Below, in pieces: positions 1-64,000 of a stretch of 64,000 bases of DNA (its first letter is position 1; the number at the start of each line of letters is the position of its first letter). This DNA is from Halopseudomonas litoralis. Lineage in GTDB: Bacteria > Pseudomonadota > Gammaproteobacteria > Pseudomonadales > Pseudomonadaceae. The stretch spans positions 2,108,001 to 2,172,000 of the forward strand of contig NZ_LT629748.1 in NCBI RefSeq assembly GCF_900105005.1, written 5' to 3'. The notes below the pieces were generated by a model, which worked only from the letters and a program-made list of their open reading frames with translations, had not been told where the DNA came from and did no database searches. The position numbers were made by a program, and so were the translations under genes.

Positions 1-226
1 TGTCTTCCAGGGCGTGGTGCTGCGCTGCATGGCCTGCTTTGTAGGCGGCAAGCTCTTGGTTGACGCTGAGCATGGCATTGACCAGGGCGGCCTCCAGGCG
101 TGTGTCGGTGACGGCGCCGTCCAGTCTCAGTCTTTCGCGGGCAATGTTCGCGTCGATGTCTGGGAACCAGTCATCGTTGGTTAGGGTGAAATCTGCAGTT
201 TTTCCGCTAGCGACGAATGCGCTCAT
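1..226 (-). CDS. L: P2-like head completion/stabilization protein gpL (partial)
   Basis: The 5' part of a leftward gene that runs off the window; about 75 codons are visible. The predicted N-terminus (MSAFVASG, then a TLTNDDWFPDID stretch) resembles P2 gpL, which completes heads after packaging. The call rests mainly on position: it follows gpM, gpN and gpO in the fixed P2 order O-N-M-L. The ATG is at 224-226. About 97 bp separate it from the end of gpM. I cannot see the C-terminus, so whether the gene is intact is unknown. Confidence 0.7.
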   Translation of the reverse strand, partial: MSAFVASGKTADFTLTNDDWFPDIDANIARERLRLDGAVTDTRLEAALVNAMLSVNQELAAYKAGHAAQHHALED

Positions 227-323
227 GATGCTGCTCCAAGTCGCCGGTGGGCGGGGTGCGCAGCAAGGGAGAAATCAGCCCTGCTTTGCACCCCGCGCCG
301 GCGGGCGCTGGGGGGACGCTCGG

Positions 324-1028
324 TTAGCCGATAGTTTCGGCGTGTTTCTTCAGCAGGCGATCGACCTTTTCCAGGTCTTTCTTTCCGCCGCAATTACTGT
401 GCAGGTCAATGGCGCGGACTAGGTTGATGCGGGCCTGATCCAGGGTGACTGCATACAGCTCATCTGTCGGGTTGGCTTCGGCATACACCAGCAGCGCTTT
501 TCCGATGGCCAGGTGCAGCTTGGCGCGCGCCTCATCTGGCATATCATGTTTGGCTGTCAGCTCCATTGCCGTGTAAAGCACCGAGCTGTCGAAGTCCTCG
601 CTGGCCTTGAGCTTGTTCAGCGCGCCATTGGCCACTTCTTCAGCGAGTAGGCAACCAGTGGTTCGTGCAAAGCGGTCGGGCATCTTCAGCGAGTGCTCAA
701 GCACATAGGCGCCAATGGCCAGAGCCTGGGCATAATCACCGGCATCGATGCACCAAACCATCAGGGTGGTCAGTACTTCATCCTGAGCACCTTTGCCGGC
801 AGCCAGAACGCCTTCGATATACGGGGCGTACGCAGGGATCAGCTGACGCTTCAGCTCCGCCTTACCCTGCTGCGACTGCACCTGCTTTAACCGCAAGCGG
901 TCCTGATTCAGCGCCATCAGTTGATGTTCGTACGCCGTCGCCCCTTCCATCGACATGGCAGGCTCGACTGCTGCGGACTCCAGAGCTGCGCGTTTGCGCA
1001 GCTGGTTGCGTTGGGCTGGGCTCAGCAT
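324..1028 (-). CDS. M: P2-like terminase endonuclease subunit gpM
   Basis: Encodes 234 residues, close to the size of P2 gpM (about 247). In P2 this small terminase subunit cuts at cos and works with the ATPase subunit gpP. The N-terminus is basic (SPAQRNQLRKRAALE) and the rest is helix-rich. The gene starts two bases after gpN ends, so the two are co-transcribed and probably translationally coupled. Assignment comes from order and overall character; I see no short diagnostic catalytic motif by eye. Confidence 0.82.
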   Translation of the reverse strand: MLSPAQRNQLRKRAALESAAVEPAMSMEGATAYEHQLMALNQDRLRLKQVQSQQGKAELKRQLIPAYAPYIEGVLAAGKGAQDEVLTTLMVWCIDAGDYAQALAIGAYVLEHSLKMPDRFARTTGCLLAEEVANGALNKLKASEDFDSSVLYTAMELTAKHDMPDEARAKLHLAIGKALLVYAEANPTDELYAVTLDQARINLVRAIDLHSNCGGKKDLEKVDRLLKKHAETIG

Positions 1029-1030
1029 GG

Positions 1031-2038
1031 TTATACCGCCTCGATGTTTTCTACCAGGGCCGCCAAGCCGAAGTCTTCGATGACGTAGGCGTCGTTGGAT
1101 GACTGGTAGTCACCGATACGATCGTACTCTGGCTCGTCTTTGACATGGCGGCGGCGCGCACCTTCCTGCCAGTAAAGGGACAGGTTCGACAGGGTGGTGA
1201 CCAGCACGGTGCCATCGGGGAAGAAAGGCGCGTCGACAATCGGCAGGCCGCCCAGGCGGGCCTTGCTGATGATCTCGTCGGTCGCGTTTTCCTCCTGGTT
1301 GGAGTTGGCGCCTTTCTCGACTGCGGACAGGAGTTTGCTGTGGAGCAAGCCGCGATCGACCAGCACCACCAGGTCGGGGTGCTTGCGGTGCCATGGGTCC
1401 AGCATCTGCACGGCGTCAAAGACCAGGCCGTCCAGGGTTTTATAGTCCCCGGCAGCGCCAACAGTGACCTTGCCAGCTACATCGCCCTCGTCCATGACCC
1501 GGTCTGGCGCGCCAGTGCGCATCTTCTGCAACCAACCGATATTGACGTCCTGCAGCAACTGGTTGGTAGCGCGACTGGTTGTCGTCGCAGCCGACGTGCC
1601 GTTGAAGCCGACCATGATGCGGTCCAGCGCTTGGCGCTGTGCTACTGCGCCGGATAGCCGGGTCTGGAAGTCGGGGAACTTGGCCCAGGCGTCAAGCAGC
1701 GCATAGGGGAAGGCGATGTCGAAGTCGGTTTTTTTACAGGCGTAGCTGTCTTTCGACAGCGCGTGAACGTCGCGCGGGTGGCGGCGCTTGTTGTCGGATG
1801 TGTCGGTGCGGCCGGCGATAGTGCCGTTCACGCCAAGCAGCAGCGCTTCGCCGGTCATATCGGTAACGCCGATGACGTTGACCCGCTGCAGTAGCCCGCT
1901 GGCTTCCTGAATGGCTGTTTCAAGGCGCTGCTGAACCGTCGGCTCGACTGCGAACTTCTCGGCGGCCGATGCGACGCCGTTGACCTTAGCTACCTGCCCC
2001 AAGTATTGGGTAAATGCTATCCGTGTTGTGTTGCGCAT
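1031..2038 (-). CDS. N: P2-like major capsid protein precursor gpN
   Basis: Encodes 335 residues; P2 gpN is 357. The N-terminus (MRNTTRIAFTQYLGQVAKVN) and the interior segments GVTDMTGEALLLGVNGTIAG and MVGFNGTSAA are typical of this capsid family. In P2 the protein assembles on the gpO scaffold and its N-terminus is trimmed during maturation. It lies between scaffold and terminase genes in one leftward operon. The reading frame is complete with no sign of decay. Confidence 0.92.
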   Translation of the reverse strand: MRNTTRIAFTQYLGQVAKVNGVASAAEKFAVEPTVQQRLETAIQEASGLLQRVNVIGVTDMTGEALLLGVNGTIAGRTDTSDNKRRHPRDVHALSKDSYACKKTDFDIAFPYALLDAWAKFPDFQTRLSGAVAQRQALDRIMVGFNGTSAATTTSRATNQLLQDVNIGWLQKMRTGAPDRVMDEGDVAGKVTVGAAGDYKTLDGLVFDAVQMLDPWHRKHPDLVVLVDRGLLHSKLLSAVEKGANSNQEENATDEIISKARLGGLPIVDAPFFPDGTVLVTTLSNLSLYWQEGARRRHVKDEPEYDRIGDYQSSNDAYVIEDFGLAALVENIEAV

Positions 2039-2060
2039 AATGTTCTCCGAAGGATCCGTA

Positions 2061-2894
2061 TCAGTACTGGGTCAGGACGGTATCGCCGCCGCCGGTGGCA
2101 GGGGGGCGCTGGGTTTGATTTGGGTCAGCTTGGTTGCTGAGCTTGGTGGTCAGCTCTGTCAGCTGGCTGCTGAGCTTTTCAATTTTCTCGGCAGCCGCCT
2201 TATGGCTTTCTTGCAGGCTGGAGAAATCGTCGTTCTGCTTGCTGGCATGGTTGGCCAGCGCCTCGACGGCATCAGTCAGCTCGGAGAATTGGGCGTCATC
2301 CTTGACCGTTTTTTCCTTGCTCTTGCTGAGGAGATCAGCGACACGCTTGAATATGCCGGTGGCCTTAGCATCGTTTTCGCTGGTCTCCTCAAATTCAATT
2401 TCCGCCTCTTCCGCGGCGGTGAACAGGTTGTCTTCGTGCGTCTTGCGTTCTTTCAGTGTCCCGTGCTGCGCGCTGAACGCCAGGGCTTCAGTGCCCAGGC
2501 TGGCGGGGGAATCCGTGACAGCCATGCCGACCAGGTAGGCCTTGCCGGTGTCTGCGAACTTTTCCCGGACTTCGATTGAGGTGTAGATCTTCTGTCGATC
2601 CTTATTCAGCGCGAGCAGCGCTTCGTTGGGCTCGATCTGAGCGTACAGGGCCAGCTTTTTCTTGCCGCCGATTTCGACTTCTTCAGCTTTCAGTGCCAGC
2701 ACGTCGCCGTAAGCGCCGAACTCCCCGCCCGGCCAGGACCACTTGATGTGTTCGCAGTTGATTCTCGCGCCATAGGTCTTTGGGTCGTACTGCGCGGCCA
2801 TTTCTTCGATCCATGAGCGCTCGATCTGGCGGCCATCCGTGGTGGCGCCTTCAGTGGCGACCTGGAACCATTTGGAGCGGAATTTCTTCTTCAT
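2061..2894 (-). CDS. O: P2-like capsid scaffolding protein / maturation protease gpO
   Basis: Encodes 277 residues; P2 gpO is 284. The N-terminal half (KKKFRSKWFQVATEGATTDGR) matches the protease part of gpO, which self-cleaves and trims the capsid proteins. The C-terminal half is charged and predicted coiled coil (residues about 165-255), as expected for the scaffold part. It is first gene of the leftward head operon, so its promoter should lie in the 153-bp gap before the divergent gpP gene. Frame intact. Confidence 0.9.
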   Translation of the reverse strand: MKKKFRSKWFQVATEGATTDGRQIERSWIEEMAAQYDPKTYGARINCEHIKWSWPGGEFGAYGDVLALKAEEVEIGGKKKLALYAQIEPNEALLALNKDRQKIYTSIEVREKFADTGKAYLVGMAVTDSPASLGTEALAFSAQHGTLKERKTHEDNLFTAAEEAEIEFEETSENDAKATGIFKRVADLLSKSKEKTVKDDAQFSELTDAVEALANHASKQNDDFSSLQESHKAAAEKIEKLSSQLTELTTKLSNQADPNQTQRPPATGGGDTVLTQY

Positions 2895-3047
2895 GCGGCA
2901 AACCTCAATGTGGCTACGTGGTGGGCGTAGGAGTTGAGGCCATGGTCGGCATGCAGCGCCGCGCGGGCAATGGGGTCGGTTTGTAGGGGCGGGCTATACA
3001 GTGGCAATGCCGTGTAGCTATCGCGCGCGGGCGTCAGCATCTGCGGC
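2895..3047. promoter_or_regulatory. Divergent late promoter region between O and P
   Basis: This gap must carry the promoters for the leftward O-N-M-L operon and the rightward P-Q operon. In P2, late promoters are activated by Ogr or delta at TGT-N12-ACA half-sites near -55. The closest thing here is TGT at 2982-2984 and ACA at 2998-3000, but the spacer is 13, not 12, so I treat it as a weak candidate only. No convincing -35/-10 pair was found. Confidence 0.3.
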
Positions 3048-4811
3048 ATGAATACATCAATCGAACTTTCTTCTCAACGTGATAACCGGCGCCAGTCCAA
3101 ATTTCTGTACTGGATGGGTTGGCGCGTTACCGATATCGCCGACCTGCTTGGCGAGAAAGAAAAAACGCTGCACACCTGGAAGAGTCGCGACGAGTGGGAT
3201 CGAGCCGACTGCGTCGAGCGGATCGGCGGGGCCCTGGAGGCTCGGCTGGTTCAGCTGATCCTGAAGGACGGCAAGTCCGGTGGCGACTTCAAAGAGATCG
3301 ACCTGTTGCATCGACAGCTGGAGCGGCAGGCACGAATTCAGCGCTACCAGGAGGGCGGTACCGAGGCAGATCTGAATCCGAATATTGCCAAGCGCAACGA
3401 GGGGCCGAAGAAAAAGCCCCGGCGCAATGATTTCAGCGAGAAGGACATCGAGACGCTGACCGAGGCGTTCACCGACGGTTGTTTTGGATACCAGCTGGAC
3501 TGGTTTCGCGCGGGAAATCAGCGAACCAGGGCAATCCTCAAGTCGCGCCAGATCGGTGCGACCTATTACTTTGCCAGGGAGGCGCTGCTCGATGCCCTGG
3601 CCACCGGGCGCAATCAGATCTTCCTGTCAGCATCAAAGAATCAGGCACATATCTTCAAGGGCTACATCCAGGCGTTCGCCCGGGATGTATGCGGTATCGA
3701 GTTGACCGGCGACCCTATCGTTTTAGGCAATGGCGCTGAGCTGCACTTTCTTGGAACAAACGCGCGCACTGCCCAGGGCTACCACGGCAACTTCTACTTC
3801 GATGAGTTCTTCTGGACCCACCGTTTCGACGAGCTCAACAAGGTGGCCAGCGGCATGGCGATGCAGAAGCAGTACCGCCGCACCTACTTTTCGACCCCGT
3901 CGAGCATGGCGCACGAAGCGTATAGCTTCTGGACGGGTGAGCGATTCAATAAGGGCAAGCCCGCGGCACAGCGGCTGTCGATCGATGTGTCCCATGATGC
4001 GCTGCAGCAGGGTCGGCTTTGCGAGGACAAGCTCTGGCGGCAGATCGTCACCATCCTTGACGCCCAGGGGCGCGGCTGCGACCTGTTCGATATCGAGGAG
4101 CTGCGCCAGGAGTACAGCGCTGACGCTTACGCCAACCTGCTGATGTGCCAGTTCGTTGATGACGGGGCCAGTATCTTTCCGCTGGCCATGCTGCAACCGT
4201 GCATGGTCGATAGCTGGATCGAGTGGGCGGAAGATTACAAGCCGTTCGCCATGCGCCCGCTGGGTGATCGGCAGGTGTGGGTGGGTTATGACCCGGCCGA
4301 AACCGGCGACAGTGCCGGACTGGTAGTCGTCGCGCCTCCCTTGGTGCCTGGCGGGAAATTCCGCGTACTGGAGCGGCATCAGTTCCGCGGCATGGACTTT
4401 GCCGCGCAGGCCGAGTCGATCCGGCAGGTAACGATGCGTTACTGGGTAACCTATATCGGTATCGATATGACCGGTATGGGCTCGGGCGTAGCGCAGCTGG
4501 TCAAGAGCTTCTTCCCAAATCTGACCACCTTCAGCTATTCGCCTGAAGTAAAGACCCGCCTGGTGCTCAAGGCCTATGACGTCATCCACAAAGGCCGGCT
4601 GGAGTTCGATGCCGGCTGGACTGATCTTGCCTCTTCGCTGATGGCGATCCGCAAAACCACCACGGCCAGCGGCCGGCAGATGACCTATACCGCCGGCCGC
4701 ACCGATGAAACCGGGCATGCAGATCTAGCCTGGGCCCTATTCCACGCACTGCACAACGAGCCGCTGGAAGGCATGACCTCCCAGAACACCAGCTTCATGG
4801 AGACATTTTGA
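3048..4811 (+). CDS. P: P2-like terminase large subunit (ATPase) gpP
   Basis: Encodes 587 residues, the normal length of P2 gpP (590). The N-terminal region (about 20-60) looks like a helix-turn-helix of the kind that opens these terminases (MGWRVTDIADLLG). The ATPase follows: KSRQIGATYYFAREAL near residue 165 is the family's Walker A variant, and FYFDEFFW near residue 250 holds the Walker B acidic residue. The C-terminal RNase H-like part includes VWVGYDPAETGDSAGL and IGIDMTGMGSG. It overlaps the portal gene by four bases (ATGA), so the two are coupled. It powers DNA entry into the procapsid. Confidence 0.95.
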   Translation: MNTSIELSSQRDNRRQSKFLYWMGWRVTDIADLLGEKEKTLHTWKSRDEWDRADCVERIGGALEARLVQLILKDGKSGGDFKEIDLLHRQLERQARIQRYQEGGTEADLNPNIAKRNEGPKKKPRRNDFSEKDIETLTEAFTDGCFGYQLDWFRAGNQRTRAILKSRQIGATYYFAREALLDALATGRNQIFLSASKNQAHIFKGYIQAFARDVCGIELTGDPIVLGNGAELHFLGTNARTAQGYHGNFYFDEFFWTHRFDELNKVASGMAMQKQYRRTYFSTPSSMAHEAYSFWTGERFNKGKPAAQRLSIDVSHDALQQGRLCEDKLWRQIVTILDAQGRGCDLFDIEELRQEYSADAYANLLMCQFVDDGASIFPLAMLQPCMVDSWIEWAEDYKPFAMRPLGDRQVWVGYDPAETGDSAGLVVVAPPLVPGGKFRVLERHQFRGMDFAAQAESIRQVTMRYWVTYIGIDMTGMGSGVAQLVKSFFPNLTTFSYSPEVKTRLVLKAYDVIHKGRLEFDAGWTDLASSLMAIRKTTTASGRQMTYTAGRTDETGHADLAWALFHALHNEPLEGMTSQNTSFMETF

Positions 4812-5827
4812 TGACTAGCGAAACACCTGCAACCGCCCCGGCCAGCAACGCGGGCATCGAGGCATTCACCTTTGGCGATCCGGCTCCGGTGCTCGATGGC
4901 GGCGACATGCTTGATTACTTGGAGTGCTGGTGGAATGGCCGGTGGTACGAGCCGCCGATCAGTCTGGACGGGTTGGCCAGGTCCACCAAGGCCAGCGTCT
5001 ACCTGCAGTCCGGGCTGACCTTCAAGCGCAACATGCTGAGCCGCACCTTCATTCCTCACCGGCTGCTGTCCCGGGCCGCGTTTGAGCAGTTCGCTCTGGA
5101 TTGGCTCTGGTGCGGCAACGCCTATCTGGAGCGTCGCCGCTCGATGATCGGCACATCAATCACGCTGCAGCCGGTGCTGGCCAAATACATGCGCCGCGGC
5201 GTCGATCTGGACAGCTACTTCATGGTTCGCGGCTGGAAGGATGAACACGAATTCGATAAAGGCACCATCTGTCACCTGCGCGAGGCTGACATCAATCAGG
5301 AAATATATGGTCTTCCGGAATGGCTGGCGGCTCTGCAGTCCGCTTTGCTGAATGAGTCGGCCACACTCTTCCGCCGCAAGTATTACAACAACGGATCCCA
5401 CGCCGGATTCATTCTCTACATGAACGACCCGGCGCAGAACGAGGGTGACGTCAACGCTCTGCGTGAAGCACTGAAAAACGCCAAAGGCCCGGGCAACTTC
5501 CGCAACCTTTTCGTGTATTCACCGGGCGGCAAGAAGGACGGCTTGCAGGTGATCCCTGTCAGTGAAGTGGCTGCAAAGGATGAGTTCAGCAATATCAAAA
5601 ACATTACCCGGGATGACATGCTGGCGGGACTGCGGATCCCGCCGCAACTAATGGGCGTGGTGCCGACCAACGCTGGGGGCTTCGGATCAATCCGGGATGC
5701 CGCCCTGGTCTACGCAGCGAACGAACTGGAGCCTATCCAAACCCGCATGCTGCAGGTCAATGACTGGCTTGGTGAAGAGGTGATTCAGTTTAAGCAGTAC
5801 GAGCTGCCAGGAGGGTCTGACAGCTAA
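4808..5827 (+). CDS. Q: P2-like portal protein gpQ
   Basis: Encodes 339 residues; P2 gpQ is 344. The N-terminal FTFGDPAPVLD, and the interior segments YYNNGSHAGFILYMND and LRIPPQLMGVVPTNAGGFG, are characteristic of this portal family. Twelve copies form the ring through which the terminase pumps DNA. The start overlaps the end of gpP. The gene is complete and is followed 19 bp later by a strong terminator, which ends the P-Q transcript. Confidence 0.95.
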   Translation: MMTSETPATAPASNAGIEAFTFGDPAPVLDGGDMLDYLECWWNGRWYEPPISLDGLARSTKASVYLQSGLTFKRNMLSRTFIPHRLLSRAAFEQFALDWLWCGNAYLERRRSMIGTSITLQPVLAKYMRRGVDLDSYFMVRGWKDEHEFDKGTICHLREADINQEIYGLPEWLAALQSALLNESATLFRRKYYNNGSHAGFILYMNDPAQNEGDVNALREALKNAKGPGNFRNLFVYSPGGKKDGLQVIPVSEVAAKDEFSNIKNITRDDMLAGLRIPPQLMGVVPTNAGGFGSIRDAALVYAANELEPIQTRMLQVNDWLGEEVIQFKQYELPGGSDS

Positions 5828-5845
5828 AGCGTTGCTCACCAAGAA

Positions 5846-5867
5846 GCCGCCTTCGGGCGGTTTTTTT
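5846..5867 (+). terminator. Intrinsic terminator of the P-Q operon
   Basis: A CCGCC stem, TTCG tetraloop and GGCGG stem at 5847-5860 are followed directly by seven T residues. The position just after the portal stop codon and the stable UUCG loop make this a confident rho-independent terminator. Confidence 0.92.
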
Positions 5868-6079
5868 GTGCGTGTGAGGCTTGAAAGTAATGTGCTATAG
5901 ACCGAAAAGGCCCCAGTTAATCATAGCATTCGCGGGTATCAAGCGCTACCGAAACCGCGCTGCTCCAGCAAATTCAGGGCCTGCAGCCTAATCCGCAACT
6001 GGTAAATGACGGGCGCCTGCAGCTTGGGTCGGCAGCTGGTCGGGCGGCCAGCCCCGGAGGCGCATCACCTGGCGCGCGC

Positions 6080-6099
6080 CATCTTCCCCCCACCTCACC
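6080..6099 (-). other. Candidate P2-type cos site
   Basis: On the minus strand this reads GGTGAGGTGGGGGGAAGATG. From memory, the P2 cohesive end is GGCGAGGCGGGGAAAGCAC; the GGYGAGGYGGGG core and the following AAG align. It lies about 250 bp past the 3' end of the portal gene, where cos sits in P2 (the left genome end next to Q). The match is by eye; surrounding cos sub-sites were not resolved. Confidence 0.55.
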
Positions 6100-6249
6100 T
6101 GCGGGCTAAATAGGGCGCTTTTTCTTCGCCCCTTCAGGCGTGCCAGGGCAAGGCCCGACGCGGGCTGGGTGCAGCCGATCGGCTTGCTGGCTTTCCTCGG
6201 AACCCTTCAGGAGCGGAGGATTTCAAGGCAGCGCAAAGCAGCTGGGCCG

Positions 6250-6581
6250 GCGTTTTTTCAGGTCGCCATCGGAAAAGGGTAATATGGTAATGCGGCGCTT
6301 GAAATCAACTATATCTCTTTGATTTTATTGAAGTTTCCGCATTACCATGCAGAGGTAATAATGGGTAATTTAGAAGGTAATATTTATGTAACTCGTTGAT
6401 TCTATTGATGTTTGTTTTTGTCAGATATTACCCTCTGTAAAGGTAATGCCATTACCTTTGTATTACCAATAAATTACCTTTCTTAAATACTTCTAACCGT
6501 TTGATTTCATTGGGTTACAGAGCGTTTCGGCGTCACACCTTACCGATATTACCCTTTTCCGATGGCTCCATGGAAAAACGC
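6250..6581. repeat. Dyad-symmetric GGTAAT/ATTACC array with inverted terminal repeats
   Basis: Twelve perfect hexamers lie in 276 bp. GGTAAT occurs at 6278, 6286, 6354, 6364, 6376 and 6442; ATTACC occurs at 6341, 6427, 6451, 6462, 6473 and 6548. The left half has five GGTAAT and one ATTACC, and the right half mirrors this, with most pairs placed within one base of symmetry around 6415. A perfect 21-bp inverted repeat (6265-6285 and 6546-6566) bounds the array and extends imperfectly to 36 bp. Inside are a 12-bp inverted repeat (6284-6295/6337-6348) and a near-perfect palindrome (6439-6459). A second motif, TTGATTYYATTG, recurs at about 6319, 6396 and 6502. GC is about 30% over 6301-6480. Function unknown; an origin or operator is the leading idea. 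Confidence 0.9.
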
Positions 6582-6642
6582 TAATAGCGCTAACGCGGGC
6601 GCATATGCGCGCATTTCTATGTAAAAAGCACAGGCGCTCACA

Positions 6643-6668
6643 CAAAAAAGGCCGCACACTGGCGGCCT
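6643..6668 (-). terminator. Intrinsic terminator of the integrase gene
   Basis: On the minus strand GCGGCC pairs with GGCCGC around a six-base loop (6650-6667), followed by a run of six T residues. It lies about 20 bp past the integrase stop codon, so it ends that transcript. Confidence 0.88.
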
Positions 6669-6686
6669 CTCAGCATTAAAACTCGC

Positions 6687-7892
6687 TCACTCGTCCGGCT
6701 CTACCAAGCTGCCGAGCAGATCGGCATACCATTGCATCATGTGCCTGCGCTGCTCCAGGTAGATGGCTTTGTTGTAGACCCCGGCGACACCCTGTTCAAC
6801 GTGCGCAAGTTGCGCCTCTACATGCTCGCGAGCGAAGCCGTTTTCACGCAGCACTGTGCTGGCAATGTGGCGGAAGCCGTGCCCGGTCTGTCGGCCGCCA
6901 TATCCGAGCCGTCGCAGGGCCATGCTGAACACCATGTTGCTGCGCGGCTTGGCTCTGTCGTTTCTACCAGGGAAAAGTAGAGGACGAGCCCCGTTCAAAT
7001 AATGCAGCTGCTGCAGCAGCTCGACCGCCTGGGCGGACAGCGGCACAACGTGGTCCCTGCGCTTCTTCATCCTCTCAGCCGGTATGCTCCACAGCCGAAC
7101 AGCGAGATCGAACTCTGCCCAGGTCGCTTCGCGCAGCTCGCTGGGGCGAACACACGTCAGCATCAGCAGCTGCAGGCCTATCGATACATCAGTTGCATGG
7201 GGGTAGGACTTGATGGCAGTGATCAGCTCCGGCAGTTCTGCCAGGGTAACGTGGGCATAGTTCTGCGCAGGCCGGGTGGACAGGTACTTATGCAGCCCTT
7301 CTATAGGGTTGTGCACCGCGCGCCCGGTGACTCTTGCCAGGTCATATATGTCCCGGCAGTAGCGCCGGACGTTGCCGGTCTGATCGATGATGCCCTTCTT
7401 CTCCATCTGGCGGAAAAAGTCCATCCATTCGATCGGCATAATATGGGTGAAGTCGCGCGCGCCCATTTTCGGGAAAACATGAAGCTCCAGCGAGCCGATG
7501 ATGCGGGTTGCAGTGCCTGGCTGCCATGAGTGCTTTCTGGCGGCAAACCATTCTCTGGCCAGCGCCTCAAAACTCTGGCCTGCCGCTATACGGGCCTCCG
7601 CCCTCGCCGCCTGGCTGGTGACGATCTCCCTGCCGGCAGCCAGTGCCGATCGATGTTCCGCCGCTTTCTGTCGAGCCAGCGCTCCGCTGGTTTCCGGATA
7701 TGCACCCACGCCGGCCCAGCTCCACCTTCCGTCTGGCCGCTTGTATCTGAATTCCCAGCTTTTATGGCCGTTCGGCTTCACCCGGAAATAGAGCCCGCCG
7801 CCGTCATGCTCGCGATAAACCTTTGACTCCGGCTCCAGGCTGGCCAGCACCGTATCAGCCAGCGGCCGGCGCTTGATCTCACTTCTTTTCAT
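6687..7892 (-). CDS. int: P4-type tyrosine integrase
   Basis: Encodes 401 residues with the two-part N-terminus of P4-family integrases: a DUF4102-type domain (PESKVYREHDGGGLYFRVKP near residues 20-45), then the core-binding and catalytic domains. Catalytic residues visible are Arg in VRPSELREATW, the HxxR of HGFRHIAST, and the nucleophile Tyr in VYNKAIYLEQRR. I chose the ATG at 7892, preceded by a CTGGGG ribosome-binding site; an upstream in-frame start at 8000 would run through a terminator and a repeat. The gene lies 166 bp from the 3' end of tRNA-Pro, the usual position beside the attachment site. Confidence 0.94.
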   Translation of the reverse strand: MKRSEIKRRPLADTVLASLEPESKVYREHDGGGLYFRVKPNGHKSWEFRYKRPDGRWSWAGVGAYPETSGALARQKAAEHRSALAAGREIVTSQAARAEARIAAGQSFEALAREWFAARKHSWQPGTATRIIGSLELHVFPKMGARDFTHIMPIEWMDFFRQMEKKGIIDQTGNVRRYCRDIYDLARVTGRAVHNPIEGLHKYLSTRPAQNYAHVTLAELPELITAIKSYPHATDVSIGLQLLMLTCVRPSELREATWAEFDLAVRLWSIPAERMKKRRDHVVPLSAQAVELLQQLHYLNGARPLLFPGRNDRAKPRSNMVFSMALRRLGYGGRQTGHGFRHIASTVLRENGFAREHVEAQLAHVEQGVAGVYNKAIYLEQRRHMMQWYADLLGSLVEPDE

Positions 7893-7893
7893 C

Positions 7894-7944
7894 CGTGTAT
7901 GCCCCAGTTCGAAGAAAGCACGGGCATACACGCTGGCATACACG
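7894..7944. promoter_or_regulatory. Three GGCATACACG repeats upstream of int
   Basis: The decamer GGCATACACG occurs twice as direct copies 12 bp apart (7923-7932 and 7935-7944) and once inverted at 7894-7903, where it covers the integrase ribosome-binding site. The phased copies look like protein-binding sites. They could be integrase arm-type sites or an operator controlling int; the sequence does not tell which. Confidence 0.6.
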
Positions 7945-7959
7945 GCTGAGTGGGCTGGA

Positions 7960-8051
7960 ATGATGCAACATGAGACGACCTGAAACAACAAAGCCCGCAC
8001 GGGGCGGGCTTTGTAGGGTGGTTATGATGCAACTTGAGACTACCTGAAACA
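7960..8051. repeat. 28-bp direct repeat pair between int and the tRNA
   Basis: Copies at 7960-7987 and 8024-8051 match at 26 of 28 positions (both begin ATGATGCAAC and end CCTGAAACA). They flank a terminator hairpin, and the second copy ends six bases from the tRNA CCA end. Repeats here are expected to be integrase or excisionase arm sites, but a duplicated insertion joint is also possible. Confidence 0.7.
7990..8012. terminator. Terminator hairpin downstream of tRNA-Pro
   Basis: AAAGCCCG pairs with CGGGCTTT around a short loop, giving T-rich sequence on both strands. It can end the leftward tRNA-Pro transcript before it enters int. Since it lies on the prophage side of the attachment site, the element would be supplying the tRNA terminator. 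Confidence 0.75.
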
Positions 8052-8057
8052 TGCAAT

Positions 8058-8134
8058 TGGTCGGAGCGACTGGAATCGAACCAGCGACCTTCTCGTCCCG
8101 AACGAGACGCGCTACCAGGCTGCGCTACGCTCCG
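8058..8134 (-). tRNA. proT: tRNA-Pro (anticodon CGG)
   Basis: A complete 77-nt cloverleaf on the minus strand: acceptor stem CGGAGCG pairing with CGCTCCG, D-loop with GCGCAGCCTGGTAGCGC, anticodon loop TTCGGGA giving CGG, T-loop GGTTCGATTCC, and encoded CCA at 8058-8060. Its 3' end faces the integrase, so this gene is the attachment site of the P2-like element, and the tRNA is rebuilt intact at the junction. The gene symbol is a guess. Confidence 0.97.
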
Positions 8135-8256
8135 TATTCGTGATGCGGCATTTTACATAATCGTTGCTTTTTCACAAGAGGATTATGGAAATTTTCTTTT
8201 GCTGCCCGGTGCTTAGCCGGATTTTCACCCTGCCCGATCAAGCTCTCAGCCAAGTC

Positions 8257-8294
8257 AAAAAAAACCCGTCGCGGCAACACCGGGACGGGTTCTT
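8257..8294 (-). terminator. Intrinsic terminator of grxD
   Basis: On the minus strand AACCCGTC pairs with GACGGGTT, and the hairpin is followed by a run of T residues (A run on the plus strand from 8257). It lies just past the grxD stop codon. Confidence 0.88.
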
Positions 8295-8309
8295 GCCGTG
8301 CCGCTGGAC

Positions 8310-8627
8310 TCAGTCTTCGACTGCTGCCGAAACCATGGTCGCCAGCTCTCCGGAATCGAACAGCTCCTGGATGATATCGCTGCCGCCGACCAGCTCACCG
8401 CTGATCCACAGTTGCGGGAACGTTGGCCAATTGGCGTATTTCGGCAGTTCGGCACGGATGTCCGGATTCTGCAGAATGTCCACGTAGGCGAACTTCTGGC
8501 CGCAGCTCATCAGCGCCTGCACCGCCCGCGCGGAGAAACCGCACTGGGGCGCGTTCGGCGCTCCTTTCATGTAGATGAGAACCGGATGGGTAGTGATTTG
8601 CTCTTGAATGGTTTCAATGGTGCTCAT
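8310..8627 (-). CDS. grxD: Monothiol glutaredoxin Grx4 family
   Basis: Encodes 105 residues, the usual length of single-domain CGFS glutaredoxins. The signature CGFS is at residues 29-32 (APQCGFSARAVQAL), with the family's WPTFPQLWISGELVGGSD segment near residue 70 that forms the glutathione-binding groove. Proteins of this family carry a bridging [2Fe-2S] cluster, often with BolA partners, and take part in iron-sulfur delivery and iron sensing. A BolA-family gene is present at 55542-55856. Monocistronic, with its own terminator. Confidence 0.95.
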   Translation of the reverse strand: MSTIETIQEQITTHPVLIYMKGAPNAPQCGFSARAVQALMSCGQKFAYVDILQNPDIRAELPKYANWPTFPQLWISGELVGGSDIIQELFDSGELATMVSAAVED

Positions 8628-8858
8628 GGAGGGTCCTCAATGACGTTGGTTGCCCGAAATGCGGCCAGTGTACCGCAAACTCCGGCGCCTTGCGCAATGA
8701 CTGGCGCCGGGAAACTGAGCTGATTTGCGTTGCAGCGGATTTTCCCTATAAGATCCCTGCTTCTCACTTTTTCGGATATGGCTTTTACCGGTCGTCAGGT
8801 CACGGTAAGGCCCACTGTTTCCGGTCGACAGCCGACCGATGTAACCAGGTAGCACAAC

Positions 8859-9764
8859 ATGACTGTACGGCATTTTCTCTCGTTGATGGATTGTACCCCG
8901 GCAGAACTGGCTGGACTGCTGAAACGCGGCATCGAGCTCAAGTCTCTGCATCGTCAGGGGGTCATCTACGAGCCGTTGAAGAACCGTGTGCTGGGCATGA
9001 TCTTCGAGAAGGCCTCCACTCGTACTCGGGTGTCCTTTGAGGCCGGCATGATTCAGTTGGGCGGTCAGGCCATCTTCCTGTCGCCGCGCGACACCCAGCT
9101 GGGCCGTGGCGAGCCGATCGAAGACAGCGCCCGGGTGCTGTCGCGCATGTGCGATGCGGTGATGATCCGAACCTTCGCCCATGCCACCCTGGAAACCTTT
9201 GCTGCCCATTCCCAGGTGCCGGTGATCAATGGTCTGAGCGATGACCTGCACCCTTGTCAGCTACTGGCCGACATGCAGACCTTTCTGGAGCATCGCGGCA
9301 GTATCAAGGACAAGGTCGTGACCTGGATCGGTGATGGCAACAACATGTGCCACAGCTACATCCATGCAGCCATCCAGTTCGATTTCCAATTGCGCATTGC
9401 CTGCCCTGAAGGCTTTGAACCGGATCAGGTATTTCTCGACAAGGCCGGCGAACGGGTTACTCTGGTACGCGACCCCAACGAGGCAGTGGCGGGTGCCCAT
9501 CTGATCAGTACCGATGTATGGGCATCAATGGGCCAGGAAGACGAGGCCGAGGCGCGCATGCAGCGCTTCGCCCCCTATCAGGTCAACCCGGCGATGCTGG
9601 ATCGCGCCGACGAGTCGGTGCTGTTCATGCATTGCCTTCCGGCCCACCGCGGCGAGGAAGTCTCCGCCGAACTGATGGATGATCCGCGCAGCGTGGTCTG
9701 GGATCAGGCGGAAAACCGCCTGCATGCCCAGAAAGCACTGGTTGAATTCCTGCTGACTGCTTGA
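8859..9764 (+). CDS. argF: Ornithine carbamoyltransferase (anabolic)
   Basis: Encodes 301 residues. It transfers the carbamoyl group to ornithine to make citrulline in arginine synthesis. The carbamoyl-phosphate loop STRTR is at residues 53-57, HPCQLLAD lies near residue 130, and the ornithine loop and catalytic Cys are in HCLPAHRG near residue 255. The short length without an N-terminal extension fits the Pseudomonas anabolic enzyme. An ABC ATPase gene follows after 10 bp, as in P. aeruginosa. Confidence 0.96.
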
Positions 9765-9774
9765 CGGTAACCCG

Positions 9775-10881
9775 ATGTCCGATATTGTTCTAGAGCTGAA
9801 TACCCTCGCCTGCGGCTATGGCGGACACAAGGTGGTGCAGGATCTGAGCATCCATCTGCGCGCCGGCGATATCGGCTGCCTGCTCGGCCCTTCGGGCTGC
9901 GGCAAGACCACCACATTGCGCAGCATTGCCGGTTTCGAACCGATCAGCGATGGGGAAATTCGTCTGGGCGGCAGGTTGCTGTCGAGCCAGACGCATAACG
10001 TACCGCCGGAACAACGGCGGATCGGTATGGTCTTTCAGGACTACGCCCTGTTTCCACACCTGACGGTGGCGCAGAACATCGCCTTCGGCATCAATAAGCA
10101 TCCCAAGCGCAAACAGATCGTGGGCGAATTGCTGGAGCTGGTCAAACTCGGCAAGCTGGGCCAGCGTTATCCGCATGAGCTGTCTGGCGGCCAACAGCAG
10201 CGGGTGGCCCTCGCCCGGGCTCTGGCGCCTGAACCCGAGCTGCTGTTGCTGGATGAGCCCTTTTCCAATCTGGATGGCGAGTTGCGTCGCCGCCTGTCCG
10301 GCGAGGTGCGCGATATCCTCAAGGCGCGTGGAACCAGCGCCATGCTGGTGACCCATGATCAGAGCGAGGCCTTCGCCGTGTGCGACCAGGTCGGCGTGCT
10401 GCGCGAGGGCCGTCTGCAGCAGTGGGATACGCCCTATAACCTGTACCACGAGCCGGCCACGCCTTTCGTCGCCAGTTTCATCGGTCAGGGCTATTTCATC
10501 CGCGGGCAGTTACTGACCCCGGACACGGTACAGACCGAGCTGGGTGTGATTCGCGGCAACCGCGCCTATCAACTCGCGGCCGGCAGTGCGGTGGATGTGC
10601 TGCTGCGTCCCGACGACATTGTCGGCCAGGAAGGCAGCAGTCTGACGGCGATCATCACCGGCAAGGTATTCCTCGGCGCCAGCACCCTGTACCGCCTGCA
10701 GTTGCCCACCGGCAGCACGCTGGAAACCATCTTTCCCAGCCATGACGATCACCCCTTGGGCGAAGTACTGGGTATTCGCATCTCCGCCGACCACCTGGTG
10801 GTGTTCGCCGCGCAGGGCAGCGTCAATGTCAGCGCCCAGTTGCCGCTCGAACAGGTGCTGGAGATCAGCTCTTCGTCCTGA
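9775..10881 (+). CDS. ABC transporter ATP-binding protein (Fe3+/spermidine type)
   Basis: Encodes 368 residues. Walker A GPSGCGKTT (about 38-46), signature LSGGQQQRVALARAL, Walker B LLLLDEPFSNLD, and the H-loop THD are all present. The C-terminal 130 residues form a TOBE-like domain typical of FbpC/PotA-class importer ATPases. No permease or binding-protein gene is nearby, so the ATPase must pair with subunits encoded elsewhere or act otherwise. It is probably co-transcribed with argF (10-bp gap). Substrate cannot be told from the sequence. Confidence 0.88.
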   Translation: MSDIVLELNTLACGYGGHKVVQDLSIHLRAGDIGCLLGPSGCGKTTTLRSIAGFEPISDGEIRLGGRLLSSQTHNVPPEQRRIGMVFQDYALFPHLTVAQNIAFGINKHPKRKQIVGELLELVKLGKLGQRYPHELSGGQQQRVALARALAPEPELLLLDEPFSNLDGELRRRLSGEVRDILKARGTSAMLVTHDQSEAFAVCDQVGVLREGRLQQWDTPYNLYHEPATPFVASFIGQGYFIRGQLLTPDTVQTELGVIRGNRAYQLAAGSAVDVLLRPDDIVGQEGSSLTAIITGKVFLGASTLYRLQLPTGSTLETIFPSHDDHPLGEVLGIRISADHLVVFAAQGSVNVSAQLPLEQVLEISSSS

Positions 10882-10957
10882 ATGCCTGGATGCCCGCTTG
10901 GCAAGAGCCTGATGGCCCCGGATAATGATCGCCCCAACCAACCTGACGAGTCGCTTC

Positions 10958-11437
10958 ATGCAGATTGCAAAAAATTCAGTGGTCGAATTCCACTACACCC
11001 TGTCCGATGCCAGCGGAGAAATTGAGAGTTCACGCCAGCATGATCCTGTCCTCTATCTGCATGGTCAGGCCGGCCTGCTTGATGGTCTGGTCGAGGCGCT
11101 GGAAGGTCGCGAAGCGGGTGATGTGTTCAGCATCGATCTGCCAGTCGACAAGGCCTATGGCCCGCGTCAGGAGAATGCCACGCAGAAGGTTCAGGTGAAG
11201 CATCTGCAGGGCGCAAAGAAGTGGAAGCCAGGCATGCTGGCAGTGATCCAGACCGAACAGGGTCCGCGCCAGGTCACTGTGATCAAGGTTGGCCTGTCCC
11301 AGGCCGTGGTGGATTCCAACCACCCGCTGGCTGGCCGCGATCTGACCTTTGACGTGGAAATCCTGTCGGTCCGCGCAGCCACCGAAGAAGAGCTGGCCCA
11401 TGGTCACGCCCATGGCATTGGTGGCCACCAGCACTGA
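10958..11437 (+). CDS. FKBP-type peptidyl-prolyl isomerase, SlyD-like
   Basis: Encodes 159 residues from the ATG at 10958; an upstream in-frame ATG at 10925 adds 11 residues and lacks family support. The N-terminal FKBP half carries an IF (insert-in-flap) chaperone domain, as in SlyD (VVEFHYTLSDASGE ... LHGQAGLLDGLVEALEGREAGD). The C-terminal tail HGHAHGIGGHQH is histidine-rich and could bind nickel or other metals. Expected role: cytoplasmic folding catalyst. Monocistronic. Confidence 0.9.
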   Translation: MQIAKNSVVEFHYTLSDASGEIESSRQHDPVLYLHGQAGLLDGLVEALEGREAGDVFSIDLPVDKAYGPRQENATQKVQVKHLQGAKKWKPGMLAVIQTEQGPRQVTVIKVGLSQAVVDSNHPLAGRDLTFDVEILSVRAATEEELAHGHAHGIGGHQH

Positions 11438-11455
11438 TTAGCGCTGGCAGGCATC

Positions 11456-11502
11456 TTCTACCCGTTTCCGCCCGTTTTTGTACAGGGCGAAAACGGGTAG
11501 AA
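11456..11502. repeat. 18-bp inverted repeat downstream of the SlyD-like gene
   Basis: Arms at 11456-11473 and 11485-11502 pair at 17 of 18 positions around an 11-nt loop; the core is TACCCGTTT. It is not followed by a T run on either strand, so it is not a standard terminator. It may be a processed RNA hairpin or part of the control region of the small gene at 11572. Confidence 0.75.
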
Positions 11503-11571
11503 AAAAGCAACCAAGCATTATTGACAGATAAAGTGTATTATGGTTGTTTTTCCTGCCCAAAGGTGCAATTC

Positions 11572-11781
11572 ATGTCGACCAAACCCGCCGCCAAGATCGT
11601 AGCCAAACCCAAAACCGCCCCCGCCAAACGCAAGGCCGATGCCGCTGTAGCCACCAGCGAATCGATCAATGATCAGATCAGCGCGTTCCTCGCTTCCGGC
11701 GGTGAAATTCAGAGCATCCCCAACGGCACCAGCGGCCAGACCTATGGCAAACCTGCCAGCAAGGCGCCAGCCAAGACCTGA
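11572..11781 (+). CDS. Small basic protein of unknown function, FLxxGGxIQ motif
   Basis: Encodes 69 residues from ATG 11572. The N-terminal 35 residues are rich in Lys, Ala and Pro (KPAAKIVAKPKTAPAKRK), hence disordered and basic. A short ordered segment follows, INDQISAFLASGGEIQSIP. The FLxxGGxIQ pattern recalls the C-terminal part of the Pseudomonas RNA-polymerase-binding protein SutA, but this is a memory-based likeness over about ten residues. The upstream region is AT-rich. A basic tail would suit nucleic acid binding; that is inference. Confidence 0.65.
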   Translation: MSTKPAAKIVAKPKTAPAKRKADAAVATSESINDQISAFLASGGEIQSIPNGTSGQTYGKPASKAPAKT

Positions 11782-11827
11782 ACAGTCTGATCTCGGACGC
11801 AGAACCTGACGGCGGTCTCCACGGAGC

Positions 11828-12319
11828 TTAGCGGCGATTATTGCCCAGCAACTCCAGTTCCTCGCTATAGAGTGAGGTGAGCAGCGCAGTGCCGTCAGCT
11901 GCTACCCGAAAACCACCCCAGCGCGCGTTTTCATACAGCGCCGCCTGCCCCTCCTGAAAGAAGAATGCATTGGGCCCGAGACTAGCTCCACGCACTCCCG
12001 GCCGGATCCGCATGGACACCCTGCCCGGCTCAGTGGTCAGCGCATCGCCCATACCGGCAAAGCTTGTCCGCGATCCCGCGCCCAGTTGCAGGTAGGCATA
12101 TTTCGGCCACTTGCCGTCTTCGGCACGCAGCTGCGCGTCCACCTCGAATCGCAATGCCATGTAGTCTCCCTGCATCAATGAACGCGGGTCCACCGGGGCC
12201 AGACGCAGCAGCACCAGTTGACCGTCGTGCAGAGTCTTTTCATGGTCCTGCACGGCATATACAGCCACTGCCATCACCAGCAACCAGGCGGCGATAATAC
12301 CCACACGCGCCCTGCTCAT
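11828..12319 (-). CDS. GDYXXLXY-domain protein
   Basis: Encodes 163 residues from the ATG at 12319, which overlaps the stop of the DUF4401 gene by four bases. An N-terminal membrane anchor (GIIAAWLLVMAVAVYAV) precedes the family signature QGDYMALRF near residue 50. The rest is probably periplasmic. GDYXXLXY proteins are regularly encoded beside DUF2157 and DUF4401 membrane proteins, as here. Function unknown. A longer in-frame reading upstream overlaps the neighbour and is not used. Confidence 0.88.
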   Translation of the reverse strand: MSRARVGIIAAWLLVMAVAVYAVQDHEKTLHDGQLVLLRLAPVDPRSLMQGDYMALRFEVDAQLRAEDGKWPKYAYLQLGAGSRTSFAGMGDALTTEPGRVSMRIRPGVRGASLGPNAFFFQEGQAALYENARWGGFRVAADGTALLTSLYSEELELLGNNRR

Positions 12320-13368
12320 GACGCTCTCCTCAACGGCGCTATCACCGCTGCGCGCAACACCAGCAGCAACAGACCGCTGGCCGCCAGCAATACGGATTTG
12401 GCCAGCAAGGTGATATGCAGGCTGTAATACAGATCCCCCAGATACAAGACAACACCCATGCCTACCAGCACACACCATAGGCGGTCGCAGGCATGAAATA
12501 CCGCCAGCCACAAGGCTGCACCTATCAGCAACCCGGGGGCCTGAATGCATAACGCAATGAGGACCAAGGCGCCAGCCAGTGCAGCCACCCGAACCGCTAG
12601 CTGCACGTCCCGCAGCAACCGGACCAACGTCGCCAACAGCACGATCGCAGCGCCGGCAGGGTACAGCCACACCAGACGACCGGCGTCCGTTGCCACTGTA
12701 CTCAACCAGGATGCAACATGCGCATAAGGCTGCCCGATAACACCGAGAACCAGCGCCACGAGTGTCGACGCGCCGGCCACAGCCCGAATCAATGCAGCTC
12801 GACGGGACGCAGCCCAACAGGCGCGTGCGAGCCACAAACAGACAGCGACCGCGGCCAGGGCTACGCCGTACAACGACAGCAGCGGGTTGTTGCCTACCAG
12901 TACTGCCAGGCTCACCAGAGCGATCAATGCACAAAAGAATCGATGTGCGGCACCGGCGATGGCCATTAACATGCCGCAGCTCAGCAGCAGGGCCGCCACT
13001 GCCGCGCTTCGCTCATTGGCACCCGTGTGCGGTCCCAGCTCGATAATGGCAAATACCAGCATGGCCTGTCCGAGTAGAGACAACGCCAACCCCAGCTGCA
13101 TCACGAAGGCGCCCGAGCCACGCAACAACCAGATAGCCGACAACAGCAGGATGGCCGCAGCGAGCATGCTGGGGAGCGGGCTGGCGTCCGTCATGATCGT
13201 CCAGGCGCCCAGCAGCATCATTGCCGCAAACCAAGCCGCAATGGCGGACAGGATCATCACATACCACGGCGCATCTTCCTCAAACTGCAGCCGGGCCTGT
13301 GCGTCTGGCTGCAGTACTTGCCGTTGCACCAGCTCGTCCAGCAAGACCTGCTTCCATGGGACGCTCAT
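12316..13368 (-). CDS. DUF4401 membrane protein
   Basis: Encodes 350 residues with about ten hydrophobic segments and an N-terminal cytosolic region (LVQRQVLQPDAQARLQF) resembling the opening of DUF4401 proteins. It overlaps the DUF2157 gene upstream and the GDYXXLXY gene downstream by four bases each, so the three are a translationally coupled operon. The partnership suggests an inner-membrane complex. Function is not known. Confidence 0.85.
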   Translation of the reverse strand: MSVPWKQVLLDELVQRQVLQPDAQARLQFEEDAPWYVMILSAIAAWFAAMMLLGAWTIMTDASPLPSMLAAAILLLSAIWLLRGSGAFVMQLGLALSLLGQAMLVFAIIELGPHTGANERSAAVAALLLSCGMLMAIAGAAHRFFCALIALVSLAVLVGNNPLLSLYGVALAAVAVCLWLARACWAASRRAALIRAVAGASTLVALVLGVIGQPYAHVASWLSTVATDAGRLVWLYPAGAAIVLLATLVRLLRDVQLAVRVAALAGALVLIALCIQAPGLLIGAALWLAVFHACDRLWCVLVGMGVVLYLGDLYYSLHITLLAKSVLLAASGLLLLVLRAAVIAPLRRAS

Positions 13369-14354
13369 ACGCCCTCCTCCCGGTGCCAGCGCTGCAAGCA
13401 GACCGAAACCACGGCACTACCCAGCAGCAGGAACAGCCCCAGAGCCCAGAACTGCACGAAGCCATCGGTACCGTCCAGCAGGCGCGCCAATCCCGCGGCA
13501 AGCACGCCGACCAATGAGTACAGCTGCAAGGCAAGCATCAGCAAGTCGCGCCGCAGCCGCCGATAGATAGGTATGCCCAGTAGATAGGTGGCGCCCAGCA
13601 CGCCCACCGGATAGATCTGCTCTGGATGCCACCAGGCAATCATCGCAGCCAGCGACAGAGCACTGAGCAACCCAGCGCCGGCCAGACGCTGCATGACCCG
13701 GGCTGTCTGCGGTAACCAGCTACTGCGAATCTCGAACAGCAGCAACAGCGCGATATTGAAAACAGCGATACCCATCAACGCCACCAGAGTTGTTGCGCCA
13801 TCCCCGCTGAACCAGCCATTGCCCATCGCCAGATAACGCACCAGCGCCAGGTTGGCGACACCCCAGAACAACACCCAGCAGGCAACCGAGCGTGACAGCC
13901 ATGCCCATGGCAGGATCAGTACCGCCCAGACCGCGAACAGTTGCCAGATATCGGCACCGGTCTGATAGGTCTGTCCGATCAACGCCAACAAACCACCGGT
14001 GGCCAGTGACGCCCCGAGCAGCGCGGCACGATAGGCCAACGAGCCGCTGGTAACAACCAGCGCTGCGCCGGCAAAACCGCTGAGGGCGAGCATTGCCAGA
14101 CCCAGCTTGGCAAACCGGTGCAACTGCTCCCAGTTGAATGCAAAGAAGAAAATCACGCCGAGCGCCAGTAACAGGCAGCCGAAGAAAGCCAACACTCGAT
14201 CAAGGACCTGCAGCCAATGCTGCGCAGTCGGTTGCGGCTGCTCGGGGGCCAGCGCACTATTCAGCTGGCCGGGCGTCAACAGCCCTCGCTCGGTCCAGCT
14301 GAGCAGTTGGTCGCGCCGACGTATCTCGTTCATCAGTTCCATTGGTTCACCCAT
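13365..14354 (-). CDS. DUF2157 membrane protein
   Basis: Encodes up to 329 residues. The N-terminal region (RRDQLLSWTERGLLTPGQ) is the DUF2157 opening; roughly nine transmembrane segments follow, the first FFGCLLLALGVIFFFAF. First gene of the DUF2157-DUF4401-GDYXXLXY operon. The start is uncertain among three close Met codons (14354, 14342, 14333); the first overlaps the end of the upstream MFS gene, so the operon may begin further up. Confidence 0.85.
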   Translation of the reverse strand: MGEPMELMNEIRRRDQLLSWTERGLLTPGQLNSALAPEQPQPTAQHWLQVLDRVLAFFGCLLLALGVIFFFAFNWEQLHRFAKLGLAMLALSGFAGAALVVTSGSLAYRAALLGASLATGGLLALIGQTYQTGADIWQLFAVWAVLILPWAWLSRSVACWVLFWGVANLALVRYLAMGNGWFSGDGATTLVALMGIAVFNIALLLLFEIRSSWLPQTARVMQRLAGAGLLSALSLAAMIAWWHPEQIYPVGVLGATYLLGIPIYRRLRRDLLMLALQLYSLVGVLAAGLARLLDGTDGFVQFWALGLFLLLGSAVVSVCLQRWHREEGV

Positions 14355-15655
14355 ACTTTCAGGCGCTCGGTGAATTCCGGCACAGCCAGGAAGAGATACA
14401 GACTGACCAGTACGTTCAGCACAGAGACCACCAGGAACAGCTGCGGAATACTGATCCCCACCACACCCAGCATCAACATGGCGAACACCGCCGATATCAC
14501 CATCAACAGCGAATTGAGAATATTGTTTGCGGCGATGACTCGCGAGCGTTCACTGTCCCCGGTGCGGGCCTGAATCAAGGCGTACAGCGGCACTATATAC
14601 AAACCGCCGAACATGCCCAGCCCAAGTATGCAGACCATGACTGCCCAGGCGGCCGGCTGCAGTAACAGCTGCAGCCAACCAAGCTGCCCGGCCTGCATAT
14701 CGATGAAGCCCGCACCTCCCCATAGTAATAGCCCGAACAGCGTCAGGCCACAGGCGCCAAGCGGCACCAGACCCAGCTCCACAGTCTTGCGGGACAAGCG
14801 CTCGCAGAGCAGCGAGCCGGCGGCAATACCGATGGAAAAGACGGCGAGAATCAGCGTCACCACGGTTTCGTCACCGCCCAGGTAATCCCGGGTGAAGCCG
14901 GGAATCTGCGCCAGATAGGTCGCTCCGAGAAACCAGAACCAGGAGTTGGCCAGCAACGAACGGGAAACCGGTCTGGATTGCTGCACCAGCCCGAGATGAA
15001 GAATCCGTGCCGATTGACGCAGGATATTCCAATCCAGCTGCAGTCTCGGCAGCGCAGCGGCGGTTGGCGGAATCGCCAGACTGGCGAAAAAACCCAGCAG
15101 GGCCAGGCTGACGACGGCAATAGACACCCAGCTCGCCCACGCCTCGCCCGCCATCAACACACCAGCGAACAGGGTACCGCCGAGAATCGCCAGAAAGGTG
15201 CCCATTTCCACCAGCGCGTTGCCGCCGATCAGCTCCCGCTCCGCCAGATGCAGCGGCAGTATCGAGTACTTCACCGGACCGAACAGTGACGATTGCGCGC
15301 CCATGGCAAACAGCACCACCAGCATCATCGGCAGGCTACCCAGCAGCACGCTGGCGGCGCCCGTCAGCATGATGATGATTTCAGCGAACTTGATCAGGCG
15401 AATCAACACGTGCTTGGGAAATTTCTCCCCGAACTGACCACCCAGCGCGGAAAACAGAAAGAACGGCAGGATGAACAACAGCGCGCTGAGATTGATCAGC
15501 ACATTGGGGTCGGCAGCCACCCCGATCTTGAACAGGATAGCCAGTACCAGCGCCTGCTTGAACACGTTGTCATTGAACGCACCCAGAAACTGGGTGATGA
15601 AATATGGCAGGAAACGCCTGCTGCGCATCAGGCTGAACTGAGACCGCTCAGACAT
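14333..15655 (-). CDS. MFS transporter, LplT-like
   Basis: Encodes 440 residues from the ATG at 15655. The N-terminus (RRFLPYFITQFLGAFNDNVFKQAL) with its GAFNDN motif is typical of the LplT/lysophospholipid branch of MFS carriers. About twelve hydrophobic segments are visible. In E. coli, LplT flips lysophosphatidylethanolamine inward and is paired with the acyltransferase Aas; no such gene is adjacent, so the substrate is unproven. Its 3' end meets the start of the DUF2157 gene. Confidence 0.82.
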   Translation of the reverse strand: MSERSQFSLMRSRRFLPYFITQFLGAFNDNVFKQALVLAILFKIGVAADPNVLINLSALLFILPFFLFSALGGQFGEKFPKHVLIRLIKFAEIIIMLTGAASVLLGSLPMMLVVLFAMGAQSSLFGPVKYSILPLHLAERELIGGNALVEMGTFLAILGGTLFAGVLMAGEAWASWVSIAVVSLALLGFFASLAIPPTAAALPRLQLDWNILRQSARILHLGLVQQSRPVSRSLLANSWFWFLGATYLAQIPGFTRDYLGGDETVVTLILAVFSIGIAAGSLLCERLSRKTVELGLVPLGACGLTLFGLLLWGGAGFIDMQAGQLGWLQLLLQPAAWAVMVCILGLGMFGGLYIVPLYALIQARTGDSERSRVIAANNILNSLLMVISAVFAMLMLGVVGISIPQLFLVVSVLNVLVSLYLFLAVPEFTERLKVWVNQWN

Positions 15656-15711
15656 TGCTGTCACCCTTCCCTTAACCTTCGCTGAAGAATGACAGCATAA
15701 CGGAACAGGCC

Positions 15712-17145
15712 TTAATCCGCCTCGACGATCTGCAAGCGCACGTTGCGCCGCTGGATCCATTGGCGGATGCGTTCCTGCCGGTCGGAAGTCAGAGGGTACT
15801 TGCGAGCCAGCATGAAGGCGGTCATGTACATGAGCACCGGGCCGACGATGTAGAGCACCCGCAGGGACATCAGCTGTTGCTCGGTATGCACCGTCTGGGT
15901 GGCATCGAACCCGACCAGCGACAGCATGCCCAACGACAGTCCGAGGCCGATAGCCATGGCCATCTTCTGCGCCATGCCGGACATGGCGAAGAACAGTCCG
16001 GTGCGGTGCTCCTTGCTGCGCGCCGTATCCAGGTCAACGATATCCGCCAGCATCGACAACGGCAGAAACTGGAACGCAGCGAAGCAGAACCCCTTGATTG
16101 CGAACATGATGGCAAACGGCAGCAGCTGACCGGCCTGCAGGAAAAACATGCCGAGAATACTCAGGCTGGACAGGCTGACCGCCACACAGAAAGCCCGATG
16201 CTTGCCGATCTTGCGACCCAGCGCCAACCAGAACGGAATACCGGCAATACCTATACCGAAATACAACAGGTACATCATGCCGATGTGCGCCTGAATCTGG
16301 ATGACATGCTGCATGAAGAACACTGACATGGCATTGCGAAACGACTCGCCGGTGATTACGATCAGCAGAATCAACATCAGCCGCTTGAACGGGCCGTTGT
16401 TCTTCATCACCCGCCATCCCTTCTTCCAATCGGTACGCTGTACCGATCGCGGCGGCGCCTCACGCACCCGTGTGACGACCAGCAGCACGGTAATCGGCAA
16501 TAGAATCAGCAACAGCCAACCCATGGAAGCCAGAATCGGGCCGTAACCGATACCCAACTCACCATCACGCCCCACCAGCCAAACAGCGACACGCATCAAC
16601 AGACTATCGGTGTCACCCGCGGCATAACGCGCGCCCAAGGCCTGGACGACCGCCGGTGCCAGCGCCGCAATGAACAGTCCCAGCAGAATGAAACCTTCGC
16701 GCGAGGCGGTCACCCGGCTGCGTTGATGATACTGCGTTGACAATTCAGCTCCCCAGGCGCCGTAGGGCAAGGTCACCATGGTCCAACCGAAGTACATCAA
16801 CACAGTCCAGATCAACAGATGCAGGATGCCGGCCCCGTCCGGCGGCATGAAAATCATCACCGTGCCCAATAACATCAACGGCGTGCCCATGACCAACCAG
16901 GGCTTGCGCCGGCCAAAGCGCGTCTGCCAACGATCACTGAGCATACCGATAAGGGGATCGGTAAACACATCGGAGAACCGTGCGAGCACCAGCACCAGCG
17001 CCATCAACGCCATGTTCAGGCCCATTTCCTGGGCATAGAACGGCGGAAGATAAACCGCCAGCGGGTACCCGATGATGGCCAGGGGTATGCCCACCGAGCC
17101 GTGGATCAGGATGGTAGAACGCTTCAAAACACCGGACTGACTCAT
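15712..17145 (-). CDS. MFS transporter, GPH (glycoside-cation symporter) family
   Basis: Encodes 477 residues with about twelve transmembrane segments. Features of the MelB-like family are IGYPLAVYLPPFYAQEMGL near the N-terminus, DVFTDPLIGMLSDRWQTRFGRRKPW (quoted in part) near residues 60-80, and a loop with KEHRTGLFFAMSGM. These carriers move sugars or related solutes with Na+ or H+. No sugar-metabolism gene lies nearby, so the substrate is open. It lies 56 bp upstream of the LplT-like gene. Confidence 0.85.
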   Translation of the reverse strand: MSQSGVLKRSTILIHGSVGIPLAIIGYPLAVYLPPFYAQEMGLNMALMALVLVLARFSDVFTDPLIGMLSDRWQTRFGRRKPWLVMGTPLMLLGTVMIFMPPDGAGILHLLIWTVLMYFGWTMVTLPYGAWGAELSTQYHQRSRVTASREGFILLGLFIAALAPAVVQALGARYAAGDTDSLLMRVAVWLVGRDGELGIGYGPILASMGWLLLILLPITVLLVVTRVREAPPRSVQRTDWKKGWRVMKNNGPFKRLMLILLIVITGESFRNAMSVFFMQHVIQIQAHIGMMYLLYFGIGIAGIPFWLALGRKIGKHRAFCVAVSLSSLSILGMFFLQAGQLLPFAIMFAIKGFCFAAFQFLPLSMLADIVDLDTARSKEHRTGLFFAMSGMAQKMAMAIGLGLSLGMLSLVGFDATQTVHTEQQLMSLRVLYIVGPVLMYMTAFMLARKYPLTSDRQERIRQWIQRRNVRLQIVEAD

Positions 17146-17501
17146 GGGGCGACTCCATTGGTCACGCAGGGACTCAGCCCCCGCCTCTGTTCTTGTAATT
17201 GTCGATTCGAGTCTATGCCAGTGGACTGCCGATATCCGAGCGCGATTTCATCCAGATGTAACCACAAATGACCAGCCCGCCGACCAGCACGCTTGCGCTT
17301 CAGGCACGGTGCGGCGTCCAGACATCATCAGGGTGGAAGATAGCGGATATTCAGCGCGCTGATGACCTTTTGATCAGCATCGCAGCCGGGAGCAAGCGGA
17401 CCATTCGTCCCCTTGATGCGAATAACATCGATAGTTGTTTGACAACTATTCTCGTTACGATTAGCGTATAGCCATTCCTGACCGATCTTGGAGTGGCGCC
17501 G
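17146..17501. other. Divergent intergenic region upstream of bfd
   Basis: A 356-bp gap between the leftward GPH transporter and rightward bfd. I see no coding potential or RNA gene. The right part is AT-richer and holds a possible Fur site; promoters for both flanking genes must lie here. Confidence 0.6.
17441..17463 (+). promoter_or_regulatory. Possible Fur box upstream of bfd
   Basis: The sequence GACAACTATTCTCGTTACGA lies about 40-60 bp before bfd. Its AACTATTCTCGTT core resembles the imperfect palindrome of Fur sites (AATGATTCTCATT pattern). Iron repression of bfd is known in P. aeruginosa. The match is partial. Confidence 0.4.
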
Positions 17502-17711
17502 ATGTATGTATGTCTTTGCAAGGGGATTACCGACACCCAGATTCGCGATGCGGTGACTGATGGCGCCTGCAGCATGCGTGATTTGCGCGAGCGCCTGGAC
17601 GTGGCCAATCAGTGTGGTAAATGTGGCCGAGACTGCAAATCCATCATCAGCGAATACCGCGTGGCCGCTTCTGCCAGTTTCATCAACGCCGGTCAGTTCG
17701 CAATGGCCTGA
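17502..17711 (+). CDS. bfd: Bacterioferritin-associated ferredoxin
   Basis: Encodes 69 residues. Cys4, Cys6, Cys38 and Cys41 match the [2Fe-2S] ligands of P. aeruginosa Bfd. In that system Bfd docks on bacterioferritin and passes electrons to its core so that stored iron is released. I use ATG 17502, nine bases after GGAG; an in-frame GTG at 17493 would sit on the ribosome-binding site. The bacterioferritin gene follows in the same direction. Confidence 0.95.
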   Translation: MYVCLCKGITDTQIRDAVTDGACSMRDLRERLDVANQCGKCGRDCKSIISEYRVAASASFINAGQFAMA

Positions 17712-17831
17712 ATGCGTCTTGTATTCTGCCGAGAAACGTTTCTATCTATTTGATTTTCAAGGGCTGTATTTGACAGTCCGCCTTTCAAATAGCAAACTCA
17801 GTGGATTGATCCCGCACTGAGGAATTCCGTC

Positions 17832-18299
17832 ATGAAAGGCGACGCACAGGCAATCCGCCATCTCAATATTCTGCTCGGTAACGAGCTGGTTGCCATTAAC
17901 CAGTACTTTCTGCATGCGCGTATGCTGCAGGATTGGGGTCTGGATAAGCTCGGCGACCACGAATACCATGAATCCATCGATGAAATGAAGCACGCCGATG
18001 CCTTGACCAAGCGCATCCTGTTTCTCGAAGGCCTACCCAACCTGCAGGACCTCGGCAAGCTGATGATCGGCGAGAACACCCGCGAGATCCTCGAATGCGA
18101 CCTGCGACTGGAAATGCAGGGCATCCCCGACCTCAAGGAGGCCATCGCCTACTTCGAGAGCATCGGCGATTACGGCAGCCGTGAGTTGGCAGAGGACATC
18201 CTGACGTCAGAAGAAGAGCACGTCGACTGGATCGAGACTCAGCTGGGCCTGATCGACAAGGTAGGTATCGAGAATTATCAGCAATCGCAGATCAGCTGA
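17832..18299 (+). CDS. bfr: Bacterioferritin
   Basis: Encodes 155 residues. Ferroxidase ligands Glu18, Glu51 and His54 are in place, and Met52 is the heme axial ligand ([10 protein letters not shown]). The protein forms a 24-subunit shell with heme between subunit pairs and stores iron as ferric mineral. The 120-bp gap after bfd contains AT-rich sequence that could hold its own promoter, as in P. aeruginosa, where the two genes respond oppositely to iron. Confidence 0.95.
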
Positions 18300-18410
18300 T
18301 AGGTTTATGCTGGCACTGACTCAGGCCGCTTCACGTTTTGAGCTACCTTTGCAGCGGGAGCGGCCTGCGGGTTTAAATTCATCAGCCACACAGAGCATCG
18401 CAGAAGAGGT

Positions 18411-18511
18411 TGGCCGGCAGGGCCGTGCCGACCGTCGTGTCGCCATGGATGGCGACCGCGAGCTTACATGGATGTACTTGCAGCGTGTCGGCACGGACCT
18501 GCCGGCCAACC
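18411..18511. repeat. Intergenic repeat with nested palindromes
   Basis: Outer arms at 18411-18434 and 18488-18511 pair at 23 of 24 positions. Between them are two compact palindromes, GTCGCCATGGATGGCGAC (18439-18456) and TACATGGATGTA (18465-18476), each centred on a GG. Blocks of the CATGGATG type recur between genes in Pseudomonas genomes, so this is probably a dispersed repeat. Lies between convergent bfr and pyrF; it could serve as a transcription end. Confidence 0.8.
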
Positions 18512-18556
18512 TGTTCCCAGCAGGCACCAGCAGACCCCAACAATCTTCTATCGCTT

Positions 18557-19258
18557 TCAGCTATTCAAACTTTCCAAAATAGCGGATAACACCGCAGCCG
18601 GATCCTCAGCGCGAGTGATGGGCCGGCCGATCACCAGATAGCTGCTGCCATTGTCCATCGCCTGACGCGGCGTGACGATACGCTTCTGATCATCGGCACT
18701 GGCATCATCCGGGCGGATACCCGGCGTCACCAGTTTGAAATCCTCATTCAGTGCGCTTCTGAGCGCCTTGGCTTCACGGGCCGAACAGACCACACCATCC
18801 AGTCCACAGTCCTGCGTAAGGCGTGCCAGGCGCTGTACCTGCACCATGGGTTCGATATCAATACCTACCTCCTGCAGATCCTCCTGCTCCAGGCTGGTCA
18901 GCACCGTGACCGCCGTCAGCAAGGGGCGCGGGCCCGAGCGGCGCTCGAGGATCTCGCGGCAAGCCTCCATCATGCGCCGGCCACCACCGGCATGCACGTT
19001 CACCATCCACACACCCAGCTCCGCAGCTGACCGCACCGCATTGGCCGTGGTATTGGGAATATCATGGAATTTGAGATCCAGGAAAACCTCGAACCCTTTG
19101 TCCTGAAGCGCCTCCACAACAGCCGGACCCGTTGCGGTGAACAACTCTTTGCCCACCTTGAGGCGGCACTGTGCCGGATCGAGACGGTCGGCCATCGCGA
19201 CTGCTGATGCTGCGTCGGGGAAATCCAGAGCAACGATTATCGGGGTATTGCAGGGCAT
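18557..19258 (-). CDS. pyrF: Orotidine 5'-phosphate decarboxylase
   Basis: Encodes 233 residues. The catalytic Lys/Asp array is in [12 protein letters not shown] near residue 60, and the phosphate-binding part is in VTPGIRPDD and [14 protein letters not shown] at the C-terminal end. It makes UMP in pyrimidine synthesis. It follows lapB by 14 bp on the same strand, as in many gammaproteobacteria. Confidence 0.97.
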
Positions 19259-19272
19259 TTATCTTTCCTGTA

Positions 19273-20478
19273 TCAAATGGGTCGCAGCGACGGATTGGCC
19301 ACAGCCAAATCCCGCCCCTTTAAAGGTCGTATCGTCGACCATCCATGGCAAGTCGGGCATTGCCAGTGCAACTGCTTGCCGGAAAAGCCACAGGCCTGAC
19401 AACAGAACCTGGGTTTATCGATCAACAGCGCTTCAACAATCCCGCGCAGAATCATGAGATTGGCATGACCTCGCGGCTCGACATTATCCTTGTGCAGATC
19501 GATCAGGTACAGCAATCCGCTCAATGATGGTTGCTGCTGCAGATGGGCAAGCACATATTCGCTGGTCGCAGCGAGCCCGGCACGCTTGTACAACTCATCG
19601 GCGCGCGCCAGCACCGTCGCCACTACCGGCGGATGTTTATTTGCCAGCACATCGTCAAGATAGGCCAATAGATCCAAGGCTCCGCTCTTGGCCAGCTGCC
19701 GGAGCAACGGCAGCGCCTGTGAAACGAAATCCGCATCGTGCGTTGCCAGCCGGCGCAACCACTTGAGTTCTTCCCGCTCACGCCCCTGCCCCGCCTCCAG
19801 CTCTGCCAACATCAACATGGCGCGGACACTGTCACGTTGAATGGCCAGGGCGTCCAGCAAATGGCGGCGCGCCTGCGGCCACTCCTTGCGTGCCTGCGCC
19901 TCGCGAGCCAGCTCGCAGTGATAATGCGCCAAGGTGACGGCGAAGGCCCCCCGCTGCTTGACCAGGCGCTGCCCGACGGCCACAGCACGCTGCCAGTCGC
20001 GCTCACGCTCATGGATGCGGACCAGGTCGGCCAGCGCGTCGGCGCCCAGACTTGACCCTGAATCTACCAGCTCATCCAGCAGGCGCTCGGCGCGGTGATG
20101 CAGACCCACTGCAAGATAATCGCGGGCCAGCTCGAACTGTACCCGGTCCGCCTGCAGGGAGGTGAGATTAGGCCGCGCCAACAGGTTCTGATGAACCTTG
20201 ATGGCACGCTCCACATCACCGCGCTGACAGAACAGCTTGCCGATGGCTATGTGCGTTTCGACCGTTTCAGGGTTGACCTCAAGGGCCCGGATAAAGGTTT
20301 CGATCGCCTCGTCCGGCTGCTCGTTGAGCAGGTAGTTGAGACCGATGAAGTACTGCTTGTCGAGGGCACTGCCATGGGGAGCCAGCATGAAACCGACCTT
20401 GATGGCTTCCCGTCGCCCGAGGAACCAACCAATACCCAGCGCCCCCATGAATAGCCCGAGGAACAACAGCTCCTGCAT
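19273..20478 (-). CDS. lapB: Lipopolysaccharide assembly protein B
   Basis: Encodes 401 residues. An N-terminal transmembrane segment (LFLGLFMGALGIGWFLG) is followed by a run of TPR repeats (about 40-340) and a C-terminal rubredoxin-like metal site with two CxxC pairs (CCQACGFSG and CPTCHGW). In E. coli, LapB binds FtsH and promotes LpxC breakdown, setting LPS output. LapA lies just upstream with a 5-bp gap. Confidence 0.95.
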   Translation of the reverse strand: MQELLFLGLFMGALGIGWFLGRREAIKVGFMLAPHGSALDKQYFIGLNYLLNEQPDEAIETFIRALEVNPETVETHIAIGKLFCQRGDVERAIKVHQNLLARPNLTSLQADRVQFELARDYLAVGLHHRAERLLDELVDSGSSLGADALADLVRIHERERDWQRAVAVGQRLVKQRGAFAVTLAHYHCELAREAQARKEWPQARRHLLDALAIQRDSVRAMLMLAELEAGQGREREELKWLRRLATHDADFVSQALPLLRQLAKSGALDLLAYLDDVLANKHPPVVATVLARADELYKRAGLAATSEYVLAHLQQQPSLSGLLYLIDLHKDNVEPRGHANLMILRGIVEALLIDKPRFCCQACGFSGKQLHWQCPTCHGWSTIRPLKGRDLAVANPSLRPI

Positions 20479-20483
20479 AGTAA

Positions 20484-20783
20484 TCAGCCTTTTACAGCCT
20501 GGGTACGCAGCTTGTCGACTTCCTTGCGATAGCGATTGAGCTCATTGCTCTGAACCATCATGCGCAGTCGCAGACGGGCCGTCAGCAGCCAGCCTATGAA
20601 GATCCCCAGCAGACTGCCGAGAATGAAGGCAATGACGATGAAAAGAGACACAGGCAATTCGGGGGAGGATATTTCGAGAAACTGCAACGCGATGTTCTGC
20701 TGATTCTCCAGCATGAAATCAATGGTTGCCAGTGCCACCAGTAATAGAACGATGATCAGCACCGCGCGTTTCAGCCATTGCAT
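20484..20783 (-). CDS. lapA: Lipopolysaccharide assembly protein A
   Basis: Encodes 99 residues with two transmembrane helices (about 7-25 and 45-67) and a basic, coiled C-terminus (LRLRMMVQSNELNRYRKEVD). Size and topology fit LapA/YciS. It is co-encoded with lapB and is thought to help it at the inner membrane. Confidence 0.93.
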   Translation of the reverse strand: MQWLKRAVLIIVLLLVALATIDFMLENQQNIALQFLEISSPELPVSLFIVIAFILGSLLGIFIGWLLTARLRLRMMVQSNELNRYRKEVDKLRTQAVKG

Positions 20784-20851
20784 GCCACCACTCCCATCAT
20801 TAAGCAGAGGGGCAGTATAGCGCAGCCTGACGATCAGTCATACCGCTTGAG

Positions 20852-21145
20852 TCAGGCGGTTTCCAGCGAGTCGTTGACCCGGTCGCGCAATTCCTTGCCT
20901 GGCTTGAAATGCGGAACGTATTTACCTTCCAGCTGTACCGAATCACCGGTCTTGGGATTACGGCCGATACGCGGCGCACGGTAATGCAGTGAAAAACTGC
21001 CAAAACCCCGTATTTCGATACGCTCGCCCGTCGCCAGCGCAGTAGACATGTGCTCCAGCATGGTCTTGATGGCCAACTCCACGTCCTTGGCTGATAACTG
21101 GCCCTGTTGCTCGACGATGCGTTCGATCAACTCCGACTTGGTCAT
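20852..21145 (-). CDS. ihfB: Integration host factor subunit beta
   Basis: Encodes 97 residues from the ATG at 21145; a longer frame upstream has no family match. The DNA-binding arm region reads [20 protein letters not shown], and [14 protein letters not shown] precedes it. It pairs with IhfA to bend DNA sharply in recombination, replication and transcription. Located downstream of rpsA, the standard order. Confidence 0.97.
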
Positions 21146-21248
21146 GATTTTTCCCTTTTTATTCAATCGGCTAGGATCCGTTTTTATTGTTTGTACCATG
21201 CAGTCGCAGGGCGGGGCAAGCGGCACGCTCAAGCGGTTTTTACCAGGC

Positions 21249-21281
21249 AAAAAAAAGGAGCGACCGAAGTCGCTCCTTTTT
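21249..21281 (-). terminator. Intrinsic terminator of rpsA
   Basis: GGAGCGAC pairs with GTCGCTCC around a short loop, with T runs on both strands' 3' sides. It lies between rpsA and ihfB, so ihfB must also have its own promoter. Confidence 0.93.
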
Positions 21282-21296
21282 CACTGCAAGGGCTGC

Positions 21297-22979
21297 TTAG
21301 TTGCCCTTGTTTTCCATCTGCTGCTTGATCAGATCACCAATGGTGGTCGGACCAGCGGCCAGCATTTCCTGCTTGCGCAGGTCCTGGATGGCTTCTTTCT
21401 CGTCTTCAACATCTTTCGCCTTGATCGACAGGCTGATGACGCGGCTCTTGCGGTCAACGCTGATGATCTTGGCTTCGACTTCGTCACCGACGTTCAGCAC
21501 GTTACGCGCATCTTCAACGCGGTCACGGCTGATTTCGGAAGCTTTCAGAGTACCTTCGATCTCTTCAGCCAGGGTGATTACCGCGCCCTTAGCGTCAACT
21601 TCCTTGACGGTACCAGTGATGATGGTGCCTTTCTCGTTCAGAGAAACGAAGTTGGAGAACGGATCGTCTTCCAGCTGCTTGACGCCCAGGGAGATGCGCT
21701 CACGCTCTGGATCAACAGACAGGATGACGGTTTCGATCTCGTCGCCCTTCTTGAAACGACGTACGGCTTCTTCGCCAACTTCGTTCCAGGAGATGTCGGA
21801 CAGGTGAACCAGACCGTCGATGCCGCCGTCCAGACCAATGAAGATACCGAAATCGGTGATCGACTTGATGGAGCCGGAGATCTTGTCACCCTTGTTGAAC
21901 TTGCTGGAGAACTCTTCCCATGGGTTCATCTTGCACTGCTTGATGCCCAGGGAGATACGACGACGATCTTCGTCGATGTCCAGAACCATGACTTCCACTT
22001 CGTCGCCAACCTGAACGACTTTGGAAGGATGGATGTTCTTGTTGGTCCAATCCATTTCGGACACGTGAACCAGGCCTTCAACACCCTCTTCCAGCTCGGC
22101 GAAGCAGCCGTAGTCGGTGAGATTGGTGACCTTGGCGTTGACACGAGTGCCTTCTGGGTAGCGACCAGTGATGGCGACCCATGGATCTTCGCCCAGCTGC
22201 TTCAGACCCAGGGAAACGCGGTTGCGCTCGCGGTCGAATTTCAGCACCTTGACGTCGATTTCGTCGCCAACGTTGACGATCTCGGAAGGATGCTTGATGC
22301 GCTTCCAGGCCATGTCGGTGATGTGCAGCAGACCATCTACGCCGCCCAGGTCAACGAACGCACCGTAGTCGGTGAGGTTCTTGACGATACCTTTGACAAC
22401 CTGGCCTTCCTGCAGGGTTTCCAGCAGGGCTTCGCGCTCGGCGCTGTTCTCGGCTTCGAGGACGGCACGACGGGAAACGACAACGTTGTTGCGCTTCTGG
22501 TCGAGCTTGATGACCTTGAATTCCAGTTCCTTGCCTTCCAGGTGCGCGGTGTCGCGAACCGGACGAACATCGACCAGAGAACCCGGCAGGAACGCACGGA
22601 TGGTGTTGACGTCGACGGTAAAGCCACCTTTGACCTTGCCGTTGATGACACCCTTGACGATTTCTTCTGCGGCGAAAGCTGCTTCGAGGACTTTCCAGGA
22701 TTCGGCGCGCTTGGCCTTCTCACGGGACAGTTTGGTTTCACCGAAACCGTCTTCAACGGCTTCCAGTGCAACGTGTACCTCATCACCCACGCTGATGGTC
22801 AGCTCGCCCTGATCGTTCAGGAACTGCTCGCGCGGAATGACACCCTCGGATTTCAGGCCGGCGTGAACGGTGACCCAGTCGGAGTCGATGTCCACAACAA
22901 TACCGGTGATGATGGAGCCTGGCTCCATATCAAGGGTTACTAGGCTTTCTTCAAAAAGTTCGGCAAAGCTTTCGCTCAT
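21297..22979 (-). CDS. rpsA: 30S ribosomal protein S1
   Basis: Encodes 560 residues with six S1 (OB-fold) repeats. The first two bind the ribosome, and the repeated [15 protein letters not shown] / [16 protein letters not shown] type segments mark the RNA-binding ones. I use ATG 22979 ([11 protein letters not shown]), the family start, not the upstream in-frame Met at 22994. S1 recruits mRNA to the small subunit. It lies downstream of cmk. Confidence 0.98.
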
Positions 22980-23135
22980 TTGGATTCCTGTCAATGTTTA
23001 ATAAGGCAGTAACCGCCTGGCCGCTCTACTGCGCGCCCTGCAGCCAACTTGCCCGCCACGCCACCAGCTTGCGTGGGTTGATTATAAATACACCTTTGCC
23101 GGTGGTGCTGGTTACCCGGCAAAAGACTCGCCTGA

Positions 23136-23834
23136 TCAGCCCAGCAGGTTGCGTTTGCGCGCTTCCAGCTGAACTGTTTCAAGTACATTTTCGATGCTCA
23201 TATGCGAAGAATCGATCAGGATGGCGTCCTCAGCCGGCCGCAATGGCGCGATGCTGCGATTCATATCCCTTTCGTCCCTGGCGGTAATCTCATCGAGAAG
23301 ACCCGCAAGATTAGCAGTTTCGTCCTTTTCGAGCAACTGCCGGTAGCGGCGCTCAGCACGGATTTCCGGGCTGGCGGTCAGAAAAATCTTCAGCTGGGCA
23401 TCCGGAAACACCACGGTACCCATGTCACGCCCATCCGCCACCAGCCCGGGCGCCTCGCGAAACGCCTGCTGGCGTGCCAGCAACGCCTGACGAACGGCAG
23501 GCAGCGCAGCGATCTGGGAGGCGCCGGCACCGGTGGCTTCGGTACGGATTCCCCGCGTCACATCCTCACCTTCGAGAATGATGCACTGCTCCCTGTCACT
23601 GTCCCCGGCAATAAAACGCACATCCAGATGCGCCGCCAGGTTGGTGAGGATTTCCTCGTTGGTCAGGTCCGCTCCGTGGTTGCGGGCGGCGAAGGCCAGC
23701 ACCCGGTACAGCGCGCCGGAATCCAGCAGATGCCATCCCAGGCTGGCAGCCAGCATACCGGTCAGTGTGCCCTTGCCGGAGCCACCGGGGCCATCGATGG
23801 TAATGACCGGGGCTATCTCTATATCAGCACTCAC
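23136..23834 (-). CDS. cmk: Cytidylate kinase
   Basis: Encodes 232 residues. The P-loop [10 protein letters not shown] is near residue 14, and the CMP-binding region includes LLDSGALYR and [15 protein letters not shown]. It phosphorylates CMP and dCMP. Its start overlaps the end of the tyrA-aroA fusion by four bases, so expression is coupled to that gene. Confidence 0.96.
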
Positions 23835-26059
23835 GCGTTATCCTCCTGACGGATATTGATGCCCACCGAACGCGCCAGGTCGATAAATCCGGGGAACGAG
23901 GTGGCCACATGGATGCAGTCGGTGATGCAGATGTCGGCGGTGGCGCGCAACGAGGCGATGGCAAAAGACATGGCGATGCGGTGATCCATATGGCTGTCGA
24001 CGGTAGCGCCGCCCATGACGCCACCCTCGATGATGATGCCATCGGAAGTCGGCTCGGCCTTGATGCCCAGCAGCTGCAGACCATCGGCCATGACCTGGAT
24101 ACGGTCGGATTCCTTGACCCGCAATTCTTCAGCGCCGCGCAGAATGGTGCGCCCTTCGGCGCAGGCAGCAGCAATAAACAGGACCGGGAATTCGTCGATC
24201 GCCAGCGGCACCTGATCTTCTGGAATCTCGATCCCCTTCAGCGGCGCATAGCGCACTCGCACATCCGCGACCGGCTCACCGCCCACTTCGCGTTCGTTGC
24301 TCAGGGTGATGTCACCACCCATGGCCCGCAGGATGTTGATCACGCCGATACGGGTGGGGTTGATGCCTACGTGTTCCAGGGTCAGATCCGAGCCTTCGGC
24401 GATGCTGGCGGCGACCATGAAGAATGCCGCTGAGGAGATATCTGCCGGCACGTCGATCTTGCAACCGGTCAGCTTGTGGCCGGAGTCAACGGTGGCCGTG
24501 GCCCCCTCGACCTGTACCGGGTAACCAAAACCCTTGAGCATGCGCTCGGTGTGATCGCGCGTCGGCGCCGGCTCGGTCACCGAGGTGCTGCCTTCGGCAT
24601 ACAGGCCAGCCAGCAGCAGACAGGATTTGACCTGGGCACTGGCCATGGGCATGACATAGTCCATACCCTTCAAATGGCTCTCGGCACCCTTGATATGCAA
24701 CGGCGGACGACCCTCCTCGCCGGTATCGATATTGGCGCCCATCTCGCGCAACGGATTGGCGACACGACCCATGGGCCGCTTGGTCAGGGACGCATCACCG
24801 GTCAATTCGGTGGTGAACGTCTGCCCCGCCAGCAAACCGGCCAGCAGACGCATCGAGGTGCCCGAGTTACCGACGTAGATGGGTCCCGGAGGAGCCTGCA
24901 GACCATGCAGGCCGACACCGTTGATGGTGACGCGCCCATGGTCCGGCCCCTCGATAACCACGCCCATGTCGCGAAATGCCTGCAAGGTGGCCAGGCTGTC
25001 CTCGCCTTCCAGGAAACCCTCCACTTCAGTCACGCCTTCGGCCAACGAGCCGAGCATGATCGAACGATGGGAAATAGACTTGTCGCCAGGTACACGAATA
25101 CGGCCTTGTACGCTGGCACCGGGATTGGCAATGAAGTTGATCGATTGAGTCTGCATGGGTTCCATATAAGCCCTGCGGGCCAAAATCTTGCTGAAATGCT
25201 CGCGTGCGGATCGGGCTCGGGTGAAGACGCCCAGCAGAGCGTTGGCATCACCTTCCTCAACCGCCGCACGCAAGCGGCTTAAATCATGGGTGAAATCATC
25301 CAGGCTGCGCAGTACCGCATCACGGTTGGCCAGGAATACATCCCGCCACATGACGGGGTCGCTGGCAGCGATCCGGGTGAAATCTCGAAAACCACCGGCA
25401 GCATAGCGGAATATCTCCAGATTTTCGCTGCGCGAGGCCAGCGTATCCACCAGCGAAAAGGCCAGTAGATGCGGCAGATGGCTGGTAGCAGCCAGGACCT
25501 CATCGTGATCAGCCAGTCGCATATCCTCGACATCCGCGCCCACCGCCTGCCAGGCACGACGCACAAGCGCCAGCGACGTTTCAGCGGTTTCTTCCAGCGG
25601 TGTCAGGATTACCTTGTGATTGCGAAACAACCCGGCGTCCGCCGCTTCAACACCACTGCGTTCAGAGCCGGCAATCGGATGCCCGGGCACGAAGTGTGGC
25701 GGAATCCGGCCGAAGGCGTTGCGCACCGCATCCACTACTGCACTCTTGGTACTGCCGGCGTCGGTGATCACCGCCTGCCCGATATCCAGTGTCGCGAGCT
25801 GACCCAGCACCCGTTCCATGGCCAGCACCGGAACCGCCAGCATGATCAGATCTGCGCCCTGCACTGCCTCGGCCAGGTCATCGGTCATGATATCGACGAT
25901 ACCCAGCGACACAGCCACTCGGCAAGTCGCCGGGTCGGGATCGCAACCCACCACCTCATGACACAATCCCGACTGGCGCAGCCCCTTGGCAAAGGAGCCG
26001 CCAATCAGGCCAAGACCGATTACCGCCAGGCGACCAATTATCGGCGCCTTGGATGACAT
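23831..26059 (-). CDS. aroA: Fused prephenate dehydrogenase / EPSP synthase
   Basis: Encodes 742 residues. The N-terminal third is a TyrA-type dehydrogenase with nucleotide motif [13 protein letters not shown] and [12 protein letters not shown] near residue 135. From about residue 305 it is EPSP synthase: [17 protein letters not shown], the RPMGR segment, and the active-site RVKESDR. One protein thus supplies the shikimate step before chorismate and the tyrosine branch after it. This fusion is usual in Pseudomonas. An in-frame GTG at 26080 overlaps hisC; I prefer ATG 26059, preceded by AGGGA. Confidence 0.93.
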
Positions 26060-26072
26060 CGTGGTTACATCC

Positions 26073-27185
26073 CTATTCACCGGTCAGAACCCGCCCCAGG
26101 GCTTCGAGGAAGCGCTTGTTTTCCTGGGGCAGGCCGATGGAAACGCGCAGATGGTTGGGCATGCCGTAGCCCGCTACCGGACGAACAATCACACCTTCGC
26201 GCAGCAAGCCCTGATATACCGGCGCGGCTTCGCGCCCCAGGTCCACCGCGACGAAGTTGCCGCGGGAAGCAATCCAGCCCAGCCCCAGCGCACGGAAACC
26301 CTGCTCCAGCTGCAACATGCCTTCGCGGTTGGCGCGCCGACTTTCCGCCAGATAGGCGTTGTCCTGCAGGCTGGCTACCGCAGCCGCCAATGCCAGACTG
26401 TTGACGTTGAAGGGCTGACGCACGCGATTGATCACATCGGCTACCTGTGGATGGCTGATGCAATAGCCGACCCGCAACGCTGCCAGGCCATAGGCCTTGG
26501 AAAAGGTACGTGACACGATCAGATTGGGGTAACGCGCCACAAAGTCAAAACCATTGAGCGCGTCTTTGGCATCCACGTACTCGGTGTAGGCCTCGTCCAG
26601 TACCACCAGCACCTGCGCCGGCACGCGCTCCATGAAGGCCTCGAAATCAGCCCGCTCGATCCAGGTGCCGGTCGGGTTGTTGGGGTTGGCGATGAACACC
26701 AGCCGTGTCGCCGGGGTAATGGCCGCCGCCATCGCCTCCAGATCATGCCCCCACTCCCGGGCGGGCACTTCCACTGCGGTGGCGCCCACCGCCTGGGTGA
26801 CGATGGGATAGACGGCAAAGGCGTGCTGACTGAACACAACCTCATGCTCAGGCAGGACAAAAGCGCGCGTCAGCAGTTCGAGAATGTCATTCGAGCCGTT
26901 GCCCAGCGTGATCATCGTCAGGTCGAAACCGAAGTGCCGGGACAGCGCCTGCTTCAGGGTGAAGCCGTTGCCATCGGGATAACGGGTCAGTTCCGGCAGA
27001 GCTGCCTGAATGGCCTTGAGCGCCATGGGTGCTGGACCGAGGGGGTTTTCATTGCTGGCCAGCTTGATGATCTCATCCGGATCCAGGCCGAACTCCCGAG
27101 CCAGCTCTTCCACCGGCTTGCCGGGAACGTAAGGGGACAGTTTTTGCACACCCGGCAGCGCCAGGCTCAGAAAATCGCAACTCAT
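26073..27185 (-). CDS. hisC: Histidinol-phosphate/aromatic aminotransferase
   Basis: Encodes 370 residues of the class II PLP aminotransferase fold. The Schiff-base Lys is in SRTFSKAYGLAALRVGY, and NPNNPTGTW is near residue 165. Its place between pheA and tyrA-aroA suggests it serves phenylalanine and tyrosine transamination, perhaps besides histidine synthesis; sequence alone does not decide this. Confidence 0.92.
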   Translation of the reverse strand: MSCDFLSLALPGVQKLSPYVPGKPVEELAREFGLDPDEIIKLASNENPLGPAPMALKAIQAALPELTRYPDGNGFTLKQALSRHFGFDLTMITLGNGSNDILELLTRAFVLPEHEVVFSQHAFAVYPIVTQAVGATAVEVPAREWGHDLEAMAAAITPATRLVFIANPNNPTGTWIERADFEAFMERVPAQVLVVLDEAYTEYVDAKDALNGFDFVARYPNLIVSRTFSKAYGLAALRVGYCISHPQVADVINRVRQPFNVNSLALAAAVASLQDNAYLAESRRANREGMLQLEQGFRALGLGWIASRGNFVAVDLGREAAPVYQGLLREGVIVRPVAGYGMPNHLRVSIGLPQENKRFLEALGRVLTGE

Positions 27186-27189
27186 GACA

Positions 27190-27266
27190 AAGCCTCAAGC
27201 TTCGAGCACAAGCCACAAGCAACACCTACTCTGCTGAACCGCTTGCAGCTTGCCGCTTGCAACCTG
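27190..27266. repeat. AAGC/GCTT-rich repeat tract between hisC and pheA
   Basis: A stretch of short ACAAGC and GCTTGCAGCTTGCCGCTTGC blocks that can pair with each other. Such GCTTGCAGC tracts occur between genes in many Pseudomonas genomes. It interrupts an otherwise tight operon. Confidence 0.55.
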
Positions 27267-27275
27267 TCGCTACAG

Positions 27276-28373
27276 TTAAAGAACCGCCTTTGGGTAAGAA
27301 CCCAGTATCTTCAGCGCCACCGCTTCCTCGCGAATCTTTTCCAGCGCGCCTTTGATCAGCGGATCATGCTGATGGCCGAAGAAGTCGATGAAGAATACGT
27401 AGGTCCATTTGCCGCTGCGTGAAGGACGGGTTTCAATACGGGTCAGGTCGATGCCGTTCTCGTGGAACGGCTGCAACAGATGGTGCAGCACCCCCGGACG
27501 GTTGTTCATCGAGACGATGATCGAGGTCTTGTCGTCGCCGGTCGGCGGCACTTCCTGGTTGCCGATCATCAGGAAGCGCGTGGAGTTATCCGGGCGGTCC
27601 TCGATCTTCTCGGCAATACGGGTCAGGCCATAGAGCTCGCCGGCGATATCACCGGCGATGGCTGCGGAGTTCCACTCGCCTTTGACCCGGCGCGCCGCCT
27701 CGGCGTTGCTGGCCACCGCGACCCGCTCGACGTTGGGATAATGCGCATCCAGCCACTTGCGGCACTGAGCCAGTGACTGCGCATGGGAGTAAACCCGGGA
27801 GATTTTGTCGGTACGGGTATTCTCGCCCACCAGCAGATGGTGATGAATACGCAGCTCCACCTCGCCGCAGATGGCCAGGTCGTGTTCGAGAAAGCTGTCG
27901 AGGGTATGGTTGATGGCGCCCTCGGTGGAATTTTCCACCGGGACCACACCGAAGTGCACCGCACCGGCTGCCACTTCACGGAAGATTTCGTCGATCGCCG
28001 CCATCGGCACGCTGACCACCGAGTGGCCGAAATGCTTCAACGCAGCCGCTTGGGTGAAGGTGCCTTCCGGCCCCAGGTAGGCCACCCGCAGGGGCTCTTC
28101 CAGCGCCAGACAGGCGGACATGATCTCGCGGAACAGTCGCGCCACCTCTTCGTTGTCCAGCGGCCCCTTGTTCAGCTCCATGATGTGCTTGAGCACCCAG
28201 GCTTCCCGTTCGGGCCGGTAGAACACCGGCTTCTCGCCCTCGGCCAGCGTCTTCTGCTTGACCTCGGCCACCGTCTGGGCGCAGCGGGCGCGCTCGCTGA
28301 TCAGCTCCAGAACCTTCTCGTCGATCGAGTCGATCCGGTTGCGCAGAGCTTTGAGTTGCGCTTCATCTGACAT
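27276..28373 (-). CDS. pheA: Chorismate mutase / prephenate dehydratase (P-protein)
   Basis: Encodes 365 residues. Residues 1-90 are the AroQ chorismate mutase (LRNRIDSIDEKVLELISER). The dehydratase follows from about residue 95 with GPEGTFTQAA and VPVENSTEGAINHTLD. The C-terminal ACT domain (RPGVLHHLLQPFHENGIDL, then IETRPSR) binds phenylalanine for feedback control. It lies six bases after serC. Confidence 0.97.
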   Translation of the reverse strand: MSDEAQLKALRNRIDSIDEKVLELISERARCAQTVAEVKQKTLAEGEKPVFYRPEREAWVLKHIMELNKGPLDNEEVARLFREIMSACLALEEPLRVAYLGPEGTFTQAAALKHFGHSVVSVPMAAIDEIFREVAAGAVHFGVVPVENSTEGAINHTLDSFLEHDLAICGEVELRIHHHLLVGENTRTDKISRVYSHAQSLAQCRKWLDAHYPNVERVAVASNAEAARRVKGEWNSAAIAGDIAGELYGLTRIAEKIEDRPDNSTRFLMIGNQEVPPTGDDKTSIIVSMNNRPGVLHHLLQPFHENGIDLTRIETRPSRSGKWTYVFFIDFFGHQHDPLIKGALEKIREEAVALKILGSYPKAVL

Positions 28374-28379
28374 GATTGT

Positions 28380-29465
28380 TCAACCGTGCTGTTTCTCGAA
28401 TTCGGCCATGTAGGCCACCAGCGCATCCACTGCCGCTTCCGGGACTGCGTTATAGATGGAGGCACGCATGCCGCCCACCGAACGATGCCCCTTGAGGTTG
28501 AGCAGTCCCCGTTCCTCGGCACCCGCCAGGAAAGGCTTGTCCAGACGATCATCGGCCAGACGGAAGGGAATATTCATCCACGAACGATCTGCGACGTTGA
28601 TCGGGTTGCTGTACAGCTCGCTGGCATCGATCGCCGTATACAGCTTGCGCTGTTTGGCGTCGTTAATGCGCTCCATGGCATCGAGACCACCCTGCGCCTT
28701 GAGCCACTTGAACACCAGCCCGGACAGGTACCAGGCAAAGGTCGGCGGTGTGTTGTACATGGAGCCGTTCTTTGCCGCGACGCTGTAGTCGAGCATGGTC
28801 GGACACTTGCTGTGTGCCTTGCCGAGCAGGTCTTCGCGAACGATAACCACGGTCAGGCCGCTGGGGCCGATGTTCTTCTGCGCACCGGCGTAGAGCAGAC
28901 CGAAGCGCGACACATCCAGCGGACGCGAGAGGATGTCGGATGACACGTCCGCCACCAGCGGCTTGTCACCCACCTCAGGGATCCAGTTGAATTCCACACC
29001 ACCGATGGTTTCATTCGGTGTGTAGTGGACATAGGCCGCATCAGCGGACAAGGTCCATTCGTTCTGCCCGGGAATGGCGAAATAATCGTATTCCTTGCCC
29101 GAGGCAGCCGCATTGACGTGGCCGTAACGGGAGGCTTCTTCCATCGCCTTGCGTGACCAGATGCCGGTATCGATATAGTCGGCACGGCCATCCTCGCCCA
29201 GCAGATTCAGCGGAATCTGGGCGAACTGCTGGCTGGCGCCACCTTGCAGGAACAGTACCTTGTAGTCCGACGGAATATTCAGCAGCTCGCGCAGGTCCTG
29301 TTCGGCCTGCTCGGCGATGCCGACAAACTCGTCACTGCGGTGACTCATTTCCATGACCGACAGGCCTTTGCCATGCCAGTCCGTCAGCTCGTCCCTGGCC
29401 GTCTGCAATACTGCCTCCGGCAATGCGGCCGGACCTGCACAGAAGTTGAACAGTCGCTTGCTCAC
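28380..29465 (-). CDS. serC: Phosphoserine aminotransferase
   Basis: Encodes 361 residues. The PLP Lys is in YAGAQKNIGPSGLTVV near residue 198, and the N-terminal FNFCAGPAALPEAVL is the family opening. It makes phosphoserine for serine synthesis and also acts in the pyridoxal phosphate pathway. It follows gyrA by eight bases and precedes pheA. Confidence 0.97.
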   Translation of the reverse strand: MSKRLFNFCAGPAALPEAVLQTARDELTDWHGKGLSVMEMSHRSDEFVGIAEQAEQDLRELLNIPSDYKVLFLQGGASQQFAQIPLNLLGEDGRADYIDTGIWSRKAMEEASRYGHVNAAASGKEYDYFAIPGQNEWTLSADAAYVHYTPNETIGGVEFNWIPEVGDKPLVADVSSDILSRPLDVSRFGLLYAGAQKNIGPSGLTVVIVREDLLGKAHSKCPTMLDYSVAAKNGSMYNTPPTFAWYLSGLVFKWLKAQGGLDAMERINDAKQRKLYTAIDASELYSNPINVADRSWMNIPFRLADDRLDKPFLAGAEERGLLNLKGHRSVGGMRASIYNAVPEAAVDALVAYMAEFEKQHG

Positions 29466-29473
29466 CTTAACCT

Positions 29474-32098
29474 CTACTCTTGATCGTCAGTGGTCCCGGT
29501 GCTGTCATCAGCCGCCCCGGTGTCGGTCTCGCCAGCCTCATCGGCGTCGTCTTCACCTTCCTCGTCGGAAGGCTCCTGCACCCGCTCCAGACCCACCAGC
29601 TTCTCGCCATTGGCCAGCTTGATGAGGGTCACACCCTGGGTGTTGCGGGACAGGCTGGATACTTCGGAAACACGGGTACGCACCAGGGTGCCCTGGTCGG
29701 AAATCAACATGATTTCCTCGCCATCGACCACCTGCACGGCGCCAATCAAAGGCCCGTTGCGCTCGCTGGTGACCATGGCGATAACGCCCTGACCACCGCG
29801 CTTGTACTGCGGGAAGTCTTCTACCGGTGTGCGCTTGCCGTAGCCGTGCTCGGACGCCGTGAGGATCTGGCTGCCCTCCTCGGCAATCAGCATCGACACC
29901 AGGCACTGCCCTTCGCCCAACCGCATGCCGCGCACACCCCGAGCGGTACGACCCATGGCACGCACGTCGGTTTCATTGAAGCGGGTTACCTTGCCACCAT
30001 CGGAGAACAGCATGACCTGCTTGTTGCCATCGGTCAGGGCGGCGCTGATCAGCGTATCGCCCTCGTCCAGATCCAGCGCGATCAGGCCGACACTGCGCTG
30101 ACGACTGAACTGCGGCAGCGGGGTTTTCTTCACGGTGCCGTTGGCGGTGGCCATGAAGATGAACCAGCCTTCGGTGTATTCCTCGATCGGCAGCATGGTG
30201 GTGATGTACTCACCTTCATCCAGCGGCAACAGGTTGACCAGCGGACGGCCGCGCGCGGTACGCGAGGCTTCCGGAATTTCGTAGGTCTTCAGCCAGTACA
30301 CCTTGCCCTTGCTGGAGAACAGCATCAGCGTGGTGTGGCTGTTGGCGACCAGCAGATGCGATACGTAATCTTCATCCTTGACGCCGGTGGCGGCCTTGCC
30401 GCGACCGCCGCGACGCTGGGCGTTGTAATCGGCGAGCGGCTGGCTCTTCGCGTAACCACCGTGGGAAATGGTCACCACGCGCTCTTCTTCGGTAATCAGA
30501 TCGGCAATGCTCAGATCCATACGTGAAGCGACAATTTCGGTGCGCCGCGCGTCGCCGAAATTGGTTCTGATGTGCTCCAACTCCTCGACGATGACTTCCA
30601 TCAACCGCTGTTCGCTGTTCAGAATCCGCAGCAGCTCGCCGATCTGGGTCAGGATCTCCTGGTACTCGGACAACAGCTTTTCGTGCTCCAGACCGGTCAG
30701 GCGGTGCAGACGCAGATCCAGAATGGCCTGGGCCTGCTCTGGCGACAGATGGTATTTACCGTCGCGCAGACCATACTGCTCGGGCAACTCGTCCGGGCGG
30801 CAGCTGTCTGCCCCGGCGCGCTCGACCATCTCGATCACCGTACCCGGCTCCCAGGCTTCGGCCAGCAGACGCTCGCGCGCTTCGGCTGGTGATGGCGAAG
30901 CCTTGATCATGGCGATGACCGGATCGATATTGGACAGCGCAACTGCCTGACCTTCCAGAATATGCCCGCGCTCACGCGCCTTGCGCAGCTCATACACGGT
31001 CCGGCGGGTAACCACCTCGCGGCGGTGGCGGATGAAGGCATCCAGCAGCTCGCGGAGGTTGAGGATGCGCGGACGACCGTCCAGCAAACCCACCACGTTG
31101 ATGCCGAACACGTTCTGCATCTGGGTCTGGGAATAGAGATTGTTGAGAATCACCTCGGCCACTTCGCCGCGGCGCAGCTCGATGACCACGCGCATGCCGT
31201 CCTTGTCGGACTCATCGCGCAGCTCGGAAATACCCTCGAGCTTCTTCTCCTTGACCAGTTCGGCAATCTTCTCGATCAGCCGCGCCTTGTTCACCTGGTA
31301 AGGCAGCTCGTGGATGAGAATCTGCTGGCGACCGCCGACCTTGTCGATGTCTTCGATGGTGCAGCGGGCACGTACATAGATACGGCCACGACCGGTCTTG
31401 TAGGCTTCGACGATACCGGCGCGGCCATTGATGATACCGGCGGTGGGGAAATCCGGGCCGGGGATGTGCTCCATCAGTTCTTCGATGGTCATATCCGGGT
31501 TTGCAATCAGCGCCAGACAACCGTTGACGACTTCGGTGAGGTTGTGTGGCGGAATATTGGTGGCCATGCCCACGGCGATACCACTGGAGCCGTTGACCAG
31601 CAGGTTCGGCACCCGGGTCGGCAACACCTCAGGGATCTGTTCGGTGCCATCGTAGTTGGGCACCCAGTCGACCGTTTCCTTGTCCAGATCGGCCAGCAGC
31701 TCATGGGCCAGCTTGGTCATGCGGATTTCGGTGTAACGCATGGCCGCGGCGCTGTCGCCGTCGACCGAACCGAAGTTGCCCTGACCATCCACCAGCAGAT
31801 AGCGGAGCGAGAACGGCTGCGCCATACGTACGATGGTGTCGTACACCGCGGAGTCGCCATGCGGGTGATATTTACCGATAACGTCACCGACCACACGGGC
31901 GGACTTCTTGTACGGTTTGTTCCAGTCGTTGTTGAGCTCGCTCATCGCGAACAGCACGCGACGGTGCACAGGCTTGAGGCCGTCGCGCACATCAGGCAGA
32001 GCCCGCCCGACGATCACGCTCATGGCGTAGTCAAGGTACGATTGCTTCAGCTCATCTTCGATATTGACTGGAAGAATTTCTCTGGCCAGCTCACCCAT
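29474..32098 (-). CDS. gyrA: DNA gyrase subunit A
   Basis: Encodes 874 residues. The catalytic Tyr is in [12 protein letters not shown] near residue 122. The GyrA box QRRGGRGK starts the C-terminal DNA-wrapping beta-pinwheel. The quinolone-resistance region has Ser83 and Asp87 ([11 protein letters not shown]), the susceptible-type residues at these positions. The last 30 residues are a very acidic tail. Essential for negative supercoiling. Confidence 0.98.
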
Positions 32099-32159
32099 GA
32101 AACGGCATTCCTTTTATTGTTGGCAACCTGACGGCGCCAAGGCGTACGCAACGCGGAAC

Positions 32160-32178
32160 GGGCCCCGGTTTCGGGGCC
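32160..32178. other. Hairpin in the gyrA leader region
   Basis: GGCCCCG pairs with CGGGGCC around a short loop, about 60 bp upstream of the gyrA start. There is no adjacent T run, so it is a weak terminator candidate for the upstream gene at best. The 177-bp gap must also hold the gyrA promoter. Confidence 0.4.
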
Positions 32179-32275
32179 GGATCAAAGCCGGGAATGATAC
32201 CACACCGCAGAATTCCGCGGGAGCGGAAGAACAGACCCTGGTCACACTTCTCCGTGCAAACACCGGCGACACATC

Positions 32276-33313
32276 TCAGTGCAGCCGACGGTGACTGAGC
32301 AGCTCTGCGAGCCGGGGTTGATCGGGGCGCTCGACGATACCCTTCTCGGTGACGATCACATCAATCAGATCCGCTGGTGTCACATCAAACAACTGCTGCC
32401 CACCCTGCCCTGGCGACGGCTGGCCGAGATCAACCTCATCGGCCGTCTCCAGGCTCAGATCGACACTGGAACTCGGCGCCACCACCATGAACCGCAAGCC
32501 GTGGTGCATCGCCAGTATCGCCAGCGCATAGGTGCCGATTGCACTGACCACGTCGCCGTTGGCGGCAATGTATTCGGCACCCACCACCACCCAGCTCAGA
32601 TTCTCCGATTTCATCAGATGACCGGCGGCAGCATCGACGTGCAGCTTGACGGGTAGCTCATCCTGGGTCAGTTCCCACAGGGTCCGCTGTCCAGCGCGCC
32701 CGGGACGGGTTTCACAGGCATGCAGCTCGGCGACCAGTCCGGCGGCATGGGCGGCGCGAATAACGCCCAGCGCGCTGCCGTAACCGCCACCCGCCAAGGC
32801 CCCGGCATTGCCGAAAGTCAGCATATTCTGCGGCTGCCGATCATGTCGACGGATGACCTGCATACCCAGCTTGCCCATGGCAAGGTTGGCCTCGCGGTCG
32901 CTGACATGTATCGAAATGGCCGCCTGGGCCAGCAGCTCGGGTATATTCGCAGCCACACCCAGAGGGCGACGCAACCGCTCACGCAGCATGCGCAGCGCCC
33001 AGCGCAGATTGGCTGCCGAGGGGCGAGCGGCGCTCAGCAGGGCAAAATCCGCCTCCAGCGCCGCCGTCCAGTCTTGCGCCTGGCCAATGCGCCTGGCGGC
33101 GAGAGCAATACCATAAGCCGCGGCGATACCCACCGCTGCCGCGCCCTGCACCACACCAGTGCGAATGGCCTCGGCAACCTGCACCGCGTCCTGACACTCG
33201 ACCCAGTTGCCTTCCTCGGGCAAGCGCCGCTGATCAAGAAGGCGCAAACTGCTGCCGCACCACTCCATGGCCTGAACACCGCTCAGGTCGGCGGCTTGGG
33301 GTTGAAACTGCAT
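32276..33313 (-). CDS. MtnA-like protein lacking the usual catalytic residues
   Basis: Encodes 345 residues with the fold of methylthioribose-1-phosphate isomerase (AVGIAAAYGIALAARR, ALGVIRAAHAAGLVAE, and a C-terminal FDVTPADLIDVIVTEKGIVE). In MtnA enzymes the active-site Cys lies in a LTHCNTG motif and the active-site Asp in a VGADRI motif. Here these read LTFGNAG (residues 165-171) and VGAEYI (244-249). The ADETRP and NKIGT segments are also altered, to ACETRP and SAIGT. I chose ATG 33313; the open frame continues much further upstream but only as a shadow of ubiG. It may have lost isomerase activity or changed function. Confidence 0.8.
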   Translation of the reverse strand: MQFQPQAADLSGVQAMEWCGSSLRLLDQRRLPEEGNWVECQDAVQVAEAIRTGVVQGAAAVGIAAAYGIALAARRIGQAQDWTAALEADFALLSAARPSAANLRWALRMLRERLRRPLGVAANIPELLAQAAISIHVSDREANLAMGKLGMQVIRRHDRQPQNMLTFGNAGALAGGGYGSALGVIRAAHAAGLVAELHACETRPGRAGQRTLWELTQDELPVKLHVDAAAGHLMKSENLSWVVVGAEYIAANGDVVSAIGTYALAILAMHHGLRFMVVAPSSSVDLSLETADEVDLGQPSPGQGGQQLFDVTPADLIDVIVTEKGIVERPDQPRLAELLSHRRLH

Positions 33314-33469
33314 GAACGACTCCAACGCGAAAACGCCATTATACCCAGACGACTTCACGGCGTGATCAAATGTCGCTGCAAGTGGTGAAAACCAAAGGGT
33401 ATACTGCCGCTCATGACACATATGCCAAGGTCCGGACATGGGCAAGGCAGACTCAACGAGGGGATCATG

Positions 33470-34171
33470 ATGACGCTTAATGTCGACCGGGCGGAAGTCG
33501 CCAAATTCGAAGCCCTGGCCAGCCGCTGGTGGGATCGCGAAAGCGAATTCAAGCCGTTGCATGAGATCAACCCGCTGCGCACCAACTGGATTGACGAGAA
33601 GTCCGCGTTGGCCGGCAAGGAAGTGCTGGACGTCGGTTGCGGCGGCGGCATTCTCTCCGAGGCCATGGCCCAGCGTGGCGCGCGCGTCACCGGCATCGAT
33701 ATGGGCGAAGCGCCGTTGGCTGTCGCCCGGCTGCACCAGCTGGAATCCGGCGTCGAAGTGGAGTATCAGCAGTGCACCGCAGAAGAAATGGCCGAGCTGC
33801 ACCCGGGCCGTTTCGACGTGGTGACCTGCATGGAGATGCTGGAACACGTCCCCGACCCGGCGTCGGTGATCCGCGCCTGCGCCACGCTGGTGAAACCGGG
33901 CGGTCACGTGTTTTTCTCGACCATCAACCGCAACCCCAAGGCCTTCGCTCTCGCCATCGTTGGTGCGGAATACGTACTGCGCATGCTGCCGCGCGGCACC
34001 CATGAATATGCCAAGTTCATTCGCCCAGCCGAGCTCGGCACCTGGACCCGCGACGCCGGCCTGGACATGCAGGACATCATCGGCATGACCTACAACCCAC
34101 TACTGCGTCATTACAAGCTGGCCCAGGATGTAGACGTGAACTACATGATCCACTGCCAGCGCGGAGCCTGA
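33470..34171 (+). CDS. ubiG: Ubiquinone biosynthesis O-methyltransferase
   Basis: Encodes 233 residues. The SAM motif is [16 protein letters not shown] near residue 50, preceded by the family's [10 protein letters not shown]. UbiG performs both O-methylations in ubiquinone synthesis. Two consecutive ATGs (33467, 33470) follow GAGGGG; the second has better spacing. It is followed two bases later by mupP. It is transcribed divergently from the MtnA-like gene. Confidence 0.96.
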
Positions 34172-34173
34172 GC

Positions 34174-34854
34174 ATGCTCGACAGCGTACTCTTCGATCTG
34201 GACGGCACTCTACTGGATACCGCAGACGATTTTCTCGCCATCATCCAGAGCATGCGCGAGGAGCGCGGCCTGCCTGACTCGTCGCTGCACCTGATTCGCT
34301 CGACGGTGTCCGATGGTTCCGCCGGAATGCTCTGCGCAGCCTTCTCCATCACACCCGAACACGCCGATTTCGCTGAGCTGCGCGATGATTTTCTGGACCG
34401 CTATCAGGATCAATTGGCAGTGCATACGCGTCCCTTCCCAGGCATTCCCGAGCTGCTCGACTGGCTGGATGCCGAGGGACTGCCATGGGGCGTGGTGACC
34501 AACAAGATGAGCCGCTTCAGCATTCCCTTGCTGGAAGCCACCGGCCTGGCCGAACGCTGCGCCAGCCTGGTCTGCCCGGATCAGGTTCAGCACGGTAAGC
34601 CGCACCCCGAACCGCTGCTCAAGGCCTGCACGGAAATGGGCGTTGACCCGGCGCGCAGTGTCTTTGTCGGTGATCACCTGCGCGACATCCAGGCCGGACA
34701 GGCTGCCGGTATGCGCACCGTCGCCGCACTTTACGGCTACCTGCCGACGGGCGATGATCCGCAATTATGGAATGCCAGTTTCAGTATCGAGAATGCCGCT
34801 GCTCTACGCCCCTGGCTGGAGCAGCAACGGACCCAGGAGTTTTCCCATGTTTAA
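34174..34854 (+). CDS. mupP: N-acetylmuramic acid 6-phosphate phosphatase
   Basis: Encodes 226 residues of the HAD phosphatase fold. The nucleophile motif is FDLDGTLLDT at the N-terminus, with CPDQVQHGKPHPEPLL (Lys) and VFVGDHLRDIQAG (Asp) later. In Pseudomonas this gene between ubiG and yciK is MupP of the MurNAc recycling route that bypasses de novo MurA synthesis. Other HAD phosphatases of this size look alike; context decides. Confidence 0.87.
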   Translation: MLDSVLFDLDGTLLDTADDFLAIIQSMREERGLPDSSLHLIRSTVSDGSAGMLCAAFSITPEHADFAELRDDFLDRYQDQLAVHTRPFPGIPELLDWLDAEGLPWGVVTNKMSRFSIPLLEATGLAERCASLVCPDQVQHGKPHPEPLLKACTEMGVDPARSVFVGDHLRDIQAGQAAGMRTVAALYGYLPTGDDPQLWNASFSIENAAALRPWLEQQRTQEFSHV

Positions 34855-35590
34855 CTACAGCGCCCCCGCCGACCTGCTGCTGGGACGAGTGATTCTGGTA
34901 ACCGGTGCCGGCGATGGCATCGGCAAGGCATGCGCCCTGAGCTGCGCCGCCCATGGCGCGACCGTGGTATTGCTGGGCCGGACCCTGAGCAAGCTGGAGG
35001 CGGTCTACGATGAGATCGAAGCCGCCGGCCACCCTCAGCCCGCCATCTGCCCGCTGAACCTGGAAACCGCCGTGGAGAAGGACTACAACGACCTGGCCGA
35101 CCAGCTGTTCGATACCTTCGGCAAGCTCGACGGCCTGGTACACAACGCCGCCCAGCTCGGCCCGCGCACCCTGATCGACAACGTCAAGAATGAAGCCTGG
35201 CTGGAGCTCATGCAGGTCAACGTCAACGCGCCTTTCTTCCTGAGCAAGGCGATGTTCCCGCTGCTGCGCGCCGCACCCGACGCCTCGGTGGTCTTTCTCT
35301 CATCCACCGTGGGCCGCAAGGCGCGCGCCTATTGGGGCCCCTACGCCGTTACCAAGTTCGCCATCGAAGGGTTGATGCAGGTGATGGCCGACGAACAGGA
35401 TGGCACCAGCGAGATCCGCGTCAACAGCGTCAACCCCGGGGCCACCCGTACCGCCATGCGCAAGGCCGCCTACCCCGCAGAAGAACCGGAGAAGAACCCG
35501 GTGCCCGCGGATATCATGCCGGTGTTTCTGTACCTGCTCGGACCGGACAGCAAACACATCAACGGCCAGGCGCTCGACGCCCGAGGCTGA
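34847..35590 (+). CDS. yciK: SDR-family oxidoreductase YciK
   Basis: Encodes 247 residues. Cofactor motif VTGAGDGIGKACAL, Asn-Ala in LVHNAAQLG, and the catalytic YxxxK (YAVTKFAIEG) are present. The ATG at 34847 overlaps the mupP stop by eight bases. Substrate unknown for this family. Last gene of the ubiG-mupP-yciK operon. Confidence 0.92.
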   Translation: MFNYSAPADLLLGRVILVTGAGDGIGKACALSCAAHGATVVLLGRTLSKLEAVYDEIEAAGHPQPAICPLNLETAVEKDYNDLADQLFDTFGKLDGLVHNAAQLGPRTLIDNVKNEAWLELMQVNVNAPFFLSKAMFPLLRAAPDASVVFLSSTVGRKARAYWGPYAVTKFAIEGLMQVMADEQDGTSEIRVNSVNPGATRTAMRKAAYPAEEPEKNPVPADIMPVFLYLLGPDSKHINGQALDARG

Positions 35591-35612
35591 GGCGGCGCCC
35601 GATACCGTATCG

Positions 35613-35662
35613 GTAGGAGCGGCCTCGGCCGCGAGGCTTTCTGCCCGCCCCTTCGCGGGCAG
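35613..35662. repeat. REP-like element and terminator hairpin
   Basis: GTAGGAGCGGCCTCGGCCGCG at 35613-35633 has the form of a Pseudomonas REP sequence (GTAGGAGCGGCYT, then palindromic GGCCGCGA). Just after it, CTGCCCGC (35641-35648) pairs with GCGGGCAG (35655-35662). The pair lies between convergent yciK and rluB and probably ends both transcripts. Confidence 0.8.
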
Positions 35663-35672
35663 GAGACACGCG

Positions 35673-36584
35673 TTATTTGCGTGTGCGGTCGCTGCCTTTG
35701 AATTTGTTCTGGCGAACGACGCGGGCCTGGTGCATGGAGGGCTTGCGGGCCTGGCGCTTCTGCTTTTCCTTCTGCGCGACCGTGACTTCCGGCAGGCGTA
35801 TTGGCGTCAGGCCGACCTCTTCGCTCAGGATATCCAATTCCTTCTGGTTCATATCCCGCCAGCGACCGACCGGCACCTCGGCACCGAGAAACACCGGTCC
35901 GAAGCGAACCCGCTTGAGCCGATTCACGCGCACGCCCTGGGACTCCCACAGGCGCCGCACTTCGCGATTGCGGCCTTCCATCAGACAGACGTGATACCAG
36001 CGGTTGATACCTTCGCCACCGGAACTGACTACATCGGTGAACCTGGCCGGGCCGTCGTCCAGCATGACACCCGTCTTCAGTCGCTCGATCATGTTCTCAT
36101 CGACTTCGCCCATGACCCGTACCGCATATTCGCGGTCCATCTGCCAGGACGGATGCATCAGCCGGTTGGCCAGCTCGCCATCGGTGGTAAACAGCAGCAG
36201 GCCGGAGGTGTTGATATCCAGGCGTCCGACATTGACCCAGCGCCCCTGCTTCAGACGCGGCAACTGCTCGAACACGGTCGGCCGCCCTTCTGGATCGTCA
36301 CGGGTGCAGACTTCACCTTCGGGCTTGTTGTAGATCAGGACGCGGCGGACCACTTCCGTGTTCAGGTCACGCTTGAGCGGACGGCCGTCGACCATGATCT
36401 GGTCCAGGCTGTCGACCCGGCAACCCAGCTGCGCGGCCTCGCCGTTGACGGTGACGCGACCGGCACCGATCCAGCCTTCGATCTCGCGGCGTGAACCAAG
36501 TCCCATGCGCGCCAATACTTTCTGCAGCTTTTCCCCGGCGACCGGTACTTCCTGGGTCTCTGGGTTTGTGGGTTGATCTGTCAT
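35673..36584 (-). CDS. rluB: 23S rRNA pseudouridine synthase RluB
   Basis: Encodes 303 residues from ATG 36584. An S4 RNA-binding domain ([20 protein letters not shown]) opens the protein; the catalytic Asp is in [19 protein letters not shown]. The C-terminal 50 residues are a lysine/arginine-rich tail. It modifies U2605 (E. coli numbering) of 23S rRNA. The neighbouring scpB-scpA genes match the common order. Confidence 0.94.
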
Positions 36585-36684
36585 GCGTGGCACCTCCCGG
36601 TGTGGTAAAAAATGATTTGAGAATCTGGTCGCGCAGAATAGCACCGACCTCGCCTGTCAGCTAGTCGGCAACAGAGCCAGAACA

Positions 36685-37425
36685 TCACGTATCTGCGTCC
36701 GGCTCCATATCATCGACGGACGGCGGTAACAGATCATTGAAATCGGTTTTCAGATCGGTTTCCATGGCATTGAGCTCTTCCAGCAATGCCCCGAAATCAC
36801 CCGCACCGACCTGATCAGTTGCGGCCAACGGCGTCACTGGCATCCATTCCGGTGCTGTTTCCCCGGCGGCTTCACCAGCAGCTGCCGGCGGCAAGTCATC
36901 GCTGATTTCACGCAACTCAGCCAGCGGCGGCAGATCCGCGAGGCCGCACAGATTGAAATAATCGAGAAATTGCCGCGTGGTGGCATACATCGCCGGACGC
37001 CCCGGAACCTCTCGATGCCCAACCACCCGTACCCATTCACGCTCGAGCAAGGTGCGGATAATCTGGCTGCTGACCGCGACACCGCGGACATCCTCGATTT
37101 CACCGCGGGTGATGGGCTGCCGGTAGGCAATCAGCGACAGGGTTTCCAGCAGCGCCCGGGAGTAGCGTTGCGGGCGCTCTTCCCATAGACGGCTGACCCA
37201 GGGCGAATGTTCGTCACGTACCTGCAGTCGCCAGCCGCTGGCTACCTCGCGCAGTTCCACCGAGCGCTCCGCGCAATCATCTGCCAGCCGCGACAGGGCC
37301 TTACGCAGCGTGTCCAGCGACGGTGCCGGGTCATCAAGCAGCTCACGCATGCGCTCCAATGACAGGGGTTTGGTGGAGGCCTGCAGCAGCGCCTCGAGAA
37401 TCCGTTCAAGCGGTGGTCGGGTCAT
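36685..37425 (-). CDS. scpB: Segregation and condensation protein B
   Basis: Encodes 246 residues with two winged-helix domains. The family segments ALLETLSLIAYRQPITRGE and ARPGRPAMYATT-like VPGRPAMYATTRQFLDYF are clear. It partners ScpA in kleisin-type condensin complexes. The start overlaps the scpA stop by 20 bases. The C-terminal 80 residues are acidic and variable. Confidence 0.95.
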   Translation of the reverse strand: MTRPPLERILEALLQASTKPLSLERMRELLDDPAPSLDTLRKALSRLADDCAERSVELREVASGWRLQVRDEHSPWVSRLWEERPQRYSRALLETLSLIAYRQPITRGEIEDVRGVAVSSQIIRTLLEREWVRVVGHREVPGRPAMYATTRQFLDYFNLCGLADLPPLAELREISDDLPPAAAGEAAGETAPEWMPVTPLAATDQVGAGDFGALLEELNAMETDLKTDFNDLLPPSVDDMEPDADT

Positions 37426-38275
37426 CGCTTTTCACCTTGACGTGAATGGGAGCAAGAGGTTCGCTCTGCACCAGATCGATCAGTTGCTCCTTGACCAGTT
37501 CGAGTACCGCCATGAAGGTGACCACCACTCCGAGCCGGCCTTCGCTGACCTGGTAGAGACTGATGAACGGGACGAACTGCCCGCCCTTCAACCGCTCCAG
37601 CACCTCGGCCATGCGCTCGCGGGTGGACAGTGTCTCGCGGCTGACCTGGTGACTCTCGAACATGTCGGCGCGCCGCAGCACCTCGGTGAGCGCCAGCAAC
37701 AGTTCGTTCATGCTCACATCCGGGTGCGCGGCGCGTGCCTCCACAGCTGGCGGCGCCGCAGCCGCCAGGGTTATATCTCGCCCAACCCGCGGTAGCGCAT
37801 CGAGATCTTCCGCCGCCTGACGAAACCGCTCATATTCCTGCAGCCGACGAATCAGCTCGGCGCGCGGATCGTCGTCGTCAAAGTCACCACCATGGTCCTC
37901 CTCATGGCGCGGCAGCAACATGCGCGACTTGATCTCGGCCAGCATGGCGGCCATGACCAGGTATTCTGCCGCGAGCTCCAACCGCACTGCCTGCATCAGC
38001 TCGACATAGCCCATGTACTGGCGAGTGATTTCAGCGACGGGGATATCGAGGATATCGAGATTCTGCCGACGGATCAGATACAACAGCAGATCCAGCGGCC
38101 CTTCGAAGGTATCGAGAAAGACTTCGAGCGCCTCGGGAGGAATGTACAGATCCTGAGGCATCTCGGTAACCGGCTGACCATTGACAACGGCCAGCGGCAA
38201 TTCATGCTGTACGGGACCCGGCAGCTCGGCAGCCGACTCGCTCTGCGCCAACTGCTCTGGTTCCCGGGCGTTCAT
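37406..38275 (-). CDS. scpA: Segregation and condensation protein A
   Basis: Encodes 289 residues. The kleisin N-terminus reads FEGPLDLLLYLIRRQNLDI near residue 52, and AAEYLVMAAMLAEIKSRMLL follows. It bridges the SMC heads with ScpB. An unusual N-terminal extension of about 45 residues (rich in E, Q, P) precedes the kleisin part; the extension is common in pseudomonads. Overlaps the trpS stop by one base. Confidence 0.95.
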   Translation of the reverse strand: MNAREPEQLAQSESAAELPGPVQHELPLAVVNGQPVTEMPQDLYIPPEALEVFLDTFEGPLDLLLYLIRRQNLDILDIPVAEITRQYMGYVELMQAVRLELAAEYLVMAAMLAEIKSRMLLPRHEEDHGGDFDDDDPRAELIRRLQEYERFRQAAEDLDALPRVGRDITLAAAAPPAVEARAAHPDVSMNELLLALTEVLRRADMFESHQVSRETLSTRERMAEVLERLKGGQFVPFISLYQVSEGRLGVVVTFMAVLELVKEQLIDLVQSEPLAPIHVKVKSDDPTTA

Positions 38276-39495
38276 CAGCCGCGACGGTAGTTCAGGCCGA
38301 TGGCCTGGCGTACTTCGGCCAGGGTATCGCGCGCCGCATCGCGGGCGCGCTCGGCACCTTCAGTGAGGATCAGGCGCACGGCATCCGGGTTGTTCTCATA
38401 CTCCACAGCCCGCGCCTGCATCGGTGCCAGCTCGGTGCAGATGGCATCGATAACCGGCTTCTTGCAATCCAGACAACCGATACCCGCGCTGCGGCATCCC
38501 TGGTTCACCCAGTCATGGGTGGCCTTGTCGGTATAGACCAGATGCAGCTGGTAGACCGGGCACTTGTCCGGGTCACCCGGGTCGGTACGGCGTACCCGTG
38601 CCGGGTCAGTCGGCATGCGTCGAACCTTCTCGCTGACCTCATCGGTGGTGTCACGCAGAGTGATGGTATTACCATAGGACTTGGACATCTTCTGCCCATC
38701 AAGACCGGGCATTTTCGATGCCGGGGTCAGCAATGCCTGGGGCTCGGGGAGGATAACCTTGCCGCCGCCTTCGAGGTAGCCGAACAGCCGTTCCTTGTCA
38801 CCCAGAGTGATGTTCTGCTGCTCCTGCAGCAGCGCGCGGGCGGTGTCCAGCGCCTCGGCGTCGCCCTTTTCCTGATAGGCGGTGCGCAGATTGCTGTACA
38901 GTTTGGCAGCCTTCTTGCCCATCTTCTGAATGGCGGCGCGTGCCTTGTCTTCAAAGCCCGCCTCCTTGCCGTACAGATGGTTGAAGCGGCGCGCCAGCTC
39001 ACGGGTGATCTCGACATGGGACAGCTGGTCGGCACCGACCGGCACCAAGCCGGCACGGTAGACGAGGATGTCCGCACTCATCAGCAACGGATAACCGAGG
39101 AAGCCGTAGGTGGCCAGATCCAGGTCGCGGAGTTTTTCCTGCTGATCCTTGTAGGTCGGCACCCGCTCCAACCAGCTCAGCGGCGTGGACATGGACAGCA
39201 GCAGATTCAGCTCGGCGTGTTCGGGCACTTGCGACTGAATGAACATGGTCGCGGAGGTGCCACTGACACCGGCAGCCAACCAATCGATCATCATATCCCA
39301 GACGTTCTGTTCGATATCCTGCGGGGTCTCGTACAGGGTGGTCAATGCGTGCCAGTCGGCTGCAAAGAAGAAGCACTCATACTCATGCTGCAGCTTTACC
39401 CAGTTCTTGAGCACGCCATGATAATGACCTAAATGCAGGCGGCCGGTGGGGCGCATGCCCGATACTACCCGGCGCTGGGATTCAACGGAACTCAA
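38275..39495 (-). CDS. trpS: Tryptophanyl-tRNA synthetase
   Basis: Encodes 406 residues. Class I motifs are HLGHYHG (HIGH) near residue 22 and GQKMSKSYG (KMSKS) near residue 280. Longer than the 334-residue E. coli enzyme; it has the TrpS form with an insert between residues 165 and 240. Followed directly by scpA, as in other pseudomonads. Confidence 0.95.
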   Translation of the reverse strand: MSSVESQRRVVSGMRPTGRLHLGHYHGVLKNWVKLQHEYECFFFAADWHALTTLYETPQDIEQNVWDMMIDWLAAGVSGTSATMFIQSQVPEHAELNLLLSMSTPLSWLERVPTYKDQQEKLRDLDLATYGFLGYPLLMSADILVYRAGLVPVGADQLSHVEITRELARRFNHLYGKEAGFEDKARAAIQKMGKKAAKLYSNLRTAYQEKGDAEALDTARALLQEQQNITLGDKERLFGYLEGGGKVILPEPQALLTPASKMPGLDGQKMSKSYGNTITLRDTTDEVSEKVRRMPTDPARVRRTDPGDPDKCPVYQLHLVYTDKATHDWVNQGCRSAGIGCLDCKKPVIDAICTELAPMQARAVEYENNPDAVRLILTEGAERARDAARDTLAEVRQAIGLNYRRG

Positions 39496-39551
39496 AGGTA
39501 ACTCCTGATTGTCTGGTGATACGTCATGTTGGCAATGGGGTATTTATTATG

Positions 39552-40184
39552 TCATTCACGGCTGACGCCGAAAGGTTCCGGGTCGCCGCGACCGATGCGG
39601 CGCACTTCGGTTTCGCCATTGAGCAGCGCGACCACTGTGGTTGGTTCGATGGTGCATGCGCCGCTGTCGATGATCAGATCGACATGCTTGTCCAGACGTT
39701 CGCGAATATCGTCGGGATCGGTCAACGGCAAATCGTCGCCGGGCATCAGCAGGGTCACGCTCATCAATGGCTCCCCCAACTCTTCAAGCAGCGCCAGGGT
39801 AATCTGGTGATCGGGAATGCGCAGCCCTATGGTCCGCCGCTTGGGGTGCAGCAGGCGCCTGGGCACTTCACTGGTGGCGTGCAGAATGAAGGTATAAGGC
39901 CCCGGTGTGTTGCCCTTCAGCAACCGAAAGGTGGCATTGTCGACCTTGGCATAGACGCCCAGCTCCGACAGGTCACGGCAGACCAGAGTGAAGTTGTGCT
40001 TGTCATCCAGTTGACGCAGGCGACGAATACGCTCCAACGCGCTCTTGTCACCCAGATGACAGCCCAGAGCGTAGGCCGAATCGGTCGGGTAAGCGATCAC
40101 TCCACCGTTGCGCACGACGTCCGCCGCCTGACTGATCAGACGCGATTGCGGATTGTCCGGGTGAATCTGGAAATATTGGCTCAC
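39552..40184 (-). CDS. yciO: YciO-type threonylcarbamoyl-AMP synthase family protein
   Basis: Encodes 210 residues of the Sua5/YrdC/YciO fold. Family motifs are GGVIAYPTDSAYALGC near the N-terminus and PGPYTFILHAT. YciO has the nucleotide and tRNA-related surface of TsaC but much weaker activity in E. coli, so its role is unsettled. It lies 14 bp after the PHP-domain RNase gene. Confidence 0.92.
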   Translation of the reverse strand: MSQYFQIHPDNPQSRLISQAADVVRNGGVIAYPTDSAYALGCHLGDKSALERIRRLRQLDDKHNFTLVCRDLSELGVYAKVDNATFRLLKGNTPGPYTFILHATSEVPRRLLHPKRRTIGLRIPDHQITLALLEELGEPLMSVTLLMPGDDLPLTDPDDIRERLDKHVDLIIDSGACTIEPTTVVALLNGETEVRRIGRGDPEPFGVSRE

Positions 40185-40198
40185 GGCTGCATTCTCGT

Positions 40199-41101
40199 TC
40201 AGTTTCCCGGCAGTCTAGAGTCTGTGGCCGCCATATCGCAAGCTGCGTCGCCGGGGAACCGCGCATCATGCCACACCGGCGCACAGTCCGCGGGCAAGGG
40301 CGTCATTTTACCCAGCGCCATCCACGGCGAATCAGGATGATGGAAGTCGCTGCCACAACTGGCCAGAAAACCGAATTCGCTACTCATCCGCGCCAGCACC
40401 GCCACCTGTTCCGGCGCCTGCTTGCCATTGGACACCTCAATGCCACGCCCACCGGCCTGGGCAAAGTCACGCAGCAGCCGGCGGATACGGGTGCGAGTAA
40501 AGCCGTAATGCCAGGGATGCGCCAGCACCGCAATGCCGCCAGCGGCACGCAGTTGTTCCACCGCTTGCTCCAGTTCCGGCCAGTGCTGTTTGATATCTCC
40601 CAGCTTGCCCGCTCCCAACCACTTGCGAAAGGCTTCGGCGCGATCGCGCACATACCCGGCCTGCACCATCCAGTCGGCAAAATGCGGGCGCGCCGGAGGG
40701 CTGCCCGGATCACTGCCGGTCGCCTGCTGCACTGCCAGTGCGCCTTCCAACGCACCGGGCATGCGCTTGGCGGCCAGCCGGGTGGCAATCTGCTCGGCAC
40801 GCTGCCAACGCCCATCGCGCACAGCGGCCAGCGCTTCCAGCAGCGTCGGCGACTGCATATCAAAGCCGTAACCGAGAATATGTATAGTGTGGCCCTGCCA
40901 TTGCGCGGACAACTCGACGCCACTGACCCAGCGCATGCCATGGGCCACCGCAGCCTGCTGCGCTTCAGCCAGGCCATCGACACAATCGTGGTCGGTCAAT
41001 GCCACCAGATCGATCCCGGCCGCCGCTGCCCGCGCCATCAGCTCTGCGGGCCCAAGGGCGCCGTCCGAGGCCGTACTGTGCATGTGCAGATCCGCTAACA
41101 A
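40199..41101 (-). CDS. rnm: PHP-domain 5'-3' exoribonuclease (RNase AM, YciV)
   Basis: Encodes 300 residues from a TTG at 41101, which sits five bases after GGGAG. A second TTG at 41161 gives 320 residues but a poor ribosome-binding site. Metal-binding motifs of the PHP domain are LHMHSTASDG at the start, ALTDHD near residue 35, and later AHPWHY and GSDFHHPD. In E. coli the enzyme matures the 5' ends of rRNAs. Confidence 0.9.
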   Translation of the reverse strand: MLADLHMHSTASDGALGPAELMARAAAAGIDLVALTDHDCVDGLAEAQQAAVAHGMRWVSGVELSAQWQGHTIHILGYGFDMQSPTLLEALAAVRDGRWQRAEQIATRLAAKRMPGALEGALAVQQATGSDPGSPPARPHFADWMVQAGYVRDRAEAFRKWLGAGKLGDIKQHWPELEQAVEQLRAAGGIAVLAHPWHYGFTRTRIRRLLRDFAQAGGRGIEVSNGKQAPEQVAVLARMSSEFGFLASCGSDFHHPDSPWMALGKMTPLPADCAPVWHDARFPGDAACDMAATDSRLPGN

Positions 41102-41228
41102 GGTGTCTCCCGGGTCATCAACTGAAAGAATTTGGTTATTATGCCGTCTGGGCGCTGACAATGCCTAACCGATGGCATAACTTACTGCATTGTTTACCGC
41201 CCAAAGTCATCATTCCCAAGGAACCGAC

Positions 41229-41531
41229 ATGTTATACGCCATCATGGCCAGCGATGCCCCCGGTACGCTTGACGCGCGGCTGGCAGCCCGCTCCGAGCAC
41301 CTTACCCGTCTTCAGCAATTGCAGGATGCAGGCCGCTTGCTGCTGGCAGGGCCACATCCGGCGATCGACTCGAATGATCCCGGCAGCGCCGGGTTTACCG
41401 GCAGCCTGGTGGTGGCCGAATTCGCTTCCCTGGAGGACGCGCAAAGCTGGGCTGACAGCGATCCTTATATTGCCGCCGGGGTTTACGATCAGGTTCTGGT
41501 GAAACCTTTCAAACGTGTCCTGCCGGCCTGA
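41229..41531 (+). CDS. yciI: YciI-like protein
   Basis: Encodes 100 residues from ATG 41229. A single YciI domain with [11 protein letters not shown] and [14 protein letters not shown], the conserved His-Asp pair of the fold. Related to muconolactone isomerase-like dimers; activity unknown. Close to the next gene (15 bp). Confidence 0.92.
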
Positions 41532-41546
41532 CGAGGAGAGTCCCGA

Positions 41547-41957
41547 ATGTCGATCCGCACTCTGATGCTACCTTTGCTTCTGCTACTGCCACTGGCATCG
41601 CAGGCCCAGCAAGCCGACGCCCCGCCTGAACAGGACGCCGCTGTTGTCGAGCTGGATGCCGTGCAGGATGTCGGCACCCTGCAAGCCGAGTTGGCCAAGG
41701 TGGAAGCCGAGCGCCAGCGGCTGGCCGATGAACTGGCCAATACCGTCGATCATGCCGAGGTCGAACAACTCAACAGACAGAATCTGGCCCTGCGTGATCG
41801 TCTGTCGGCCATGGAACAGGTTGCCGACAATAACCAGGCTGAACAACAGCGCAAGTGGTTCATCATTGGTGGCGCAACCGTCGCCGGCAGTCTGATACTG
41901 GGCTGGCTGCTGGCCCAGCTCGGTGGACGTCGCAAACGCAACGAGTGGCTGAATTGA
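41547..41957 (+). CDS. Signal-peptide, coiled-coil, single-helix membrane protein
   Basis: Encodes 136 residues: a cleavable-type signal (MLPLLLLLPLASQAQ), a coiled coil (about 45-105), a transmembrane helix (WFIIGGATVAGSLILGWLL), and a basic C-terminus RRKRNEWLN. This resembles the C-terminal half of TIGR04211/YgiM-type proteins without their SH3 domain. Its TGA overlaps the TTG start of the response regulator gene, so it is the first gene of the cpx-like operon and may belong to that system. Confidence 0.78.
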   Translation: MSIRTLMLPLLLLLPLASQAQQADAPPEQDAAVVELDAVQDVGTLQAELAKVEAERQRLADELANTVDHAEVEQLNRQNLALRDRLSAMEQVADNNQAEQQRKWFIIGGATVAGSLILGWLLAQLGGRRKRNEWLN

Positions 41958-42628
41958 GTCAGACCGTACTGATGATCGACGATGACCAGGAGCTCTGCGA
42001 GCTGCTGGGCTCCTGGCTGGCGGCCGAAGGTTTCTCCCTGACCAGCGTGCACGATGGCGCCGCCGGACTCGACGCCGCCCGCGCCGGCAGCTACGAGGCC
42101 ATCGTGCTGGACATGATGCTGCCCAGCATGAACGGGCTGGAGGTGCTGCGCGCCCTGCGCCAGACCTGCAATACCCCGCTGCTGATGCTCAGCGCGCGCG
42201 GCGAACCTGTGGATCGCATTCTCGGCCTCGAGCTGGGTGCGGATGATTATCTGGCCAAACCCTGCGACCCGCGTGAACTGGTAGCCAGACTGCGGGCGCT
42301 GCTACGTCGCGCTGCACCCGCACCCGACGACCAGGCCCTGCTACTTGGCGACCTGCGCATGGACACCGGCAGCCTGATGGTCTGGCAGAACGATGAACTC
42401 CTGACCCTGACCCAGACCGAGGCGCTGATCCTGCGCGAATTGCTGGAACGTCCCGGCCAGCTGATCGATCGACAGAACCTGTCGCGTCAGGCCCTGGGCA
42501 AACCGCTCGGCCCGCATGACCGCAGCCTGGACATGCACATGAGCAATCTGCGACGCAAACTCGGCCCCCATGCCGACGGGCGCCCGCGCATCCAGTCGAT
42601 CCGCGGACGCGGCTATCTGTACAGCTGA
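41954..42628 (+). CDS. cpxR: CpxR-like OmpR-family response regulator
   Basis: Encodes 224 residues from a TTG at 41954 that overlaps the previous stop (TTGA). The receiver domain has the DD pair (MIDDDQE), phospho-Asp in VLDMMLPSMNG, and Lys in YLAKPCDP. The winged-helix domain ends with RIQSIRGRGYLYS. The coupled start means this regulator is made with the coiled-coil membrane protein. Expected to control envelope-stress genes, including the following cpxP-like gene. Confidence 0.88.
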   Translation: MSQTVLMIDDDQELCELLGSWLAAEGFSLTSVHDGAAGLDAARAGSYEAIVLDMMLPSMNGLEVLRALRQTCNTPLLMLSARGEPVDRILGLELGADDYLAKPCDPRELVARLRALLRRAAPAPDDQALLLGDLRMDTGSLMVWQNDELLTLTQTEALILRELLERPGQLIDRQNLSRQALGKPLGPHDRSLDMHMSNLRRKLGPHADGRPRIQSIRGRGYLYS

Positions 42629-42737
42629 GCGGATTTACATTGCCTTTACCATCCACCAGCCCTGACTGACAACTCGGCAGCTAGACTGGTTACCACTGGC
42701 CGGACACTCCGGTCATGTGCAAACCAGGAGATACCCC

Positions 42738-43112
42738 ATGAAAAAGACATTGATTGCAGGTCTGTTCACCTTTACCACCGCTGTATCCTGCGCGGCACTC
42801 GCCATGCCCGGCAATGACAAGGACATGGAAAAGTACCACGAGAAGCATTTGGACCGGATTGCCACTGAACTGGAGCTGACCGCCGAGCAGAAAGAACAGA
42901 TGCGCAGCGTGCACGAAGAGCAGTTCGAGAAAATGAAAGCGCTGCATGAAGAAAAACAAGAGAAGGTTGATGCCATTCTCACCGATGAACAGCGCGAAAA
43001 AATGCAGGAAATGCGTGAAGAGAAACGCGAGAAAATGAAGCAGCACATGAAGGATCGCAAAGACCACAAAGGCGACAAACCCGACGACTCTCACTCATCT
43101 GACGCCAACTGA
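42738..43112 (+). CDS. cpxP: CpxP/Spy-family periplasmic protein
   Basis: Encodes 124 residues from ATG 42738. A signal peptide (TLIAGLFTFTTAVSCAALA) precedes a highly charged helical body with two LTxxQ-type motifs (LTAEQKEQM and LTDEQREKM), the mark of this chaperone-like family. The C-terminal 20 residues are His/Lys/Asp rich. Sitting between regulator and kinase, it fits a CpxP-like inhibitor of the sensor; the 110-bp gap upstream may carry a promoter. Confidence 0.88.
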   Translation: MKKTLIAGLFTFTTAVSCAALAMPGNDKDMEKYHEKHLDRIATELELTAEQKEQMRSVHEEQFEKMKALHEEKQEKVDAILTDEQREKMQEMREEKREKMKQHMKDRKDHKGDKPDDSHSSDAN

Positions 43113-43117
43113 TACGC

Positions 43118-44497
43118 ATGCGGCTGTTCTGGAAAGTCTTTGCCGTTCTCTGGCTCGCCACTCTGCTGGTTGGCGGCTCGGGATTTCTGATCAGCCGCGC
43201 GCTGCAGCAGGACTGGATGCTGCTGCAGTTCCATCCCAAACTGCGTGACTTCAGCGAACAGCTGGTCACAGTATATGAACAGCAGGGCCCGGACGCGGCC
43301 CAGCTGTGGCTGGAAGGTCAGCGCAGAGACAACCGTCTGCGTGCACAGCTGTTTGATGCCCAGGGGCAACGCCTGATTGACGGCACCCTGCCCACTCTCC
43401 CCCGTTTTGATACACCGGACCAGAGCGGACCGGAGCGCACCCGGCACGGGCGATTGTTCCAGCTGGCCTGGGATTCCGAGCGAGCGCAATATCAGCTGCT
43501 GCTGCATGTGCCCTCCACCGAGCTGTTCCGCTGGCAGCACACCCCCTTTGCAATGATCACCAATGTCAGCATCGCCCTGCTCTTGCTGGCACTGGTGAGC
43601 CTGCTGCTCAGTCGCTACCTGACCGGCCCGCTGAGAAAGCTCGGCGTCGCCGCTCAGGATCTGGCGCAAGGCCGGTTCGACGATAAGACCCTGGCAGATA
43701 TAGGCGCACGCCGGGATGAAATCGGCGACCTGTCGCGACGTTTCCGCAGTATGGGCAACCGTGTACAGAGCCTGCTCGACAGTCAGAACCAACTGATGCG
43801 CGACATCTCCCATGAGTTGCGCTCTCCGCTGGCGCGACTGCGCATCGGACTGGCGCTGGGCAATAAACAGGGTCTGGAGGTGGATGACCCCCTGTGGCCC
43901 AGACTGGACCGCGAATGCAGTCGGCTGGACAGCCTGATCGACGACATCCTCACGCTCAGCCGCCTGGATGCCCAGAGCGTCCCACTGGAAGTGATTGATC
44001 TGGACCGGCTGATCAGTGACGCCGTGGAGGATGCGCGCTTCGCCGCCGACCGGCAGCGCCTGAAGATACAGGGCGCGACGGGTCGCACGGTCAACGGCTG
44101 GCCGGATCAACTGGCCAGCGCGCTCGACAACCTCTTGCGTAATGCTCTGCGTTTTTCACCCAGCGACGGGCTGATCAGTATCGAGCTGTCAGCCAACGCG
44201 CAGGGCAGTGATATTCGCGTGACCGATGAAGGCCCCGGTGTACCTGAGGAGTGGCTCCCGCGACTCGGCGAGCCCTTTGCTCGCGTACCGGGGCAGCCAG
44301 CAGACAGCGGCCACGGCCTTGGCCTGGCGATTGCCCGCCGAGCAGTTGCCCGACATGGCGGCACGCTCGACTTCAGCCTGGGCAAATCAGGCGGCCTGAG
44401 CGCCCATATCCATCTGCCGCATCAGCTCTCCGGCCAGCGTCGGAAGAAATCGCGGGGTTCCAGTTCCGGCGCCGCCCTGTCGGGGGTCATTGACTGA
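43118..44497 (+). CDS. cpxS: CpxA-like sensor histidine kinase
   Basis: Encodes 459 residues. Two transmembrane helices (about 5-27 and 146-168) bound a periplasmic domain of about 115 residues. A HAMP domain, the H-box DISHELRSPLARLR (His near residue 230) and ATPase boxes (NLLRNALRF, DEGPGVP, GHGLGLAIA) follow. Its last 76 bp overlap the 3' end of the convergent nitroreductase gene; the added tail (RRKKSRGSSSG) lies past the normal kinase end. Confidence 0.93.
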   Translation: MRLFWKVFAVLWLATLLVGGSGFLISRALQQDWMLLQFHPKLRDFSEQLVTVYEQQGPDAAQLWLEGQRRDNRLRAQLFDAQGQRLIDGTLPTLPRFDTPDQSGPERTRHGRLFQLAWDSERAQYQLLLHVPSTELFRWQHTPFAMITNVSIALLLLALVSLLLSRYLTGPLRKLGVAAQDLAQGRFDDKTLADIGARRDEIGDLSRRFRSMGNRVQSLLDSQNQLMRDISHELRSPLARLRIGLALGNKQGLEVDDPLWPRLDRECSRLDSLIDDILTLSRLDAQSVPLEVIDLDRLISDAVEDARFAADRQRLKIQGATGRTVNGWPDQLASALDNLLRNALRFSPSDGLISIELSANAQGSDIRVTDEGPGVPEEWLPRLGEPFARVPGQPADSGHGLGLAIARRAVARHGGTLDFSLGKSGGLSAHIHLPHQLSGQRRKKSRGSSSGAALSGVID

Positions 44498-44985
44498 CCG
44501 AGATACAGAAAGGCAATGATCTTCTCGTGCGCCTGCAAGCCCAGCCCTTCCCGCACCAGCGGATCATAGGCCAGCTCACCGGTACGCCATACCGCGCCCA
44601 GCCCCAGGGCATGGGCCGCGACCAACATGTTGCCGACCGCAACCGCGCAGGACATATCCTGCTCGATTTCCGGAACCTTGGGATGTACTCGCGCACTGCT
44701 GATGGCGATGATGATCATCGGTGCCCGCTGCGGCAGGCTGGGCGCGCGCAGTACTTCAGCCGCGTTCGGGTCACCGGTCCTGTTCAGGGCGGAGACAGTG
44801 AAGAGCTCGCCCAGCCGTTCCAGTCCCTGACCTTCCAGGACCAGAAAGCGCCATGGCCGCAGGCGAGCGTGGTCCGGCGTGCGCAGCGCGGCCTGGAAGA
44901 GCGCCTCCTGCTGCTCGGGGGTCGGGGCCGGCCCGATCAATCGGGGCATGGAAACCCGGTTGTGCAATGCGGTCAGTGCGTCCAT
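44422..44985 (-). CDS. Nitroreductase family protein (YdjA-like)
   Basis: Encodes 187 residues from ATG 44985. The N-terminus (HNRVSMPRLIGPAPTPEQ) and RTPDHARLRPWRFLVLEG are those of the YdjA group of small FMN nitroreductases. GLGAVWRTGELAYDP is also typical. Physiological substrate unknown. The C-terminal end (DFFRRW) is conserved in the family, so the overlap with cpxS is on the kinase's account. Confidence 0.9.
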   Translation of the reverse strand: MDALTALHNRVSMPRLIGPAPTPEQQEALFQAALRTPDHARLRPWRFLVLEGQGLERLGELFTVSALNRTGDPNAAEVLRAPSLPQRAPMIIIAISSARVHPKVPEIEQDMSCAVAVGNMLVAAHALGLGAVWRTGELAYDPLVREGLGLQAHEKIIAFLYLGQSMTPDRAAPELEPRDFFRRWPES

Positions 44986-45097
44986 TATCATCAGACTCCA
45001 GATACATGAGAGTCGGATCATACCAAAGTCGGCCAGCTGACCGGCTCTGCCAGTGGCCGCCGCGATGACCACCCGCAAAAATAAAAAGGAGAGCGTC

Positions 45098-45427
45098 ATG
45101 CCCATCACCGAAACATCCAGTCAGACTCGCGAATTCCACTCGTTTGCCGAGTTCTATCCGTTCTACCTCAGCGAGCACAGCAATGACACCAGCCGGCGCC
45201 TGCATTACATCGGCAGCAGTCTGGTATTGCTGGTCCTGCTCGTGGCCGTTGTCAGTGGCAACGCCTGGTGGTTGCTGGCCATCCCCCTGGCAGGCTACGG
45301 CTTCGCCTGGGTCGGGCATTTTTTCTTCGAGAAGAACCGGCCTGCCACCTTCAAATACCCGCTCTACAGCTTCATGGGTGACTGGGTCATGCTCAAGGAT
45401 ATGCTCACCGGGCGAATCCGCTTCTGA
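45098..45427 (+). CDS. Mpo1-like (DUF962) membrane protein
   Basis: Encodes 109 residues from ATG 45098. Conserved family features are EFYPFYLSEHS, RRLHYIGSSL, and GHFFFEKNRPATFKYPLYSF. Two or three transmembrane helices lie between 40 and 90. Yeast Mpo1 is an iron-dependent dioxygenase in fatty acid alpha-oxidation; whether the bacterial proteins do the same is not known. Confidence 0.9.
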   Translation: MPITETSSQTREFHSFAEFYPFYLSEHSNDTSRRLHYIGSSLVLLVLLVAVVSGNAWWLLAIPLAGYGFAWVGHFFFEKNRPATFKYPLYSFMGDWVMLKDMLTGRIRF

Positions 45428-45515
45428 CCGGTGGCAGATTGTCGAGCCGCCGACAGTCGCACCGCCAGCTGCGGTGTAGCATCCGGCGTATAACGATAAT
45501 CACAGGAGATATGCC

Positions 45516-46082
45516 ATGAGCGAGCAACGTGCCACTTTCCGTGCCATGCAGGAAGGCACCGCCGAGGACTGGAGCCTCATAGCCGGTCACTTCCGCCCCT
45601 TTGCCAAGCAATTGCCCGACCGCATCCTGACCCACCTGCGCCTGCTCGACGGCGACTTCGGCGGTTTTCCCATCGACCGTCTGCAACACTCCCTGCAGAC
45701 GGCCACCCGCGCGCACCGCGATGGACGCGACGAAGAGTACGTCATCTGCGCCCTGCTGCACGATATCGGCGATACCCTTGGCAGTTACAACCATCCCGAT
45801 ATCGCCGCCGCCATGCTCAAGCCCTTCGTCTCGGAAGAGAATCTGTGGATGGTGGAAAAACACGGTGTATTCCAGGGCTATTACTTTTTCCATCATCTGG
45901 GAATGGACCGGCATCTGCGCGAGCAATTCAAGGACCACCCCTTGTATCAGCGCACCGCCGAGTTCTGCGCGCTGTACGATGCCCCGGCCTTCGACCCCGA
46001 GTATGCGACCGAACCCCTGAGCTTTTTCGAGCCCATGTTGAGACGGGTATTTGCCCGCCCGCGCCAGTCCATGTACGCCTGA
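45516..46082 (+). CDS. HD-domain phosphohydrolase/oxygenase-like protein
   Basis: Encodes 188 residues. HD-fold metal ligands are visible: HSLQTATRAHRDG, the central LLHDIGDTLG (HD), and HHLGMDRHL. The arrangement resembles predicted HD hydrolases close to PhnZ and myo-inositol oxygenase-type diiron enzymes. No phosphonate or inositol genes are nearby. Function open. Confidence 0.82.
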   Translation: MSEQRATFRAMQEGTAEDWSLIAGHFRPFAKQLPDRILTHLRLLDGDFGGFPIDRLQHSLQTATRAHRDGRDEEYVICALLHDIGDTLGSYNHPDIAAAMLKPFVSEENLWMVEKHGVFQGYYFFHHLGMDRHLREQFKDHPLYQRTAEFCALYDAPAFDPEYATEPLSFFEPMLRRVFARPRQSMYA

Positions 46083-46189
46083 GCTTTTCAGCGCCTGCCT
46101 TGCATACTATGATCGGTCTGGCATACCGGACCGATCAGCTTCACCCCTGATCAGCATCGCCGGACCATCAGGCCAGGGAAAGACTGATC

Positions 46190-47572
46190 ATGACGTTGCA
46201 AACCCGCATACAACCAGTACGTCCGCCCTTGGAGGGCTACTACTCCAGAATCATGGCCTATTTCTGTGTCGCCGTGATTTTCGCCGCCATTGCCCATGAG
46301 CAGTCATCGCCGTCGCCGTTGAACATCGGCGTGATCATCTATGCACTGCTGTATCCCCATCTGATCCAGTTGCTATCCAAATTCCAACGCAAGACCGGCG
46401 CGCGTACGCAACGCCTTGGATTGCTCGGGCTGGACGCGATACATACCGGCATATTCATCACCCTGTGTCAGTTCAGCATGGTTCCCAGTCTGGTCTTCAT
46501 ACTGCTGATCAGCTTTGCCAGCATCATTATTGGCGGGCCGCTGTATCTGTTCGCTGCAGGTTTGCTGACGCTGGCCGGGTGCATGCTCTCGGCAGCCGTT
46601 CTCTCCCCCGACCCGCAGTTCGCCAGCAGCCAGCTACTGGCCTTCTGCAGTCTGGTCAGCGGCGGCGCCTTCACCGTGATCATCGCCGCCTTCGTCTATC
46701 GCCAGGGGCGACATCTGGAACATGCGCAGCACCTGATCACCGCCGAACAGGAAAAAACCGCAGAGCTGGCCAGCAATCTGGCCAAATACCTGTCACCACA
46801 GGTATGGGAGTCGATCTTCTCCGGCAACCAGCGGGTGACCCTGGAAACCCGCCGCAAGAAGCTGACCGTGTTCTTCTCCGACATCCGCGGCTTTACCGAG
46901 CTGGCCGAGGAAATGGAAGCCGAAGCCCTCACCGACCTGCTGAATAACTATCTCAACGAGATGTCGCGCATCGCCCTGCAGTACGGCGGCACCATCGACA
47001 AATTCATCGGTGACAGCGTCATGGTGTTCTTCGGTGATCCGGTCAGCCGGGGAGCCAAACAGGATGCCGAGGCCGCCGTGTCCATGGCCATTGCCATGCG
47101 CAAGCACATGAAGGTCCTGCGCCAGCAGTGGCGCAGCCAGGGCATCACCCGGCCGCTGGAAATCCGCATGGGCCTGAGTACCGGCTATTGCACGGTGGGC
47201 AACTTCGGCGCCGACATGCGCATGGATTACACCATCATCGGCCGCGAAGTGAATCTGGCCAGCCGCCTGGAAAGCGCTGCTGAAGCCGGTGAAATCCTGA
47301 TCCCCCATGAAACCTGGTCGCTGATCAAGGACCTGATCATGTGTCGCGACAAAGGCCGCATCGAGGTCAAGGGCTTCGGTCGGCCGGTACAGATCTATCA
47401 GGTGGTGGGATTGCGCCGCGATCTGGGCGCGGCGCCGACCTTTGTTGAACATGAACTGCCGGGCTTCTCCATGTATCTGGACACCAGCGGCATTCGCAAT
47501 TACGACAAGGAAGATATCGTCCGCTCGCTGGAGCTGGCCGCTCGCAAGCTGCGCGACAAGGTGATCATTTAA
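46190..47572 (+). CDS. cyaB: Class III adenylate cyclase with MASE2 domain
   Basis: Encodes 460 residues. Residues about 20-185 form a six-helix MASE2 membrane domain (GLDAIHTGIFITLCQF, GGPLYLFAAGLLTLAG). The catalytic domain has metal-binding FFSDIRGFTELAEE and DKFIGDSVMVFFGDP, and the EVNLASRLE segment with the transition-state Asn and Arg. The Lys in DKFIGD and Thr in DYTIIG fit ATP selectivity. Matches CyaB of P. aeruginosa, the cyclase feeding the Vfr cAMP pathway. Its stop overlaps that of the convergent lpxH-like gene by four bases. Confidence 0.93.
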   Translation: MTLQTRIQPVRPPLEGYYSRIMAYFCVAVIFAAIAHEQSSPSPLNIGVIIYALLYPHLIQLLSKFQRKTGARTQRLGLLGLDAIHTGIFITLCQFSMVPSLVFILLISFASIIIGGPLYLFAAGLLTLAGCMLSAAVLSPDPQFASSQLLAFCSLVSGGAFTVIIAAFVYRQGRHLEHAQHLITAEQEKTAELASNLAKYLSPQVWESIFSGNQRVTLETRRKKLTVFFSDIRGFTELAEEMEAEALTDLLNNYLNEMSRIALQYGGTIDKFIGDSVMVFFGDPVSRGAKQDAEAAVSMAIAMRKHMKVLRQQWRSQGITRPLEIRMGLSTGYCTVGNFGADMRMDYTIIGREVNLASRLESAAEAGEILIPHETWSLIKDLIMCRDKGRIEVKGFGRPVQIYQVVGLRRDLGAAPTFVEHELPGFSMYLDTSGIRNYDKEDIVRSLELAARKLRDKVII

Positions 47573-48396
47573 GGTGTCGCGGAATTGGCGGGCAGCGGCA
47601 ACGCCTGCTGTGCCGACTTCTCGGGGGCGGCCACCTCGGCCCAGGTGTACTGTTCGATACTGCCATCCCAGTGCTCGATCAACGCCGTGCAGGATTCCAC
47701 CCAGTCACCACAGTTGTGATAGCTGATGCCGTCAACCTCGCGGATTTCCGCATGATGGATATGCCCGCATACCACGCCCTGAAAATCACGCTTGTGACAC
47801 TCATGGGCCAGTGCGCCCTCGAACTCACTGATGAAATTGACGGCCTTCTTCACCCGGTGCTTGAGATAGCCGGACAGTGACCAGTAGCCGTAACCGCAAC
47901 GGCTGCGCCAGTAGTTGAGCCAGCGGTTCAGCCGCAGGCTGAAGCCATAGGCATGGTCGCCCAGAAAGGCCAACCAGCGGTGGCAACGGGTGATCACATC
48001 GAACTGATCACCGTGAATGACCAGCAGTTTTCTGCCGTCAGCGGTTATATGCTCAGCTTCGCCCACCAACAGAATGTTACCGATACTCAGCGTGGCGTAA
48101 CGGCGCAGAAATTCATCGTGATTGCCGGTGACATAGGTCACCCGCGTGCCGCGCTTGCTCATGGTCAGGATGCGGCGCACCACATTGGTGTGCGACTGCG
48201 GCCAGTATATGCTCTTGCGCAGGCGCCAGCCGTCGATGATGTCGCCGACCAGATACAACTGATCGCACTCGTACTCCTTGAGAAAGCTGGCCAGCTTCTC
48301 GGCCTGACAATCACGCGTTCCCAGATGCACATCGGAAATCCAGATAGTGCGTACCCGTTGTTTCCCGACCGCCGAAAAGTCCTCTGCCTGGCTCAT
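47569..48396 (-). CDS. LpxH-like calcineurin-type phosphoesterase
   Basis: Encodes 275 residues from ATG 48396. Metallophosphatase motifs are SDVHLGTRD, VGDIIDGW, GNHDEFLRR, IHGDQFDVI and GHIHHAEI. It resembles the UDP-2,3-diacylglucosamine pyrophosphatase family but is longer than typical LpxH (240) and is of the subgroup encoded outside lipid A clusters, so the substrate is uncertain. A much longer open frame upstream is a shadow of plpD. Confidence 0.88.
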   Translation of the reverse strand: MSQAEDFSAVGKQRVRTIWISDVHLGTRDCQAEKLASFLKEYECDQLYLVGDIIDGWRLRKSIYWPQSHTNVVRRILTMSKRGTRVTYVTGNHDEFLRRYATLSIGNILLVGEAEHITADGRKLLVIHGDQFDVITRCHRWLAFLGDHAYGFSLRLNRWLNYWRSRCGYGYWSLSGYLKHRVKKAVNFISEFEGALAHECHKRDFQGVVCGHIHHAEIREVDGISYHNCGDWVESCTALIEHWDGSIEQYTWAEVAAPEKSAQQALPLPANSATP

Positions 48397-48576
48397 TCGC
48401 TTCTCCCCTCGCAGTAACTGCTGCCAACCTAATCCCACGGCGTGAATACCTGATGACAGTTGTATTACCGCTGGATGACAGACCACCGATCCAAGGAACA
48501 CTGCCGTTTGCACTTCGGCCTCGTATACAATGTCCGGCCGATCGGTCCTTTCGCTCATACTAGTCAGGCTCTTGCC

Positions 48577-50769
48577 ATGTTCAGATGTGTTCTTCTCCTG
48601 CTGCTGGCCCTGCTCACGCCGCTGGCCGCCGCGCAGCCCAGCACCTCCGCCGAGCCACGTACCGGGCTGGTACTGTCCGGCGGTGGCGCCCGGGGTCTGG
48701 CCCACATCGGCGTGCTGAAACAGATCGAGGCGATGAACATTCCCATCCATGCAATTGCCGGCACCAGCATGGGTGCGGTCATCGGCGGCCTGTATGCGGC
48801 CGGCTACAGCGCGGATGAGCTGGAGAAAATCGCCCTGGAGCTGGACTGGCCAGCGGCGCTGAGCGACGCCCCGCTGCGCGAGGACATCCCCTACCGCCGC
48901 AAGCAGGATGATCGGGATTTTCTGGTCAAGCAGCGGCTGTCGTTCAAGGAAGGCAAGCTCAGTTTCCCGCTGGGCATCCTGCAGGGCCAGAATCTCGGCC
49001 TGGTACTGGAAAGCCTGCTGGTGCATACCAATGACATCGATGAGTTCGACCGGCTGCCGATTCCATTCCGCGCCGTCGCCACCGATATCGCCACCGGCGA
49101 TGCGGTGGTGTTCAAGAGCGGACACCTGCCGCAGGCCATCCGCGCCAGCATCGGCTTGCCCGGCTTCTTCGCTCCGGTGATGGTCGATGGCCGCATGCTG
49201 GTGGATGGGGTGCTGTCGAAGAACCTGCCAGTGGATGTAGCCCGGGAGATGGGTGTGGACAGAGTCATCGTGGTGGATATCGCCACCCCGCTGAAGCCGG
49301 CCAGCGATATGCACAGCATTCTCGACATCATGGATCAGACCACCACCCTGTTGACGCGCAACAATACCCAGGAGCAACTGGCGACTCTGACCGAGCACGA
49401 CATGCTGCTGCAGCCCGAGCTGGGCGCCATTGCCTTCAGCAGCTTTGCCGAAACCGATCAGGCCATCGCCGCCGGTGAGCAGAGCCTGTTGCAATCCACT
49501 GTACTGAACGCCTTTGCACGCCCCGCAAGCCTGCAGCAACCGGGCGGCAACCTGGCGAGCAACCGCCCGCACCGCCAACCGATCATCCATGATATCCGCG
49601 TTATCAACAGCGGCAAGGTGGATGACCAGGTAGTGCGCAGCATGGTGCGTCAGCAGCTCGACGAACCCTTGAATACCGACCACCTGGCAAAGGACATGGG
49701 CACCATCTACGGCACCGATTATTTCAGTCAGGTCAATTACGAGATTCTGCACGAGGAAGACAGGAATACCCTGCTGATTCGCACCAGCGGGCGGGAGACC
49801 GGCACCGACTATCTGCGCCTGGGGTTGAATCTGGTGGATGATTTCGAAGGGGGCAGCCAGTTCACCATCGGCGCCAGCTTCCGCGTCAACGGCGTCAACC
49901 CGTTGGGCGCCGAATGGCTCACGCGCCTGCAGCTGGGCGAGCATCAGCAGCTGTACAGCGAGTTCTATCAACCACTGGATTATGGCTCACGCTACTTCAT
50001 CGCGCCCTTCGTCGATGCTGAAGCGCAGAATGTCGAGGTGATTCTGGATAATGATCCCGTGGCCGATTACCGCCAGCAGCGCTACGGCGCGGGCCTGAAT
50101 GTCGGCCGGCAGATTGCCAATAACGGGGAGGTTCGTTTCGGCCTGTCGCGTTATTGGGGGGAATCCGAAATCCGCGTGGGTGATCCGGAACAGCCGACGC
50201 TGGAGTTCGATGAGGCCTTCTATTCGCTGCAGGTCGATCGCGACACTCTGGATAACGTCAACTTCCCCCGCTCCGGCGATGCTGCGCGCATACTCTGGCG
50301 CCAGTCGGAGCCGGATCTGGGGGCAGATGCGCGCTATCAGCAGTTGGAGATCAGAGCCAACAAGGCGTTTGCCAGCGGGCCACACAGTTTTCAACTGGGC
50401 GCGTTCATCGGCCGCACCGACAGTGATGTGAGCGTTGCGCAAAGCAGTTTCATCCTCGGCGGTCCCGGCGAGTTCTCCGGTTTCCGGCAGGGCGGCCTTG
50501 CCGGGCAGAACTACAACCTGGCACGTCTGGTTTACTACCGGCAGCTGAATCCCGCCAGCACACCGCTGACCATGCCGATCTATCTGGGCGGCACCCTGGA
50601 ATATGGCCGTGTCTACAACAAGGGCGATGATGCGCTGGATACCGGTTATATGGGTGCCAGCAGTATCATGCTGGGCATGGATACCTTCCTTGGCCCGCTG
50701 TTCTTCGGCATCGGCGCCAACCAGGAAGGCGAGCGCGCGCTGTACATGAATCTGGGGCAGACGTTCTGA
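48577..50769 (+). CDS. plpD: Patatin-like autotransporter phospholipase PlpD (type Vd)
   Basis: Encodes 730 residues from ATG 48577. A signal peptide (CVLLLLLALLTPLAAAQP) is followed by a patatin lipase domain: oxyanion loop GGGARGLAHIG, nucleophile GTSMG, and Asp in LVDGVLSKNLPV. A POTRA-like segment (about 365-435) connects to a C-terminal beta-barrel ending in YMNLGQTF with terminal Phe. In P. aeruginosa PlpD passes through its own barrel and hydrolyses phospholipids. Complete. Confidence 0.95.
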   Translation: MFRCVLLLLLALLTPLAAAQPSTSAEPRTGLVLSGGGARGLAHIGVLKQIEAMNIPIHAIAGTSMGAVIGGLYAAGYSADELEKIALELDWPAALSDAPLREDIPYRRKQDDRDFLVKQRLSFKEGKLSFPLGILQGQNLGLVLESLLVHTNDIDEFDRLPIPFRAVATDIATGDAVVFKSGHLPQAIRASIGLPGFFAPVMVDGRMLVDGVLSKNLPVDVAREMGVDRVIVVDIATPLKPASDMHSILDIMDQTTTLLTRNNTQEQLATLTEHDMLLQPELGAIAFSSFAETDQAIAAGEQSLLQSTVLNAFARPASLQQPGGNLASNRPHRQPIIHDIRVINSGKVDDQVVRSMVRQQLDEPLNTDHLAKDMGTIYGTDYFSQVNYEILHEEDRNTLLIRTSGRETGTDYLRLGLNLVDDFEGGSQFTIGASFRVNGVNPLGAEWLTRLQLGEHQQLYSEFYQPLDYGSRYFIAPFVDAEAQNVEVILDNDPVADYRQQRYGAGLNVGRQIANNGEVRFGLSRYWGESEIRVGDPEQPTLEFDEAFYSLQVDRDTLDNVNFPRSGDAARILWRQSEPDLGADARYQQLEIRANKAFASGPHSFQLGAFIGRTDSDVSVAQSSFILGGPGEFSGFRQGGLAGQNYNLARLVYYRQLNPASTPLTMPIYLGGTLEYGRVYNKGDDALDTGYMGASSIMLGMDTFLGPLFFGIGANQEGERALYMNLGQTF

Positions 50770-50842
50770 GTCATCCTTGTGCACGTACTTTCTGTAGGAG
50801 GGCTGTCAGGCGGCGGGCACTTTCAGCCATCCCGCCCCGAAC

Positions 50843-52972
50843 TCAGCCACTGATCTCCAGCACCAGCGCCGCGCGGATGCAGTGCAACACGCCCTCTTCC
50901 ACCGGCTCATCCAGCTCCCTGGCCACGGCGCGCACGCCAGGCAGATCTTCTTCCGCTTCGTTGAGGAAGAGGTCCTGGATACGATCCAACTGCCCCGGTG
51001 GCAGATCGATAGCCTGATGCAACTCCAACTGTCCGGTACTGATAGCCTGAGCCAGCTTCTGATAGACCTGCCTGATCGGCAGGCCGGTCTGCTGGGCAAT
51101 CTGCTGTGCGTCCATACCGGCCTGAGCCAACGCCTGGACCTCATGCGCCTGATGCACCGGCGTCGCTGCTGCTGCGCCACTCTCTTCGAGCATGACCTGC
51201 AGGAAATCCGCACCGTAACGCTCCAGCTTGTGTGCGCCGATACCACTGACCAGCGCCATATCCTGCAATGTCGTCGGTCGCTGACGCAGCATGTCGACCA
51301 GCGTCGAATCGGCAAATACCACATAGGGCGGCACGCCATGCGCCTCGGCCAGGCGCTTGCGCAGCGCGCGCAGGTTTTCCCACAGCGGCTTGTCGGCATC
51401 GGCAATCACCGGCTTGTCGCCGGACCTGCTCGGCAGGCTGGTCGCACGGGACACATCCTTGCGCAGGGCCAGGGACTCCTCACCGCGCAATAACGGACGG
51501 CAGCTGTCAGTCAGCCGCAGGCTGCCAAAGCCATCCAGGTCAATTTCGACCAGACCACGGGCGATCAGCTGGCGAAACACCGAGCGCCAGTCCTGCTCGT
51601 TCAGTTGCTTGCCTATGCCATAGGTGGACAGATGCTGATGACCGGCTGTACGGATTTTCTCGTTATCGCGGCCCAGCAGGATATCCACCAGATGCCCGAC
51701 GCCGTAACGCTGGCCACTGCGGTAGACGGTGGACAAGGCCATTCGCGCCGCCTCGCTGCCGTCCCAGGTAGCCACCGGCTCCTGACAGTTGTCACAATTG
51801 CCGCACGGCTGATCCAGGGTGTCGCCGAAGTAGCCCAGCAGTGATTGCCGTCGGCAGGTAGTGATTTCACAGAGTGCCAGCATGGCGTCGAGCTTGTGCC
51901 GCTCGATGCGCTTGTGCCGCTCGTCGCCATCGGAGTTGGCGAGAAACTGGTTGAGCATCAAAAGATCCTGCAGTCCGTAGGCCATCCAGGCATCCGCGGG
52001 CAATCCGTCGCGACCGGCGCGGCCGGTTTCCTGATAGTAGGCCTCGATGCTTTTCGGCAGATCCAGATGCGCGACGAAACGCACGTTGGATTTGTCGATG
52101 CCCATGCCGAAGGCAATGGTCGCCACCATGATCAACCCTTCCTCGTTGAGAAAGCGCCGCTGATTGCTGGCCCGCAGCTCGGCGGACAGCCCCGCATGGT
52201 AAGGCAGCGCCGGCCAGCCCTGCTCGCTGAGCCACTGCGCGGTATCCTCGACTTTTTTCCGCGACAGGCAGTAGACGATCCCGGCGTTGCCGCGCTGCCC
52301 CTTGAGGAACGCCTGCAGCTGCTGACGTGGCCGGTCCTTGGGCACGATGCGATAGAAGATATTCGGTCGATCGAACCCGGAAACGAAACGCGCGGCATTC
52401 TCCAGCATGAGCCGCTGGGCAATCTCCTCCCGGGTGCGTTCATCCGCCGTGGCGGTCAGTGCCATGCGCGGTACGCCGGGGAACAGCTCGGCGAGCTGGC
52501 CCATCTGCAGGTATTCCGGACGGAAATCATGCCCCCACTGGGAGACACAGTGCGCTTCGTCGATGGCAAACAGAGCAATGTTCAGGCTTTGCAGGAACTG
52601 CAGCGTGCGCGGCTTGAGCAGCCGTTCCGGTGCCAGATAGAGAAAGTCCATCTCGCCCCGGCGCAGCCGGTGGGCAATATCGCGCCGGTTCGCCTCGTCC
52701 AGCGTGGAATTCAGCGCCGCCGCTCGCAGCCCCAGCTCGTTGAGGGTGGCAACCTGGTCATCCATCAGGGCGATCAGCGGCGACACCACCACGGTGAGCC
52801 CATCACGCAACAAACCCGGAATCTGATAGCACAGCGACTTGCCGCCGCCGGTCGGCATCAGCACCAGCGCATCACCACCGCGGGCGACCTGGTCGATGAT
52901 ATCCGCCTGATGCCCGCGAAATTCGCCGTAACCGAATATGTCCCGTAGCCGCTGTAAGGCTTGCTCGCGCAT
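50843..52972 (-). CDS. recQ: ATP-dependent DNA helicase RecQ
   Basis: Encodes 709 residues, about 100 more than E. coli RecQ. Walker [15 protein letters not shown], the DEAH box with [17 protein letters not shown], and the ATP-site motifs TGRAGRDG are present. The RQC zinc site has CRRQ..CGNCDNC cysteines, the HRDC domain starts near residue 515, and an extra helix-turn-helix region (residues 600-700; [17 protein letters not shown]) ends it. Acts in fork repair and RecF recombination. Confidence 0.95.
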
Positions 52973-53154
52973 GATTCTCCTTGCATGATTGCATTCGGGC
53001 GGCCGATATCGACCTGCAGAAAAAGGCTGATTATATCAGCGCAAGCCGTGGACGCCTTGAAATCCGCTGTGACCCGTGCCACAAAGATCAATGCTTTGGC
53101 ATAAATCCGGCCAGGTGCGTACAATGCTGACGATTATCCATGATGAGGTGTGCC

Positions 53155-53745
53155 ATGTCCTTCGCCGACCAGCTCGAGCGCTTGCAGCAGTTTCTCGATG
53201 CCGATGATCTGCACGATGAAGCTCTCGATTATCTTGCCGGACATGGGTTCCTGACGGCCCTGTCCATCAGCCCTGCCGAGGTTCCGGAGCAGGAGTGGAT
53301 GTTCGAACTCTTCGCTGAAGATCCGAAATATACCGACGATGCCCAGAAAATCGATATCGAGAACACGCTGCGTGAACTCAAGGCGTTGATCGAGCGCATT
53401 CTCGCCAGCGATGAAGAGCTGGAGCCACCGTGCGAACTGACCCTGGGCGACGAGCCGGATCTGTCCGACCTGCGCAGCTGGTGTGTCGGCTTCCTCGAAG
53501 GCGTGTTTCTGCGCGAAGAAGACTGGTTCTCCCAGGATGAGGAAACCGTCAGCGAGTTGTTGTTGCCGATCATGGTCGGCTCCGGCCTGTTTGAAGACCA
53601 GCCCGAGTTCGCCGATATTGCCAAAGACGAAGAAATGGTCCAGGACATGCTCGACCACATCCCCGACGTACTGACCCAGCTGTACCTGCTGTTCCAGGCC
53701 CCGGAAGAAAAGGCCCGTCCTGCCCTGCTCGATCCGCGTCACTGA
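53155..53745 (+). CDS. YecA/YgfB-family (UPF0149) protein
   Basis: Encodes 196 residues from ATG 53155. Very acidic, all-helical. HDEALDYLAGHGFLTAL and RSWCVGFLEGVFLREEDW are UPF0149 signatures. No C-terminal SEC-C metal motif, so it is the plain YgfB-like form. Divergent from recQ across 182 bp. Function not established for this branch. Confidence 0.87.
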   Translation: MSFADQLERLQQFLDADDLHDEALDYLAGHGFLTALSISPAEVPEQEWMFELFAEDPKYTDDAQKIDIENTLRELKALIERILASDEELEPPCELTLGDEPDLSDLRSWCVGFLEGVFLREEDWFSQDEETVSELLLPIMVGSGLFEDQPEFADIAKDEEMVQDMLDHIPDVLTQLYLLFQAPEEKARPALLDPRH

Positions 53746-53765
53746 TCCGAGCGCTGCGCAACTGC

Positions 53766-53806
53766 AGATTGCCGGCCCTTGCCCCTCGGGCAGGACCGGC
53801 AATCTT
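53766..53806. terminator. Bidirectional terminator between convergent genes
   Basis: GATTGCCGG (53767-53775) pairs with CCGGCAATC (53796-53804), with further pairing of CTTGCCC and GGGCAGG inside. It sits exactly between the stops of the YecA-family gene and the DsbA-like gene. Confidence 0.88.
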
Positions 53807-53809
53807 AAT

Positions 53810-54466
53810 TCAGTTATCCCGCTTCACATCACCCGCAAGCGCTGCTTCCCCCGCATCCACCCAACGTTTCAACAGCGGAAGAATATTGTCTGCGGGTTGA
53901 TACCCATTGGACAGCAAGGCCAGCATGCCGTCACGTTCGGCGAGCAAGGTTGGAAAGCCGCTGATACCCAGATCACCAACCCACGCAAAGTCAGCCTTGA
54001 TCGCTGAGTGAGCCTCTTCGGCAACAAAGGCCTCATTGAATGTCTTCCGGTTGTACCCTGCCTGCTCGGCCAGATCGAGCAATGTCGAACTGTGGGTGAC
54101 ATCTGCCGCCTGAGCGTAGAAGGCATACTGTATGGCCTTGACCAGTAACCACACCCGCTCGGCATTCAACTGCCGGGCCACCACAATTGCGCGGCAGGCC
54201 GGCTCGGTGTTGTAGATGAAGTTGGCGGGCAGTGCCTGCGGCGTCAACAGCGGTTGGTTACTGGTTTGCTGTACCCTCTGCCAATGCTCTGCCAGTACAC
54301 GGCGCGCGGCGTCCGGCATCGGATCGGTCACGCCAGGGCGCAGACCACCGGCAACCAGATGCAGCGGCAATTGCGGGAAACTCTGTTGAATGGCGTCGAT
54401 GACCGGAGCAAATCCCCAGCACCATGAACACATCGGGTCCATCACATAGATCAGGCGCTGGGACAT
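53810..54466 (-). CDS. DsbA-family thioredoxin-fold protein
   Basis: Encodes 218 residues without a signal peptide, hence cytoplasmic. The CxxC is CSWC at residues 12-15 (DPMCSWCWGFAPVID) and the cis-Pro loop is SGFPTLL. This group includes FrnE-like and other DsbA/HCCA relatives with a helical insert. Probably a disulfide or redox-stress enzyme; partner unknown. Confidence 0.88.
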   Translation of the reverse strand: MSQRLIYVMDPMCSWCWGFAPVIDAIQQSFPQLPLHLVAGGLRPGVTDPMPDAARRVLAEHWQRVQQTSNQPLLTPQALPANFIYNTEPACRAIVVARQLNAERVWLLVKAIQYAFYAQAADVTHSSTLLDLAEQAGYNRKTFNEAFVAEEAHSAIKADFAWVGDLGISGFPTLLAERDGMLALLSNGYQPADNILPLLKRWVDAGEAALAGDVKRDN

Positions 54467-54487
54467 GGAAGGCCTTTCTCGGTTGAC

Positions 54488-55429
54488 TTATTTCGCGTTG
54501 GGCGTTGCCAGTTCCTGCGGCAAACCTATCGGGTGCGGTTGATTACGCAACTTGGCCAACTGCACCTGACGCTGGCGCTCTTCGGCGCGGCGGCGGGTTT
54601 TTTCCGGCAGGCTGGCGTAACAATGCGGACAGCTGATGCCTTCTGCATATTCCGGTGACGCCATATCCTCGGCAGACACCGGATGACGGCAGGCGTGACA
54701 CTGGTCGAAGGAGCCCGGTGCGAGGTCGTGCCGCACGGTTACCCGGTTATCGAACACGAAGCACTCACCATCCCACTTGCTCTGCTCGGCCGGCACTTCC
54801 TCAAAGTATTTCAGAATACCGCCCTTGAGATGATAGACCTCGTCAAAACCTTCCTTGAGCATGAAGCTGGAGGCCTTTTCACAACGAATGCCGCCGGTGC
54901 AGAACATGGCGACCTTCTTGTGCTTCTGTGGATCGAATTGCTCACGCACGTAGTCGGGAAACTCGCGGAAGGATTTGGTCTGTGGGTCGATCGCGCCCTC
55001 GAAGGTGCCGATCGAGACTTCGTAATCGTTGCGCGTGTCGATCAGCAGTACTTCCGGGTCGCTGATCAGATCATTCCAGTCCTGCGGTTCGACGTAGGTG
55101 CCCACCTTCTCGTTGGGGCTGATGCCGGGTACGCCGATGGTGACGATTTCCTTCTTCAGCTTGACCTTGGTGCGGTAGAAGGGCATCTCGTCACAGCGCG
55201 ATTCCTTCCAGTCCAGATCGCTCAGCCGCGGGTCGCTGCGCAGCCATTCGAGCAGCGCTGTAGTGCCGGCGCGAGACCCGGCGACCGTGCCGTTGATACC
55301 TTCCAGCGCCAGCAACAACGTGCCTCTGACGCCATGTTCCATCATGGTGTCATGCAGCGGCTGACGCAGGGCTTCAAAATCTTCCAGGGTGACGAACTTG
55401 TACAGTGCCACCACGACAATATTGGACAT
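54488..55429 (-). CDS. trhO: tRNA uridine(34) hydroxylase TrhO
   Basis: Encodes 313 residues. An N-terminal acylphosphatase-like region is followed by a rhodanese domain with active-site Cys in [19 protein letters not shown]-terminal Cys cluster ([14 protein letters not shown]) follows. TrhO makes 5-hydroxyuridine at the tRNA wobble position, the first step to cmo5U/mo5U. It lies 22 bp upstream of the DsbA-like gene on the same strand. Confidence 0.95.
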
Positions 55430-55541
55430 GCAGTTTCTCTTTTCGGTAATCGCCCACGTAAAGGGCGCACTTTGGGGAGCGCGAGTTTAACAAAGATGAC
55501 AGGGCGCAGGCATGCAGATTATCGGCATGCCCGGCTCAATT

Positions 55542-55856
55542 TCATTGATCGGCCTTGCTGCCACCCATGCAATCGGGTGAGGCTGGCGCCAGACCGCTGG
55601 CCTGCCATTCGGCAGACGTATAGGTGTGCAGAGCCAGGGCGTGGATCCGCTGCATCAGATCGCCCAGCGTGCGATAGACCGCCTGATGGCGCTTGACTGC
55701 ATTCAGGCCCTGGAATTCGTCGCTGACAATGACCAGCTTGAAATGCGATTCAGAGCCCGGCGGCACATTGTGCATATGGCTTTCGTTGAGCAGTTCCAGA
55801 TGGGTTGGGGCCAGGCCTTGCAGTGCCTGTTCCAGCGCTGCCTGAGTGGTGGTCAT
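55542..55856 (-). CDS. bolA: BolA-family protein
   Basis: Encodes 104 residues. The BolA fold signature is HFKLVIVSDEFQGLNAVKRHQAVYRTLGDLM, whose His and loop residues bind shared iron-sulfur clusters with CGFS glutaredoxins (a grxD gene is in this window). The length and HMHNVPPGSESHFK segment fit BolA itself more than IbaG. Located upstream of trhO, with a 112-bp gap. Confidence 0.93.
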   Translation of the reverse strand: MTTTQAALEQALQGLAPTHLELLNESHMHNVPPGSESHFKLVIVSDEFQGLNAVKRHQAVYRTLGDLMQRIHALALHTYTSAEWQASGLAPASPDCMGGSKADQ

Positions 55857-55962
55857 GGTTGTGTCTCCTTGTTTGATGGGCCTATTGTATCTGGCTCGAC
55901 GGGTTTTGAGTGACGGTAGCTATGGCGTAGCGCAGGGCGCGCGCCACCCCCCGAAAAGCCGC

Positions 55963-56469
55963 TCAACGCGACCCCGTCTGACGCTCCTCGACCTCGGCCG
56001 TCATTTGCTCCAGCAACTGTTCCAGTTTCGGCGAGATATGCTGTTCGACACGCTCCTGGGTGATCGCCATGGAAGCATGGGTCAGCTGCGGCAGATGCTG
56101 CATCAGTTTGCTGCCCGCTGGCGAGCTGTAGAACGCGGCCAGTTGCTCGAATTCCGCTTCATTGAATATCGGCAGATACAGATCCGCCAGCTCGCCGCGC
56201 ATGGCCTCCCAGCTCAGCTGTGCATCCAGCAATGCCCGCGCCTGCTGCTGATAGCTGCGCAGAACCGCCTCATGCTGCATCGAGCCACCCATCTGCGTGA
56301 AGCGAGCCGTCAGCAATTGTTCGACCTGCGAATAGATGGGCGCGGTCATGCCTTCGGCATTGGCCAGCTTGAGAAAACGCTCGGCACTGGCTCGGTGCGA
56401 GCCCTCGTCGGCATGGACCAGTTGCGAGATGAAAAGACAACAAATGACAAGGCCCGATAGTAAGCGCAT
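55963..56469 (-). CDS. DUF2059 secreted protein
   Basis: Encodes 168 residues. A signal peptide ([18 protein letters not shown]) precedes a helical domain with [18 protein letters not shown], the DUF2059 hallmark. Predicted periplasmic. Function unknown. It is divergent from fumC across 79 bp. Confidence 0.88.
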
Positions 56470-56548
56470 GGACGGGGCGACTCCGATGGTTGAACGGGCA
56501 CCTATACTGGCAGGTCAGATAACTATTCTCCACACTACAGGAGCGATC

Positions 56549-57949
<1,401 letters not shown>

Positions 57950-57959
57950 GGCGCTCTCG

Positions 57960-58934
57960 TTATTCCAGCGGCGGATTGACGGTCAGCCGCCGCAGGCGGC
58001 GATTCTTCAATTGCTGCAGGACACTGGGTGCCAAGGCAATCAATGCCGAGCCCGAGACCACCAGCAGCGCGCCGAGGTAAGCGAGACTGTTCAGCAACTC
58101 GGGTTTGATGAATGCCGGCCACAGCATCGAACCCAGCGCAACCATGGCAAAGGTGAACAGTGGGGTGGCTGCGACGGTGGCACTGACCCGGGAGGCTTCC
58201 CAGTGCACCAACGCCTCGGCAAACGCGCCATAGGCGACCAGCGTGTTCAGGCAACAGCTCAGCAACAGCCAGCGCTGCAGCACACTCAATTGCAGAACTT
58301 GCACGGGCGTGGCCAATGGCGTCAGCAGCACGGCGCACGACAGATAGATCACCATCATGATAGTGACCGACGACCAGATGGTCAGCAGCTGCTTCTGCGC
58401 CAGACCATACAGGGCCCAGGCAAAGGCCGCAGCCAGGGTAATCAGAATACCCATGGTGTAGTCGCTCAGCTGGGTGAACAGCTCCACCAAGCGTTGGTTG
58501 AAGAACAGTCCGAAGCCGAGTATCAGAACCGCCAGCCCGAGCAACTGGCCAATACCGAAGCGCTCCTTGAACACCAGCATGCTGCCCAGCATCAGCATGA
58601 TCGGCGCTATCTGAATCATCAGTTGCATGGTGCCGGGCGTCAGTCTGTCCAGCGCCAGCACATAGAGCACGTAGTTGAACGCCAGGCCGAGCACCGAGAC
58701 CACCACCAGCCAACGGTTACGCGGGGACAACGCCCTTATCGAAGGCAGGCGCCGGCGCAACGCCAGCCACAGGAGCAGCACCAGCCCGGATGACAGCATG
58801 CGGTACCAGGACACAGTGAAGGCATCCATGCCATTCAATACTTCCTTGAGCATGATCGGCAATACACCCCACAGGGTAGTTGTCGTCAATGCCAACAGAA
58901 ATCCGTACAACCAGCGACCGGATGCCACGTGCAT
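57960..58934 (-). CDS. EamA/DMT-family transporter
   Basis: Encodes 324 residues with ten predicted transmembrane helices in two EamA repeats (GFLLALTTTTLWGVLPIML and ITLAAAFAWALYGLAQKQL open the halves). Exporter class for amino acids or other metabolites; substrate unknown. Its stop is 10 bp from the fumC stop, convergent. The C-terminus is basic (QLKNRRLRRLTV). Confidence 0.9.
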   Translation of the reverse strand: MHVASGRWLYGFLLALTTTTLWGVLPIMLKEVLNGMDAFTVSWYRMLSSGLVLLLWLALRRRLPSIRALSPRNRWLVVVSVLGLAFNYVLYVLALDRLTPGTMQLMIQIAPIMLMLGSMLVFKERFGIGQLLGLAVLILGFGLFFNQRLVELFTQLSDYTMGILITLAAAFAWALYGLAQKQLLTIWSSVTIMMVIYLSCAVLLTPLATPVQVLQLSVLQRWLLLSCCLNTLVAYGAFAEALVHWEASRVSATVAATPLFTFAMVALGSMLWPAFIKPELLNSLAYLGALLVVSGSALIALAPSVLQQLKNRRLRRLTVNPPLE

Positions 58935-59237
58935 GAGTGTTCTCGAAAAGAGTAAGCGGAAGGAAGGGGCATTGTAGAACGCGGCGTGAATGCTGAACAG
59001 CGGCGCGATGGGAACTTACCGGCTGGACTCACAGAAACTAGCGGCAAGTTACATGTAGCCAATTCGTCTAACAGTGCGTCTCAGCTGATCTAACATGGGG
59101 CAAGGACGTTGAAATCCTTTCTCAGATCATTGCGGCCCACCCGGTCGCACACATACACTGTTTGGGCGTCTTACCCGACGCGAACAGCGGGGTTGCCTAC
59201 AAGGAAGCCTGCGCACACAAAAATAAAAGGTGTTGCC
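58935..59237. other. Intergenic region upstream of a small ORF and mnmC
   Basis: About 300 bp with no longer gene. It must carry the leftward EamA promoter and the rightward promoter for the 29-residue ORF and mnmC. I see no RNA gene or clear operator. Confidence 0.5.
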
Positions 59238-59327
59238 ATGAAATTTGATCTCAAGGGCAAATTGCCCAGCGTTGCTCTGGTTTTTCTCGCCACTTGGCTA
59301 TTGCTGATTCTGCCCAATATGGGGTGA
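59238..59327 (+). CDS. Candidate 29-residue membrane peptide
   Basis: The peptide MKFDLKGKLPSVALVFLA... has a short basic, amphipathic head followed by one hydrophobic helix (about residues 10-25) ending in LPNMG. It has a good AAAAGG ribosome-binding site eight bases before the ATG and lies 49 bp upstream of mnmC. The design is that of real small membrane proteins, but I know no named homologue. The longer open frame upstream (from 59109) has no plausible composition. Confidence 0.5.
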   Translation: MKFDLKGKLPSVALVFLATWLLLILPNMG

Positions 59328-59376
59328 TGGCTGTTTCACGATACAATCCGCGGCTTCAGTTTGTGCCGGAGCTATT

Positions 59377-61359
59377 GTGAAATCCTCACCACCCTTTGCA
59401 GAATTGAGCTGGTCCGATGATGGCCAGCCTTTTTCCACCCATTTCGGCGATGTGTATTTCTCTCGCGAATCGGGCCTGGAAGAAACCCGCCATGTGTTTC
59501 TGCACCATAACGACCTCCCCCAGCGTTGGTCCGCTCTTTCCGGGAACGCCCGTTTCTGCATAGGTGAAACCGGTTTCGGCACCGGGCTGAACTTTCTCTG
59601 TGCCTGGCAATTGTGGGACGAGCTGGCACCTGCCGGCGCGCACCTGCATTTTGTCAGCAGCGAAAAACACCCCTTGGCCACAGGCGATATGCAACGTGCC
59701 CTTGCATTGTGGCCCGAGCTTCAGCCGTGGGCTGAGCAACTGTTGGCCCAATATGGCGATCTGGCACCGGGCTGGCAGCAGTTCTCCCTGGCGGGTGGGC
59801 GCGTCACTCTGACCCTGCTGATCGGCGATCTGCTGGACACCCTGCCGCAGCTGGATGCCAGTGTCGACGCCTGGTTCCTCGACGGCTTCGCTCCGTCCAA
59901 AAACCCCGACATGTGGCAAGCTGCGCTCTACCAGCAGATGGCTCGCCTGTCCCGCTCGGATGCCACGGTAGCGACCTTTACCAGCGTCGGTGAAGTACGC
60001 CGCGGATTGCAGGCCGCCGGTTTCACCATGAGCAAGGTCAAGGGTTTTGGTCGCAAGCGGGAGATGCTGGCCGGACGGATGAATGCTTTACCGGACAGGG
60101 AATGGACTGCGCCCTGGTACCAGCGCCCCGCCGCGCCGCCCAGCAACGAGCGTACGGCGCTGGTCGTTGGCTCCGGGCTGGCCGGCTGCAGCACCGCCTT
60201 CGCGCTGGCGCGACGCGGCTGGCAGGTGACCGTGATAGAGCGTCACCCTACCCCGGCAGCGGAGGCATCCGGCAACGCTCAGGGCATTCTCTATTGCAAG
60301 CTGTCCCCACATCAGACGCTGCTGTCACGCTTCGTGCAAACCAGCTATGCCTACTGTCTGCGTCTGTTGCATGAAACCCTGGTTCAGTCCGAGAGCACCT
60401 GGACCGCCTGCGGCGTCCTGCAGCTGAGCGCCGACCAGAAGGAACGCCAACGGCAACAGGCGCTGGCCGAGCAAGCCTACCCGCACAGCTTCCTGCATAG
60501 CGTCGACGCCGAGCAGGCCAGTGCGATTGCCGGGCTGACAGTGCAACGGCCAGGGCTGTTCTTCCCTTCAGCAGGCTGGGTCAACCCGCCGAGCCTGTGC
60601 CAGGCTCTGCTGCAACACCCGAATATCCGCCTGCAGACCAACCGCGAAGCCCTGCAGCTGGAGCAGCGGGACGATCAATGGCACGCCCTGGATGGTCAGG
60701 GGCGCTCCATCGCACATGCTGCTATCGCCGTCATCTGCAGCGCGGCGGACAGTCTGCGTTTCAGTCAGAGCAGCCATCTGCCGCTCAAGTCCATTCGCGG
60801 ACAGATCACCCATTTGCCGGCCACTACACAAAGCCACCAGCTGCAGACGGTCCTCTGCGCCGAAGGCTATATCTCGCCCGCCCGCCATGGCGAGCATCAT
60901 CTGGGGGCGAGTTTTCGTTTTGATCGGCTCGACAGCCAGCCCAGCGCAGAGGAGAACGTCGAGAATCTTAAGTTGCTGAACAAGCTCTCGCCGGCGCTGG
61001 CCGATGCCCTCCAGCCGAACACACATGACCCGGCTACGCTGACTGCCCGCGCCTCTCTGCGCTGCACCTCGCCGGATTACCTGCCGCTGATCGGCCCGCT
61101 GAACGATGCGCAGGCCTTTGCTGAAGACTATGCAGTGCTGGGCAAAGATGCTTCGAAGAAACCGCAGGTTCCGACGGCCTGGTATCCGGGGCTGTATATC
61201 AACGCCGCCCATGGATCGCGCGGTCTGGTCAGTTGCCCGCTGAGTGGAGAGTTGATCGCCGCCTGGATCGATAACGAGCCCTTGCCGCTGCCGCGCGATG
61301 TCGCCGAAGCGGTCCACCCCAGCCGCTTCCTGCTACGCCAATTGATTCGCGGACAGTGA
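59377..61359 (+). CDS. mnmC: Bifunctional tRNA mnm5s2U synthesis enzyme MnmC
   Basis: Encodes 660 residues from a GTG. The N-terminal methyltransferase has SAM motif GETGFGTGLNFLCAWQLW near residue 63 and the DAWFLDGFAPSKNPDMW active-site region. The C-terminal FAD oxidase starts near residue 255 with LVVGSGLAGCSTAFALARRG. Together they convert cmnm5s2U34 to mnm5s2U34 in tRNA. The fusion is normal for gammaproteobacteria. Confidence 0.96.
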   Translation: MKSSPPFAELSWSDDGQPFSTHFGDVYFSRESGLEETRHVFLHHNDLPQRWSALSGNARFCIGETGFGTGLNFLCAWQLWDELAPAGAHLHFVSSEKHPLATGDMQRALALWPELQPWAEQLLAQYGDLAPGWQQFSLAGGRVTLTLLIGDLLDTLPQLDASVDAWFLDGFAPSKNPDMWQAALYQQMARLSRSDATVATFTSVGEVRRGLQAAGFTMSKVKGFGRKREMLAGRMNALPDREWTAPWYQRPAAPPSNERTALVVGSGLAGCSTAFALARRGWQVTVIERHPTPAAEASGNAQGILYCKLSPHQTLLSRFVQTSYAYCLRLLHETLVQSESTWTACGVLQLSADQKERQRQQALAEQAYPHSFLHSVDAEQASAIAGLTVQRPGLFFPSAGWVNPPSLCQALLQHPNIRLQTNREALQLEQRDDQWHALDGQGRSIAHAAIAVICSAADSLRFSQSSHLPLKSIRGQITHLPATTQSHQLQTVLCAEGYISPARHGEHHLGASFRFDRLDSQPSAEENVENLKLLNKLSPALADALQPNTHDPATLTARASLRCTSPDYLPLIGPLNDAQAFAEDYAVLGKDASKKPQVPTAWYPGLYINAAHGSRGLVSCPLSGELIAAWIDNEPLPLPRDVAEAVHPSRFLLRQLIRGQ

Positions 61360-61370
61360 TATACCGCCGC

Positions 61371-62126
61371 TCAGAACCACAACATGCGGATACCATCGAA
61401 CAGCAGCTTGCAACCGGTGAAAAACAGGAAGATATAGCACAGCCGGTAGATCAGCTCCTGATTGCTGCGTTGCAGCAACCAGAACCCCATACGGATGCCG
61501 ATGGGCGCCAGCGGCAGCAAAACCAGGGCGGTCAGCAGCTTGCCGCTATCGAACTGCCCAAGCTGGATGTACGCCGGCACCTTGGCCAGGTTGACCACGG
61601 CAAAGAACACCGCGATGGTGCCCATCAATAGGGTCTTTTCCATCTTCTGCGGTAACAGATAGATATTGATGGGCGGCCCGCCGGCATGGATGCCGAAGCT
61701 GGTGAAACCGGCCACCGCACCCCAGAAACCGCCGCGCAAAGTGCTGACCCCGCGTGCCGGCGGCTCCCTTTTGCGCAACCAGATATTCAAGGTGAACACC
61801 ACCGCAATCACCCCGACCATCAGGCGGATATGCCCATCACTCATCCAGCGGAAACTCCACCAGGCCAGCAGCGTCCCCAATAGCGCAGCCGGAATGATGA
61901 TGCGCAGGTTGGGCAAGCTCCAGCGGCCACGGAAGGTGCGCAGCGCGACCAGATCCATGGTGCAGAGGATCGGCAGCAGAATGGCAGCCGCCTCCTGTGG
62001 TGGCATGACCAGTGACATCAGCGGCACCGAGAGGATGGCAATATTGCCACCAAAGCCGCCCTTGGCGATGCCATACAGCAACACCGCAGGAATCGCACAA
62101 AGATAGAACAGAGGGTCAGTAATCAT
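61371..62126 (-). CDS. TauE/SafE-family sulfite/organosulfonate exporter
   Basis: Encodes 251 residues with eight predicted transmembrane helices. GIAKGGFGGNIAILSVPLMS near the N-terminus and SFGIHAGGPPINIYLLP in the middle are TauE/SafE landmarks. Probably an anion exporter; substrate unknown. Stop lies 11 bp from the mnmC stop, convergent. Confidence 0.9.
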   Translation of the reverse strand: MITDPLFYLCAIPAVLLYGIAKGGFGGNIAILSVPLMSLVMPPQEAAAILLPILCTMDLVALRTFRGRWSLPNLRIIIPAALLGTLLAWWSFRWMSDGHIRLMVGVIAVVFTLNIWLRKREPPARGVSTLRGGFWGAVAGFTSFGIHAGGPPINIYLLPQKMEKTLLMGTIAVFFAVVNLAKVPAYIQLGQFDSGKLLTALVLLPLAPIGIRMGFWLLQRSNQELIYRLCYIFLFFTGCKLLFDGIRMLWF

Positions 62127-62202
62127 CGGAACCGTGGCGAATCAGCAAAGCCGGCAGTGTATCATTGAGGACCATCAGACAGTCATCCGGGAAGTAGACA
62201 CC

Positions 62203-62451
62203 ATGCTGATACCCCATACCTTGCTCGACCCCGAGATCCTTCAGCGCATGCTGGAAGACTTCGTCACCCGCGACGGCACCGATAATGGCTATGACGACAC
62301 CCTGACGCAGCGCGTCGAGCGGCTGCGACGGCTGATCGAACGCGGTGAAGTGCTGATCGTATTCCATCCCGAGACAGGTGATACCAGTCTGGCGCATCGC
62401 CCGGACGTACCGCCAGAGCTGTTGCGTGAGGCGGCTGCCGATCAGGGTTGA
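62203..62451 (+). CDS. yheU: YheU-family (UPF0270) protein
   Basis: Encodes 82 residues from ATG 62203. The YheU signature is MLIPHTLLDPEILQRMLEDF followed by the RDGTDNGYDDTL segment. Small cytoplasmic protein of unknown function. Divergent from the TauE-type gene. Confidence 0.93.
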   Translation: MLIPHTLLDPEILQRMLEDFVTRDGTDNGYDDTLTQRVERLRRLIERGEVLIVFHPETGDTSLAHRPDVPPELLREAAADQG

Positions 62452-62563
62452 CAGCCCGGCGCCTGCTTCAGGGTGACGCAGCAACGCCAAGGCGCTTGGA
62501 GGATGCCGAGCGAAGGTCTAAGATAGAGGTCTTTATACCCTTGCGGGTTCGACGAGGTAAACG

Positions 62564-62851
62564 ATGAAACTGCGCTCTCCCCTGATTATTGCCGCCCTGC
62601 TGGGCTGCGCCGCCACCGCTTCGGCCCAGACCGTTGTATGCACGCCGGAAGAAGCTCTGAGAAAGGCCGAAGAAACAGCCGTCACCATCAACCGCCTCGC
62701 CGCCGGCAACCCGGAGAAGGCCGCCCGGCTGCACGAGCAGCTGAAAGCACTTCAAGAGCGCGACCCTACTCGTAGCCATCATGGTGCCTGCGAAGCCTAT
62801 GAGCGCATCATCAGCGAACTCAATCGTCAGGACGCCGCCAACGGCGACTGA
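62564..62851 (+). CDS. Small secreted helical protein of unknown function
   Basis: Encodes 95 residues. A signal peptide (PLIIAALLGCAATASAQ) precedes a 73-residue helical, charged body with two Cys (VVCTPEEAL and HGACEAYERI), which could form a disulfide. The ATG follows GACGAGG at a proper distance. I do not recognise a family. The gene is followed by a REP pair. Confidence 0.75.
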   Translation: MKLRSPLIIAALLGCAATASAQTVVCTPEEALRKAEETAVTINRLAAGNPEKAARLHEQLKALQERDPTRSHHGACEAYERIISELNRQDAANGD

Positions 62852-62862
62852 GGATGTGAAAG

Positions 62863-62899
62863 ACCGCTCCTACAAAAACAGCCTGCTGCAGGAGCGGTA
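62863..62899. repeat. Inverted REP-like pair
   Basis: ACCGCTCCTAC (62863-62873) and AGGAGCGGT (62890-62898) are opposite copies of the GGAGCGGT core of Pseudomonas REP sequences around a 16-base loop that itself contains CTGCAG. Located between the small secreted gene and convergent recR, where it may stop transcription. Confidence 0.75.
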
Positions 62900-62912
62900 G
62901 CCCTCTCCCGCA

Positions 62913-63512
62913 TCAGCTGATCAGCGTTCGCCCTGCCAGTGCATGCGACAGGGTGCCGCCATCAATGAACTCCAGCTCGCCACCCAGCGGCACACCGTGG
63001 GCAATCCGTGACACTTTGATGCCCAGCGGTTTGAGCAAGCCGGCGATGTAATGCGCCGTCGCCTCACCCTCCACCGTCGGGTTGGTCGCGAGAATCACCT
63101 CACTCACCGCGCTGCCCTCCACCCGCTCCAGCAGCGCAGGAATACCGATCTCGTCCGGACCCAGCCCATCAATGGGCGACAGATGCCCCTTGAGCACGAA
63201 ATAACGACCGCGGAAGCTGCCGGCCATTTCCACTGCCCAGACATCCGCTGGACTCTGCAATACGCACAGCAGAGCATCATCACGCCGCTGGTCATCACAT
63301 AACTCGCAGATGTCGGTTTCGCTCAATGTCCGGCAACGGCTGCAATAGCCGACACCATCCATTGCCGACTCCAGCACCTGTGCCAGATGCCGGGCCACGT
63401 CACGATCGCGCTCGAGCAGGTTCAAAGCCATGCGCTGTGCGGTTTTCGGCCCGACACCGGGCAACCCACGCAGCGCATCAATCAATTGGCGAATCAGAGG
63501 GCTGAAGCTCAT
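62913..63512 (-). CDS. recR: Recombination mediator RecR
   Basis: Encodes 199 residues. Helix-hairpin-helix [19 protein letters not shown], a C4 zinc site ([16 protein letters not shown]), and a TOPRIM domain ([29 protein letters not shown]) in the usual order. Works with RecF/RecO in loading RecA. Part of dnaX-ybaB-recR. Confidence 0.97.
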
Positions 63513-63531
63513 ATCTTATGAACCACTCTGA

Positions 63532-63855
63532 TCAGAACGGCATCTTGAAGCCGTCAGGCAGATTCATGCCGGCGGTCATGCCAGCCATCTTCTCCTGATT
63601 CTGCTGCTCCAGTTTGCGCACAGCATCGTTGAATGCAGCGGCAATCAGGTCTTCCAGCACGTCCTTGTCTTCGCTCATCAGGCTGTCATCGATGGCGACG
63701 CGGCGCACATCGTGACGACCGGTCATGACCACGGAGACCAGGCCGGCACCGGATTGTCCGGTAACCTCGGCGTTGGCCAGCTCTTCCTGCATCTTCTGCA
63801 TTTTTTCCTGCATCTGCTGAGCCTGCTTCATCAGGCCTGCCATGCCACCTTTCAT
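63532..63855 (-). CDS. ybaB: YbaB/EbfC nucleoid-associated protein
   Basis: Encodes 107 residues from ATG 63855; another ATG directly upstream (63858) is possible. [20 protein letters not shown] opens the coiled-coil helix, and the DNA-binding loop and dimer core follow. Binds DNA as a dimer. Twenty bases upstream of recR in the standard order. Confidence 0.96.
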
Positions 63856-63880
63856 CATGGTTGTATCCTCACAAGATTGT

Positions 63881-64000
63881 TCAAGCATCAAGCGGGCGGA
63901 TGCTGTCATCACAGATCTGCGCCGCAAAGTCATTGATCAGCGCCTGCACCAGCGGGTCGCCCTGAATACTCTGTTCCGCTTCCTTCTGCCGCGCCACCCG
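63881..64000 (-). CDS. dnaX: DNA polymerase III subunit tau/gamma (3' end only)
   Basis: The last 39 codons of a leftward gene that enters from the right edge. The visible end reads [25 protein letters not shown] and then TGA. This is the tau C-terminus, expected upstream of ybaB and recR. The ATPase and frameshift site are outside the window. Confidence 0.88.

What the first reader, a model, noticed from the sequence alone, without database searches (positions are those of the whole stretch)
6250..6581. Dyad-symmetric iteron-like array in the P2-like element: possible unknown origin or operator
Twelve perfect GGTAAT/ATTACC hexamers lie in 276 bp. Five plus one in the left half mirror one plus five in the right half, around a T-rich centre near 6415. 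Mirror pairs fall at nearly exact distances: 6278/6548, 6364/6462, 6354/6473, 6376/6451. A perfect 21-bp inverted repeat closes the array. A second motif (TTGATTYYATTG) recurs between hexamer groups. GC drops to about 30%. This is too ordered for chance and no gene explains it. Phage and plasmid origins with iterons around an AT-rich core look like this, and P4 ori/crr is a distant analogy; a multi-site operator or a structured RNA are alternatives.
Basis: partly seen in the sequence, partly recalled or inferred. Interest (0 to 1): 0.78.

Follow-up and report, generated by a model that had tools for sequence, protein, structure and literature searches.

The report
Iteron replication origin of phiCTX-like prophages
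A tidy 300-base pattern of short repeats in a bacterial prophage is very probably the place where this family of phages starts copying its DNA, and the repeats have changed in step with the phage protein that most likely reads them.

Summary
In detail: twelve GGTAAT sites at 6278-6553 against 0.35 expected in shuffles, closed by a 21-bp inverted repeat. It is a conserved phage element, not a MITE. A profile found 40 distinct copies, among them phiCTX, Dobby and D14A; Stenotrophomonas phage Smp131 has one too. It lies about 200 bp from cos. Site positions are fixed, but the hexamer differs between phages (GGTAAT, GGTTAG, AGTAAT, GGTTAC, CGTTAC), most copies changing together. No conserved RNA fold was found.

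All 28 element-bearing records of at least 28 kb match a primase-helicase, one only in part; P2 gpA was found in 0 of 28 records searched. Its model resembles DnaG primase, SCCmec Cch and SaPIbov1 Rep and ends in a predicted winged helix. SaPI Rep is reported to read iteron origins with its C-terminal domain. Of 896 primase columns, K/R888 in that winged helix best predicts iteron base 1: 41 of 42 pairs. Four structural proteins do not track it.

Best reading: the phage's iteron replication origin, bound by its own primase-helicase. Binding and replication are untested. One phage (G045) does not fit.

The parts
6080..6100 (+). cos site (counterpart of the annotated 21-bp cosR of phiCTX)
   Evidence: Pattern GGCGCGCGCCRTCKTCCCCCC matches at window 6071-6091; aligned with phiCTX cosR
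6250..6581 (.). whole element: proposed replication origin, with imperfect terminal arms
   Evidence: Own-genome self match of the arms; 345-bp profile match here and in relatives
6265..6285 (+). left arm of the perfect 21-bp inverted repeat
   Evidence: Read
6546..6566 (-). right arm of the perfect 21-bp inverted repeat
   Evidence: Read
6278..6291 (+). left outer iteron pair R1 (6278) and R2 (6286)
6341..6381 (.). left inner iteron group R3 (6341, -), R4 (6354, +), R5 (6364, +), R6 (6376, +)
6382..6441 (.). AT-rich core between the inner groups (60 bp, 72% AT), proposed unwinding region; holds TTGATTCTATTG at 6396 and iteron R7 (6427, -)
6442..6478 (.). right inner iteron group R8 (6442, +), R9 (6451, -), R10 (6462, -), R11 (6473, -)
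6539..6553 (-). right outer iteron pair R12 (6539, degenerate CTTACC) and R13 (6548)
4808..5827 (+). portal gene (gpQ), the anchor used to find related phages
   Evidence: Pfam Phage_portal E 3.5e-16; blastn to annotated portal genes
6687..8000 (-). tyrosine integrase gene, between the element and attR
   Evidence: Pfam Phage_integrase E 8.7e-21 and Arm-DNA-bind_3
8053..8071 (.). attR: 19-bp repeat at the 3' end of tRNA-Pro, recurring at G000:C1:2079208

Best explanation
The element is the replication origin of phiCTX-like P2-type phages. Shown from sequence: a fixed layout of 12-13 short iterons (two outer pairs, two inner groups spaced about one helical turn) around an AT-rich core, about 200 bp from cos, with most iterons of a phage sharing one hexamer or a near variant. 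Shown by covariation, not by binding: the hexamer goes with the phage's primase-helicase, above all with one Lys/Arg in its predicted C-terminal winged helix. Inferred: the winged helices bind the iterons, helicase rings assemble on the two inner groups, the AT-rich core melts, the helicase loads and the fused DnaG-type primase starts synthesis after infection or excision. This module takes the place of P2's gpA.
For: Conserved element: 40 distinct copies, plus Smp131 (E 1.1e-25); present at 39 of 42 portal loci with a recognised cos and 20 of 21 cos sites in family genomes. Fixed geometry: R1-R13 span 269-276 bp; cos to R1 189-217 bp in the 39 of 40 measured. Core 60 bp, mean 72% AT, the most AT-rich segment. 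Hexamer changes in concert at fixed places (commonest hexamer fills 2 to 12 of 12 places, median near 7). One element in each of 18 records scanned. Primase-helicase match in 32 of 39 element-bearing records and in 28 of 28 of at least 28 kb; gpA in 0 of 28. Of 20 other portal relatives, 19 have the primase and the one without has gpA. Full model resembles DnaG primase (2au3, E 1.6e-5), SCCmec Cch (5dgk, 3.0e-5) and SaPIbov1 Rep (8tch, 8.5e-4); C-terminal model is a helical part plus winged helix, pLDDT 88. SaPI Rep reads an iteron origin with its C-terminal domain, apparently as two hexamers, and Cch is related to SaPIbov1 Rep (PMC7581432, passages). K/R888: Lys with base-1 G in 27 of 27, Arg with A or C in 14 of 15; G at base 1 is 64-100% of sites in Lys phages and 9-45% in Arg phages apart from L032. 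Portal, terminase, scaffold and capsid have no such column.
Confidence: 0.83

Rival explanations
1. A packaging site: an extended terminase-recognition (cosB-like) array beside cos.
For: Constant distance from cos; present beside nearly all cos sites seen.
Against: The hexamer changes while the terminase stays: no gpP column tracks iteron base 1 beyond 22 of 28 (baseline 20), and gpP correlates poorly with iteron distance (rho 0.10). A separate conserved repeat (CCTGCGGAACCCTGCG type) already lies between cos and the element. Terminase gpM was not tested by the column scan.
Confidence: 0.06
2. A multi-site operator or regulator-binding array that is not an origin, for example for a repressor or for the Bro-N / P22_AR_N antirepressor-type proteins that share the winged helix.
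For: Such proteins with the same C-terminal domain lie near the array in some prophages.
Against: They were seen in only some records, whereas the primase matches 28 of 28 records of at least 28 kb; iteron identity tracks the primase. No conserved gene start lies at the array in the loci listed.
Confidence: 0.06
3. A structured RNA.
For: Single copies fold strongly: -120.9 kcal/mol, z -11.6, other strand -109.4, z -9.7; the + strand is the more stable in 36 of 40 copies.
Against: The consensus fold of 40 copies almost vanishes (-10.5 and -9.7 kcal/mol); over its 22 pairs G-T cells (32) are no commoner than A-C cells (28), so no strand is favoured. The consensus rests on one MAFFT alignment. 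No Rfam match inside the element. Inverted repeats explain the single folds.
Confidence: 0.02
4. Integrase arm-type sites or a transposon/MITE.
For: Near attP in phiCTX; inverted terminal arms.
Against: In the window the att core is about 1.5 kb away with int between, while the cos distance is constant. One copy in the own genome, none in 36 other genomes of the genus by blastn, one per phage record in 18 of 18.
Confidence: 0.02

Closest known systems
SaPI replicon (SaPIbov1 Rep and its iteron origin) and SCCmec Cch
   Same: Initiator helicase of similar predicted fold with a C-terminal DNA-binding domain; origin of multiple short repeats read by that domain (reported for SaPI Rep in PMC7581432, passages).
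   Different: Here a DnaG-type primase is fused in front. The array has many sites in mirror arrangement, lies beside cos, and is 3.3 kb (window phage) or 6.1 kb (Dobby) downstream of the initiator gene on the circle, whereas SaPI origins are described as directly downstream of rep.
Phage P4 ori/crr with the alpha primase-helicase
   Same: Primase and initiating helicase fused in one protein (P4: PMC7145576, passage); short iterons (P4 iterons recalled, no call).
   Different: One array per record, not two (18 of 18). The helicase part models closest to Cch and SaPIbov1 Rep; no D5-type Pfam domain was listed. P4 features are recalled.
Phage P2 replication (gpA rolling circle, origin inside gene A; recalled)
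   Same: Same kind of portal and terminase genes.
   Different: gpA absent in 0-hit search of 28 element-bearing records; different initiator and origin. One portal relative without the primase does have gpA (G452).
PLE / RepA_N iteron origin of a Vibrio phage satellite
   Same: Phage-world replicon with iterons bound by its own initiator (PMC7145576, abstract and passages).
   Different: RepA_N initiator, not a primase-helicase.

Membership tests
Iteron-type replication origin with self-loading initiator helicase (SaPI Rep / Cch kind) | Array of several short repeats of one sequence | tested here: met
   12 of 12 in phiCTX, Dobby and D14A, 10-11 of 12 fixed places in the window, 2-12 over 40 copies
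Iteron-type replication origin with self-loading initiator helicase (SaPI Rep / Cch kind) | Adjacent AT-rich unwinding region | tested here: met
   60-bp core, mean 72% AT, highest of seven segments; melting itself not tested
Iteron-type replication origin with self-loading initiator helicase (SaPI Rep / Cch kind) | Same replicon encodes an initiator helicase of this kind | tested here: met
   Primase-helicase match in 28 of 28 records of at least 28 kb; model resembles Cch and SaPIbov1 Rep, low confidence in the helicase part
Iteron-type replication origin with self-loading initiator helicase (SaPI Rep / Cch kind) | C-terminal DNA-binding domain matched to the iterons | tested here: inconclusive
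   Predicted winged helix and K/R888 covariation 41 of 42; weak structural matches; no binding data
Iteron-type replication origin with self-loading initiator helicase (SaPI Rep / Cch kind) | Supports autonomous replication with its initiator | not testable with these tools
   Needs an experiment
P2 gpA rolling-circle origin | gpA gene present | tested here: not met
   PF05840 in 0 of 28 element-bearing records, control genome rang
P4 ori/crr | Two separate iteron loci (recalled) | tested here: not met
   One element in each of 18 records
P4 ori/crr | P4 alpha-type initiator | tested here: inconclusive
   Fused primase and helicase, but no D5-type domain listed and P4-type folds absent from the lists
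Structured RNA | Conserved base pairing across relatives | tested here: not met
   Consensus -10.5 / -9.7 kcal/mol over 40 copies, no wobble bias
Integrase arm-type sites | Constant place relative to the att core | tested here: not met
   158 bp from the core in phiCTX, about 1.5 kb with int between in the window
MITE | Several dispersed copies | tested here: not met
   One copy in the own genome; one per phage record in 18 of 18

The most novel reading that the evidence does not exclude
These phages show a natural specificity code between initiator and origin: one residue in the winged helix (Lys or Arg 888) reads iteron base 1, and whole 12-13-site arrays are retuned together while their layout stays fixed. 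Bro-N and P22_AR_N antirepressor-type proteins carrying the same winged helix act on the same origin as replication regulators or competitors.
Probability: 0.35. Interest if true: 0.75.

Novelty: new variant of a known kind. Interest (0 to 1): 0.62.

Why it matters
The public records of phiCTX, Dobby and Sirocco carry this segment with no feature on it, and in D14A two hypothetical proteins overlap it. Locating the origin would explain how P2-type phages without gpA replicate, and would tie their primase-helicase to the SaPI/SCCmec kind of initiator. The naturally retuned arrays with their matching proteins would make initiator-origin specificity testable without any engineered change.

Tried and rejected
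Searches that led nowhere: blastn of the window element found nothing in phages or plasmids; the L044 element found no phage either. A pattern scan of genome contigs found nothing because I set the gap too short. PDB sequence searches gave nothing useful. P4 origin-binding folds were not in the fold lists, which proves nothing. RNA, terminase, integrase and MITE readings were weighed as given under the rivals. In the family scan the primase came first among families present in all 19 records (rho 0.40; portal -0.11, gpP 0.10); three families present in 11-14 records scored higher (0.54, 0.44, 0.41); some of these may be real small genes and were not followed up. In one search one primase row (L097) was a wrong frame; corrected. 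TTAGAA repeats in L036/L039 are a different tandem repeat.

Dropped before counts: from 46 element hits, 6 duplicates (40 left); three further hits not used (L005 reverse duplicate, L068 and L043 partial). phiCTX (a 2.4-kb record) was not given, so 39 records. Pairs: 28 of 39 records (7 without match; G043, G067, G068, G072 without a usable C-terminal primase part) and 14 of 19 genomes (G335 and G394 no primase; G356 and G194 primase on another contig; G137 only antirepressor-type hits). (gpA) covered 28 records that include G052 (22.7 kb) but not G073.

Exceptions examined: G335 and G394 carry the element but no primase; from translations read by eye they look like remnants with host genes near gpQ. 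The 20 portal relatives were chosen because their fetched locus lacked the element; none showed a cos motif beyond gpQ (one cos-like 11-mer in G447 lies elsewhere), so their lack of the element says nothing. Four cos sites lack the element (L014, L048, L083, L171). The three phage records among them have neither primase nor gpA; two look partial or rearranged and the third is a 12.7-kb fragment, so this is weak support only. Hosts of the IMG/VR contigs and the name of the window's own genus and family were not looked up.

Full report
The observation. The twelve hexamers, the mirror arrangement and the 21-bp inverted repeat are present. Shuffles of the 332 bp hold 0.35 GGTAAT sites on average and never more than 3 of 1000 trials' maximum. 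GC is 34-37%, slightly higher than stated. No ORF of at least 80 codons covers the segment.

What surrounds it. The window holds the right end of a prophage: a gpP-like terminase and a portal gene, cos, the element, a tyrosine integrase gene and tRNA-Pro. A 19-bp repeat at the tRNA 3' end (window 8053) recurs at G000:C1:2079208, so the prophage is about 36.9 kb. Its primase-helicase gene (894 aa) lies at 2080989-2083673, outside the window. On the excised circle the element would be about 3.3 kb downstream of that gene (arithmetic from these coordinates); in Dobby about 6.1 kb.

Relatives. Direct blastn finds none in the phage and plasmid collections. Loci fetched by the portal gene show arrays of the same span with other hexamers. 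A profile from these finds 40 distinct full-length elements, including phiCTX, Dobby and D14A; blastn of one of them also finds Sirocco and OQ658368. In phiCTX the element lies between annotated cosR and the attP core. Smp131 of Stenotrophomonas has it too, with GGTAAC (E 1.1e-25). Of 80 portal loci, 42 have a recognised cos beyond the portal gene and 39 of these have the element; two more have the element with cos outside the part scanned, and 36 have neither, most ending soon after the gene. A cos pattern hit 20 of 398 genomes of the window's family, 21 sites, of which 20 have the element, one cut by a contig end.

Anatomy. R1 to R13 span 269-276 bp, and cos to R1 is 189-217 bp in the 39 of 40 copies measured. 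Two outer pairs and two inner groups, spaced 9-12 bp in Dobby, surround a 60-bp core of 72% AT. Within a phage most sites share one hexamer: 12 of 12 fixed places in phiCTX, Dobby and D14A, fewer in others, down to 2 and 3 in the mixed arrays L036 and L016. Between phages the set changes to GGTTAG, AGTAAT/AGTAAC, GGTTAC or CGTTAC. Concerted change at fixed places is what a protein-bound array shows. An RNA helix is not supported: single copies fold well, the + strand better in 36 of 40, but the consensus fold nearly vanishes on both strands and wobble pairs favour neither.

The partner protein. P2 gpA is found in 0 of 28 element-bearing records. A 906-aa protein annotated as primase/helicase in Dobby matches 32 of 39 element-bearing records. 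The 7 misses are all under 25 kb; two of the 32 (G067, G072) match only weakly through another protein, and G043 has only the last 160 residues. Of 20 further portal relatives, 19 have it and the twentieth has gpA. The model of the window phage's protein resembles DnaG primase (2au3, E 1.6e-5), SCCmec Cch (5dgk, 3.0e-5) and SaPIbov1 Rep (8tch, 8.5e-4), though its helicase part is of low confidence. Its C-terminal 165 residues are predicted as a helical part and a winged helix (pLDDT 88), with weak matches on their own. [quoted passage not shown]

Covariation. Among protein families present in all 19 records compared, the primase correlates best with iteron distance. In 42 array-primase pairs (28 phage records, 14 genomes; 41 distinct arrays), residue 888, in the last strand of the predicted winged helix, predicts iteron base 1: Lys with G in 27 of 27, Arg with A or C in 14 of 15. 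It is the best of 896 columns. On a tree of the rest of the protein the least number of changes is three for K/R, four for base 1 and four for both together, so each K/R change can coincide with a base-1 change. G at base 1 makes up 64-100% of sites in Lys phages and 9-45% in Arg phages, except L032 with 91%. In 28 phages the structural proteins have no such column (Q 21, P 22 and O 22 of 28 against a baseline of 20; N 19 of 26 against 18), while the primase reaches 27 of 28. Limits: the column was chosen as the best, three switches are few, L036 is a near tie, base 4 is less well predicted (37 of 42), and G045 pairs a GGTTAG array with an AGTAAT-type primase, perhaps a recombinant.

Mechanism. 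Most likely the winged helices bind the iterons, helicase rings assemble at the two inner groups, the AT-rich core opens, and the fused primase starts synthesis. Array, partner and covariation are shown; binding, opening and priming are inferred by likeness to the SaPI and SCCmec systems.

What is known. A 2009 classification paper says that phiCTX has only ogr and int of the P2 regulatory genes and that its cos lies next to attP (PMC2771037, passages). The Smp131 paper names a primase-like gene and discusses other repeats near attP as possible integrase sites; the passages seen do not mention this array (PMC3931495). Searches for phiCTX with attP, cos and inverted repeat, with origin of replication and primase (no paper), with replication and P2-like, for Citexvirus and for phiCTX, iteron and origin listed no paper about this origin; beyond the passages named I saw listings only. 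The 1993 phiCTX attP-cos paper and the SaPI origin papers are recalled and were not seen, so repeats may have been noted there.

Verdict. A real, conserved element, very probably an iteron replication origin: a known kind in a new setting and arrangement.

Noticed in passing
L220:4568-5431, L220:15480-16397, L217:6228-7076: Bro-N and P22_AR_N antirepressor-type proteins of 282-305 aa share the primase's C-terminal domain; two of the three lie within about 1 kb of cos and array. They may regulate the origin.
   Followed up: partly
L115:4247-5068, L120:4169-5065, L121:4130-5065, L102 low end: A second, shorter protein matching the helicase part of the primase (residues about 530-780) follows the primase gene in four of the records compared.
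   Followed up: no
G045 (L032 array, L120 primase): GGTTAG array with an AGTAAT-type primase: the one clear mismatch among 42 pairs, perhaps a recombinant.
   Followed up: partly
L224:3107-5659: The annotated Smp131 primase ends in a sequence unlike its relatives, suggesting a frameshift in the record or gene. Described only.
   Followed up: no
Between cos and element, window about 6190-6240 and counterparts: A conserved CCTGCGGAACCCTGCG-type double repeat lies between cos and the element in the aligned loci, perhaps the real terminase-binding site.
   Followed up: no
L036:9999-10346 and L039:7424-7771: An unrelated dense repeat of TTAGAA units, 15 copies in 350 bp.
   Followed up: no
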